The notes below the pieces were generated by a model. The model saw nothing but the letters and a program-made list of their open reading frames with translations, did not search any database and had not been told where the DNA came from. A stretch of DNA of 64,000 bases from Heterotrichella gracilis (Eukaryota; Sar; Xanthophyceae; Tribonematales; Xanthonemataceae): assembly GCA_032358255.1 (NCBI GenBank), contig JAULBX010014870.1, positions 29,992-93,991 of the forward strand, read 5' to 3'. Both the position numbers and the translations under genes were made by a program. This document shows, piece after piece, positions 1-64,000 of the stretch (within the stretch, counting starts at the first letter, position 1; every line of letters begins with the position of its first letter).

Positions 1-68
1 TCCAACGCATGCATAAAAACCATGCGGGAAAAACCCTGCTGCCAATGCATGCCACAGGACTCAGTCCA

Positions 69-2972
69 TTAGCTCCCACCCCCTTGCCGCCGCCATGTCA
101 TGCCATGCCTCAAAACCACAGCAGGCCGACTGCACACAACTGACTCACCCAGCGCAGGCATTACAGCAGGTGGTGGATCCCCTTGTTGCTCTGCTGCAGC
201 AAAAAGTCCTCCGCATCGTACACCGCCCGCCCAAACCAGCGCGCCTCCTGGCACATGTCGGTCCACGCCCCAAGCGTGGTGATGCACTCGTCCTGGTCGC
301 CAAACAGCGCCCTGCGGAACGTGATTAGGGTTTATGGTCGGGCACTGATGTACATGTGCATCACGCACTGTGCTGGCCACCACCGCCCGATGCACGCACC
401 TGCATGTGCACACAGGCCACCGCCGCCGTGCCGCCACCGCTACTGAGCGCATTTCTGACAGCAACCACACCCTCCCTCACTCAAGCGCAACCGCTGCATA
501 CTTGCATGCAGCAACTATTTCATACACCCCACACCCTACATGGTACGCCCTGTATATACCCTGCACCCTGCATGCTGCACCCTCATCTCCCACCATCGAG
601 AGTCCAATGCTCGCCTGGTATGTGGACCCCGCACCCACATGCTATATCATATCTCCCCGCCAGGGGGATATACTAGTTTACGAATCTAAATTTTACTATA
701 AGTACTGTAATTAGTCCCCTCCAACGGTCGACCCAGCCGTTGGCTCAGCACCTGAGTTTGAGTTGAGTCTTGAGTTCAACTAAACAAGGGGTCGCAGGTT
801 CGAATCCTAAGGGTAGCGATATTTTTCGAATTTCCCTGAACTTTGCGACGGGATAAAATGGGGAGCACGAAAGTGCGGTAAGCGGCACGACTGGTTGGCC
901 ACCATCTGCCACACTCGAAAGAGTGTCAGTTCAGCCTTGGCTCTAGGACTGGGGTGAGGCATACCCAGACATGCTAACCTGGCTTCGAAGCTGGAAAGCA
1001 AATACTTACTTACTTACTTACTTACTGTAATTAGTATATTATAAAGTGTATCCCTGCCCACACCAGTGAGTCCACTGCGTACCTGATGTGTCTGCTGACC
1101 ACCGCCGCCGCTGCTGCCGACCGCATCTCCGCCAGCTCATCCGGCACATTCTCAAAGAAGCGCCACACCTTGCTGACGGAGCCGTAGTACGACTCCCGCT
1201 CCTCGGTAGGCCCCGTGTACACACCGGATTTGGCGGGCGCAGGCCGACCCTGCACATGGCCACACGGCTCAGGCCCCTGGCTTTTGTGTGGATTGAATTT
1301 GCCATTTCTCAGCATTTACTTACACGCAATACATCTGCATGCCACCACATGAGCAGCCAGCCTTGCACATGCACCTGCAATCACCCATGCAGCTGCCTGC
1401 AAACTCCAGACCCCTTGCCTACCTGTCTGTGCAGGTGCATGCGCCTGTTGAAGTAGCCCCAGTCGGCATACATGTGGTAGGTGCGGGCGGCACCAAAGCG
1501 GTTCATCCGGCTGGGCCGCTTGCTGTCGAAATCCACCAGCATAGGGAACGAGCCACTGCTGCCGCTGCTGCTGCTGCCGCTGTTGCTGTCGATGCGCGCT
1601 GCTGCGCTGTGGCTGCCGCCCCACCACACGCCGGATTTGAGGGTGGTGGGTGGGTACCCAGGGTCTGCACGCAGGTGGTTCCTTGTGGGTGGCTTGGCCA
1701 GTATAACAATGCACAGCAGATATGGCAGGCGTGGTGCAGAGGTGCGGTGCCAGGACTGTAGGATGCATAAGCAGTGCATTAATGCCCATAAGCCCATTGG
1801 ACCAAAAACCTGCAAGTGCTTGCGCCGGACCATGGCAACTGTACGTTTTGGGTTGGAGCACCATCCCTATGCACACGGGTACGGGGACACCCAAGCCAGT
1901 GACACACATGAGACGCCGCCACCATGCCAAGTGCGCGTGCAAGTAAGGCCCACCTTGGCTACTGCCGCTTGCTTCCTCGCGTTCCGAGTCCTGGAAGCGC
2001 ACCGAGCCAATGAGGTACAGCCCGTCTTGGCCTGGGAGCAGGTAGGTTGGGGATACCATGTGCTTGCCGTCGGTGCCTTGCGCCAGCCAGCCAGTACCAG
2101 GCCGTCCTAGTAGGTGCCTGAAGAGGCAAAAGAACAAAGGGTTTAGGGTTTAGGTTTAGGAGGTCCTGACCAAGAAGCAACAAAGGCCAAGGGTGTGAAG
2201 CATGTCCTTAAGTGAAATGCACCAGTCAGGCAAATATATGGTTAGGTGTATGCCTGGGTGCTTGCTCAACATTCCCAAGTTGTCGAGATTGGCATATACT
2301 CATGTAAGGACTGGGCGCTGACGGGGTTGCACCAGACGCACCGCATGCTTTCTTGCATGGAGCTGTTCAGACAGTACGCCTCTGCAAGCGCCCAGGCATA
2401 CACTATGTCCTCCACCACAGCCTGGTGCCTGGCGGTGGCCACCCGGTCCCCGTCCAAGCTGCCGTGCAGGATGTTTTCGCTCGTTTCCCATATGGCTTGC
2501 AACGCCAGGGTCACAAACTCCTCGGGCTTGTCTTCCAAGCAGTGCAGCAGCCCGCTGCCTACTGTCGTGAGGTTGATGGCAACTGGAATGCCCGCTGGAG
2601 GGTGCTGGCAGCTGACGGTGACTGATAGCCTACTTGCTTTGACGTGGGTGGCTCTGGACAGGGTCAAAGGCTGGCCAAACACTGCGCTAGTGCTAGCCCG
2701 CACACGAACCTGTGAGTTGACTCGTTGTGAGGGTACCTGCGAGACGCAAAAGGGCCATAAAAGTTGTGTGTATTCACACAGGCTGTGCATCTGAGCACAG
2801 TCTCGTCGAATGCATGCATTGTTGGGCAGCATGCATGCAGTGTGTGTGGTTATGCATGCATAGTGACAGCACGTTTTGAATGGTCAATACTACCAACCTG
2901 GGCGCAGTGCAACGTCACTGGTAACGTGGTTGCCGCTAACGAAGCCATGCTGCTGGTGGCTGACGCGCTCAT
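69..2972 (-). CDS. Unrecognised 416-aa protein, probable organelle-targeted
   Basis: I do not recognise the family. A seven-exon model keeps phase throughout: 2972-2898, 2736-2342, 2117-1954, 1664-1423, 1249-1083, 311-165, 129-69 (TAA), all GT-AG. The first exon (MSASATSSMASLAATT...) is Ser/Ala/Thr-rich without acidic residues, and the next exon begins with basic, Ser-rich sequence, as in an algal plastid or mitochondrial transit peptide. A helical segment follows at about residues 70-155, then a more polar middle with a Ser/Gly run (about 225-240), and Trp/Tyr-rich sequence near the C-terminus. No catalytic motif stands out. The last exon (20 codons, basic) is the least certain. The 772-nt intron between exons 5 and 6 contains a SINE. 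The start lies 508 bp from the divergent TRM13 gene, so the two may share a promoter region. Confidence 0.6.
703..715. repeat. SINE target-site duplication, left copy
   Basis: The 13 bases TACTGTAATTAGT are repeated exactly at 1023-1035, directly after the SINE tail. Confidence 0.8.
716..1022 (+). mobile_element. tRNA-derived SINE with 13-bp target-site duplication
   Basis: The element has a pol III A-box-like segment at about 740-752 and a perfect B box (GGTTCGAATCC) at 797-807. An unrelated body follows, and it ends in an (ACTT)n tail at about 1003-1026. It is flanked by a perfect direct repeat, TACTGTAATTAGT, at 703-715 and 1023-1035, which is a textbook retroposition footprint. It lies within an intron of the left-most gene, antisense to that gene's transcription. 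The near-perfect duplication suggests a fairly recent insertion. Confidence 0.8.
1023..1035. repeat. SINE target-site duplication, right copy
   Basis: Exact copy of 703-715, placed at the end of the (ACTT)n tail of the SINE; its first bases overlap the tail. Confidence 0.8.
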
Positions 2973-3480
2973 ATAGTACAAAGTCACTGTGGTCGCTTAT
3001 TCATAGGTGGTGGCCGTCTCCCAGCTGTTGGCAGATGTACATGTGACCCGCAACAGACGCAAAGTCGCACATATATATTATTGGGCGTCCGTGGCTTGTT
3101 ACTCTCGTTCTTGTGGTAGTTGCTGTAGTTACCTAGCCGTGTAATACCAGATGGCAACTTGCAAAATGGCAGAGGGCACGCTGGACCAGGGTTCTAATAT
3201 AGGCCAGCAGTACGAGCACTAGCCTTCCCAATACTACAACGCCACAAACTTTCTCAATCTGCTAGGCCTACAGTGCTTGTGAACGTGCCCCCTGGCCTGA
3301 AAGCACGCCAACGATTTGTTCAAGCCCTTGCGGCGGCATGTGCATGTGCCTTCCAATGCCACCCCACTCGGTTGTATCGGTAACTGGTACCCTATATACC
3401 CTAATACCTGATACCTATACCCAGTAACAGCTCTTGTGCATGTCTGAGCAGCAGCATCTCTGAGAGCAACCCTCAACGCA
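2973..3480. promoter_or_regulatory. Divergent intergenic region, 508 bp
   Basis: This lies between the start codon of the leftward unknown gene (2972) and the rightward TRM13 gene (3481), so it must hold both 5' UTRs and promoters. I see no open frame continuing either gene and no clear TATA box. Its role as a bidirectional promoter is inferred from position only. Confidence 0.45.
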
Positions 3481-6374
3481 ATGCAAGATGGCCAGGAGGC
3501 AAGTGGGCAGGAAGCCTCAAGGGCACCCAAAAGGAGGTGTCAGTTCTACCTGGAACACAAGAAAAGGACGTGCAAGTTTGAGGCAGGGCAGGGCACCGAC
3601 TACTGTGGTAACCACCTCTTCCTGGCTACAAACACGGGGATCAAGCGCGTTCCTTGTCCAATAGACCCCAAACAGTGCGTTCCACATCCATGCACACTGT
3701 ATCACAACAACCGTAATGCCTGATTGTGCTTATTCTTGACAAGTTGAGCACTGCAGCACTTGCCAGTCAGTCTGCACCATACCTGCTGACAAGAATCCTC
3801 CTTCTGGTGCAGCCTTGTCATTGCCAGCGACCTAGACGAGCATATGACCAAGTGCCCAACTTTGTTGAGAGATAGGTCCAAACAGGTGAGGAATCTCCCT
3901 TGCATTGCCGTGTTCTTCATGAACGAATGAAACACAAAGTTTCTTCCACGCAGGTTGCCTAACGTAGCCCGCTTCATACACATCTGCCCACTGCTGCAGG
4001 AACAGTCATTCTGTACAATAGATGTGAACGCTGGGCCCGGTCCAGCTGTTGATTTGGCAAGCATGTCCAACACTCCTGCTGCTGATCGACCTGCCGGCAT
4101 TGGAGCTGTTCGCGTGGCTTTTGCTCAGCAACTAGGGGAGGATGGGCTGAATAGGCTGATTACCCGGGTTTCCAAGGCATATGAGGAGGTGGGGCGCATG
4201 TTCAGCTTTGCTGTGCATGACTGACCTACCAATGCATTTGCGGGACACGCACATACAATGTGCTTGAGCACTGGCAATATTTGCTCAAGCTCAACAAGCA
4301 GCCTAGTCGCACATGGAAACTGTTTGTGTTCAGTGTATTTATTGCCGTTCCCCTGATACGATCATACCGTGTACCTACAGGTGTGCACTGACACTGAGAG
4401 CATGCGAGAGATAATGCCTGAGGAGTGCAAACCTCACATGAAGGTTGACGGCTTGAAGCCCTTTCAAGAGAAGCACGCTGTGCAGCAGGCCTCGATATTG
4501 GGCAACATGCAGCTGAGCGGCCTCCTGCAGGTGAGGGCTGCAATTCAAAAGGTTGGGGCGCTCCAGCCCTCTACAGGTGCACTGCGCCTGAAACCATGCT
4601 TTGGGTGACCTGCAACCACCACATTTGCGACAGCGGGCCTGCATTATGCTGTTTCATGAGTCAGTATTCATTGTATTCAGTATCTGCGAGGTACAGAATT
4701 GCATTTTCCATGCATATACTCTCTGCACCATCCCCGCTGAGTGGGCATTCCCCCCCACCCCCTTGCAGGACGCCGAGCGGCGGGTGTACATCGAGTTTGG
4801 GGCCGGGAAGGCATTCCTGTCCAGCATGCTGTCGTACAGCTTCAACGCCCAAGAACTGGTAGTGGTGGACCAAAAGGGTTTCCGTAACAAGGCGGATCGC
4901 GCACTGCGCCACATCAAGCTGCTGCAGCGCATTGTTGCAGACATCAAGGACTTTGACCCAAGTGGGCTGGACTGCCTGCAAGCCTTGGCGCGCCCCTGGG
5001 TGGCGATCGGCAAGCACCTGTGCGGCGCTGCTACGGACTTCACGCTGCGGTGCTGTGTCACATTCCAGTCCCCCAAAGGTTGGTCCATGCGGCATGTGCA
5101 TGGGGCATCCAATGGCATCGCCATCATGCTGCACCCCTTGCCGCTGTCGAACCATGCCTAGCATTTGAGCGGCGTTCTGGCTACACCTCTGCACAGAGAT
5201 GTATGAGGCTTCTTTGGACCCTGCGCAGGCATGGTGGACAATGGTCATGCTGGTGATGCTGGTGCGGGTGCCGGTGGGGGTGCGAATGCGGGTACGAGTA
5301 CAGTTGCAGGTGCTGGCCTTCAGGGCCTGGCTGTTGCCACCTGCTGCCACCACCGCTGCACCTGGCAGCACTACGTGGGCAAGCGGATGTTCAAGCAGCT
5401 GGGATTCAGCCCCGAGGAATTCGAGCTGGTCAGCTGGATGACAGGTATTGACCTCGCGGGGCAGCAACAGTGCACATGGGATTTATGGGCAGGCTTAAAA
5501 CTATCCATTGCTAGTGGTTCAGGAAAAATTGTGCCGCCTGCATACGGTGTTTGCACTGTATTTCTTCTATTAAATTATCTATCAAGTTATTGCATGTCAG
5601 CCTTAATGCCGGAGCCCCTGATTCTCTAGGTATCATGCATGATTCATGCACCATGATGCTGTGAGTTTGGGGCGGTGTCTCTGGCTTGTGTAGTTCTTTT
5701 ATCAACATGCCTTGCATGGGGCACATGATTGCATTTTCTGGCATGCCACCTAGCCACCGTGTGTGTCTTCAGGGTGGGCGCTGTGTGGGCATGGCACACC
5801 GGCAGGGCAGCAGGAGGAGGGTGGGGAGGACATCGATGGCGATGACGCTGGTGACGCATGCACAAGGTGCCGCAACGATGCTTCTCACAGCACTCGCCAT
5901 GCACAGCAGAATGGAGCACCGGAGAACATCACAGGAGGAGTGGAGTACACAGCGCAGAGTTGTATTGACCACAGCACGCCTCTAAATGAGGCAGCAGACA
6001 GTGAGGCAAACGCATCGCATAGCCAGGACGCTTCCCAGCCAAATGATGATGCACCAGAGAGCGCTTGTGGCCCAGCCAGTATCACACGTGCAGTGGGTGT
6101 GGATGGGCATAGCGGGCTGGCGTGCAGTGGGGCTGGGGTCTCCACTGATGCTGCGGCTGGCTGTGCGCAGGCGCCACAGGTGCCCCATCCCTCTGTGTGG
6201 ATACCCAGGCAGCGCCGCATCCAGATAGGGCAGCAGTGCAAGTGGCTGATCGACTACGGGCGCCTGCGGTGGCTCCAGGAGCAGCAGTTTGACAGCCAGC
6301 TGACCATGTATGTTTCACCCCTGGTGACGGGGGAGAACCGCCTGCTGCTGGCCACACCCAAGGGCAGCAGCTGA
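3481..6374 (+). CDS. TRM13: tRNA 2'-O-methyltransferase TRM13
   Basis: Expected to 2'-O-methylate position 4 of the acceptor stem of certain tRNAs using S-adenosylmethionine. Seven exons, phase-checked: 3481-3698, 3828-3885, 4000-4188, 4381-4530, 4769-5078, 5229-5444, 5773-6374, giving 580 aa. The order matches the family. An N-terminal CCCH-type finger (CQFYLEHKKRTC...CGNH) is followed by a second Cys/His finger (CPIDPK...H..KC). The methyltransferase core comprises the SAM loop VYIEFGAGKAFLS, then DQKGFRNKADR, the IGKHLCGAATD motif, the CCHHRCTWQHYVG motif typical of TRM13, and the C-terminal CKWLIDYGRLRWL. The last exon begins with an acidic, low-complexity insertion of about 150 residues before the C-terminal motif; this looks lineage-specific. 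The exon 5 donor (AAAG|GTTGGT) is the weakest splice site. Confidence 0.92.
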
Positions 6375-7059
6375 GGCATCGCACATCAGCCAGCAGTCGG
6401 AAGGGTGACGCTGGAAGCTATGGGGCACGGCTTGTTGTCCTTAGAGGGGTAGTTTCTTGACTGGCAGCAGTGCGGTGGTATCACAGTAGGCAACGTCGGC
6501 TGCCTCCACCCGCAGCTCGATCACTGAGCCAGTGTCCTTAGCTTCTTAGCCTAATCCATGGATGTGGGGCCCTGACGGGTGGTACCACAGTAGTCTTGCA
6601 GGTTCATGGCATGTGCACTGGGCATCCGGGTCTTGGTGGTTTCGGAAACGTACCAGGCCTCTGCTGATACAATATCTTGCTGTATCTCCATGCATGTATG
6701 CGTCAGATGGTGCCCAAATTGGGCGGACACTTTTTGCCCACCAGGCCTGATTTCGTCCCTGCTGTCCAATCACATCAGACCAACTTTCTATCTGAAACCG
6801 CCTTTTAGGGGCACTTTTGGGGCCACGGGGGCGCAGGCACTGATGTAAAGTGCAGGACAAATGACGTCAACATCTAGTGGTGTGACGCGGCGCTGCATGT
6901 TTCAACTTTTGCGTGCTTGTTTGAAAAACAGAGTGCGTCTGTGTCGTGACGGTAAAGCTGCCACCGCTGGATAACTTGGCTTCAATCCCAGCGAACCCAA
7001 CCACGAGAAACGAGTGCTCTTGTTCAATCAAAGCGATATATCGAAGCTCCACACTCGAG
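6375..7059. other. Intergenic, TRM13 3' end to next gene
   Basis: 685 bp between same-strand genes. A TGTAA motif, the usual chlorophyte poly(A) signal, occurs at about 6843 and could end TRM13 transcripts; the rest is presumably the promoter of the 108-aa gene. No coding frame here is supported. Confidence 0.4.
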
Positions 7060-7944
7060 ATGGCTGTTGGTGCCGCTGAGGCCGCTGGACCCACTGGGCA
7101 GCAGTGCTTTTATACGCAGGCCAAGGACATGGGCGACTCTGCTCGCGCACAAAGCGGAGTAACCCTGCACGACGTCCAGAAGGTGGGTTTTCAAACCACT
7201 GTTGCCTGACTTGAACGATGTTGGGTGGTGCCTGAGGCAAAACCGTGCACAAACGAGCAACTTGTCACATCTGTCCTGACCCTTGGGCTCCCACCTGCAG
7301 GTGCACCACCTAATTGAATGCTGTTTGTTGAGGAGCTTGAGCCAGGAGCAGACAGTCGGGACGCTTGAAACATACGGGGTACAACCTGCCTTCACGAGAA
7401 TAGGTATGCAAAGCCACGCAATCGCGACGAACCCTGTCAACCCGGTGCCCGTTGGCTCCCCCCGCGCGACTACCCGTCGTGGAATTTGATTGCCTGCCTT
7501 CTCCGATCCTGCGCCTGTTAACGCTTGTGGGTTCTTTTTAAACCCATATCACCTTAGGGGCCAGCTGATTGGTTTCGGTGTGCCTGTGCAGTCTGGTCCA
7601 AGCTGGAGGAGCAAAATCGGGAGTGGTTCGATGCCTACAGCCAAAGGCTTGAGACACTGGTGAGGACACTGCCCACAACCGTTTGCTTCCGTTATTGCTG
7701 TACATGGGTGAATCGCAGAACTTGTGTGTGCCCGGCCTTTGCCCTGAGCGGTGAATTGCATGGCGGGGGCCAGGCTTACGCGCATGCAGTGAAAACACTG
7801 GTGTCGAAAACCCCACGCCGCGCAAGAACAGTTCTTGTGTGCGTCTGTGCACCGCATGATGCCCAAGCCTCTGCCTTCCCGCGGCTTACAGCGCTTGTAT
7901 GTTTCTTTCAGGTAGAGCTGGAGAGGTTCACTCTTGCAGTGTGA
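7060..7944 (+). CDS. 108-aa plant-type protein with PF09713/TIGR01589 domain
   Basis: Four phase-checked exons: 7060-7182, 7301-7403, 7592-7659, 7912-7944 (TGA). After a short N-terminus, residues about 38-105 read VQKVHHLIECCLLRSLSQEQ, then a Q-P-A-F-T segment, then VWSKLEEQNREWFDAYSQRL. This spacing (helix, short loop, W-x-K-L-E-E-x-N-x-x-[FW]-F-x-A-Y) is the signature of the plant-specific uncharacterised domain TIGR01589/PF09713. No biochemical function is known for the family, and the protein is essentially this one helical domain. The ATG at 7060 was chosen because upstream in-frame codons lack an ATG. Identification is by remembered family pattern, not a search. Confidence 0.75.
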
Positions 7945-10010
7945 GGCCTTGCTGAGCTGAGGCCAAGACTTGATCCCTATCTTCACCACTACTGTAGCAA
8001 GGCCCAGGCGCCAAAAGATGGTTTATGACTACCTAATACTCGACCGCTCGCTTGGGATGACACAAGGACCCAGCTTTGTATTCAGTTCCATTATTCAGTG
8101 GCTTGTAGAGGGCCAGTAGAGTGGCATTCCTCTGCCTGTAGCAAACTTATGGTGATCACGCCTTCTCTGCAGGCAACATAGTCGAGTGTGTCTTGAATAG
8201 CACAGTAGTATGTGACAGGTGTCAGAGGTACAGATGCCTCTAGTGTCCCTTGTCAGGATAAACTACACAAGCAACTGCCTGAGTATCGTGATGCGCCGCA
8301 ACTTGATAGGTGTTTTCTTGGCCCAGAGAAGCTGTGTACCATATGATTTGCCGAAACGCATGGTTTCTTTGTCTTAAATGGTTTGTACTGTACAGTATTG
8401 GTGATTGTGCTTTTGTTTGCCTTGGTTTCTTTGTTAAGCTTGAGAAGAAGTAGAAGAAAGAGTTGTAGACGAGCCAGTGCAAAATTGTGTGCAAGGTAGT
8501 CGTTCAGTTTGTCAAATTTTTTGTCTCTACGGTTTCTGTTGATCCAATTGGTTCGTCCAAACAGGTTGGACTTGGAAAATTACTCCTTTTTAGATGCAAT
8601 AACTTGTTTGAAGTTGACTGAGAACGTATTTATGAACGGTGATGATTGGTGTTGAACGAACGTTTGCCGTATTTTTGGCCAGTATGTGTGATATGCAACT
8701 TTTTCAGATTCTTATTTTTGGCAGCATAACAGTATTCAATCAGTTATCCAATTTCCAAGAAGGTTGCCTAAAGTGTGTTGTTTTGAGGCGCAAAGCTCAG
8801 AGGTGGACGGCAATGCCCGAAGACGCCAAGTGTGTAATGATACTATCGGAAGGAGAAATGTTGGGAGTTAAAAGGTGTGACTGTCACAGCAGGGCAACAA
8901 CTACAAACAGTGTTTGCGGCGACAGCAAGTGTGGCTCTGAACCAACTCCAATCACAACTTTCAAAGTTCCAAATTGGATAGGACGAATGATTACTTGGGC
9001 ACCAATATCGCTATAATAATTATGGGATATACGTAGTACATGGCAATTGAGGTGCCTTGGTGCAAGGCTCAGCCAGTGATCACCTACCTCCGCCTGTACA
9101 TGTGTGCGTGGCCTTTTTTGGCAAGGTGAGTACTGCAGCGTGAAAATCTGAGTGCAATTTAACAGGGGCACTGGACTAATTGACTCCATCTGGCAGCCCC
9201 AGGGTCTGTTTTGCCACAAATTACTGTTCATCACTGCCGCAGCGGCTCTTTAGAATAGAGGTGATGATCACAACGTGAAGGATCCACACTATGCTCTATG
9301 GTTTTACACTTGATGGGTAAAATTTCGTGCTACTGGATAGGATATTCTGCGCATGTTGGTTCATGCATGTGCGCTAGGCCTGCAGTTACTGTGCCATCAT
9401 GGCGCAACCTTGGCATGGGAGTTCAACATGTGGTAAAAGGACTGTTTGTCTGGCACATCTGTAGAGTGGCTGACACCATCATTATGTGGAGATAAAGCAG
9501 CACCACAAGATGCAGGATGCAAAGCAGACTGTGGAAACCCTAGGACCAAAACAAATAGTTGTTTGTATGCAACAAGATCATTGACAAGTCATTAGGAGAA
9601 ATAATTTATAATTAAGCTGCCATGGCATCATACCCAGTGCGCAATCCCTGATAAATAAGAACGGCAAGCATATCTGCAAAAGTCTGGATACCTCACACCC
9701 CCAGGGGCCAATGGGTAACTACGTACCACCCTCGCTCATTCAGGTCGAACTGCATCAGCAAAAGCACGATGGCAATCGGCTGCAATCTCGATTTGCTTGG
9801 TGAAAAAACAGCAAAGTTGATAGTTGTGAGCCGCTGGCACTGGCCATATGCCCAGGCTGTGATGTTCCAGTTTCTGCCTGAAATCTAGCCAATAGGGGTT
9901 GGATCTACCCCGCCTGGTCCCCCCATACACGATGCCTGTGCGCCTAGGCATCGCGCTCTGATGCCATTGTGCGGATGTTCTATCAAAAGCTTTCTGGGCA
10001 GTGGCTGGCG
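7945..10010. other. Intergenic region, AT-richer, no supported gene
   Basis: About 2.07 kb between two converging genes (the 108-aa protein and the tandem globin), so it holds both 3' UTRs. From about 8300 to 9000 it is clearly more AT-rich than the genes. It contains one ATG-open frame of 125 codons (8639-9016) that matches nothing I know and has no coding-like composition. No repeat or terminal-inverted-repeat structure was found. Confidence 0.4.
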
Positions 10011-11965
10011 TCATTGGCTGGCGTCAGGGACCTCTGGAAATATGTCTGCTGTGGTTGCAGCAATGGCCATCACCTCGCCTGTCAGGTTCTGCAGCAGGGC
10101 ACCAGGGACTGAGTGCCAGCACAGGACTGCATGTGCGAACGCAGCAATAGTTGTCCAAAACCCCTAGCTACAGCATGCCATGTGCTCAACCGCGTACACT
10201 TGCCAAGCTGATTGCATGTGCTTCGTGAGGTACACAGCGTTGGAAGCCATGCACTCCTCTGCCTACTGGGTATCTAAGACGTGGTGTACTGCAGGATGCA
10301 CACGCACACGCACGCGCAAGGCAATGAACAGCAGGCTGCATTCAGGATTTGCACAAAAAAAACACCGTGCACCACAAAAGCCATCCTCGCCGCCACGCCC
10401 ACGCCAACCACCACCTACCCCTGGTACATTCAGCTCCTCCAGCGAGGCCTGTAGGTGCCCCGCAACTGACCGCCAGTGGCTGCGGTTCAGGCCGCGCGTT
10501 TTGATGAGGTCGGCGTGCGCCTCAGCCAGGTCCTTGCCCTTGTACTTCTCTGGCCCGCCAAACACGTAGCTCATGAACTGGGCCTGGGTGGATGCAAGGG
10601 GGTGTAAGCAAGCGGACAGAGGGAGAGGAGGAACTACAGTGGGTGAGCTTGGTGGTGGTGGTAAGACACATGTTGGTGAGGCTACCCACATGGTGCGGGG
10701 CACTAGACCCCATGCCGTCATGAGCCCGGGATCTAGGGTTTAGAGCAAGGGGGGTAAGCAAGATGACATGGACAGGGAAGAGTCACAGGTGAATTTTGGC
10801 GGTGGTGGTTGCCTCACCTGCTTGTTCATCAGGCTGAGCATGTCCACCCCATCGAAAAAGTAGGAGATGTAGTCATCCTGGAGGCACTTTTGGTAGAACA
10901 GCTGCACCACCGCGCTCACCGCCCCCAGGCCCCCCAGCCGGTCCACAAGCGGGGGCTCGGGCTTAGGGAACACATCAGCGGACTTGGCCACGTGGCCCAT
11001 GGCCTCGTCTATCAGGTCCTGCAAGGGGTATGGAGGAATGGTACAGATGGTGCAAGGGGGGCCCTGAATCGCGCGAGACAGCTATCCTTGGGAACCAGTG
11101 GTCACAAGTGCTTGGCGCCGCATGTGCAAGGCTGGCTGCTAATCTGTCTGCATAACTGAATGGATTTCACTACCTATCAAAGGGAAGGGATAGAGGCTGC
11201 GAACACATGCCAGTAGGACAAGGTGGTGTATGAGAATGACCACAGAACACACATGATGGGAACACACAGCTGCAAGTAGCCATGCCATGACGTGAAACCA
11301 ACAACCACCCCCACACGCCAAACCCCCCTTTCCCTTCCTTCCCCCATCCCTACCTGTGGCACGTTGAGTTCCTCCAATGACTGCTGCAGGTGGCCCGCCA
11401 CCAGGTTCCAGTGTGTGCGGTTCAGGCCCCGCTCCTTGATCAGCTTCTCGTGCGCTGCCGCCAGGTCCTTGCCACGGTACTGCTCCGGCCCGCCAAACAC
11501 ATAGCTCATGAACTGGGCCTGGGGATGAGAGGGGGGAGGGGCGGCGGGTGAGAAGGCAAGATTCACATGCTTGAGAAAAGCCACAATGGGGATTTACATT
11601 TTCTTTTCTTCTTGTGGGTGTTGACTACTTCTGGATGCCGATGCTGAAAGCTGTCAACAGACATCTGGCTGGCAACAGAGCACTAAAACTTGACGACTGA
11701 AATGCAACCCTTGTCCTACCTGCTACACGATATTCTAGTATATTTTCTGACAACATACAAACGCCATTAATGGTCGGCCACCGCCTCCCATGCCATCCCC
11801 ATCTCCACGCACCTGCTTGTTCATCAGGGTGAGCATATCAATGCCCTCAAAAAAGGGCGCCAGCTCGAGATCAGCCAGCGACTTCTGATAAAACAGCTGC
11901 ACCACAGAGCTAACCGCCGCAAAGCCACCCAGGCGTTCAAAGAGAGGCTGCCTCGGCGGAGGGGC
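10011..11965 (-). CDS. Tandem truncated haemoglobin (two globin domains)
   Basis: Haem proteins of the truncated (2-on-2) globin family bind O2/NO; algal members act in NO and nitrate metabolism. Five phase-0 exons: 11965-11813, 11518-11354, 11018-10818, 10583-10419, 10088-10011 (TGA). Domain 1 is PLFERLGGFAAVSSVVQLFY...FFEGIDMLTLMNKQ then AQFMSYVFGGPEQYRGKDL...AHEKLIKERGLNRTHW. Domain 2 repeats the pattern: PLVDRLGGLGAVSAVVQLFY...FFDGVDMLSLMNKQ, AQFMSYVFGGPEKYKGKDL...AHADLIKTRGLNRSHW. The His in AAHEKLI/EAHADLI is the expected proximal haem ligand. Each domain ends with a similar helix (DLIDEAMGHV..., NLTGEVMAIA...). No obvious first exon with ATG was found. Exon 11965 may instead be joined to the kinase exon ending at 12340 (see findings). 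Confidence 0.88.
11131..11165 (+). repeat. Degenerate SINE 3'-end fragment
   Basis: Resembles the 3' end of the SINE at 716-1022 (core GCTAAxCxGGCT...GCTGGAAxGCA). Found in an intron of the tandem globin. Diverged, so low confidence. Confidence 0.35.
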
Positions 11966-12312
11966 CTGCAAGCAACCAGCCACCACGTCAACATGTGCAG
12001 GGAGCTTGGTAAGGGTTTGGGGTTTAAGGCCCCTACGCAGTGGTGCATGGGGAGCACAGCCACCGCGGCGTCATGTGCATGGGTGAAGAAATTGATTTGT
12101 GCATCTGGGGATCGGGTATGTGTGGGGCGGGGGGGGGGCTGGGCTATTTTGGCCAGCGCATCCGCCTAGGGGCGGCTAACATGGGTTGGTGCAGGGGGCC
12201 CACTGGCATAGGGAGCAGCACATGCCGCTTGAATGCATGGTTTCAACCACCCCTTGCAAACGCAACACCACATGCACACGCAGTGTATAGAATGCAGCCA
12301 GCCTAAGCTGGA
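11966..12312. other. Gap between kinase stop and globin exon
   Basis: About 350 bp. It either is an intron (12339-11966, 374 nt) joining the kinase to the globins, or holds a small globin first exon. The only phase-compatible ATG exons I can draw are poor: an ATG followed two codons later by GTGGGC near 12207-12202, and a Cys-rich 32-codon stretch starting near 12273. A GGGTTTGGGGTTT telomere-like tract lies near 12010. Confidence 0.4.
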
Positions 12313-15300
12313 TCATGCTCGGGTGCAGCAGCCCATTACCTGTGAGCCACTGTAGTTGCCCCCGCTAGATCCTGATGCATACTGGCTTCCAGAACGATGG
12401 TTTGTGCGTGAATCATCGTAACCACTCATGACTGAGTCCCGCCGGGGCATGCGGTCCTCGCTCCTGGCATATGAGTCCCGCGAGTAGGCATCGTCATTCC
12501 TGGGATTGGAGTCCCGCCGCGCAAATGACTCGTCATTCCTGGGATTTGAGTCCCGCCGCCCAAATGGCTCCTCGTTCCTGGGGTTTGCGTCCCGCCGCCC
12601 AAATGACTCGTCATTCCTGGGGTTTGAATGCCGTCGCCCAAAGGACTCGTCATTCCTGGGATTTGAGTCCCGCCGCCCAAATGACTCGTCATTCCTGGGG
12701 TTAGAATCCCGCCGCCCAAACGCCTCGTGATAGTTAGGGATTAATTCGGGCCGCACAAACGGCTCGTCGTTCCTGGGATTTGAGTTGCGCCGCTCAAAGG
12801 GTTCGTCACCCCTAGGGTACTGGCCCAATGAATCCCCCGTCCTGGGGTACCCATCCCTGCCTGCTGCCTGGTCCCTGGTGCTGCACATGCCCTGCGCATC
12901 CATCTGCCCCATGCCGCCCTCCGGATATCCCCCCCTGTGGAACTGCTCCGTCCCCGTGGTCAGCGCCGACGCCATGCTGAACCCCGTCAGGCCCTGCTCC
13001 AAGCCATTGCTGGCGACGCTCATGCCCGCAGCGCCCGACCGGGGGCGGGGCGCGGGCCCGCGCGCGCTCAGGCTGCGCTCCGCCCTGCGCCCCGCAGCGC
13101 GTGCGTGGGGGCGCAGGAGCTCCACCAGTTGCCCTGCGCTGGGGCGGTTGTTGGGGTCCTTGTCCAGGCAGCGCCACACCAGGTCGTCGATCTCGCGGGA
13201 GCACTCCTCGGGGATCCTGCAGGGCAATACGATGGTCAAGGGTTAAGGGTTTTCAGGCAGTGCCCGTCGACCCTGGCCAGGGTTGAGTTGCCCACACATC
13301 CCAAAGAAGGCATTGGTGGCGCCAAGGCACAGCAGTGCACTGCTGGTGCAGGGCGCCCTGTTTAGATGGATACAGCAACATGGCGTCGGTGAGAACACTA
13401 CATGGGGGCAGTTCAGCAATTTTGCCATTGTGGTTCAAGGGTTAGGGTTTAGGGTTGAGCAGCGTACATGAGGTGGCGCAGGCGGCCACGGATGGGCAGC
13501 TGCCCCGTGATGATCTCCCACAGGATGACGCCAAAGCTGTACACATCCACCTTCTCGTCGCACTTGGAGTTGTCAAAGAGCTCTGGGTGGGAGCAGGGGG
13601 AGGAGTTAGGGTTGAGCAGGCACAAGGGCATGGCGAATCATACCTAGAGTTGACAAACATGACAAGCACAGGTGCAAGATTGACTGCTAATCCGGCTGTA
13701 TTGCTGGAATGCATATACTTAGCCAACTAACTAACTAACAGTTACAGGCGCCAGCAGCGCACCTGGCGCCATGTAGTTGAAGGTGCCAAACACCCCCGTG
13801 ATCATGGTCTCCTTGGCCACCTTGGCCAGGCCCACGTCTGCCAGCTTGGCTTGCAGCGCGGCCGACAGCAGGATATTGGAGGACTTGATGTCAAAGTGGA
13901 TGACGTTCCGGCTGTGCAGGAAGTGCAGGCCAAGGGCAGTCTCGTACGCAATCTTCTTGCCCCTGCAGCAGCACCTGGTCAGACATGTGAGGAGATTGAC
14001 GCTGCCCAGCGTACTTTGGGCAGTACCTGATTGATCAATCTTGGGCCCCGCACCCACCAAGGCAAAGTTCCACCACCCAACAGCACAACCACCAAACGGC
14101 ACCACATCCTGTCCAACATCTCACCGTTCCTCGCCCAGGAACAAGCGTACAAGCTCCCAGGTTGCAAACCCTAAACCCTAACACAGGGTCTAGCACCTAC
14201 CGTTTTTCAAAGTCACCAACTCTGACCACCAGCACCACAAAGAGACAACCCCTAAACCCTACGCCCTAGACCCTACCATTTCTCCCAAATTGGGACCCTA
14301 AAACCCTAACACAGGGTCTATAGCACCTACCGTTTCTCCCAGGTCACCAGCTCCGACTCCAATGCTGACCTCAGGTCACCGCCAGCCATCAGCTCTGTCA
14401 CCAGCATGAGCTGGTTGGCCACCACGTCCACGCACACGCCCAGAAACTGCACGATGTAAGGGCTCTGCATGTGGCGCAGGAGGGCAATCTCCCGTATCAG
14501 GTGCTGCGTGGCTGTGTTGGATGTGCCTTTGACGATCTTGACAGCAACAGGCAAGGCGCCGTTCATCAGCCCCCGGTACACCTGCACCACCACAAAGGGG
14601 TTTTAGAGGGTGGCTGCAAGGTGCCCAGATCCTCTGCACTGCTACTTTGAAGCAGGTGACCCTTGAACGCGGTGACTGCTGGGCAAGCAATATGATGAGC
14701 ACAGTAGGTTTGCTACCCAGAAGTTGTCAAACCAAGGCGGAGCACCATTAGCAACACATCCTGCACAGGACAAGTGAACCGGGCAGTGCCCATCTCCCCC
14801 GCCACTTACAAAGCCATACGCTCCCTCGCCAAGTACGTTGTCCCTGCCATCTAGCGTCCTGGTAATCTCAATGTCACCCGCACTCAACACGCCATTCTTC
14901 CACTGCAGGTCAGTGGCCATGCTGTCCAAAGCCTCCTGCAGGGTCATCCTCCCGGACCCAGAGTTGTTGCTCTTGTGGGAGTCGTTCTCCCGTTGCCCGG
15001 ACCGGTTCTGTCCCTGTTTGGCCTGTTCTGACACTGTTTGGCCACTGTCAGGCGCCGCCTCCTGGCGAGTCATGCCAGGCGTATCAGTGCTGCCAGAGTG
15101 CTGCACGGTCTCGACAGGGGTCATGCGCTCCACAGAGAACCTCAGCAAGTCCACTGCTTGGAACGAGGTGCGCTTTGAGGTTGGGTTCCCATGGGCGGTG
15201 GCCTGGACAAAGGCAGAGTCAGACAGCCCTCTCTCCCCTGACCTATCACCAGTGGGCTGCTGACCAGAGTGAACAGCAGCTGGCCGGGGCTGCGAACCAC

Positions 15301-15697
15301 TAGCAAGGCTGCCGCTGCCGCCACTGGCATCTGCTTGGCTGCTTCCTGTCTGGTCAGCAGGGGCGGCTGCAGGGACTGCATATTCACCAGAGGTATCCAG
15401 TGGCTGGTTGGCTGCAGCCTGAGACTGTTGAGGCTCAAACTGAGCTGCCCGCGCCGCTTCAAGCACGTCATCCGCAAAGGTGACGCTCCTGCGTTTTGTG
15501 AACTCCGCCCGGGGAGTGCTTTGCTGCCTGTTCCACCACACTGCTGCCAAAAGGCACAGCAGCAACGTGAGTAGGACGGCTGTGGTTGTCTGGAAAAAGG
15601 CTGCTTGAGCGTTCACCTCGCTGCTTGAAGTGAGTACAGCCCCCACCACACAAGCTGCGCTTGCACTGGCAAGGAACGCAAACTGCCACCTAGCCAT
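12313..15697 (-). CDS. Membrane-anchored Ser/Thr-type kinase with 13-residue repeat tail
   Basis: Exons, phase-checked: 15697-14810, 14581-14331, 13962-13763, 13582-13468, 13216-12313 (TGA if the last donor is unused), 785 aa. The N-terminus has two hydrophobic segments ([17 protein letters not shown] and [19 protein letters not shown]), then a Ser/Gln-rich linker of about 200 residues. The kinase domain (about 270-570) shows the glycine loop [20 protein letters not shown] lysine, catalytic loop [28 protein letters not shown] and [12 protein letters not shown]. The catalytic loop has Phe in place of the usual Arg (non-RD) and DVG replaces DFG, as in several plant/algal receptor-like kinases, so it is probably active but not activation-loop-gated. 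The tail holds eight 13-residue [17 protein letters not shown] repeats and a Gly/Ser end. A strong GT donor at 15828 suggests a 5' UTR intron. Confidence 0.88.
12478..12796 (-). repeat. 39-bp coding tandem repeat (8 units of 13 residues)
   Basis: In the last kinase exon the unit [13 protein letters not shown] is repeated about eight times. Most copies differ at one or two residues (RRHSN..., [13 protein letters not shown], ...DDAYS) and one is strongly diverged ([13 protein letters not shown]). Most copies carry R-R-x-S, a basophilic-kinase phosphorylation motif. Unit number is likely to vary between strains because the DNA copies are nearly identical. Confidence 0.85.
13684..13738 (+). repeat. 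SINE-related 3' end with (TAAC)n tail
   Basis: The segment CTAATCCGGCT...GCTGGAATGCATATACTTA closely matches the 3' end of the SINE at about 974-1008 (CTAACCTGGCT...GCTGGAAAGCAAATACTTA). It ends in a short (CTAA)n tail, suggesting a truncated or sibling retroposon. It lies in a kinase intron, antisense to the gene. Confidence 0.55.
14171..14355. repeat. Direct duplication of an exon end plus intron start
   Basis: The sequence around 14311-14355 (3' end of kinase exon 2 and the start of its intron) has a diverged copy at 14171-14225 and a shorter third trace near 14265-14295. Shared landmarks are ACACAGGGTCTA, GCACCTACCGTTT and TCACCA, with CCCTAAACCCTAA motifs between copies. This is a local tandem duplication that copied a splice donor. 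Confidence 0.6.
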
Positions 15698-15757
15698 CTC
15701 AAGTGCCGGCCCTGTAACAAAGGTGATAGAAGGTTTCAGCTCTGTAAACCTCCACAA

Positions 15758-18047
15758 AAGAGTAGCCAGGTATAAGACAGTGAGACAAAGCTGTGAGCCA
15801 TAACATGCCCTGAATATACGTACCTGCTGCGCCCCCTTTCTGCAAAGTTTGAGTGGGCTATCCCTAGCTTGTCAGCATCGTGTCATCCGCTGTCAAGGGT
15901 GAAGCTGGCGTAGTTTGCCCAGTGAAAGGTCAAGATATTCACCCAAACTCACAAGCCTGCATGACAAGGACAAAGTTGCTAGTTACTCTTGCTGCTGGCT
16001 GTGACTCTAGCCTAGGCAGTGCATGTATGGAACTCCATGGCCAAGAACGGGACAACCCCGGTACCAGGCTGGACGGCAACTGCAAATAGTCCAAGCTCAG
16101 AGATACGGTGTATGCTTAGGCACCTCGTTGCGGTAGATTCGCGCACGCAAATGCAAATCAGTGGTGGGCAGCTTGGGCCCTGTGGCGCCTCACCTGGCCA
16201 CCCCACACCCCGGTCGCAAGGGTTTCAGCAGCGCATCTTTAACCCACAAACGGCCAGGACGACTTTGGGCGGAGGTTGACCCCGCATGCGCTTGGAAATA
16301 GGTTGGGTTCCTTGTGTGTTACTATGGATACAATTGGCCCCGGGAAAATAGGAACAGTCAAGACCTCATCACGTGGGCACTTTGGTGACGGTGCAAGCGA
16401 AAGTGCGCAGACCAAACTTCACTAACGCAGTGTGCTCAAGTACTGGGAACTGGAGACGCGTTCTGCATGGCGTAGGGCAACAACCTGTGTTCGCCTTGCT
16501 TTTAAAACGTTTTAACGCCGCACACCTGCCAAAACAGCTGTTCGGCTCGAGGGGAGTGAGTCGACTCGCAACCAAAGTGACGGCGTATGCTTGCAGTCCG
16601 GCAGCTTAACCTTTGACACAACCAAACAAGCACACCTATCTACTCTTTTGACGGAAACACCGCAAAGTTCTGGCCGGCTTGTTATGTGGCCACTACTGAA
16701 AGCCTGCAGCCAAACTGCCCCAAGTGTGGATATATTACGTCATCTGGTACAGCAGGGGGAGGGCAATTACGTCGTCTGGTACAGGTGGATCTCACTGAGG
16801 GTTTTTAGGCCCCAGGCAAGGGTCAGGGGTTCCTGCCAGGCAAGTCATTTTGAACACGTATGGCTCCTAACGTCGCCCTCCCCAACTTCCTTAGAGGTTG
16901 GATAAGCGTTGTGACTAGATAGGGGAGACTAGGTAGCAATGCTAGGTGGGGAGGCCCCGCCCAGTTTGGGGTCAGAAGTGGTGTGCACAGCGGTGCCCGC
17001 GGTGCCAGCGGTGCTTGGCAAGTAGCTGTGTAGCTTCGACTGCGGAGTTTGGGTTTCGTCTTCCGTTACCGCAGTGTGAAAGTTGGCACGTTTCACGACC
17101 AGATGCCATCTAAGATGGGCGGGGAGGGGGGTGTGGGGGGGGGTGAGGCGTAGCCGGGGGGTCCCCCCATCTTCGTACCTCGTCGACAGTCAGTTGGGTA
17201 GATCTGTGCGGTGGCAAACTAGCTTACGGCGAACTAGCTTACGGCTATAAATACTCTTTCGTTCCGCAGAAGTATCAGCGTTGGAAGGTTTCAAGCTTTG
17301 AAACATGCGTTTGATGTGAACCGTCCGTGTGCACGTGTTCCGACCTGTTTGGCATCGCATGCCATGGGCGGGGAGGGGTGTGTGTGGGCGGGGTGAGGCG
17401 TAGCCGGGGCCCACCCCACTGTACTGTATGTAAGGTTCGAACGATTTGCCAACGCTTCAACGTTGAACGTTTGCCAACGAGCAAGCTTTAAAGCAAGCTT
17501 CAAGGTTGGCGGCAAAAGTGGCTCCACGCTGGCTCCACGTTGGCAGTACATTTGGGAAACCCTCGTTGAGAGAAACCCTTCGGGAAGAAAGCGCGGGAAG
17601 TCCACAGACATTTCTCTATATGCACAAGCACAACTCCCGTAGGGCTGGAAGTTGGGGACAAACCCACTTGCTTTCCCACTTGAAATGACCACCACCACTT
17701 GGCTAAGCTTGTCGAGTCGACATAGGGTACTGACGAGGTCTGACAAACTTGGGGGTGAACTGTTACAGCGTGTCAATTCTGGAGGGGGAAACAGTATGAT
17801 GCCAATTATACCTTGCCGGACCTTCCAGCGTGATTTGGGCTTGCAATCTTTGGTGCAAAGTCATGACCAGCGTAAGCAGCCCATTAAATTCTGGCGTCAA
17901 GATGACAACAACGCAGCACTGGTGTCACAAATGCAAGCGGCAGGCGCAGCCCATAGGAAACAGTGCTCCACTGTGACAGCCAACAAAAACGTAGTGCAGC
18001 ACATGCAGCTGCTCATTTTGTAGGTTCTAATGATCACTATCTGGTGT
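15758..18047. other. Intergenic region with G-rich repeats
   Basis: About 2.3 kb between the kinase 5' end and the 3' end of the EH-domain gene. It contains no recognisable gene. Several open frames (16373-16609, 17291-17776 on the minus strand) have no coding character I can defend. It carries two related G-rich tracts near 17117 and 17370 and a short direct repeat (CTAGCTTACGGC twice at about 17219-17246). The right part holds the 3' UTR of the EH gene; an antisense TGTAA lies near 17763. Confidence 0.4.
17117..17415. repeat. Pair of G-rich direct repeats
   Basis: 17117-17168 and about 17366-17412 share GGGCGGGGAGGGG, GTGTG, and GGTGAGGCGTAGCCGGGG followed by a C-rich stretch. The copies are about 250 bp apart in the same orientation. 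They could be the ends of a decayed mobile element or a local duplication; no flanking target-site duplication was found. Confidence 0.5.
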
Positions 18048-18740
18048 TCATGATGCAGATCCTTCATGCAATGCAATCTCCATGTCACCCGGGGTCAGCC
18101 GCTTCTGGCGGCGCAGTGTCACGTCCAAGGGCTTCTGGAAGAGTGGCACTGTGATTGGGCCCGTGCGGATGGTTGGAATTGCGCCTGTGTAGTTCATCAT
18201 GTCCACGATGGGTAGATATGCCCAGGCCAGCAGCGACAGCTTCTTCTCCTTGGCCTTCCAGTGCTTCACCTCCAGGAACAGCACCGAGTCTGCACAGGGA
18301 CACACGCACGCAACAATCAGCCTATGCCCCGATAGGTAGAGAGTACTGGAATTTCACTCAAGTCAATCGGCATAAAATGCTCACCGCACTTTGTGAGAAT
18401 TACAACTCCCAAGCGGTTCCCACTCCCAGGGAGGCAGGGAAGAGCAACACGCACCCACTTGCAAAGATTGAGTAAAACCCTAAACCCTAACCCATGCGCA
18501 TGCTGCTGGTGTGGCAGTGTACCTCGAGCTATGCCAGCGGCAGGCGTCCGGAACTTGGTGAACTGGTCCGTAAACAGGATGGTGCCCGTGTTGCGGTTGA
18601 AGCTGCCAGGTGGCGTGTCCTGAGGGGGCTCCACCAGGGAGCCAGTCTTGGACTTGAGTGTGAGGATGACAAACGGCCGGTCCAGTGGCTTCCTGTAGCC
18701 GGTGGAGCAGCTCTTGACCTCAATGGCAAGGTACTTCCAG
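18048..18740 (-). other. AIDA-type C2 domain (C-terminus of the EH protein)
   Basis: Encoded by two exons, about 18740-18523 and 18292-18048. The recognisable features are FVILTLKSKTG, a Q-D-T-P loop, TGTILFTDQF, and LFLEVKHWKAKEKK followed by GPITVPLFQKPLD. The F/L-E-x-K-H-[WY]-K-x-K pattern followed by GPI...LF/Y-KKP is what I know from the membrane-binding C2 domain of axin-interactor AIDA (Aida_C2). Assigned by eye; a profile search is needed for certainty. Confidence 0.6.
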
Positions 18741-21700
18741 TCTGTGGTGGAGGAGGAAGGGAAGGGGGGGTGTCTTGGCAGTGCGCAGCAGTAACAGGGG
18801 TTGCAGGTTTGCAGGAGCGTGAAGATGTCATTTTTGACAATTTAATGCTACGGCCGGCTAGGAAACCAAAGCATCGCGATTGAGGTTGTGTTAAACAATG
18901 CACAACCACAAAGAAACGCTTTGCTGCTGGTGGCTTACCTTGCATGCTAGGGTTCTGCGACGTGCCCGTTACCCCTTGTGTGTCCTGGCCGTTACCCCGC
19001 GCCAGGCCTTGCGACTCCAGCCAGTCATATGCTTTGACTAGGTCAATGCCATTGGCCTCCAGTGCTTGCTGCACATGCCACACAACATCACTTGTAAGTC
19101 TGCTACATGGCTATATTTGGACAGCAACGCATGGTGGATGCCTACATGACTCATGTGTTGTCTGCTTGCAATCCGCCCTGCGTCACCACTACATATCATG
19201 CCGCAGACCTCTTAAGCAATCCAACCACAGCAGCGCTACAGGTCCCACGACACATGGCCACCAAGCACACTTGTAATCGCCAAGCCCCGTGTGCCTCGTC
19301 CTGTGCAACAGTAACTGCTTGCTGCGTGTATCAAGTGACACTGCAAGACCACCCGCAACTCAGTAACACCATGCATGCCACCTACCTTGGCCAGATCCTC
19401 AGATATGCCCAGCAGCTGCAGCTCGCGAATGGCCGACTCCAGCTCAGCCGTTTCCAGCGAGGGCATGGCCAGCCTGGCGCCGCTTGCTGACACGATCACC
19501 ACCCCCTCTGGTATGTCGCCGATGAGGTAGCGCGCATCCTCCCGCGTCAGGCAGGGCGGCAGGGGCACCGCCTTGGTGGCGTGGCGCAGCAGGCAGATGA
19601 ACACAGCAAGCTCCTGCGGCACCAGATAAAACAGAATTGGTGTAAGAACATTATTGTTTATATCATTATTGATGGTTTTTGTGTGTAACACATGATAAAA
19701 TGACAGCATGCAATGTATTCCATTTCATTCAATACAGTATTTAGACAAATCACTTATAGTTAGTTAAAAAGGTGCGCTGCAATGTGCCAGACGGCGCTTA
19801 TACTATCAAGCTTGTGGGCAGGAACGTGGTGTGCATGTTCCTGGCCAGGGTGTGGCCATGCAACAAGTGCCGCTCCATGTCCATTGAGTTAGCTAGTGCC
19901 CTCTCATTTGAAATACGCAGCCATGGTAGGGTGACAACGGGTACATGACACCCCCCGGAGTGGTAAGCATCTTCTCTGAGATGATGCGGGGGCAGTTACC
20001 CCTCCTCAGACTCCTTAACCCATACACACTCGTGCCACCACTGGCAACGCCGTCATGGAAACCTGACTACGGGAATGTGCCTAAGTGAGGGTTGACACAT
20101 GTGGCTGAATAGTGGGCCTACAGCCTAGGCACTTACGCAGCACACACATACACCCACCTCCTGGTTGAGCAGCTCATCCTGGTCTATGTCACTGAGGGCA
20201 AACAGGTGGTCTTGCACAGGCAGCGACACGGCCTCAGCGCACAGCTGGCGGGCAAATGGCTTGGCCACGCCCCCGCTCAAATTGTAGCCCTGCACAGGAT
20301 GAGGCACATGTGTGGATGGGGTCCACCTTGTAGGTGCGCTGGGTGGCTGTGAAAATTTGCAAGCACATGCGTTGCAATGTCGCACACATGTATAAGGCAT
20401 GCAGGAAGAAAAAACCCTTCCTCCTGGAGGAAAGCCATGCTGATGCCACAAGGAAACATTTAGCACCATGTGCAGGAAAGGAGGGCTCAGGCACAGCTGC
20501 CATGTGTGCCGCAGGGTCTGGGCTCGCACCTTGCTGATGTACACTGCGCTGATGTCCCGCCGGTCCTTGGGCGACAGAGGGCTGAATACGGTGGTGTCTG
20601 CAGCAACACACAAGTAAGCTCAGTTGCCCTGGCCCCCACAATCCCACCCGGTCATTGAGAGATAGGTATACGGTGCGCTATAGAATTTGAACAAGGTGTG
20701 CCAGAGCTGGGTATGGCACCCTGTGCAAGGGTGCAACCTGCCAATCTGACGGCACCACATGAATAAAATAAACTGAACAATCCATCCTTGCAACCGTATA
20801 GCTGGTGGTCACAATTGCACTGTGCGGTGCTGTCAAGATCTGGTTCACAAGGACAATGCCACTGCCAATGGAATACAGTGTCAAACACATGGTAGGGACA
20901 CGCAAAGCAACCACCAGTCCTTAATCTCCATTACGCAGTCCCTACTTCAACCAATGGCCTCGTATGCATGTGGTCATAAAGAAAAATCAAGCCAAATACA
21001 TGGGAACCGCACCGATGGTCAGCTCCACCCTGGGCTCGGTGATTGGGTCCGTCAGCTGCACAGGCGCAGCGCCATTGGCCTCCACGCCACTGTCCATCTC
21101 CGGGGAGCCCATGGCTGCGATCGCCGCGCCACCCCGGGTCGCATCCAATGGCTGCGCTTCCGGTGCGCCTGGAGCACCGGCATCAAAGCTGGTCCATCCA
21201 GGTGGTGAGGATGGCTGTGGCGCAGCTGCAGTGGGCGAAGCGCCCTGCGCACCAGCCGCTGTCGCCGCGCCAACAACCCCCACCACTGCACCCGCGGCTA
21301 CAGCATCCCTGGTGGAGAAGCCATTTGAGGCAGCAGGGGTAGCCTCCTCGCCCTCAGCAAACGATGTCCATCCTGGTTGCACCTCCGGCTCGGTCTGCTG
21401 GCTGTTGAATTTTTCCAGTGCAGCGTCCAGCAGCGCGTCATCGTCATCGCCAGTCCCCTCGCCCAGGTGCATGGATGCGCGCTCTGCCGACTGCCGCCGC
21501 CCCTCAGCCTGTGCGTCCACCCATGCTGTGGTTGCGGCTGTGACAGGCATGCTGACCTCCTCGCCCTCTAGCTCGACCGGCTCTGCACCCTCCTCCTCCC
21601 CAAATCCAGCCCAGCCGCGCGAATCTGCCACTGCTGCATCAGGAACCGCAGCTGAGGCAGCTGAGGCGTCACCAAATGCATAGGAACCCTCGTCCTCGTA

Positions 21701-24700
21701 CTGGGCAATGAACACTTTAGCTACATCCTCCTCTGCCTGTGGCGCTTCTGCAACACCTGGCAGTGCTGATTCCTCTGCCGGCGGCTCAGGTTGGTACTCA
21801 GGTGCCGCCTCCACAGCCACTTCCTCTGCCGCTGCCAGATCAGTACCAGGCTCCTCTTCCTGTGCAGGAAATGACAAATTTGCACTCAATTTGGGTGGGT
21901 TGCAGATAGCATATGCATGCATACCACAGTGCATGCACACAGGATGTGAAGTTACATGCATTCCAGTAATACAGCCAAATCAGCATGCATGCAGTAATGC
22001 AGTGTCCCTTGTGCTTTGGGGGGCACTCACTTGCACCGGGGCTGGTGCGATGACATCATCCTCGTCAGCAACGGCAGCATCCTCTGCAGCGATGACCTCA
22101 TATTCATCAGCTGCATCGGCTGCATCTTGGGCCACCGGTGCAGGCGCAAGCTCCACCTCTGCCTCTGCTTCAGGCTCAGCCTCATCCCCCGCTGCATCCA
22201 AAGCAGGCTCCTCGGCATGGAGAGCCCTGTCAGCCTCAACACCTGCCGCGCCCACCACGTTTGCACTGGCTGGAACCTCCGCAAATGCAGCTGGCTCTGC
22301 AGCAGGCACCGCTTCCTGGGCAGCAGTAGTGTCAGCTGGGAGGTCATCGGGGACGCCCTTTGCAGCGCTGCCGCCTGCCAGCGCCGCTATACCAGTACCA
22401 ACCGCCGCTGCACCAGTGCCAACCGCCGCTGCCAACGCAGCCAGGGAGCCGACGCCAAACCCGCCCTTGCTCTGCCCCTCATCTTGGTCAGGCTCCGCGA
22501 AAGAGGTCCATTCTGCAGGCGCTGCAACTGGCTCAGGCTCGGGCGCCGGCTCAGCGAATGTGGTCCAGTGGGTGGTTGCTGTGTCCTCTGGAGGCTGGAT
22601 GGCGGATGGCGCTTCCTCTGGCTCTGAAAAGGTGGTCCACGCAGCAGCGGTGCCAACCACTGCCGCAGCCCCAACAGCCGCCACAGTCCCCACAGCGGCC
22701 CCAGTGGCAGCAACTGCCCCCACAGCCACAGCCCCCGCCGCAGCAACTGCAGCGGTGCTAGCCACTGAGTGCCCCTCCTTGGCGTCCTCCGCAGAGGCTG
22801 CATCGCCAAACTCCGAAGCCACTGGGGTGGGGAATGGTGCATTGGTGACTTCTTCTGATTCCACATTGCTGTCCTGCGCGCCGGCAATGGGCGCTGAAGC
22901 TGCAGCTGCTGGTGACTCATTGCTGAAGGTGGTCCACGTCGGCTGTACAGGTGGGGTATCCTGTACCTCGCTGTAATCTGCAGAGGGTGGCGCATCCTCC
23001 ACAGGCTCCTCATCCTCCACCACATGCTCCTCCAAGTGATCCTCGGGCACAGCTGATGCAGCTGCCAGGACTGCCGCTGGCCCCTCGTTGAAAGTGGTCC
23101 ACGCTGACTGGGTGGGTGGCTCATCAGGTGGGGATGGCGTGTCTGCCACCACCTCCCGGGGTGCGGCCACAGCATCAGCTGCAGGGACTGTGGGCACAAT
23201 GGTTGTTGCAGCAGCATCCTCCGCCGGTTCCTGCGCACTGCCGCTGTCTGCCACCACCTCGCCGCCACCATCCTCATCCCCAGCATCGTCACCATCCTGC
23301 AATGGGCCAGCAATGGCACTCAGCATGCTTGCACCTTGGCGTAGGCATGCACCCCGTCCACAAATCCGCCAGTGCAGACTGCCAGATGCACAGCCATGCA
23401 CAGTCACTGACCCAGCACACCGCACACCGCATGCAAATCCGCCAGCGAGCGCATAACGTGCCGCATTGACAATTCCACCGCCCCGGCCCTGCTCCTACCC
23501 TCCGCACCCACCCCTTTCCCCCCACGCGCACCTGCATTTCCTCCAGCTGCGCCTGCACCACCAGCAGCTGCTCCACCTGCGCCTGCACCGCAGCCAGCGA
23601 CCCGGCCCTGTCGCGGTACTTACGGCTGCTGGACAGCAGGGTCTGCAGCCGCGCCAGCTCAGCGCTCACATTCTTGGCAAGCACCTGCAGCAGCAAGAGG
23701 CCAGCGCAGATGGTTTAGGGTTTGAACACGCTGACACGTGGCACCCGGCATCGCCATGCTTTGGTGAACATGAGGTCTATACGGCAAGGGTGGCGGAGGG
23801 AAAGAGTGGCCAGCAGATACATGGCACTTGCCACTAATGGTGGTATTACCATGCATTTGTAAATTGTGATGGTGGCATGACGATGGCGTTATGCAAAACC
23901 ACTAGCCAATCATCTACATGCGGTCCGTCATGCTGGACACACACAGCGCCATGTCTCCTTCTGCACAACCGCATGGCTCAACTAAGGGTAATCAGCCTCA
24001 CTTCGACTTCCTCCTCCCCTAGCTCATCATCTCCCTCCCCACCCTGCAGCACTGCCGCCGCATCCGACAGCACAGCACCAGCCTCCGGTACAGAAGGCAA
24101 AGCAGCTGGCGCCGGCTCCTCCACAGCTGGTGCGGAGAACAGGTCCTCAGGGAGCGGCGAATCAAACCGCACGCCTGAGGCCTGCTTCACCAGCACTGGC
24201 GCTGAAGCCTCCTCTGGCGCTGGGGGCTCCACAGCAGCGGGTTCTGGCGATGGAACTTCAACCTGGGTCTGCTCTTTGTCACCAGCTGCTGCCACCACAG
24301 CAGCAGTTGTAGCTATTGTTGCCGCAGCTGCGACCGGAACGGCAGCAGGCTTGTCCCCAGAGAACGACACCCAAGATGCGCCGCTCTGCTGTGCAGGGGC
24401 GGGTGCTGTCCATGGGTTATCAGCTGCAGCTGGAGCCACGGCCGCAGGCACAGGCTGAGTAGGAAACTGTTCCCAGGTAGCCCCGCCAGCAGCCACGGCC
24501 CCGCCCATTGCCGCCGCCGCGGCCAGGGTTGCTGCCCCGCCAGATGACTGGCTGTGCAAGGAGCCCTGCTTCTGCAGCGAGCCCTGCGTTTGCAGGCCAG
24601 TGGGGGTGGTGACGCTGTCCGCCATGCTTGACGTGCGGGAGTGGCGCGAGGGCGGGATGCCCATAGCGCTGGTCATGCCCTCCGCCAGCGCATCATAGGG

Positions 24701-26216
24701 CTGGCGGTGCACGTATGAGGCGGACGCAGAGCCGGTGGGGGAGGTGGGCTGACTCTGGGTCTGCTGGAACTGAGTCCATGTGGAGGGGGCTGGAGGAGGC
24801 GCAGCCGCGGGTGGGGCAATGGGTGGGGCTGGTACAGGGGCGGGGCCGCTGCTGAAGCTGGGTGGCGCGGCGCGTGCCACCGCTGTGGCCGCTGCAGCAG
24901 CAACAGCTGGCGCGGCGGATTCTGAGAGGGTTCTTGAGCGGGACACGCCTTTAGGCGCTGCTGCCCTGGCAGTGTAGATGAGGTCCATGCACACGAAGAA
25001 CTGCTCCCGGGATATGAAGGAGGGGTTCCTGCCAGCTGCAAACAACACTATCTCCTCCAGCACTGACTCCTGCAGGCACAGCAGATTACGATGGGTTAAC
25101 CCTCTCACTCCCAGACGAAACCCTAGCGACCGCCGAAATTGCACGCTATTGAGGCCTCCCAGCCGGTCGGGTTTGCCTATACCTAGATGAGTTTGGGGAG
25201 AGCTCTACTCACCGGCAGGGCGCCCCGCTGAAAGAAAGCTTTTGCGTCTGTAGCAGGAATCTGGGGCCGCCCTGTGTTGCCGGTGAGCTTGTTCCAAAAC
25301 ACCACGTACTTCCCGTTGTCCTCGTCTGAGATGCGCGCCAGCACACTCATGGGCATCTGCATACACGCACAGTGGTCAGTTACAGGCGGTTGGGTGGGTT
25401 GTTCCAATGCTGGGTCCGCAGGTGAACAAGCAGTCAAGGCTGCCAGGCGGTAGTGAGTGGTACCTTATAGGTGTCGATGATGTTGAGCACAGCGTCAAGC
25501 TGCGGGTCAACCACAGCCATGGGGGCAGGGGCTGGGGCAGTCGTCAGTGGTTTGCCTAGCTTGCCTTGCAGTACTAGCTCCAAGGACTGCCTGAATTGGG
25601 CCTGTAGCACACAGGACAGAGTGACATACAAGCACACACCCAAGCGGACTGATAAAGGGTAGGACTCAACGAGGATGGCTCACCTTGGTCCTGATGTTCC
25701 CTTCAGGTGCCACTGACATCTTCCAAATGGCACTGAGCATGGACTTTGGAAGCCCAGAAGCGCTGTAGAACACTTTTGCATCACCCCCGCCAACACAACC
25801 ATCCCCATCTGTGACAAGGGTAGCAAAGCAGTCACAACGAGCACTGATGTACTGCATTTAGGGGCTTTTGAGGAAAGGTACGCTCCTCGGGTGGAGGTTC
25901 CGTATTTCAAACACCAGTGAGGGTGGGTAGCAGTTCCACATTCAAACAGCATTGGGGGTGGCAAGACTGGTTGCAGTCAACCAAACCTTCAGAGCTTCTG
26001 CTGCCAGATGTAACCAATTCTTACCTCTGTCGGCCTCGTGGAACGCATTGGTCAGGGCGATAGGGTCCTCCAAGCACTTGTAAATGTTGTCCACTGCAAG
26101 CATGGCCAAGTCAGTCACACACCCTTGACCACACTGGGGTTCTCGACCTAGCTCAGCTATCAGCTAACCACACCCAGGTCTGGTTTGCACTCACCAGACC
26201 AGTCAAACGCCGCCAT
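18048..26216 (-). CDS. Giant EH-domain endocytic-adaptor-like protein with WxxF motifs and AIDA-type C2
   Basis: About 1,630 aa from about 15 exons; start MAAFDWS at 26216, stop at 18048-18050. In order: EH1 (exons at about 26093-25465; DRDGDGCVGGGDAKVFY... with LPKSMLSAIWK), a degenerate EH2 (25355-25000), and a Pro/Ala-rich exon (about 25074-23994) with WTQF, WEQF and WVSF. A coiled coil follows (23690-23532; NVSAELARLQTLLSS...), then acidic Ala-rich exons (23298-22032 and 21860-21010) with eight more W-x-x-F motifs. Next come EH3 (20609-19560; LSPKDRRDISAVYISKV, LSDIDQDELLNQE), a short helical UBA-like segment (ANGIDLVKAYDWLESQG), and a C-terminal C2 domain (18740-18048; FVILTLKSKTG..., LFLEVKHWKAKEKK, GPITVPLFQKPLD) that resembles AIDA. 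EH domains bind NPF peptides; W-x-x-F motifs bind AP-2-type appendage domains; C2 domains bind membrane. Together they suggest a clathrin-coat scaffold of the Eps15/Ede1/Pan1 kind. The join at 21010/20609 keeps phase. Confidence 0.8.
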
Positions 26217-27103
26217 CGTTGTGGGCTTCCAGTCTTGTTGCGGACAAGCCTAGGAGCCACAAATTGGGTTAGGAACCTGATTATATGGTTGCCGAAGATC
26301 GCTGATCCTATCGCCGCCACCAGTATGCTTGGCAATAGTTCGCTGGTAACACTCCTAGTGCTTCAGATACAGTGCACCAGGGCTCTTGTGGGCATCAGTT
26401 CTGGTAGCGTGGTGAGGTGAGATGCGAGCATGTGCAAGTACAACGAAGTAGCCTATCTGGAAGTCTTGGATGGTTGTTTCAAGGTAAATACTACCTCGTA
26501 GTGTAAACCATACCTGAAGATCTCAGAAGTGGCAGTGGGAGGGGGCTTTGCCCTGCCTCACAGCGCGAGGAGCAAGTTCGAACGAGGCAAGTTCGAACCA
26601 CATGCAACCTCCATCCCCATCCCGTAATTTGGTGGATGTTCTAGAAAAATGCCTAGAGACTAGGCAGACAACGCTGAATAGTTGGCAGCAGGAAGCGCCA
26701 CGAGGGTTGGGTGGAGGTTCGAACAACGATGACAACTTTCCGAGTGCAAACAACCTTTTATTCCTCGATTGGGACCACACCCACCCCACTGGGAGATATC
26801 GCTCTGGGCACTGGCCAAGACCAAGTGTCAAGGGCTCGGCGACTCTTGTTTATGTATAGGTGTGTGTCACCTGGGTTTGGTGCGTGTTAGTGTTACTTCC
26901 AAACCCAGTATCTACGTAGCAGTGTCATTTACGATGACATCGCAGCGATGTGGTTTCCCGCCCTGTTTTAGGCACTGCACTCTAGTGGGGAGTAGACTCC
27001 ATGCTGGGTGTACTCCTTGACACAGGTTTGATAAAGTGGCTGTTATACCAGGTTGCTTTGGTTTCACGGAGTGTCACTTGAGGCTTGATTGCGAGGAACA
27101 TCC
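26217..27103. promoter_or_regulatory. Divergent intergenic region, 887 bp
   Basis: Separates the start codons of the EH-domain gene (minus) and the P-loop gene (plus); it must contain both promoters. An ATG-open frame at 26548-26859 shows no family resemblance. Two close copies of GCAAGTTCGAAC lie at about 26570-26597. No TATA box could be assigned. Confidence 0.4.
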
Positions 27104-30100
27104 ATGGACTGCAGTTTGGGACTTCCCGTCTTGGGCTTTCTGTCGGGACTTGCCGCGTATTTTGCGTGGGAAAGGTATGTCGAGACGATACTTAACTATA
27201 AACGTTCACTAGGAACATGACTGGACCAACCCTCCGACACGCTCTTGGGGAGCGTTGTTGCTGTGCATGCAACTGGAGATGCATATTGCATGCATATGCG
27301 GGTCTAGCCGCAGCAAAGCAACCAGGCAACCCTGGCACTGCTACTTCATTTCTCACAATACCGTGGAGCCCTAACGACCTTTTATGTTCAGCAGTCACAT
27401 CCTCCATAAAATAGTACCATACTGCTGCCCAATCTCCCATCGTGTCAGTGTCGCAATAGGCACAGTCTCACAGTCATATTTGTGCAGCACAATTTGGTTG
27501 GTTATAATGCGCTTTTTCAAGGCCTAGCCAAATGGGCTGACCTTCTGCCACGCAGACCTGGCAGAGTGCAGTGCCAGGCCTGTTGAACTGATTGCATTGC
27601 TGGAACGCATATTGCTGTATAAATATCACCACTAAGTGGTGCCGCGTTGGGTGACACCATACAGTCATGTTCCACATAATGTAAAGCCAGTCATTCTGCC
27701 CAAATTTTGGTCTGGGTTCTGGCGTCACGAGATTCGGAATTGAGTTCTCGTCTTATCCATGCTTTACAATATTTTGCCACAGACTCAGCAGAAGATGGAA
27801 GCACCGAGTGCCTGCAGGGGGTCCAGCGCTCACGGCGCTGCCCACGGCCCGCAACCTGCCCTTCAGGTTCTTTGGGGTACAAGCTGAGGGCCGGGATGCT
27901 AAAGCTATCCAGCGGCCTGCTGTGGTGAACTTCCCCGAGTATGCCGCCTGCCGACTGCTCGATACGTTGGTGGAAAGCAAGGTGATTGCATGGGAGAGGT
28001 AGTGTGGAAAATCCAAAGACATATGGCCGTAAGCCTTTTGGATTGTTGAGGAGGCTTGAATGTTCTGTGACCATATCTTAATGCATTTAAAGGGCTAGCC
28101 ATGCAGAATAATAGGCAGGCTGTGGCAACCCCGATTGCGTGCACCAACTGCTGGTGTTGCATTGTGACGTTGCTCACAATGGCCCGGATGCAGGGGAAGG
28201 ACGCCATGTTCGAGGCGATTCGCACAATGGCGGCCACATACCTGCGCTCCGACGCTGAAGGAATGGCTGACTGTCTGGAGGTTTTTGCTGCCGATTTCTG
28301 CGCCATTGCGCAAGTCATCACAGAACACACGGAAATTGAGCACTTGTTCTTCCGGCGCAAGATGAACGGAATGACAGGCAAGGAGCATCCGCCTGAATTT
28401 GCAAATTATGCCATGCCATGGCATGCCATGATTATGCCTGCTCCATGGGTTATATGATGACACTGTGTACTTGAGCATCGCATGCACATTGAGGTACCTG
28501 TGGTATGGGAGCGCTCAGTGCGCTGAGCTCATTGCTTTGCCATGGGCTGCAGGATCGCTCAGCTGCAAGTTTAGGGGCCTTTGCTCCTGCCCGTCTGATG
28601 ATGCAGCTATAGAGGTGCGCGTCCCCACCCTGCTCCTGGTCTCCTTAATCCATCTGATTGTACTGCAGAGGCTCATGGGGAAGCAGTCATGCACGGCCTT
28701 GTCAGCCATGTCTGCTATGGATATTCATGCTTCTTTGCACTCCTGCTGATCGGTTATCAATGCCCATCTGATGTGTGTGAATGATGAAAACCATTTATGT
28801 TTGCATGGTAACCAACGCACACTGCTCGCATGAGAAATTACACACCATGTCCTGCCGCCGCAGAGGGTACAGCAGAAGGTTGTCCAGACCATCCTACAGG
28901 ACATGGAATGCATCCTATTTGAGTACCTGTCTTTCAACTGGGACCGCACCCTCGATGTCATGCTGGCCAACCGGGAGATCCTGATTGGGGATGGCCTTGT
29001 GTGCAAGTGGGACGGGCCCAAGGACAGCATGGTTTCGGGTACACTGAGCGTAGACAACAGCGCAAATAGTGACGGCAGCGTGTCTGGTATCCGCAGCCGC
29101 TTCTCGGGGATGCTGCGCGAGTGCTGCAAGGAGGAGGCATCCTTGGAGCGTGTATCAGGGACCCTGTTCCGCGACAGGTGAGCATCAGCTGCACCATTAG
29201 CTGTGAATGCACCTTCATACTGGCACTGCGAGTGAGGGTGAGTAGCAGGAGTGTGCTTTAGAGTTCCATCGAGGTCTATAATTACATCATGATCTAGGGA
29301 TTCATGATGCGTAATGCGTAATGCGCATGCGCAATGCGTAAATGCGTAAAAATACGCATTGTTTTCTTCAGCATGCATTAAAAATGCGTGAAAATGCGTT
29401 AATTACATAATATATCATTAAAAGAAAAAGACAAAAGCCACACCCAACTACATGAAAGATCCCACATCTTAACTCATTTGGCAAGCCCTGATTGTTTCAC
29501 AGCTTTAATAAAAAATAGAGATCTTATTTCAATATATTTTAATTTAATCTGATTTTAATATCTATTTAACGCATTTTTCACGCATAATGCGTACGCATTC
29601 CGAAAAAGGGCTAAAATGCGACGTATTACGCATTTGTTTTCGAAAATGCGACGCATTGTGAATCCCTATCATGATCTGCCCACCTGGCATGCCCCGTAGC
29701 TGTTTGTTTGACACCAATCCACCACTGCCCCATGGCCTTTGGTCACACTCTTGCAAATGCATATGCACACAGCCATGGCAATGCCCCTGCAAATAGCAAG
29801 CCATGATCCCCATGCTTATGTACTCCATTATCCCCCATTGACCAATATGATGCTCTGCAGTGGGGTGGATGACAAAGCGCTGCGCTCAGAGCGTGCCATG
29901 GCCAACTGGAAGCGCGCCAAGCAAGCAGTGATGAAGAAGCTGACCCTGGACGTGCTCATGGCGCAGCGACGCTTCAGAACCCTGTACGACCTTGTGAAAA
30001 CCCTGAATGAACACCCTGCGGACGCGGAGCATGAGCAGCGAGCGCCTGTGCTACTGATGCTGGGTGGTGGCATGGCTGCCGGGAAGAGCACTGTCAGGGA

Positions 30101-32187
30101 AATCATTGGCCATGAGGACCTCTGGACCAAGGTGGGAGCATGGCCTATGCCGTGGTTGATCTAAAATCAGATATCCTGAGCTGCCAGTATTTCTGCTGTT
30201 TTTTCAGACACACATGTGCACAAACCAGGGGTACATTTTCAAACAAGCCCCCTTTCTTTTTGCAGGTTGGCAAGAACGCTGTGGTGGTTGAGGCAGATGC
30301 CATCAAGAACAAGGATGTGCTCTTCAAGACAGCGTCCTCCCACCTAGACCTGCAGGTGGGCACTGGTACAGGGCAGGGCACAACCATCCATGCATGAAAC
30401 TCTGCCTCAATCGGGCCTTCAGCAGAGCATTATCCTTATTGCTTCTTGCCCACATGCGCTAGTTTTGGCATCACATGAGGGCTGGTGCTGGTGCTGATGG
30501 TCCCTTAAGGCTGGTGATGGGGTGACAGTGACATGCGTGCCCGGGGTGGGGGCAAGGGCAGTGGGCTGGCAACATACATAACTGTACATACATATCCAGT
30601 AAATGGCAAGGGCGGCGGTATGGCTTACTGTACATGCATGTCCACTAAGCACTTCCCCCCATCTCCTCAGGCTGACAAGCTGCTGCGCCATGTGCACGAG
30701 TACAGCACCAAGGCAGCGGAGCACCTTCTGGTGAGTGCCATCGATAAATAGCTGCGACATTGCTGTTGTAGCCCCTTCCTTTTTATGTTGTTTAAAATGC
30801 TATGTGAGTTTTTAGGTGTTTATGTGTGTGTTTACTTTGTTCGCTGTCACTCCATAGGTGAGTGCCATCAATCAGCAGAAGGACATCATCTTCGATGGAA
30901 CCATGATGTGGGCACCATTTGTGGAGCAGACCATTGCCATGGTGCGCGACCATGGCCACAACTACAGGCGCGGCCCTGGGTACCACATGGATGAGAGCGG
31001 CCAGGTTGTGGAGAGGTGGGTGTGATGATCAGTAGGGCTGGCGGGCGGATGCATGCATGACTTGTGTCATTTGAAGACATGCTCTGTACATTGCGTTGCG
31101 TCTGATGGCTCTTCAACTGGAAACCTAATGAAAATTGTAATTCAAAAGAAACCTCACAAGGAATGCCTGTCTTGTGCCTCTAGTCTTGTTGGGTGCAAGG
31201 GAACCCGTGGCTCCTTAAGCCCCACAAGGCATAGAGGACACAGGTCCGCCATTCTTTGTGATTGTCCTTGTGAATTACAGTTTCCATTAGGGTATTAGCT
31301 GTCCCACATTGGGTTGAGCAAGTGCTGAGTACCAGCAATGCTGTTTATGCACCAGGTATTGGGAGATAGATCCCGACAGCCAAGTGGCGCCTGGCAGCAA
31401 GCGCGCCTATCGGGTGGAGCTGGTGGGGTGCACATGCGACCCAGGGCTGGCAGTGTCAAGGGCGATATGGAGGAAAATGAAGACGGGGCGAGGTGTGCCG
31501 CTCAGCAGCCAGCTTCGCTCCTTCACGCTCTTTGCGCAGAACTTTGAGAGATATGCGGAGCTGGTGGACTCTGCCATTCTGTACCACACAGGTGAGTGAC
31601 ATGCAATGTGCATGTGCATGCAGGCCACAGTGTGAGCAGCTGCATGCTGTGGTATATTTTGTCACAACACACCGCAATATGCGCATACTGATGCATACAG
31701 ACAATCATTGGTGATGCAAACAGACAATGGCACAGGTTACAGTTGCATGTGAGTTTGAGCTGCTGAATGGTCCTGTGCCATCCTTTATTACAGAGATTGA
31801 ATGGTGCGTGTGTGGCTGATTTCTAACCCTGCATGGTGCCCTCCTGGTGTACAAGCTCACCCATTACCTCCCCACTTCCCAGGCTCTGCCCTCACCACCT
31901 TCTACAAGGACAAGGACAGCCAGGACCTGCACCCCAAGGTGGTGGCCTACTGCGGCCCCAACACGCAAAAGGAGATGCTGGTCAACACGCCCGCGTGGCA
32001 AGACTTCCTCAAGCAAAAGCTGATTGACGAGCATGCGACATGTGGCACGAGGCTGTACAAGGGGATGTGTCAGCTGGAGGAGCGCAGGTTGCCCGCAGGC
32101 AATGTGGACCGCCTGTGTGCGCTGCGGGTGGCGCTTAAGCTGGCAGATGAAAACCTGCATCGTGAGGGCAAATGTAAGCAGGTCTAA
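27104..32187 (+). CDS. Plant-type P-loop protein with zeta-toxin-like kinase fold, membrane-anchored
   Basis: Green-lineage relatives are annotated as P-loop NTPases with a zeta-toxin-like domain; their substrate is unknown, and nothing here suggests a toxin-antitoxin pair. Exon 1 (27104-27174) encodes MDCSLGLPVLGFLSGLAAYF, a signal-anchor-like hydrophobic segment. Further exons lie at about 27790-27998, 28115-28385 (5' limit unsure), 28865-29177, 29859-30130, 30266-30354, 30671-30730, 30858-31015, 31355-31590, 31883-32187. The Walker A motif is LMLGGGMAAGKSTV, followed by VVVEADAIKNKDVLF, DIIFDGTMMWAPFVEQT, and the VELVGCTCDP strand. C-terminal sequence runs to KCKQV and TAA. The ~680-nt intron after 29177 carries a hAT-type MITE; the 127-nt intron 30731-30857 is bounded by direct repeats. 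Exons upstream of 28865 are less certain than the kinase core. Confidence 0.82.
27530..27615 (+). repeat. Degenerate SINE-like fragment
   Basis: GCTGACCTTCTGCCACGC...GGCAGAGTG and the end GCTGGAACGCATAT resemble the body and 3' end of the SINE at 716-1022. It lies in the first intron of the zeta-fold gene. Similarity was judged by eye and is partial. Confidence 0.35.
29287..29294. repeat. MITE target-site duplication, left copy
   Basis: TCATGATC directly before the element; matched by 29669-29676 directly after it. Confidence 0.82.
29295..29668. mobile_element. hAT-type MITE (non-autonomous DNA transposon)
   Basis: A 374-bp, AT-rich element. It begins TAGGGATTCA and ends TGAATCCCTA (10-bp perfect terminal inverted repeats, with similarity continuing into ATGCGT-rich subterminal repeats on both sides). 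An exact 8-bp duplication, TCATGATC, flanks it at 29287-29294 and 29669-29676. Eight-base duplications and TAGGG-type ends are the hAT superfamily hallmark. There is no transposase frame. It lies in an intron of the zeta-fold gene. Confidence 0.85.
29669..29676. repeat. MITE target-site duplication, right copy
   Basis: TCATGATC directly after the element, identical to 29287-29294. Confidence 0.82.
30731..30869 (+). repeat. Intron bounded by 12-bp direct repeats
   Basis: The intron 30731-30857 starts with GTGAGTGCCATC and the exon directly after it starts with the same 12 bases (30858-30869). With one mismatch the match extends to 15 bases. The second copy is coding (V-S-A-I). Confidence 0.85.
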
Positions 32188-32312
32188 GAGAGTGCTTGAG
32201 GGCAGCTGTTTTTTTAGGAGATGGCGAGGGGGCACATGGTAGGGGTTGGGGGCATAGACTTAATACGGAGTGTTGCGAGAATTCTTAAGAGGGATTTGAG
32301 GGCACCATGCCA

Positions 32313-32334
32313 GATGGCGAGCTAGCTCGCCATC
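32313..32334. repeat. 22-bp perfect palindrome
   Basis: GATGGCGAGCT followed directly by its reverse complement, with no loop. Located 126 bp after the stop codon of the zeta-fold gene, probably in its 3' UTR. Confidence 0.9.
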
Positions 32335-32341
32335 CTGTGCA

Positions 32342-32393
32342 TGGCAGCACAGGACAGTACTTGCAAGCTTGCAAGTACTGTCCTGTGCTGCCA
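32342..32393. repeat. 52-bp perfect palindrome
   Basis: A 26-base arm (starting TGGCAGCACAGG, ending CTTGCAAG at the centre) is followed immediately by its exact reverse complement, with no spacer. It begins eight bases after the 22-bp palindrome. As RNA it would form a long hairpin; as DNA it could extrude a cruciform. Confidence 0.92.
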
Positions 32394-33749
32394 GGTGTCG
32401 CTACCAGGTCGAGTTTGGAGTGTTGGTGTGCATCCATGCTGCAGCTATGTCTGTGTTGTATAAAGCCAATATGTACAGCTGTGCTTGGAACCTTGAAAGT
32501 GGTTTTCTTATCCGGGAATGTGTATCATAACGTGTTGGGGAGTTTGTCTCTCGTAAAGAGAGATCACAGTTTGCATAATTAGTTAGGGAGTGCCTGATCG
32601 TTCAAGAAACATTTCATCTTGCTGGGGGTTTGGGTTGTCAGTGTTGAAATTTTGCAGGATATTCTTGTTGTTTCCTCGGCAATTGCTATGATTTTGACAG
32701 ACGCCATATCGCTGGTGTGATACGCCCAGTTTTGCCACTTGTGGAGCGGGACGGAGGCGGAACGCTAAATGTTGCGGCGACGGGCATCGTTTCACATTTC
32801 TGATTTCTTGTGCATACTTTTGTACACATACGTGTTATCGCAGTAGGCATACAGTAATAGTATTTTTTGTACACCTGGCAGCTGGATTTCTGGCGGCAGC
32901 GCCTCCGTTGTATACATCCACTCGTTGAGTGTGCATGGGCTAGTTACTTTGATCGCCAAGCCCTTACTTTGATCGATAAGCCCCATATGGCTACCATGTT
33001 TGGCAAGGTGGAACACACCCTTTGTGTGTGTTGTGCCTGGCTGCCACCTGTGGGTGTTTCCTTTCTTTCTTTCTTACCGTAGTCATGATAACTAGCCGAG
33101 GTGGTGGCACACTTGTGGCAGAGATACAGCGTGTACCGTATGTTGGTATGTTGTTTCAGAACTGCGAATGTTTTCTTGCTAGTGTTTTAGTGGCACTGTT
33201 GGTGCCAAGCTGTAGAAAGGCATCTCTCCAGCAGCACCCCCTTGGCCATGTGACATGCCAGCGATGGACAAAGCTAATTTGTGGGCGAGACCACCCAAGT
33301 CTGGACATGGACAACAAACGGCACAGCTTGCGTGACAGCTGTTGTACACCGCTTCAATGATGTTTTGCTTCCTGTGGATATTCGACCGCCCAAAAAGGCA
33401 CACCTTGACTTTTCGCCCACGTGCTGCCCCACCCCCCCTCTTTTCCAAGGGCCGCCACACATGTATATCACTGCCACAGCTCTACTTAACCTGGCCAGAC
33501 GTCTTAAAGCACAGATTCTCAGTTCTAGCCAGTGATATGCAGTGGACATTCAGCTTTGTGTAGGTGAACGAGGTTCACCACGATCGGTTGTTGAAAGAAC
33601 GGCTGCTCAGCAAAAGCGGCGGATTGTCCTCTTACGCTACTTTGGGCAATTGCTATTCTGGCGCCCTTGTGACGCCCAAACCTTGAAGCTTCTGTTCGTC
33701 AGTTTGACCTCTGTTTCATTTAGAAGGTTGGGCTTTCAAGTAGTTCGCC
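32394..33749. other. Intergenic region upstream of PRMT10
   Basis: About 1.35 kb between the palindromes and the PRMT10 start. It presumably holds the rest of the 3' UTR of the zeta-fold gene and the PRMT10 promoter. I find no gene or mobile element; short open frames here are not convincing. Confidence 0.4.
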
Positions 33750-36200
<2,451 letters not shown>

Positions 36201-37192
36201 GGGCTTGGTGTTTGCAGTGGGGAAGCCACCGCGGGGTGGCGGTGGTTCAGACCATGTTGCAGTACATTGTGGGTGCAACGTCTGGATATCTCCGCCATTG
36301 TGAGTGTATGTTTGCAAACAGATGTGCAGGATTGATTATGGCGTTGCAGCTGCAGCTGTGAGTGCGTGTGGCCTAAGTCACTTGTGACTGTGTTGGGATC
36401 TCTTTGTGGTTGCAACCTCAACCTACTGGTCGTGGGTAGTGGTCAACGTGACAATCAAATTGACCATTCTGCCAGAACTTGATGGCGATGTATGATTGCT
36501 CAAACTGAACAGCACTTGTGACACTGATGGCTGCAACCAGTCAATCACAGCTGCCTTTCAGCCGGGAAAAAGCAGTCGATGGTTTGCAGGCGCCTGTTGC
36601 CAGCGCTGCCGCAGTGCACTGGCAGAGATGGTGTTTCATTTCAGAAGAAATCGTTACTGTCAGGTGCAAAGCTCAATCTGAATGTTTGTTACTGGGCTAT
36701 TTTCAATTTAATCACTCTAAACTTTAATGGCTCATTTTGCAACTGAGTTGGCGCCATTTCTGTTACCCCCCCGTCTGATTATTACGCGTTGCTTGTCCGT
36801 TGAAGCATGCAAGAGAGGGATGACCTAACTTAACTTGCTAGCCTTGCGCAGCAAGAGTGTATTCCGTGCACTAGTGACTGAACAACGGACTGTTTTTGTT
36901 GCTCCGGCCTCGCACCTGACGGCTGAATCTCGACTTGCCTTGCAATTGCCCACCAAACTGTCCGGTGGCATGTCCTTGGAATAGACAGCCTTGCTATTCA
37001 GTAACCACGAGCGGTGTCCAAAGGTTACGCGACAGAACGCATACGTTATTATTATTCTGTGGGCTGCACCTGAAATACTCCTGTAGTTACTCAGCGTTTC
37101 CTTATTGACCTTGGAGCAGCTGAACCTCCCTCTGCAACGGGACACAAAGTGCTCAGTGCACCCTGCACCACGGTGCTTGTAGATTGAAGCAC
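36201..37192. other. Intergenic region, PRMT10 to CaMK
   Basis: About 1 kb between same-strand genes. It contains the PRMT10 3' UTR and the CaMK promoter and 5' UTR. No supported coding frame or repeat. Confidence 0.4.
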
Positions 37193-39110
<1,918 letters not shown>

Positions 39111-40333
39111 GAGCATGTGGCTGGCAAATTTTGAACTGCCCGCCACAATGGATTTGAAACGTGATGCGAGGCTTACCCACACGGTATACCGTACATCAGT
39201 AGCGCTGAGGCTGGTGTGCACTCCATGCGAGCACGAGTTGTCGGCCTATGCATGCTTTACAGTTTTTTGGTAGGGGATTCTTAGACAACATACTGAGCAC
39301 ACCTTAATTTTGCACAACATTTTGCCCACTATCCCATAACGCACACCAGACAGAAGAAAGAAAAGCCTTAGGGACGTGTAGGGGCCAAATTGGATGAGGA
39401 GGCCACAGGCTCGCAGCATAGCTCCGTACCAGCCAGAACAGTTATAGCCGGGCTCTGTCTGCCAGGCCCTGGCAGTGTTTGGTGCTACATTGATTGATTC
39501 GAATGAAGTACAAGTCTCCACCACTGACAGTGTCTGTGATTTTCAATACTCTGGACCAGGTCCAGGATTGTGATGTGCTGCGCATCGCTGTCGATGCCGT
39601 TACTAAATTAAATTGTACGCAACGGATATGTCTCCCTGTCTGTTAATAAATATTGATGATTAATTTCTTGCGAACTGTATGCAGTATGCAACTCAGTGTT
39701 GCCATTGGAAAATTACAACATTGTATGGAGGAAAGTTACCGTGCGAATTTAAGGGTCCCTGGCACAAGCACAATGTATATATGTAGGCATGCATGATGGT
39801 TTCCAGTGCCACCAGATCACAATCAAGTCCCGGAAAAAAAAGTGGCTGATGCATTGCATATTGCCAATATGGAAAACGATTCGCAAACTGTCATGCATAC
39901 TAAGTTTATCAACATCTAATCAACCAGTAGATACCTCGATGACGTTCAACTTGAGGCTTGATCAACAAGCAAAGAAAGAAACAAATAAAATGCCCCCACT
40001 GTGCTTCCACTGGTGTGCGACACACGGCGGCACACCACAACCAGCAAGGTCACCAATTTGAGAGTGAGTCCCTCCTAGCACTAAATCAGAAATTGTTCAC
40101 TGAGAGTGACGATCTGACAACTTGAGGCTAAAATTATGTAAGTTGATAGCCTCAGGGTGCAATTGCCAAGTGGCGCACAGGTTCAGATGAGGACAAGCCC
40201 TCAGGGCAGTTGAAAGTCCCTAACTGATCCATTTCCCGCCACCTATGATAGTGCATTGCAACATCTTGATTGCACAAAAGTGTCACCCGGCAGTACATGC
40301 CCACTGACAACCAGGTCGAGGTCTGAACCCTGC
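39111..40333. other. Intergenic region between converging genes
   Basis: About 1.2 kb holding the 3' UTRs of the CaMK gene (plus) and the FIST gene (minus). It is AT-richer than the genes, especially 39600-40000. No gene or transposon signature was found. Confidence 0.4.
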
Positions 40334-43300
40334 TCAATCATCGAACGGCAAGAGCATATTGGCTTCGTTATCAAACCGCAGCAGGCTCAGCACTGTCGTG
40401 CCCCCCTTGAGTGACGCAGTGGACAGATTGCCATGCCCTTGCTCCCGAAATGCTGCCGGCCCAATCTCGCCATGCGCATAAAACCCCACCACAGGCGTGT
40501 CGGGGAGCACCGACTGAATGATTTTCGCCTCAACATTTGGCTCCCCATACAGCACAGACCCCCGCCCGCAGCACACAGTGGCGACGCCAAAGTACTCGTT
40601 TGACCGCTTCCCCGCGGCCGCTGACGAGGCACCAGGCGCCTCCGACGCGCGCCCGCTGACCGCCATCGCCGCCATGCCGGACCAGATGCTGGCCTCGTCC
40701 CTTGCGGCCGCGCTGGTGCTGGCGCCCTGCGCGTCTGCCTCTGCGTTGCTGGTGACCAGGTCCTCCAGGCACCTGCGCAGGTCCTGTTTGCCCTGCTCCG
40801 CATCCAGGCTGTGGAAGGCCATGATGGAGTTGGCGGGCACCTCGCCGCGCACAGCCAGCCACCCTGCGCACCCAGGCACACGTCAGGGGGGGACTATCGA
40901 AGGGCGTGCAAGGGGTGCGCGTGCGCAAATTCAGATTTGTGATACAGTACCACAGGGCAAATGCACACTTGCTTGGTGTAAAAGCCGGGTACAATGTACT
41001 CCATGTTTGCCCTTCAGCCTCTTGTCAACATTGCACACCAGCATCCTTCATGAGTCCCAATGTCCCTCTTCCACCAGTACCCCAAATTCCGCTTTCCCAC
41101 TCAGCATTGTATACTAGCCTCACACTCATCCCCGCATGGCCCAATGCCATGGATGAAAACAATGAATACCACACATCCCGACGCACCTCCATTGGTGATA
41201 GGGTCGGGCGTGTCCATGGGCGACAGCATGTCCAGCATGTTGAAGCACAGCTGCTTGCTGGTGGAGGGGCACACGCCCAGATGCAGAGACAGCTGCTTGT
41301 CGTCGCCGTCGCCGCCGTCCCCGCCCATTGCCCGCACTGCCCTGATGGCGGCCTCCAAGGGCCGCATGGGCTCGCTGCAGCGCTCGTACTGCAGCGGGGT
41401 GTCAGGGTCCACAGGCGAGCCAGGTGGCGGCGCCACCAGCTGCACCGGCACCACCGAGCTGAGGAAGGACATGATGGGCGCGTTGCGGTTGGCGGTCTGC
41501 GGGGCACACGCAGGTGGTGGGCGCCAGTGGGAGGAGAGTTCAGGCACAGGGCCAGCTAGGCATCTTGCCCACCTCAGATGCATGGGTCAGAAATCATCGA
41601 AAATTGAAATTATACCCTTCAAAAATCCATTACAAAAAACAGTTCCATTTTTCAACAACAATAACAACGAAAAAATCCACTTCCAAGCCTTCCCTTGAAG
41701 AAATTCAATATTTGTACATGGGATTTGCCACTTGTAAGATGACAGTACTCTCCCCTGGTTTTCAGGATGGCCCTGCCCCTCACCTGCATGGAGTACTTGA
41801 CCTCCTCCAGGCGGTACAGCTGCGAGATCTGCTTCATGCCGCGCACCACCACCGGCTGAGGCGCCACGCGTGGCGAGCGGAGGCCAAACCCGATCATGCC
41901 GCGCACCAGACCGCAGCGCTTGGACCCCGGCACTGTGGCTGGCGTGTCGCGCAGGACGGCGGCGCTCGGGGCAAACAGGAGCGGGACCTTGCTGCTCCAA
42001 CAGCCCGAGATGCCGCTGTGAAAAGGGGGAACCAGGGGAGGGTCAGGTAGGTGCCTTGAGAGTTGCGCGTGCATGGCATGGGGGTACCCTTAACAGCAAT
42101 GCCTGCAGCAGGCACTGCGCAACTGGCAGGAGGCACGTGCCATTCTGCAAGTACTCCATACCTCTACAAACCAAGATTGGGAAAGTGGAGAACATACTGC
42201 GGCAAGAAAATCAAGCGGCAGCGTCAGGCGCCGGCAGCAAGGCACGACCACTCACGGCAGTGCGTCACCCACACGCATTTAAGGTTTAGGGTAAGGCTTC
42301 AGGGCCACACACAAGGCTCACCCTGTGACAATGCAGCCGGGGTACCACTTGTGCAGCTGCTTGACCACCCACTGCAGCGAGGGCTCAATGTCCCCCATCA
42401 GGAAGAACTGCAGGCCATCACCCGAGGAGGGGCCCTCGTGGCGCCTGGGGAGGGTGCCGGTGTAGCCTGGGCAAAGTGAGGGAGGAAGGGAAATCAAGGT
42501 CACCCAGGGAAGTATATAAACAAAATACGAGGCCTTTGTGTTGACTAGGTGTCAGGACAGACCTGCCGGGCGGCGTGGGTGGGTCGATCTCAAGGTCAAC
42601 GAGTGTGGGTGTTCTAGCATGCTGTTTGGCACCACCCTTTCCAAAGCCATGTGCCCATGCTTACCTGGCTTGTCCAGGCTGTACAGGTGGTTCTCTGTGT
42701 GGAAGCAGTGCAGCTCGGTGCCGGGGGGGAAGTGGAGGATGGACAGCGAGAGCGCGGGGGTGTCCTGCGCCTCATCCACGTCAACCACCTCCTTGGTGTC
42801 GCTGTTGTAGCCTGCACAAGGGGATGCTTTTGGGTTTCATGTTTTAACATTTAGGGTTGCCCGTGGCGGGGACGCATATGGATGCAATGATGGCCTGCTT
42901 GGTGGTGGACGAGCCATGAATGCATTCAGCATGATGGCCAACATGCATGTTTTTGCCATGCTACCATTGACCACATGTCGACCTCATGGGTAATCGTCGT
43001 GATCATCAGCATGAATCATTGCAACCATCACACATGTGCCGTGTGCTCAGCAGCAGCCCATGGGCGCATTGAGTGGCACCAGCGGGTGCAGTCACAAATG
43101 CTTTCGCTGCCGGTGGTGTGCATCCACCTACTGAGACCACATGCCATGCCAGACGCCAGCCCCCATACACACATCAGCATGGCGCACGTACCAATGATCC
43201 CGGTGGAGGCGCAGCCCATAATGCTGCAGCAGCTGGGGATCTTGGTGCGCAGCAGTTGAAGGACCTCGTTCAGCACACCGCACCTGCACGCAACCAGAAT

Positions 43301-44093
43301 ATAGGTTGGAAAGAGCGTGCACTGGATATGGCGACAGTGACAAGATTGGCATGAAGCCTGCTCCAGTTGAAGCATTATTTCGTTATATGCTTGCGGCGAC
43401 AACGGCGGGTTAGTTGACTTTTCGTTGATGATCAAACATTTGAAGATAGTACGGAGGGTGTGTGGGCATTGCAAAAGCAGGTATCACAATGATACAGCAT
43501 TGACAGCGCAACGCTGACGCAATGCCGTATATTTTGCAGCGTCAGCGTATGCTGCTGCATATGTTGCACACAGACATAGCGCCTCCTGTGCAACGAAGCC
43601 AGGGGTTGAAAATACGCGCGCCAGGACCTGTTATTATCTTATTACCCTTGACCAAACGCACGACCACGCTCCTCTGGTCCCCCCCACCCCCACCCACACA
43701 CCACCACACAACACTCACCACTGCGTGGAAGCAAATACCAGGCACAGGTCGGGTTGGCTGGGGATGACAACCTTGGCCAGCAAGGACACCTGCACAGGGG
43801 TGGTTGCACGGCTGTCAGCAACAGGATGCGGTTCCAGACTGACATACCCTGACGCACTTGTACGCCATGGCATGGCATGTGTGCGCTTTTGATTGTGTAT
43901 CGATGACGACCAGCAAACACCAGGTTGCATACTAACGTGATGTGAATATATACTGTGGCACTTGGTCACCGACAACCATTTTGTCAGCATGCACAGCACA
44001 CCCTACCAGCAGCTCCTCCAGCGGCTGGCCTCCCACAGGCGCCTCGCTGGTGTGCACAGACTTGAACCTCGGGTTGAGGTTGATGGACCCGGC
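40334..44093 (-). CDS. FIST-domain protein (FIST_N/FIST_C), 5' end unresolved
   Basis: Exons at about 44093-44007, 43789-43729, 43286-43190, 42812-42663, 42465-42322, 42015-41792, 41500-41190 and 40865-40334 (TGA). The N-terminal part shows FIST_N features: FKSVHTSEAPVGGQPLEELL, LAKVVIPSQPDLCLVFAST, VLNEVLQLLRTKIPSCCSIM and GCASTGIIGT. The C-terminal exon ends in the FIST_C signature VVGFYAHGEIGP, preceded by EYFGVATVCCGRGSVLYGEP. FIST domains bind small ligands, probably amino acids, in bacterial sensors; in eukaryotes they occur in FBXO22-type proteins. No F-box was found, but the first coding exon, upstream of 44093, could not be identified, so an N-terminal domain may be missing. Exon limits are approximate. 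Confidence 0.78.
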
Positions 44094-44099
44094 CTGCAG

Positions 44100-45606
44100 G
44101 GCACAAGGACACTGTTGCATTAGCTATGGAATAGATGAGCAGGATATCTATAAGCCATGGCAGATATTTGCTGAATAACGGCTGCTTGGCGTGCAGTCTT
44201 GACCAACAAGGAGCAGGACGCCGCAGCCAGAGCTTACAGATGCTAAGGAGATACAGCACCTATAAAGACCATATAATGGCAATAAGCAACTGTTGTTTTT
44301 ACACCTACTGTTCTGTTAAAGACCAGCAACCCAGTACACATACCTACGCCCACTTAGTGCATATGCATGCTTATGTGGCCCATATGCATGCATGTTGGGG
44401 TGTACGACCAGAGACACCGGCACCTTCACAGGATCAAAACCCAGGTGATAAAATTGTTTTAAACGTAGTAGACCGTCTCCAAGAGTCGCCGCGGAAGTCA
44501 GGCAGGCAACCACCAACCATCAACGCACCATCGCCTTCCAAGGCCTGCACACACAAGCGGCTCGGGCTAGGTCTTCCGCTTGCAACTTCAGCAAGCATTT
44601 GAGCTGAAGATCCCCAGGTAGGGTGCCGAAGCCCAGCTCAGGAGGCGCCTGAGGTTCGGCGGGTCTGGTAGAAAAGCCCCACAACGGCATCGTGTTTTGG
44701 CCGGTGTACCGAGCTTTGGCGTATTTCTTGCTGTCGAAGCAGGGTCTAAGATGAAGGAGCGCTGAATTAGTACCGACCGAACTGCTAGGCCTTCAGTTAA
44801 GGCTTTAGGCTTAGAAACCACAGCGAAAGATGTAGTGGAAGTTACCAAGCCACGGCGGGGCCCGCCAGCCAAGTACCCTAATAGGGTAACGTCCTTTAGG
44901 AGGAGCTTTGGCCCAAAGCTCCCAAAGCTCCAACTTGCTGTACAGTAAGTTTCTTAAAAACCCAGAATTTTACTGTACTGTCTACCCTTCCGCCGTTTAA
45001 ATAGATATATGGATGGATCCCAATATCCCAATAGATAGTGTGGGAGCTATGGAGCTCTTTACCAGGCTCTTATAAGTAAACTCTAATAGCTCGTATAGAC
45101 TGCCATGCAATGCCAGGAGGCTTGCAGGCGTTTGTTTCTTCAATTTTTGCACGACAGCTTTAAGAGCAACCAATGTACTGCCTTTTTGGGCCAGAGGATT
45201 TACATATATAGTGCAGATAACATGTGCAGAATAAGGACACTTCAAAAAGGACAGACTCCGTGACTTCCTGGCGTACAGCCTCACACACCAACACCGTCCC
45301 CATCCCATCAGTCAGCTGTTTGCCGAGAATACCGGCTGAACAAGGTGCACAACTACTGCTTTGTCATAGGGTACATGTACACCTGCCCACAAGCCACCAG
45401 CTGCGTTTTACTGCCAAGGACACCAGCGGCATCCACCTACTACCGTATCTGAACTATGCACGCACACCAGCACGCCCTCAACATCCTGCCACCCGTGCCA
45501 CCCCAACCACCTTGTATTCCACCTAGCCTGCCACCCGTGGCCGTTTCCTTCCTCCCTCCCTCCCCCGCACATGCACCCCTCCGGTGCACCCCCGCACCAC
45601 CCCGCA
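44100..45606. other. Region upstream of FIST gene and downstream of sirtuin
   Basis: About 1.5 kb. Its left part probably contains the unidentified first exon(s) of the FIST gene and its promoter. The right part holds the 3' UTR of the sirtuin gene, with an antisense TGTAA near 45202. A 10-bp inverted repeat with a 1-base spacer (GGAGCTTTGG/CCAAAGCTCC) lies near 44900. No other gene is supported. Confidence 0.4.
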
Positions 45607-48368
45607 TCAGTGGGAGGGCGGCACCAGCAGTGCTGGGTGCGCCGCCAGGCGCGCCATCACCTCCCCCGCCAGCCTGCCCATCTTGATGTGCGCCATGTCA
45701 TCCACCCGCGTGGCCCCCGCAGTCACCACCGCCAGCTGTGCGCCACGTGTCGCCGCAGCCTTGGCCAGGCGGTAGGCGGACCACACCGCCATGGAGCTGC
45801 CCACCACCAGCATGCCATCACATGACTCGGCAGCAGCCAGGGCCCTGTGAGGGGGGTGCATACGCGCTCAGGTTTTGCGACAGGAATGCCCTGCTATGGC
45901 GTTTCCAACCTTGCGGGCCTGGTGGGGTATAACAGAGCCAGCATAGCCTGGACATATCCGGCACAAAAGCTGCTTTAACACGGATTTAGGACGGGTTGCA
46001 ATTTGGTCCAGTGGCATTGCGTGCGCACCTTTCTGCTCGGTCTTTGGGTACCGAGTCCCCAAAGAAAACCACATAGGGTTTTAGCACCCCGCCGCAGGAA
46101 TGGCAGGGGGGCACAACAAAATTCTTCCCTGCGTCCACCAACTCGACATCGCCATCAGGGCGCCGTACGGGGACGGTGGATCGGGCTGCCTCCTGCATGC
46201 ACCGAGGATTGTATTGGGGTTTTGTGCAGAACGCAAGGTAAAAGCACCAAAGCGCACGTCGCACCAAGGCGGTGCCCAGAGGCGCGGGAACCACCATTGG
46301 GATGAATCGGCAATGAGAATGGTCATTGGGGGGTTGGTGCAGCACATGCACGTCAATTGATCCTCAATAACACTCACAAACCCCTTTCAGCTATACACAC
46401 CACATGCACGTCAATTGGTTCCAGCTCATCAGTCTGCTTTCTCTCTCGGCGCAAACACACTCCTGAAAGCACCCTTAGGCGCCAGCTGTGCACCGCACCT
46501 TATTCAGGAGGTATGGGTCCTGCGCCAGTGTGGCCATCACGTCCTCCTCATACTCGACTCCCTTCATTCCCCTGGCAAGCACCTGCGCCTGCTCTGCTGA
46601 AGCTGGGTTGAGCGCCGCCAGCTGCTGCTGGAAGTGCTCCCTGTCGGTCAACTGGCCACACCCCATGCACACCACCCTGGGACGTGCGGAACATTCTTAT
46701 CAGTAGCACCAAAGGCACTTTCGACTCTGCTACAGAATCAAAGGGTTTACATGGCCTTAACAGAGATTGACCCATTTTATTGCAGAAGCAGGGGGATGCT
46801 TCCCGCCATGCGCAGTTTGCGTGTTTGAACATTGCGGACCTTTAATTGGCAGCCAAGCTTGCTCCTGCTCGTATTCATGCCCTTGCCATTCACATTACCT
46901 TCAACAAAAAATACATGCACATGCCCTACCCATCGCCATGCAAGAACTACCAATCGCCCAACCCAGCACCTGTGTGTGGTCCCATGCAGCTCCAGCACAT
47001 GCTTGGCGCCCGCCTGCTGGTGCAGCCGGTCCACGTTTTGCGTAATAAGGCGGGACACCCAACCCATGCGCTGCAGGCGGGCAATGCCCTCATGTGCCGC
47101 GTTGGGCTGGGTGCCTGAAAACTGTACCCACCCGGCAAAGCTGCGTGCCCAATAGCGTGCGCGGTTCTCGGATGAGGACATGAACTGCGCCAGGGAGGGT
47201 CCATGGCTTAGTGCACATTGCGAGATTCAAAGGCGGTGCAGGTGCAGTGCCACTATATGCTGGTTTCCGGCATGTAGGAAGGAATGAGTGCCCCTAGGGG
47301 GATTGGCAATTGACATGCAAGGCAAACCTTCCATCTGATGAAGCCACTGTGCATGAGCCGGGCCTATATACCACACATCTTTTCAATAACAGGTTTGCTG
47401 CTGATCTCTACCTGCTGGTGGGTCATGGGTTTGAACCCTGTAGAATACGCTCCTTTGGGGCTTCGGTAGTCTGGGATGTTGGATTCAGTGCTGACACCAG
47501 CCCCAGAGACCACCAACAGTTGGCGCCGAGACTGCGCATGTAAACGCACTCCATTCTCAATATTATAGATTTCACATTGAGTTATGCATGCACATTTCCT
47601 CTCAACTTATGAATCCGTGACATGATGCATGTAAGCAACTGCCAAGCGTCTGAGAGACCAATTGTGTGACATGAGGGAGAAATGACCCCTGCTGGTGTGC
47701 GGTCTATGCCACAATATAAATGATAATGATTCCACAGCATCCACTATACCTGCACAAACTCCACCAGCTGTTCCAGCTCCTGAGTTGTCACTGGTGGGGT
47801 GACTGGTGCGGCAGGTGCGATACCCGCCCGAAGGTGCAGGCTGTCGCTGCCAGGCTCGGGCGCTGTGGCGGCGCCGTGCGGCACCATGCCAGGGGCAAGC
47901 AGGCGGCCATCAAGGGTGATGCGGTCCTGGTGAGCCAAGGGCGGGATCTGTCAGGGGTTATGCAATTGTGCGGGATGGCGAAGCGCCAACCATTGGGTGA
48001 GCAGTGTACGACCTAGGCCAGGCAGTGATGTCACTTGCAGCATACGTTGGGCAAGGCAAACAAAACAAAACATTACTTTGCATGTTGTGCTGTGTGTATG
48101 CCATGCAGTGGCAGCGACGGCTGTGCTCGTTAGCGGGAGCAGAGGTACAAGTGGGGCCGACCTGTTGGAACGACTCCCCTTGGGAGCTGGTAGTGGGCTG
48201 CTCATCTAGACGCAGCTGCGCATGACCTGATCCAGGTGCACCAGCAGATGCTGAGCAGTATGTTCTGGTGGGATGGATCCGAGGCGGGGCGCCGTACCCT
48301 CCACGGGTGTGGTTGTGCTGCTCAGTAGTGGTGGGGCAGGGGTGCACCGCCCGAGGGAGCGAGACCAT
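45607..48368 (-). CDS. Class II sirtuin (SIRT4/SRT2-like NAD-dependent deacylase)
   Basis: NAD+-dependent protein deacylase or ADP-ribosyltransferase of the Sir2 family. Seven exons: 48368-48162, 47947-47750, 47531-47412, 47184-46970, then about 46680-46498, 46195-46030 and 45845-45607 (TGA). The first four were phase-checked. Motifs in order: [19 protein letters not shown] (the class II form of GAG...IPDYRS), [14 protein letters not shown], catalytic LHGTTH, Zn cysteines VVCMGCG and [18 protein letters not shown], and [20 protein letters not shown]. The N-terminus ([17 protein letters not shown]..., Arg-containing, few acidic residues) could be a mitochondrial presequence, consistent with SIRT4 location. 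It is divergent from, and 967 bp away from, the aminotransferase gene. Confidence 0.9.
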
Positions 48369-49335
48369 GGATGTTTCCTGTGCGATGGGTTGGTTGAAAT
48401 TGGTGGTGTCAAGTGTGCAGGGGCAATGAACCTACAGCGAGCTTGCTATGCACCAGGCATCTGCGCTTAGGGCCAGATCACTTCTGGCAATATGCATGCA
48501 TTGCAGAGTGAAGTCCATTTACCCTCGACAGTGCAAGGAACTGACGACCCACCTGTACCTTCAACACAGTTTGAAGACAGCCCAAGTGCTTCCAAGCTGC
48601 GACGAGACGCCTTGGAGCAGGTGGTTTGCGCACCATGCCAAACGAGTGGCTAAAGGAAGTGCCACGATCCACCGCAGGTAGCTGCAAGCCAACACTGTTC
48701 TCCGCACAGAGGAGGTAAGGTGTGAGGTTGTACTGTCTCTATGGTATGCGCACAAAGCTGCACGGCTGCTTGAAACGCGTCGAAACACAGTGCTCTTCCG
48801 ACAGGGCACAGAGCAAAGCACAACCAGTTGTAAACCCTGTCCACTCGTAAGTGTGTGTATAGGGCACAGACGCGCCCGCTTATATAGGGAATCAAGCGCA
48901 AGTAAAGCCTAGTTAGTGTAACAAGCATCGTGGCTCGTCGCCCAGCTTTGAAGAACAAGATGCATGCATGCATCATTGCACACTCGTCTCTTTAGTAATA
49001 GTACAGCCCAGGGAAGCTAGGCAAACGCTGCCATGCCGCCTCGCATAACCTCGCAGGGTGCGCATTCGTAGGCATTCTAAGGTTGAGAGGTTAGCTTTAT
49101 GGCTATCGCGGCGTCAACAGGGTGGGCGTACACTAGCGCTTGGTAGCTTCACCGTTAAGGAGGGTCACTTTGTTACCCTGGGTGCGTCGGGACTTTCTAA
49201 CACCCCGAAACGCCTTGGACTCTAATAGGCCATCAACCGACCTACAACTTGCTGTTGATCGTGCGCGCAACCTTTGCGACAGCCGCGTTTGTGACAGGAG
49301 AAACGATAGTACGTCACCCACGTAACCCTTGCAAA
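48369..49335. promoter_or_regulatory. Divergent intergenic region between sirtuin and aminotransferase
   Basis: 967 bp between the two start codons on opposite strands, so both promoters lie here. Open frames in it are short and unconvincing. Shared regulation of the two genes is possible but is only inferred from the layout. Confidence 0.45.
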
Positions 49336-52300
49336 ATGGTGAGGGGCTCGCTGTCGCGGCTGCGGTCAGCGGCACAGGCAGCACTGGAAGATGCGGCAGT
49401 GGCTACTGCGACCCTGCAGCACCTAAATCCAGGAGTGGCAAAGCTCTCGGTATGCAATCTGTAGATTTCCCTGATTCGTATGCATGCACACTAACCCCAT
49501 CTGTCCATGCGGCCACTTTGAATGGCTGTGACTAGAGTGCAGATGCCAGAAAGGGGGTTGTACGTATGTTTTTCCTGTAGCCTGACCTGGGTTCCAGTCT
49601 CCTGGTGAAGAGTACGGTCCGGTAGCTTGCTGCACCCCATGGTCCATGGGCACATGGGCACAACTTGCCCTCACCTGGTTTTACCCTTGCAGGATCTTGT
49701 TGCTGACCATGGAAAGGGCTCCTATGTGTGGACCACCGATGGCAAGAAGCTGTTGGACATGTCCACAGGTATGGGCTGATGCACTGGCAAGAGGGCAGAC
49801 ATCTCACTAGCAAAGGGAGACAAGTGCCGAGTCTTAAGTTGCACCACGTGTTATTTCAGGCATTGGAGTGCTCAACACGGGGCACTGCCACCCCAAGGTG
49901 GTCAAGGCGCTGCAGGACCAGGCTGGCAAGATAATGCACGCGCAACAAAACATCTTCGCCACCCACCCGGCACAGGTATTGTACCCATGCCTCCAGCCCA
50001 TAGCACTACAGTGTTTTGCGCACAAAAATGGGTTCCTCCCCTCGAGTGGACCAAACTCTAATGCCCGTCTCAAAAACCCTTGCCTAGGTTGAGCTTATTG
50101 ACCGGCTGCGCACCATCATCCCCTCCCACCTGTCGCGCTACTTCTTTGCCAACAGCGGGTCAGAGGCGGTGGACAACGCAGTCAAAATCGCGCGCGCATA
50201 CACCAAGAAACAAAACATCATCGTGTTTGAGGTGAGCGCTGTCAATGTTGCCAGTCCACTTTGCACCATAGAGGCGCGCAGCAACCTCTCGCCCATGATG
50301 CCCTGTACCCTGTTATAGTACTGTAGTGTGGCCATGTAGAAATGTTGCATCTGCATTGCATGGGCCTCAGGTGCAATGCACTGCTTGACGCCATGCCGTT
50401 AACCGGCAAAAGCCCGGACTCGGCATCGCCCTTGCCATCCAGCAACACTGTAACACACCCCTTCCTTGCCTGTTCATTGCAGAACAGCTTCCATGGACGC
50501 ACCCTGGGCGCCATGGCCCTCACCATGTCGAAGACCAGCTACAGGGCGGGCTTTGGTCCGCTGATTCCCGGCGTGTTCACTGCACCCTACCCATACTGCC
50601 TGCACTGCAAAGTCAGGACTGCGCAGGAGGGAGACAAGGGCTACCATGTGCGTAGCGGGACAACTCTGTCTGGTGCAATGTCATTCTTTTGGTCATGCTT
50701 CACCAATATGTTGATCAAAGATGTGCTTCGACACCTTTATCAGCAGTGTCATAACTCGCAGCGGAGCTGCATTCCCGAAAGGCGTGTACATGCAAAACAT
50801 AATTGCATTTGGCACCCCATTCCAGATCCTGATCCTTGAAAACCCTTACAGGTTGAGCCCTACGTGGCGCCGTGGAACGAGTACGGCAACCGCTGGTGCT
50901 GCGACACCGCGCTGGACTCCCTGCGCTCCATGCTCAAGCAGCAGACCGCACCCAGCGAGACTGCGGCCATCATCGTGGAGCCAATCATGGGCGAGGGGGG
51001 TTTCCTGGTGCCTCCGCCCTCCTTCCTGCCGGCGCTCCGTGAGATCTGCGATGAGAACAACATGCTGCTGATTATGGATGAGGTGCGTGGGGTGATGGCG
51101 GGGTGTGGGTGGGGTGGGCGAGGCGGGTGGGATGGTGGTTGGAACAGGTGGGTGCAAGCAAGGTGTTGATGATTGCTGGGGGTAGCTGCTGATGTTGTGA
51201 GGGGAGATGCAGATAACGTGCCTACATGTGAGGTGGGACGTTGCAGTGGAATGCACTTCGTGTCTTGGACCACAGCAGGCAGATGTTTCCTCTGCTGGGT
51301 GCATTGATGGTAGCCTTGTGACATAATATTGCCCCACCTACACCTGAGTTACTGCCTGCCTTGCATAGCACCCCCACCTGAATAATCGCCACTCCCCTGC
51401 ATAACTTTCGTACGGTGCCCTCTTTCTGCCACAGGTCCAGGCCGGCATGGGGCGTACCGGCAAGTGGTGGGGCCACCAGCACTTCCCCGGCACCCACCCA
51501 GACATCATGCTGTTTGCTAAGGGCATTGCCAGCGGGTTCCCCTTCGCAGGGCTGGCCACTCGGGAGGAGGTGTCTGCCTCACAGACACCGGGCAGCATGG
51601 TGGGTTGTGAACGAAGCAGTTCTGTGCATTTGTAAACGACCTTCAACTGAGATGTGCATGTTGGCGCTGGGTAGGCGGTTAGTGCACGGTGGCGGGCTTG
51701 TTGTGGTGCGTTCATTTACATAGCGCGCCGCCACTGTACCAAGCTGGGTGCAGCTCTCAGCAGCCATGGCATTGTTGGGGTGCACAATGTAGAGCACTGT
51801 ACTTGGGGGTATGTTATCACAACCCATAGCATTGTTCATGGGTGTATGCATCACCACCAGTCACCTCAACGCAGTTGCACCCCCGCAGGGTGGGACCTAT
51901 GGCGGCAACCCTATGGGCTGCGTGGTGGCAGTAGCCACCATCGATGCCATGGTGGAGGATGGCATGTTGGAGAACGCAACTGCCCGGGGTGTGGAGCTGA
52001 TGGCGCGCCTGGTGGCGCTGGCGGGGCACTACCCGATCATCGATGTGCGCGGGCGGGGGCTGATGGTGGGCGTGGAGTTCGGCGGGGAGGGCGGCCTGCC
52101 TGTGAAGTATGGCACAGCAGCGGCGGTGTCCAAGGCGTGCTTTGACAAGGGCGTGATGCTGATGACAGCAGGTGGGTGGAGGGGATGGGGGAATTTCCTT
52201 TAAAGGGATCACCAAAGTGCAACTTGCCAATGTGGGCAACTGCATTATGGTGAGTGGTGGTGTCCACTTTCACAATGTGGTCTGCTTGAAGTGCAGGAGA

Positions 52301-52518
52301 AGTTCCGTGATGTTGGTGCAAATTTTCAAAATGGGGTGTAAGTTGTTGGGTTGTGCGTTGTGGGGTGATCTGGGCGAATGTTGCCGATCCTACGTTTGCT
52401 TGCAGGTGTGCGCGAGAGCATCCGCTTCCTGCCGCCGCTCAATGTCAGCCAGCAGGAGCTGTATGAGGCGCTGGATGTGTTTGAGCAGTCCTTGGAGCAG
52501 GTGTTTGGCAAGCGCTGA
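49336..52518 (+). CDS. Class III aminotransferase, 4-aminobutyrate (GABA) type
   Basis: PLP-dependent fold-type I aminotransferase; by motifs closest to bacterial-type GABA transaminase (GabT-like). Nine exons at about 49336-49449, 49693-49768, 49859-49975, 50088-50231, 50483-50646, 50851-51080, 51435-51597, 51889-52170, 52407-52518 (TGA). Visible features: YVWTTDGKKLLDMSTGIGVL, GHCHPKVVKALQDQ, FFANSGSEAVDNAVKIAR (PLP phosphate loop), NSFHGRTLGAMALTMSK, IVEPIMGEGGF, LIMDEVQAGMGRTGKWW (Asp binding the PLP ring nitrogen), FAKGIASGFP (Schiff-base Lys) and GGTYGGNPMGCVVAVATI. The start MVRGSLSRLRSAAQAALEDA is basic and amphipathic, as in mitochondrial targeting. Alternatives within class III (ornithine, alanine-glyoxylate 2) cannot be excluded by eye. 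Confidence 0.9.
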
Positions 52519-53559
52519 TCAGCAGCACAAGATGAGCAGCATATCGCTGATCGCGGCGTTTAAGCGCTGATTAGCAGCAGGACATTGCAACCTGCCTCCG
52601 TAATCTGCTCTTGGCTTTTGAATTTTCTGGTATTTGTTGCATTGCAGCCAGGTTTGGTGTGTAGAGCACATAGGTGCTCAGACTTTTTTGCCGCTTCCTT
52701 TCTCTACACTGTTCACGCATCGTTGTATTTTGTCAAGTTTCTCTCCATGTGATGTTCAAGGCTTGTCAGCATGCCAGTACTGTGACGTAAGTAGCGCACA
52801 TCCGTAGTGGGCTTGGCTTTCCTCCGCCGTATGCTGAAGTGAGAAAAATTGTAACTCTGTAACCCATGCATGCCTCTTCAGGAACGGCATGCCCCCGAAT
52901 GCGTGCGATGCCAGGGAGGTCAAAGCGACAAAGTCTGTCGTGCGCTGGCACTGTTAAAGGTGTCATCAATCTGTGTGTCTTCGAGGCGCAACATATCCTC
53001 GCAGAGGGAACTTGGGTGGGCACCTGGCTGTCGGATATGCATGCATTAGGTCCACATATGCATGCATTCGTCAGTGCTGACTCGGATAACAAACGTCCCT
53101 AAAGTTTTCCCCGCAGCTCACGCTGGTTGCTTGACTGTTGTTGGGATATCTTATCACTGACGAGCATATTTAACCTCACAAGTGTTTGTCTCACAAGCAA
53201 ACTCAAACGTCTTGTTAGATTGTGAACTCCGATAGTTGTGCACATGTTCCGGAAGTGGAATGAAGGTCTATTGCGCCGCTTGCGCACATCACATATTGGC
53301 GTTTCTTTACGGCGCATATATTGGATTTGAAGGGGTGTGAACCTGCGAGCCCAGGCAGCCAGCAGCTGTGCACTCAGGGGTTACCTGCTCTCAGGGGCCA
53401 TGCACTGGTTCAAGAGTCACTGACTCTTTGTCCACCAAGATATGTGTCTTTTTATATTGATACTGAACAACAGCTGCAGTTTCCCTCACAAAGCGTAATC
53501 TTCAGACACAGATACCACCAGCTGCAGCCAAATCTTGTGAATCTTGACACTTCACTGCG
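52519..53559. other. Intergenic region, aminotransferase to MCC-alpha
   Basis: About 1 kb between same-strand genes. Two TGTAA motifs near 52850-52862 are plausible poly(A) signals for the aminotransferase. The right part is presumably the MCC-alpha promoter. No gene is supported. Confidence 0.45.
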
Positions 53560-56500
53560 ATGCAGCACTGCACTACAGCAGTTGCCTGGTCACTGTGGCG
53601 GGCTGCAGCACCTCTACAGCCACACACTGCAAGCTTCTCAACCAGCTCCCTTGCAATCAGCAAGCTTTTGGTTGCCAACAGGGGCGAAATCGCCTGCAGA
53701 GTCTTGGCAACGGCAAAAAGGCTGGGCATCCCCACAGTAGCAGTGTACAGTGAACCAGATGCCACAGCAAAGCACGTGCAGCTAGCAGACCAAGCCTTCT
53801 GTATAGGGCCAGCAGCAGCAAGGGAGAGCTATCTCAACGTTCCTAAAATCATTCAGGTGGCAAAAGCCAGTGGCGCTGCAGCCATACACCCAGGCTATGG
53901 GTTCCTCAGCGAAAATGCAACGTTTGCCAGCACGTGTACTGACAACATGATCACCTTTGTGGGACCTACTTCGCACGCCATCCAAGCAATGGGTAAGCAT
54001 GGATGGCACCCGCGTGGTGATTCACCTCACAACAGTTCACAGTATGGTAGTATCAAACCAACCACTCCACGGGGTTATTCACGCGCACCACATAATTGTT
54101 GCACAAATTTCGTTGTTGAGAAGCTTTGCATGCCATGCATAAGTGCGCTGTCAGCTGGGTCATGTTGATGGTGCGGCATTCAGGTGACAAGAGTGAGGCA
54201 AAGACTCTGATGTCGGCAGCCAACGTGCCTGTGGTGCCGGGGTACCATGGGGAGGATCAAAGCGTTGAGAGGTATGTTGAAGAGTACGATTGACTGGCTG
54301 ACATACACACGGCACGACACATTGCTAATGGCTACCGCTGTGTGAGTTTTGCCCTTGTGGTGTCTGCTCAGGCTGCACACCTGTATACTGACTTGGCAAT
54401 GTCTGATTGCCAAATTTTGGGTTGTGATTGGGCAGCGCAAGCAAACAAGCATGGCACAAGGCAATGGTAGGATGGTATCATTCAGCCGCAATGTAAAACA
54501 CGCTCATGCTCCTCATCTGTGGCCTTGGAATAGTTTATTGGCATGTGACGTTGCTACCCCAGGTTGAAAGCCGAAGCTGCGCGCATCGGTACCCCCGTGC
54601 TTGTGAAAGCCACCAAGGGGGGTGGTGGCAAGGGCATGAAGCTGGTGACTGACCTGCGCCACCTGGAGGATGCAATCAGCTCCGCCAAGCGGGAGGCGGC
54701 GGCTTCATTTGGCGATGACCGGCTGCTGCTGGAGCGATACATCCAGAGGCCACGGCACATAGAGGTGCAGGTGCGTGTGAGCGGGGCTGGAAAAGGGATG
54801 AACCCCCTTGATGTGGTTCGCAAGTGCTTTGGGATGAGTACACGATGGAAATTCTGGGCATGGCTTTTGTCCCGCAAGCTTTACTTGTTGCAGCGCATGC
54901 ATAAGAATTATTGGGCAAGGATGAGCATTCTCCCATTATGATGCGCTGGCAATACCCTCCAAAAATATTTTGCAGCCTGGGACCATGCACGGTTCAACAA
55001 ATGTGCCATTTCCAACCCTGCCTAATGTGTAGCATGCCATATCGTGCTTCATGCAGATCATGGCGGACAAGCACGACAACGCTGTGTACCTGTTTGAGCG
55101 CGATTGCAGCGTGCAGAGGAGGCATCAAAAGGTGCGTGGCAGGACACCATCTGGAGACAGCCAGCTGGCAATGTGGCTGGCCACATAATTTGATGTAAAT
55201 GTCAAGGATGCTGGAATAGCTGGCAGGTTACACCGCTGATGACTGATCTTTAAGGTTGTTTTTGTCCACTGCTGCCAACATGACAAATGTCAACATATGA
55301 ATCTTGAGTGCATGTTGCTACTACATTTTGAACGATGCTCTGGCACTGACAATGCGCCCTCTGACTATCATCCTTTTCTTTCATTCAGATCATTGAGGAG
55401 GCCCCAGCCCCAGGGATCAGCGAGGGTTTCCGCCGAGGTATTGGCGAGGCTGCTGTGGCCGCTGCCCGTGCAGTTGGTTACGTGAACGCCGGCACTGTTG
55501 AGTTCATCATGGACACCGACACGGATGAGTACTTCTTCATGGAGATGAACACGCGGCTGCAGGTGAGAGCAGGGCTACATATCTAACATTTAAAGCTAAT
55601 TTAAACAATCAATTCAGGTAGAAAAATGGGTAATATCTTACAAGGCTTATTACAAGGCTTATAATTAACATACAGTGAGCAACATTCAGACTATGGCAGT
55701 TATTGAAGGGCTAATTTGGCTATACTGCTGGAATGCATGCAGATAGTAGATACTACAGCGCATGCACAACCCTGCTCTATCTCCTACCTACAGGGCTGGC
55801 TGCCGGATTGTGCCCGCACAGACCATGGTAAAACTTGATATTTCCCACTCTGTAGGTTGAGCACCCTGTGACTGAGGCCATCACGGGTCTGGACCTGGTT
55901 GAGCTGCAGCTGCGGGTGGCGGCAGGGGAGGAGCTGGCAATCAAACAGGAGGACCTGGAAATACAGGCAAGCCCAGTGCTATTGAGCGTAGCCTGCTTGC
56001 TGTACAATGCCCCATCAAATCCCTGACTCAGAAATGATGGTTCTTGCTCATCACCATCGTCATGTGCCACAATTTTCATCAGATTTGGCTATTATATCAC
56101 TACAGTAGTAGTGATGGTAGCCTGTGCCTTGTTCAGTGTGCCAAAATGTTCTTACTTGAAGAAGCCACTGTCCGCACAATGCCATCAAGAGCTCAGGAGA
56201 GCAGTCAATACGCATTTGCACATCTCACCCTGTGTCAAGCCATTTTGCCTCGTGCAGGGCCACTCCATTGAGGCGAGGTTGTATGCAGAGAGCCCTGAGC
56301 GAGACTTTCTGCCTGGCACGGGTGTGGTGCGGCGCTGGGTGCTGCCGCCGGGCGCTGTGGAGTTCACTCGGGGGGCGGTGCGGGTGGACAGTGGAGTGCA
56401 GGAAGGGGATGCGGTGCGGGCCACTACGCCAAACCCTAAAACTGAACCCTAGATCAACAGTCATAGATCCACGTTCATCATGGGTGCTTCATGGCCAACA

Positions 56501-59014
56501 TGACAAACCCGAACCCCACATCCAAAAATATGAAGCGGTGTGCAGCAGGGGATGTAGTGCGGCCATTGGGCCATTTTCACAATAATTGTAATTTTCACAA
56601 TTATTTTTACAATTGCTGGGGAGTGTTGCTTGTTGTCCCTTTCGGCACAGAACCAGCCATTTATTGCAGTGTATCTTCCCGGTCATCAATCCCCACTCCG
56701 CGCTAGTCCCCAACTGCATAAAGCAGTGGTTTTTCCAACAGCGTCTCATTCCTTATCGGTGCAGGTTGGCGTGCACTACGACCCCCTGATTGCCAAGGTG
56801 ATAGCCAGTGGTCCCAGCCGCCCATGTGCCATGGCCGCACTGTCCACCGCCCTGGCGCAGCTGCAGGTGGCGGGCCTGCCCACCAACCTGGAGTATTTGA
56901 AGAGGGTTGTGGGGCACAGGTGAGGAGTGGACTGATGTGGAGGTGTAATCCAACTCTAGCTAGAGCTATACTCCTCTTGCAAGAGGACTGGAATAGGACC
57001 AATAGGAACAATGCAAAATGGACTAACTGCAGGCAAACCTACCCTCTTCTAGTCCCCTTGCTAACTTGAAGGAAGACCAGGGGACTACTGTTCAGGCAGA
57101 TTAAACCTATTTCATTCCTCCTGGTATGAGTGATGTTCCCTCCCCGCAGCGCGTTCCGTGACGCCTCCCTTGACACCACCTTTGTGGGCCAGCACCAGGA
57201 GGCGCTGCTGGCGGTGCACCCCCTGCCCCACCATGTGGTGGCGCTGGCTGCTGTGGCGCAGCACCTGGGGCAGGTGCAGCAGGTGAGCGTGTGCATCATG
57301 GGGAGAAGCCATGTCATACTTGCAGGCTTTGTGATATGGGGATGGGGGACACAGGAGGGGTATACGGGATCCTCTAGATAGCCCAAACCTGTGCAGGAGG
57401 CAAGTTGCCAAACCTGTTCCGGAGCCAATGCCTTCCTCGTCACAAACTCCTCTTCCTCAACCAATGTTGCCTGTTCAGGGATCGCTGAATCAATTTCTTG
57501 TCATCATTGTTGCAGGCTCTGGCGGATCCCTCTCCCCTGCTCAATGGTGCATGGAACACCCTGGACAGCTGGCGCACCAACCATCTGCTGACGCAGCGCA
57601 TGACATTCAGGCACCCGATAGCTCATGCGGATGTCACTGTGGACCTCACCTTCCACCCACAGGATGACACCATCAGCGTACAGGTCAGCTGAAATGAACA
57701 TGGCGCATGGAGGTGCCAGGGCTGTTTCCTTGGTTTGTTGTTATTTACATGCATTTTGGCAGCACAACTGGTTATCGATCAATCATTTGCAAGCGTGCGC
57801 CATCCACTTCTGCTTGGGCACTGTACCCTTGTTACCATTACGTCAATGAAGGTCCTCCATGCTTTATTAGTTTGTTCATGATTCATCACTGATTTAACAC
57901 TCATTCCAATGGAATGATTCCATGGTAGTGTTAGCCCAACTCCCGTCGCACTCCATCACTTTGGTATATTACACAAGGCTGTGCATTTACAGGGGTTGGA
58001 CGATAGTGAGGAGGTAGACGTGCTGGTACATGCCGCCAGGTTGGATGGTGACAAGCTGACGGCGGAGATCAATGGCCAGAAGTTTATTGCTGACGTGGCA
58101 TCCTACATTGGTGTGGATGACCTGGTCACAGACCTGTGGCTGGGAGGCCATTGGTACGGGTTCAAACAGGCGTTCACGCACAAGCGGCTGCCTGTGGGGG
58201 CGGAGGGGGTGCAGTCTGGAGCGGTGACGTCGCCACTACCAGGGAAAGTTGTCAAGGTAGGAAAATTGGAGGTTTGTTGCAAAACCCTGCACTACAAGTG
58301 AATATCTGCACTGGCTGAAAGAGACCACTGGCAGGCTGGACAGTCAACTTCAGAATTGCATCAGACTCTGCAAATTTTATTTTGTGAGGGTATTTGCAAG
58401 TGTATGCAGTAGTCAGATGTGAGTCCAATGATTTGATTGAGCAATTGCTTCTCACGTCACGCAATTTGCCCCATGCACTCGGGACACAGCTGCCCAAGGC
58501 ATGTTGTTTTGGCTCCACTTTTGCCTCGTTACCCCCACCTCCCTGCATGCCCAATAAAAGCGACACAATGGAACAAGTTGTGGGGTCCTTCAGCAGGCTG
58601 TCTCATCAAGCCATAAAGGAAACAATAATTTAGATACAGCGCAGCCAGTGTACAGGCGCAACATGGTTACACTACAAAGACCAGTGGCATGGAGCATGGC
58701 ATGGAGAATAGCTACATTTACATGCTCATCCAAAATAAATAGAAGTGTCTACATTTGGATGCTCATCTAACTGGCTACCTCTGTATGCTCATCTTATCTA
58801 AATGTAACTGTCTGTCGTGCAGGTGCTGGTCCAGGATGGCCAGCGCGTGAGCGAGGGCGACCCCCTGGTTGCCGTAGAGGCCATGAAGATGGAGCATGTG
58901 GTGAGGGCACCGCATGCGGGGACCGTGAGGGCGGTGGAGTGCCTGGTGGGGGCGCAGGTGCAGGAGGGGGTGCTGCTGGTGCACGTGGAGGCGCAGGCGG
59001 CGCAGGCAGCGTGA
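53560..59014 (+). CDS. MCCA: 3-methylcrotonyl-CoA carboxylase, biotin (alpha) subunit
   Basis: Carboxylates biotin with ATP and bicarbonate for the leucine-breakdown enzyme MCC in mitochondria. About 14 exons. The start [20 protein letters not shown] is a good mitochondrial presequence. Then biotin carboxylase: [49 protein letters not shown] (ATP grasp), [28 protein letters not shown] (across a splice), [41 protein letters not shown] (catalytic). After [16 protein letters not shown] comes the MCC-type linker domain. The biotinyl domain carries EAMKMEH, with the biotin-accepting Lys at about 58887, and ends at TGA 59012-59014. Distinguished from acetyl-CoA carboxylase by length and from propionyl-CoA carboxylase by the middle domain, the latter by judgement only. 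The last exon is followed by decayed copies of its own end. Confidence 0.93.
55711..55740 (+). repeat. SINE-related 3' end fragment
   Basis: CTAATTTGGCT...GCTGGAATGCATGC matches the 3' end of the SINE at 716-1022 and the fragment at 13684. Lies in an MCC-alpha intron. Confidence 0.4.
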
Positions 59015-59190
59015 GCCGTGTAGGGTGTAGGGTGTAGGGTGCTGCTGGTGCATGTGGAGGCAGAGAGGTGCAGGCGGCAGGAGCCATGTAGGGTGTAGGG
59101 TTAGGGTGAGGCGGCGCAGGCGAGGTGAGCTGTTTAAGGTTTAGGGTTTAGGCTGGTGTGGCACAGGCAAAATGAGCTGTACAGGGTCCA
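58969..59190 (+). repeat. Decaying tandem copies of the MCC-alpha gene end with telomere-like motifs
   Basis: The last coding bases (GTGCTGCTGGTGCACGTGGA..., GGCGCAGGC, then the stop) are followed by at least two diverged copies, starting near 59038 and 59105, and a fainter one near 59150. Each ends in TAGGG/TTTAGGG motifs. The copies lie after the stop and have lost the frame. Confidence 0.7.
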
Positions 59191-60412
59191 GGATTTGAGC
59201 TGAGGCAGCACAGAGGCACCAGCCCAAGTTGTGAATATTTAGGGTTCAGGGGCAAGTCTCTTGCGGTAAAGGCCGCATGCGGCAGGGTGAGACTTCTTTA
59301 TGGCGGGCCAAAGTACCGGTCATGGTGGCGGTCCAAGGTACAGGTACAAAGGCCGCCGTTACAGGCAAACAATCCAGTCATTTGTATGACTTACAGTCAT
59401 AAGAACTTTCAACGACATGACTGGATCAGGGTGGCCATCGTAACATTTTGCCACGCGCTATCAATTTGACCAAATGTCCTGAATACGCAAATTACAGCTG
59501 TATACACTGTGACAGAATGCGACTTGGGAAACTGTCAGCCTCCAAATGCATCATTTGACGTCCCATTTTGACATTCAATGTGCACAATTCGTACCCTCAG
59601 GGTTCTTAACTATTACCGTAACATGGATGCCAAGCGTTTTGAGACTACACCGTGCGCTAGCGGTGCTGGACACTAGTCAAACGTCCCTGAAGGCAACGTT
59701 GCTGCTGCAGTATTGATGCAATCATTCGTGATACAATTATTGCTAAGTAGTGCACTGGCATATAACATATTATGCCATACAGTGTACGCGGCGGCCAAAA
59801 CAAGGCTGGCTGCTACTCTGATTGACAGAGGCTAACAGATGTGCATGCGCCGTGGCGTTTATTGAACGCCACATTAATAACGGCAAACTTTGTAAGGGTA
59901 ATTGGATACTACACCTTTTGTGGCACAACATCCTGACTCAGGCTGACAAGTACAATGTACTCAAATTGAATGCCCAACGACGTTGGGCGTTGCATCGCAT
60001 GAGATGCTATACTTTGACAATCACTAAATGTCAATTTGAGATGGTAAAGTACACACTTTGGCATGGCATACATATCTTGATATTGTACTATGCAGCCATG
60101 CAAGCGCGTCCATATTTGGCGATTCAACTTGGCATCGCGTGGACCGCTGGTATAAACTGACTGTTTTTATAGATATCCAACACCCCTTGTGCGTCAGAAT
60201 CTCAAATACACTTTCATCCATCACATTGGATCTGGAATCATACTTGCATTGGCTAAATAATCAAGTAATTGCTAAAAGCACAGTGACGGCCAGTGTGGCC
60301 ACAGGGTCTGAAACCCCCACTCAATCAGGCAGATCAAACAGAAACGATCCCCAGATATAGGCTAGTGGCGCTTGGCATGATATCAGGCTTGCCTGGCTGC
60401 CGCACCTATGGC
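59191..60412. other. Intergenic region between converging genes
   Basis: About 1.2 kb with the 3' UTRs of MCC-alpha (plus) and the DJ-1-like gene (minus). It is AT-rich. A short palindrome, GCCCAACG-A-CGTTGGGC, lies near 59970-59987. A 112-codon open frame (59822-60160) matches nothing I know and is probably not coding. Confidence 0.4.
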
Positions 60413-61911
60413 TTACGGGGGCCCTTCTTTCAGCCTGATTGCCTCCACCATCAGCTGCGCAACACGCTCCGAGCTCTGGGGATTCTGCCCCGTGATGAGG
60501 TTCCCGTCGCGCACAGCATGCACCGCCCAGATGCCACCCTTCTCATACTTGCCCCCTCCCTCCTTGAGCTTGTCCTCCAGGAGCCACGGCACAACATTAT
60601 CCAAGCCCACTGCCTTTTCCTCGTCGTTGCTGAAGCCGGTCACCTGCGTGAGGGTAGCCGGGGGAGCAAGTGATAATGTCAACGTTTGCTGCGTGCGCTG
60701 ACTTGGTGAATTAGGTGATGCCATGCTGGATATCGGAGTATATGTATGTTGACCTGGAAGGTCATCATGAATCAATTATTGTGCGCATACTTGTTTATGT
60801 TTATAACGTATTTATTTCCTTTTATTTTACATGTACGCATACAGTGAGTTAAGAGTGAGTCAGAATCATCTATAGATGACTAATCAGAGTCAATAGTCTC
60901 GAGCCAATTAAAATAATATGTACATGATGTACCTAGACACAGTCTTGCAAAAAATCCCACCCACCTGTTTGCCAGACACCATGTCCTTGCCATCTGGCCC
61001 CTTCACACCGTGAAAGGAAACGGGACCATGGCACACAGACACAACCAGTCGACCCTGTGCAAATGCGTCTGCCAGGATGGTCCTCAGGCGCTCACTGTTG
61101 GGGCCGTCAAACACAATGCCATGTCCTCCAGGAACAAACACTGCAGCGTAGTCATCTGGATTGCCGATGTCCGTCCCGGTGATAGAGGGCGTGTTGTTGA
61201 TGAGGTCCATAGCTTCAGCTGCACAAAGAGAAAGACCATGTGATAATAACATATAATTGCAATTGTCAAAATTAGTGGCCGTGCACGCTATGCACATCAC
61301 TGCCGCGTTGTGTTATCAACAGGTTGCCATGGGGTGTAAAGTGGCCACCTCTTGTTGCAAATGTCATAAGTTCTGCTCAGCAGGCATAGTGCAACAGAGA
61401 ACGTATCTTGCCCAAACGCTTCCGAAATCAGGTCAGCTATTTGCGCCACATGTGCAATCCATCTGCTAAGCTGACTGGCAGGGCAACAACTGCAACAGTG
61501 CATGCAAATGAAGTAATAATAAGCCACACCATCTTCGAGGAATTTGCGGGAGTAGTCTGTCAGGCTTGATTCCTGAGTGCTCCTTTCATCAATGGGGACC
61601 TTCCCGCCTTTGATGCTGGCCAAAGTGACCTTGAACCCAGCTGAAGTCAGTATGTAGTATGGGGCCGCAAACTCTTCCAACCTGTTCCACTGGTCAGGTC
61701 TGGTCTGTGTCCCCCTCTAATTAGTAGCACAACAACCTGCTTAGAAGTAGCAAAAAGCCAAGGCGGCCTGCTTCCAAAGTAATGTAGCATGCACGTAAAC
61801 TCACCAGGCGCCAGTCTTCTGGTCTGTATCCCCCAGCTTGTCATGAGAGGTGCAGACGAAAAGAACTTCTGAGGTGGCCTTGCTGGAAGAGGTGACCTTG
61901 CCGGAAGACAT
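60413..61911 (-). CDS. DJ-1/PfpI (Hsp31-like) protein, probable glyoxalase III or deglycase
   Basis: Small class I glutamine-amidotransferase-like protein, about 230 aa. Four exons joined in phase: about 61911-61804, 61686-61532, 61219-60968, 60657-60413. The start MSSGKVTSSSKATSEVLFVC leads into the first strand, followed by EEFAAPYYILTSAGFKVTLAS. Next come DYAAVFVPGGHGIVFDGPNS and the nucleophile elbow VVSVCHGPVSFHGV, with the reactive Cys in the A/V-C-H-G-P form typical of Hsp31-like glyoxalase III rather than of animal DJ-1. The C-terminal exon has TGFSNDEEKAVGLDNVVPWL and ITGQNPQSSERVAQLM, both typical of Hsp31 homologues. Such proteins detoxify methylglyoxal or act as chaperones, usually in the cytosol; no targeting signal is evident. 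Confidence 0.9.
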
Positions 61912-63074
61912 GGTTCTACCTTTGAGTCAGCAGCTTGCTGATGTAGTTTACTGTAGTTACAACACCTTCAGGACTCAAAGTTCGGTTTGAGACACCAGTG
62001 TGTGTCCTAGGAGCTCAATTCTGTCAGTCGAAAGCAGAAGCCTGGGTTGTTATTATAATACCCCGCAACTTGCACTTCACCTGTTCACATGACCACTTTC
62101 CACCGTTGCAAAGGTGCATTCCCCACAAATGCTATTCATCAAGAACTGCTTGAAGCGCACCTTTCAAGCTCGGGCCAGCTTTGAAGCCGTGTGAAGCTAT
62201 CAACCCTGTGCAGGGACAAAAAACATCAGCTTCTCTGCAGGTGGAAAGCAGTTCAGCTGCAGGGTTTTGATGGGGGTTTGTACTCCTTCGTGTACCCTGA
62301 GGGTTTGCACTGAAAAGTTCCTCGATACCCTAATATGATAGTAAATCTCTGCTGGAGAAGCATTGCCAGAATATTGAGCCCTGCGCACAATTGAATGTGT
62401 CATCCGCTGATGAACGGCTGTCTCAGAGGAAGGTGTTACAGTTACAGTAATTGAGGACAATTGTTCACCGGGCACACGCATCCTGCTGGTGCATCACTAC
62501 AAAAACGCTGATTAGTAACCCGGGGCGATATTTTGACCACATGTATGTGTGTATGATACAAGGCTATAGCATGCTGGAAAACATGCTGATAGTATGCTGG
62601 AAAACATGCTGATATGCCATAGCACTAGCTGCTATGTCGCCAAATAGAGGTCATAACTAGTATTTAACCACTGTGCCGCTGTGGAGGAAGAGTCATGCAA
62701 AAACACAGACCCTACTTAGGTTTTGCAAAATAGGGTTTCCTGTGGCCTGTCAAAATATTGCCTATATAGACCATAGTAATACTTCTAATGCTCTGGCAAA
62801 CGAACGTTGCACATTGTTCATCGGAGTATTCATTCAGGCAATTATTCGCTGTTGATGTGTTCATTCCAAATGACTCCCATCTGGAATGTCATCGTAGCTG
62901 CATGGTGATGTAATGTGATTTGATGGATCACATCATTCATGTGAGCCATGCTAGGACATGCCCAATGGAAGAGCGCAAGCATCAATCATGGAACACCAAA
63001 CCTTCCCCTGCGTCCCCCTCAATTGGTTTCAAGGACAAGCAATACCCCAACCCCCCGAACCCCCTGCTCTGCTT
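61912..63074. other. Intergenic region, DJ-1-like promoter side
   Basis: About 1.16 kb holding the promoter of the DJ-1-like gene and the 3' UTR of the kinase at the right edge. It contains a 24-bp tandem duplication (TATGCTGGAAAACATGCTGA-type unit) at about 62565-62615. No supported coding frame. Confidence 0.4.
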
Positions 63075-64000
63075 TCACAGCTCCACCCCTGTCTCCCTCG
63101 CCATCTGCTCCAGCTTGCGCACCACCTTAGCCGCGCTGGGGCGATCATTTGGCCTGCTGCTCAAGCACTTATCCACCAGCGCACAGAACCTGTCCTGCAC
63201 ACCCCCATCCCCGCACATGCGCACTGCCTCCGGCCAGCAGCTCTTCATGGCAGGCAGCACAGGTGTGTTACAGTCCAGCAACTCGCTCTTGAGGAAGGCA
63301 TTGGCGCTGGCTGCTGCCACAACGTCAGCGCACTTGTTGCCACCCAAGCAGTGGGGCAGGGCGCCTGTGACCATCTCCTGGATGGTTGCCCCGCCTGACC
63401 ACACGTCAGCCGCAAAGAAGTTGATGACGCTGTCTGCCCCAGACATGGCATGCGCCTCTGGCGCCTTGTAGTAAGCAGTGGTACTGCACAAATGGGGAGG
63501 GTGTAATCAGCAAAGGGATGTCATGCGAACAGCACTGTGATCTCAATGCAATGGCGTTGGAGGCGGTGGGCGTTGTGTTTGGAGGAGATGGGCAATAGGT
63601 GCTGGCCAGGGTTGGTGCCTTGACAGCCTGCAATAAATCTGCCAACCACAATGCAGGTACCTGACACTAGATGATGACCAACATATATGAAATCTAGAGG
63701 GGCATACACAAGAATTCCACTGCCAGCATGGCATGTCAAGATCAAACTGTACAAAACAAATTGATTCATGTCGTTGCAAGATTCACTTTGGCGTCCTGCC
63801 CTCCATCGCCATGCCAGGCAGCATGATATATGCGCTGCCCCAGTCACCAATGCGCAACCTCAGCCTGCCCTCCTCCCACGCCACCAGCATGTTCTTCGGC
63901 TTCAGGTCATTGTGCACAATGTCCCGCACATGCGCCTCCATGATGCCGCTGAACATCCCGTGGCTCACGCGCAGGATGGTGGCAAAGCACAGCCCGCCCG
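63075..64000 (-). CDS. Protein kinase, C-terminal part (gene runs off the window)
   Basis: Two exons visible: from the window edge to about 63799, and about 63484-63075 (TGA), joined in phase (TP-N-TTAYYKAPE). The catalytic loop reads DIVHNDLKPKNMLV, with Asn in place of the Arg of HRD. The metal-binding motif is GDWGSA instead of DFG. AYYKAPEAH is the APE region, followed by AADVWSGGATIQEMVTGALP (DxWSxG) and the C-lobe ending SRPNDRPSAAKVVRKLEQM. The catalytic Asp and Asn and the APE Glu are kept, so activity is possible. The N-lobe is outside the window, so the family and any extra domains are unknown. Confidence 0.85.

Follow-up and report, generated by a model that had tools for sequence, protein, structure and literature searches.

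A predicted algal EH-domain scaffold carrying an AIDA-type C2 domain

Results

The window, the 64-kb stretch of DNA that was analysed, carries on its minus strand a predicted gene of 15 exons, running from 26216 to 18048, with a 4851-nt CDS that would encode 1616 amino acids (Table 1). All 14 introns are GT-AG, the exon phases are compatible, and the sole stop codon is the end of the predicted CDS. The order of domains in the predicted protein is EH1-EH2, an acidic linker rich in WxxF motifs, EH3, a UBA-like stretch, and Aida_C2. By codon score the coding frame is the best of three in 14 of the 15 exons, the exception being exon 1; exons score from -0.08 to 0.63 bits per codon and introns from -1.0 to 0.02 over all frames, against a background trained on the same introns that were then scored. 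A longer exon 11, with an acceptor near 20350, was rejected: it would insert about 19 residues in EH3, which aligns with intersectin ungapped. An Rfam scan of the window gave nothing at the gathering score.

Table 1. Exons of the predicted gene, with the intron at the questioned join
Feature	Position	Strand	Content
Exon 1	26195..26216	-	Begins with the start codon, at 26216 (MAAFDWS); the shortest exon and the least certain
Exon 2	26025..26093	-	First part of EH1; phases 1/1
Exon 3	25684..25808	-	EH1, most of EF-hand loop DRDGDGCVGGGD; presumed NPF-pocket tryptophan W59 (by eye)
Exon 4	25464..25601	-	Last part of EH1, to about 25542; EH2 begins at about 25505
Exon 5	25213..25356	-	EH2
Exon 6	24002..25069	-	Last part of EH2, to about 24953; linker after it, with WxxF at residues 264, 365, 399
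Exon 7	23532..23684	-	Charged, helical-looking, possible coiled coil (by eye); no Pfam match alone
Exon 8	22031..23296	-	Acidic Ala/Pro-rich linker; WxxF at 639, 694, 793, 817, 836
Exon 9	21013..21859	-	Acidic linker; WxxF at 1078, 1159, 1217; donor phase 1
Intron 9	20598..21012	-	415 nt, questioned join; non-coding by codon score; no TGTAA
Exon 10	20530..20597	-	Start of EH3 (DTTVFSPLSPKDRRDISAVYISK)
Exon 11	20158..20289	-	EH3, second EF-hand loop DIDQDELLNQEE, which extends into exon 12
Exon 12	19386..19613	-	End of EH3, start of UBA-like stretch (from about 19445)
Exon 13	18939..19068	-	End of UBA-like stretch (to about 19009)
Exon 14	18523..18741	-	First half of Aida_C2
Exon 15	18048..18289	-	Second half of Aida_C2, basic stretch LEVKHWKAKEKK, stop codon

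The original prediction had joined the N-terminal EH part to the EH/C2 part in phase. Indeed, the end of exon 9 at 21013 and the start of exon 10 at 20597 fit, phase 1 to phase 1, although the positions first given (about 21010 and 20609) were slightly off. Two adjoining genes might lie here instead: an EEC-type gene for EH-EH-linker ending near 20987, and a second for EH3-UBA-C2 starting in intron 9 or exon 9. The domains of the two halves do come from different families; in-frame read-through of exon 9 stops after 8 further residues; and only one of the 14 introns is longer than intron 9, whose donor is GTGCGG rather than GTRAG, the form found in 7 of the 14. However, a second gene would have to start internally or with a first exon that was not seen. 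No methionine occurs in the open frame upstream of exon 10, and the first one past the start of exon 10 is residue 1394, behind EH3. Eleven ATG-to-GT pieces between 21300 and 20598 fit the phase: seven lie in the intron, none of them with a GTRAG donor, and the other four sit in exon 9, two of them sharing the donor of intron 9. TGTAA is the usual chlorophyte poly(A) signal; its absence from intron 9 and its presence from 281 nt past the stop of the gene also speak against two genes, an argument that is weak because 11 of the 14 introns likewise lack it. We consider two genes quite improbable. Phase and codon score thus support the claim of a single gene, with all 15 exons encoding one protein, as does the missing start codon in the open frame that leads into exon 10; the join itself is a predicted one.

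Scored jointly, EH1 and EH2 reach 29.1 bits against PF12763, over the Pfam cut-off of 22, whereas singly they fall under it (16.0 and 18.8 bits). The closest solved structures are 6yeu for EH1 (E 9.8e-8), a sequence also deposited as 6yig, the AtEH1/Pan1 EH1.1 structure, and 1qjt for EH2 (E 1.8e-4). The joint score and these two structures point to the tandem N-terminal EH domains that mark EEC scaffolds of the Eps15/Ede1 type. EH3 gave no Pfam match at E up to 10, so that the EH reading of the original prediction was borne out by profile for the N-terminal pair taken together, but not for the third domain. In the PDB, EH3 has ten matches at E up to 10, every one of them an EH domain, the best being 2kgr from intersectin-1 (E 1.2e-4); its similarity to EH1 and EH2 of the same protein is at chance level, 499 and 394 of 1000 shuffles reaching the score. 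The NPF-pocket tryptophan seems to be kept in EH1 only, with Phe in its place in EH3 (from the alignment) and Val in EH2 (by eye).

A UBA-like stretch, overlooked in the original prediction, occupies residues 1401-1440. It scores 19.0 bits against PF22562, under the cut-off of 27 (E 0.0013). In the PDB it matches 1wiv (E 1.5e-4), and of its four matches at E up to 10 three come from UBA domains, as 1wiv and 2dak are.

The linker (residues 206-1277, 1072 in all) is acidic and of low complexity, and holds all 11 WxxF motifs; 5000 shuffles of these residues gave a mean of 0.26 and a maximum of 4. WxxFx[DE] is the consensus described for the alpha-appendage sandwich site (PMC5694535); six of the motifs fit it and five lack an acidic residue at the consensus place. 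Judged by motif, then, the protein has the putative AP-2 hooks of an EEC scaffold. DP[FW] is absent from the 1616 residues, and we therefore do not class the protein as Eps15 itself; NPF is absent from them as well. One FxDxF and two clathrin-box-type matches are all C-terminal, outside the linker, so clathrin would have to arrive through AP-2. For the coiled coil of such scaffolds, the candidate is exon 7; for this feature the whole protein gives only Uso1_p115_C in Pfam, at E 0.28.

The match of the C-terminal domain to the Aida_C2 profile had been set beforehand as a test, and the outcome was clear: residues 1460-1609 score 80.6 bits against a cut-off of 25 (E 1.1e-22), or E 1.9e-24 when the region is searched alone. 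The closest solved structure is that of AIDA, 2qz5 (E 8e-7), in whose alignment KHWKAKEKK of the algal domain lies opposite KHYKPKKRF. The algal C2 has a net charge of +8 and shares its basic stretch with animal AIDA. AIDA carries an N-terminal domain besides its C2. Neither this domain nor any other part of AIDA was matched by Pfam in the 1616 residues at E up to 1, and the protein is therefore classed as a bearer of Aida_C2 rather than as an AIDA orthologue. In an exon-by-exon search of the genome, which has limited sensitivity, the only two Aida_C2 places are exons 14 and 15 of this gene.

The same genome encodes an AP-2 alpha ear. After exon joining, PF02883 and PF02296 both score over cut-off, and the joined piece matches AP-2 alpha chains in the PDB, including 1w80, at E about 4e-23. 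The underlying PF02883 match, C478, was weak, and was accepted only after this PDB and Pfam check because the search (E up to 10) also gave sub-cut-off matches in 3 of 14 control genomes. A PF02296 (Alpha_adaptin_C) search of the unjoined genome found no match, nor any in the controls; this is a false negative, because the platform domain appeared once exons were joined. A muHD search found no match in the genome and none in any control, and so is uninformative. A gamma-type ear, assigned by eye, is encoded as well (L019).

At E up to 10, a PF12763 scan of the genome picked out five places, but not the EH domains in the window, which introns split, so that absence cannot be read from it. Four of the five were inspected by eye. 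L014 belongs to an EHD-type protein, since after its EH exon come exons typical of EHD GTPases (L023). L015 is EF-hand-like, L016 calmodulin-like, and L017 a kinase with EF hands; L017 passes the cut-off only with its neighbours. Searched with the EH pair and with the C-terminal part of the predicted protein, the genome returned nothing but exons of this gene (all 5 matches and all 6, respectively).

Protein searches gave no relative, whether with the C-terminal 339 residues (3835 candidates, none at E 0.001), with the full protein together with region 1278-1616 (5655, none at E 0.01), or with the C2 alone (13, none at E 0.01). Such searches need shared 5-residue words, and this null result is therefore no evidence of uniqueness; with no relative found, there is no sign that selection maintains this architecture. 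The C-terminal 339 residues had no NCBIfam match. When viral contigs were scanned, a single stretch fitted a pattern, and no relative was encoded. It had been claimed that no EH scaffold with an AIDA-like C2 is known. None appeared in these protein searches or among the matches listed from open-access full text, outside which lies the C2-superfamily survey that reportedly defined the AIDA family; within that scope the claim stands.

Discussion

We favor, with a probability of about 0.6, the conclusion that this nuclear gene encodes a one-chain EH scaffold of 1616 residues for the initiation of clathrin-coated pits. The role is inferred from the EH pair, from the AP-2-type WxxF array and from the genome's AP-2 alpha ear, all of which agree with the original proposal of an algal clathrin-initiation scaffold. 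The protein would act at the onset of pit formation. Its C-terminal C2, proposed from the start as a direct membrane contact, may dock on the plasma membrane through its anionic lipid, independently of calcium. With as many as 11 WxxF hooks, the linker could engage the sandwich face of the AP-2 alpha appendage and thereby cluster AP-2; a possible means is condensation, which has been reported for AtEH1, Ede1 and Eps15. EH1 would bind partners bearing NPF, and the UBA-like stretch might take ubiquitinated cargo.

The same protein might instead serve another membrane, either the endosome or trans-Golgi with AP-1 or the site of autophagosome formation, its C2 reading a lipid like PI3P or PI4P. 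The gamma-type ear would suit this, and animal AIDA is linked to ERAD with HRD1. AtEH proteins are described as acting in autophagy too (PMC6853982). Nevertheless, the six motifs that fit the alpha-appendage consensus argue for AP-2, as does the reported binding of TgEps15L, a Toxoplasma EH protein, to an alpha-type ear through WxxF (PMC10105704), and we regard another membrane as unlikely. A shade less likely still is an algal subunit of the AtEH/Pan1 type that depends on a TPLATE/TSET complex. It would explain why the solved structure nearest to EH1 is AtEH1 EH1.1, and AtEH proteins, too, are described as having EH domains together with a coiled coil and long stretches of disorder (PMC7615741), but the descriptions of AtEH1/2 consulted here mention no third EH domain, UBA or Aida_C2.

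If the pit-initiation scaffold is the right reading, a single chain would unite membrane anchor, adaptor hooks and cargo end, and might cover a job split among several proteins elsewhere. Membrane binding falls to the F-BAR muniscins (FCHo, Syp1) in opisthokonts and to the TPLATE complex in plants. More tentatively, and with considerable doubt, the algal chain may be a fused initiation hub, in which the Aida_C2 anchor replaces both and AP-2 is held through the alpha-sandwich site alone. A gene real as modelled would provide a natural test, in a photosynthetic lineage, of which parts an initiation scaffold needs, and it predicts that the WxxF array binds the alga's own alpha ear. It would also contradict the view in PMC4824007 that EEC proteins outside opisthokonts carry no further globular domains, and perhaps the view there that Eps15 homologues acquired their ubiquitin-binding regions inside the opisthokont lineage.

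Among known systems, AIDA shares the Aida_C2 domain and differs in its other parts, none of which Pfam matched in the algal protein at E up to 1. The C2 of intersectin is of the PKC type; that of the algal protein comes from another family, and Pfam matched no SH3, DH or PH domain in the whole algal protein at E up to 1. Intersectin nevertheless combines an EH pair with a C-terminal C2 (PMC4824007), and the algal EH3 is closest to an intersectin-1 EH domain. Aida_C2 is also reported as the C-terminal tail of another large protein, heterokont myosin XXXI (PMC3942036), which is a motor with IQ, PH and ankyrin domains rather than an EH scaffold.

The likeness to Eps15 and Ede1 lies in the N-terminal EH domains, the long linker with adaptor hooks, and, putatively, a ubiquitin-binding module near the C-terminus, in the known proteins described as UBA in the fungal branch and UIM in the metazoan one (PMC4824007). 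Unlike them, the algal protein has one EH domain at the far end, WxxF hooks in place of DP[FW], an added Aida_C2, and a UBA-like stretch that is sub-threshold. Toxoplasma Eps15L likewise has two EH domains and WxxF. With AtEH1/Pan1 and AtEH2/Pan1 of the TPLATE complex the algal protein shares the best solved match of EH1, long disordered regions and, putatively, membrane contact; however, the EH domains of AtEH1 are reported to bind phosphatidic acid themselves, whereas the algal protein has a dedicated C2. The disordered region of AtEH1 seems to aid nucleation on the membrane (PMC7615741). The EH initiators of animals, yeast and plants are described as alike in acting early, and condensation is reported for them (PMC11361644, PMC7615741).

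Gene structure across the join

The minus-strand model has 15 exons, running from 26216 to 18048 (4851 nt, 1616 aa), and was put together from reading frame, GT-AG sites and phase; every phase is compatible and there are no internal stops. In 14 of the 15 exons the coding frame has a higher codon score than the other two frames, the exception being exon 1, of 22 nt. Exon 10 scores 0.42 bits per codon in the coding frame versus -0.26 and -0.76 in the others, and the three frames of intron 9 score -0.64, -0.73 and -0.56; the background was the introns of this very gene, so the contrast between exons and introns is somewhat flattered. Downstream of the gene, two G-rich units repeat in direct orientation some 250 nt from each other and may belong to a small mobile or repeated element; these, along with two open frames elsewhere in the window, are tabulated.

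Exon 9 ends at 21013, one base into a codon, and exon 10 starts at 20597 and completes GAC (Asp1278), bearing out the phase fit by which the original prediction joined the two parts. The donor of intron 9 is GTGCGG, of the GTGCG kind seen in 3 of the gene's 14 introns, itself included; GTRAG donors occur in 7 of the 14. Were the downstream part a separate gene, it would require either a 5' exon within intron 9 or a start within exon 9, because no ATG occurs in the open frame upstream of exon 10 and the first Met downstream of the exon 10 start, residue 1394, is C-terminal to EH3. Phase-fitting pieces running from ATG to GT do exist between 21300 and 20598, 11 altogether. Four are in exon 9, two of which share that exon's own donor, and a start there (Met1245 or Met1250) may give a second, shorter product. 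The other seven are in intron 9, but none has a GTRAG donor.

Domains of the predicted protein

The single chain read through the join contains the AIDA-type C2 domain originally proposed: Aida_C2 matched with E 1.1e-22 in the whole protein and 1.9e-24 alone (Pfam), the solved AIDA C2 domains 2qz5 (8e-7) and 2qzq (1.8e-5) matched as well, and on these matches its identity is unambiguous. Three EH domains were also proposed. EH1 and EH2 pass the Pfam cut-off of 22 bits as a pair (29.1 bits) but not singly (16.0 and 18.8), and find the solved relatives 6yeu (9.8e-8) and 1qjt (1.8e-4), respectively. EH3 had no match in Pfam, but every one of the 10 PDB entries that it matched up to E 10 is an EH domain, the best at 1.2e-4, and its EF-hand loop DIDQDELLNQEE is present in the alignment to intersectin-1 (2kgr). 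Within the protein, the scores of EH3 against EH1 and EH2 were no better than those of shuffles.

Between EH3 and the C2 domain is an additional stretch, overlooked in the original prediction, that matches PF22562 UBA_7 at 19.0 bits, under the cut-off of 27, and 1wiv (ubiquitin-specific protease 14 by name) at E 1.5e-4. Going by entry names, we take three of its four PDB matches to be UBA domains, and we term the stretch UBA-like.

The linker and its predicted receptor

The linker (residues 206-1277) is 16% acidic and 3% basic, and has 13 tryptophans and 11 WxxF motifs, against a shuffled mean of 0.26 and maximum of 4 (5000 shuffles). Six of the 11 (residues 639, 793, 817, 836, 1078 and 1159) fit WxxFx[DE], which is described as the consensus for the alpha appendage of AP-2, at its sandwich subdomain (PMC5694535), and as the kind of motif employed by NECAP 1 (PMC3794858). 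Neither NPF nor DP[FW] was found in the 1616-aa protein; the sole FxDxF match (residue 1520) is inside the C2 domain, and both clathrin-box-type matches (1374 and 1540) are C-terminal to the linker.

A search of the genome with PF02883 gave a strong match on contig C123 and a weak one, under the cut-off, on C478 (0.005). With the C478 exons joined, the resulting 234-aa piece exceeded the cut-offs for both PF02883 (50.4 bits) and PF02296 (46.0 bits), and all seven of its PDB matches at E <= 0.001 are AP-2 alpha, among them 1w80, an entry described with WxxF and FxDxF peptides bound. As judged from sequence, this piece is an AP-2 alpha ear, so the genome that holds the EH gene also encodes the receptor predicted from the linker motifs; the binding itself is a prediction. 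An EHD-type gene, so assigned by eye, also occurs in the assembly.

Features in the window and elsewhere in the same genome's assembly (G000)
Feature	Location	Strand	Basis
Gamma-type adaptin ear	L019, G000:C123:128810-132151	minus strand of locus	PF02883 6.8e-31; type by eye
AP-2 alpha subunit, sandwich and platform ear after Pro/Ala/Gly-rich stretch	L020, G000:C478:32153-35329		joined exons, Pfam and PDB
EHD-type gene: EH exon, then EHD-GTPase-like exons	L023, G000:C541:1-10000	minus	weak PF12763, E 0.018; GTPase-like exons by eye
Open frame, biotin carboxylase N-terminal domain	window 53548-54165	plus	PF00289, E 4.8e-45
Open frame, TRM13 tRNA methyltransferase domain at its end	window 5754-6371	plus	PF05206, E 4.4e-12
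G-rich direct repeat units	window 17115-17159 and 17364-17409		

Proposed working

The EH initiators of animals, yeast and plants are described as acting early at the plasma membrane, paired with mu-homology proteins, and condensation has been reported for them, though it is debated (PMC11361644; PMC7615741). In the 1616-aa protein, the C2 domain could supply membrane contact. Where the third loop of PKC-type C2 domains carries acidic calcium ligands, this C2 (KHWKAKEKK) and AIDA (KHYKPKKRF) have basic stretches that align with each other, which suggests that the domain may bind anionic lipid without calcium. EH1 retains, by eye, the presumed NPF-pocket tryptophan W59, whose counterpart in EH1.1 of AtEH1, W49, is reported to be required for NPF binding (PMC8144573). 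Since this position is Phe in EH3 (alignment) and Val in EH2 (by eye), NPF binding would depend on EH1.

Lineage and known systems

The window comes from contig C150 of a 68.5 Mb assembly of 903 contigs, in which the chlorophyll a/b-binding family has 43 exon-level matches. One of them, at locus L021, is CP26; among the best 60 of its 310 matches, it is closest to chains of 7pi0, 9is4 and 6kac (307-312 bits), presumably from green algae, with lower scores for CP26 chains that include 5mdx and 3jcu (132-136 bits), presumably from land plants. The 43 matches and this CP26 pattern indicate that the assembly's affinity is almost surely with a green alga.

Protein searches found no relatives of the 1616-aa protein; among eukaryote genomes, the alga's own assembly was the one searched. 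The arrangement of EH, WxxF, UBA-like and Aida_C2 elements, known here from one gene in one genome, may be common among green algae, and domain databases may already show it. Among the matches listed from titles and abstract starts of the open-access literature, we found no report of EH and Aida_C2 in one protein. A C2-superfamily survey reportedly named the AIDA family. A survey covering endocytic proteins describes the EH-EH-coiled coil arrangement from every major eukaryote branch but Euglenozoa, and reports it without a further globular domain outside opisthokonts (PMC4824007). A precedent for an Aida_C2 tail is heterokont myosin XXXI, a different large protein (PMC3942036), described in the sole paper found in the open-access literature for PF14186 and its names.
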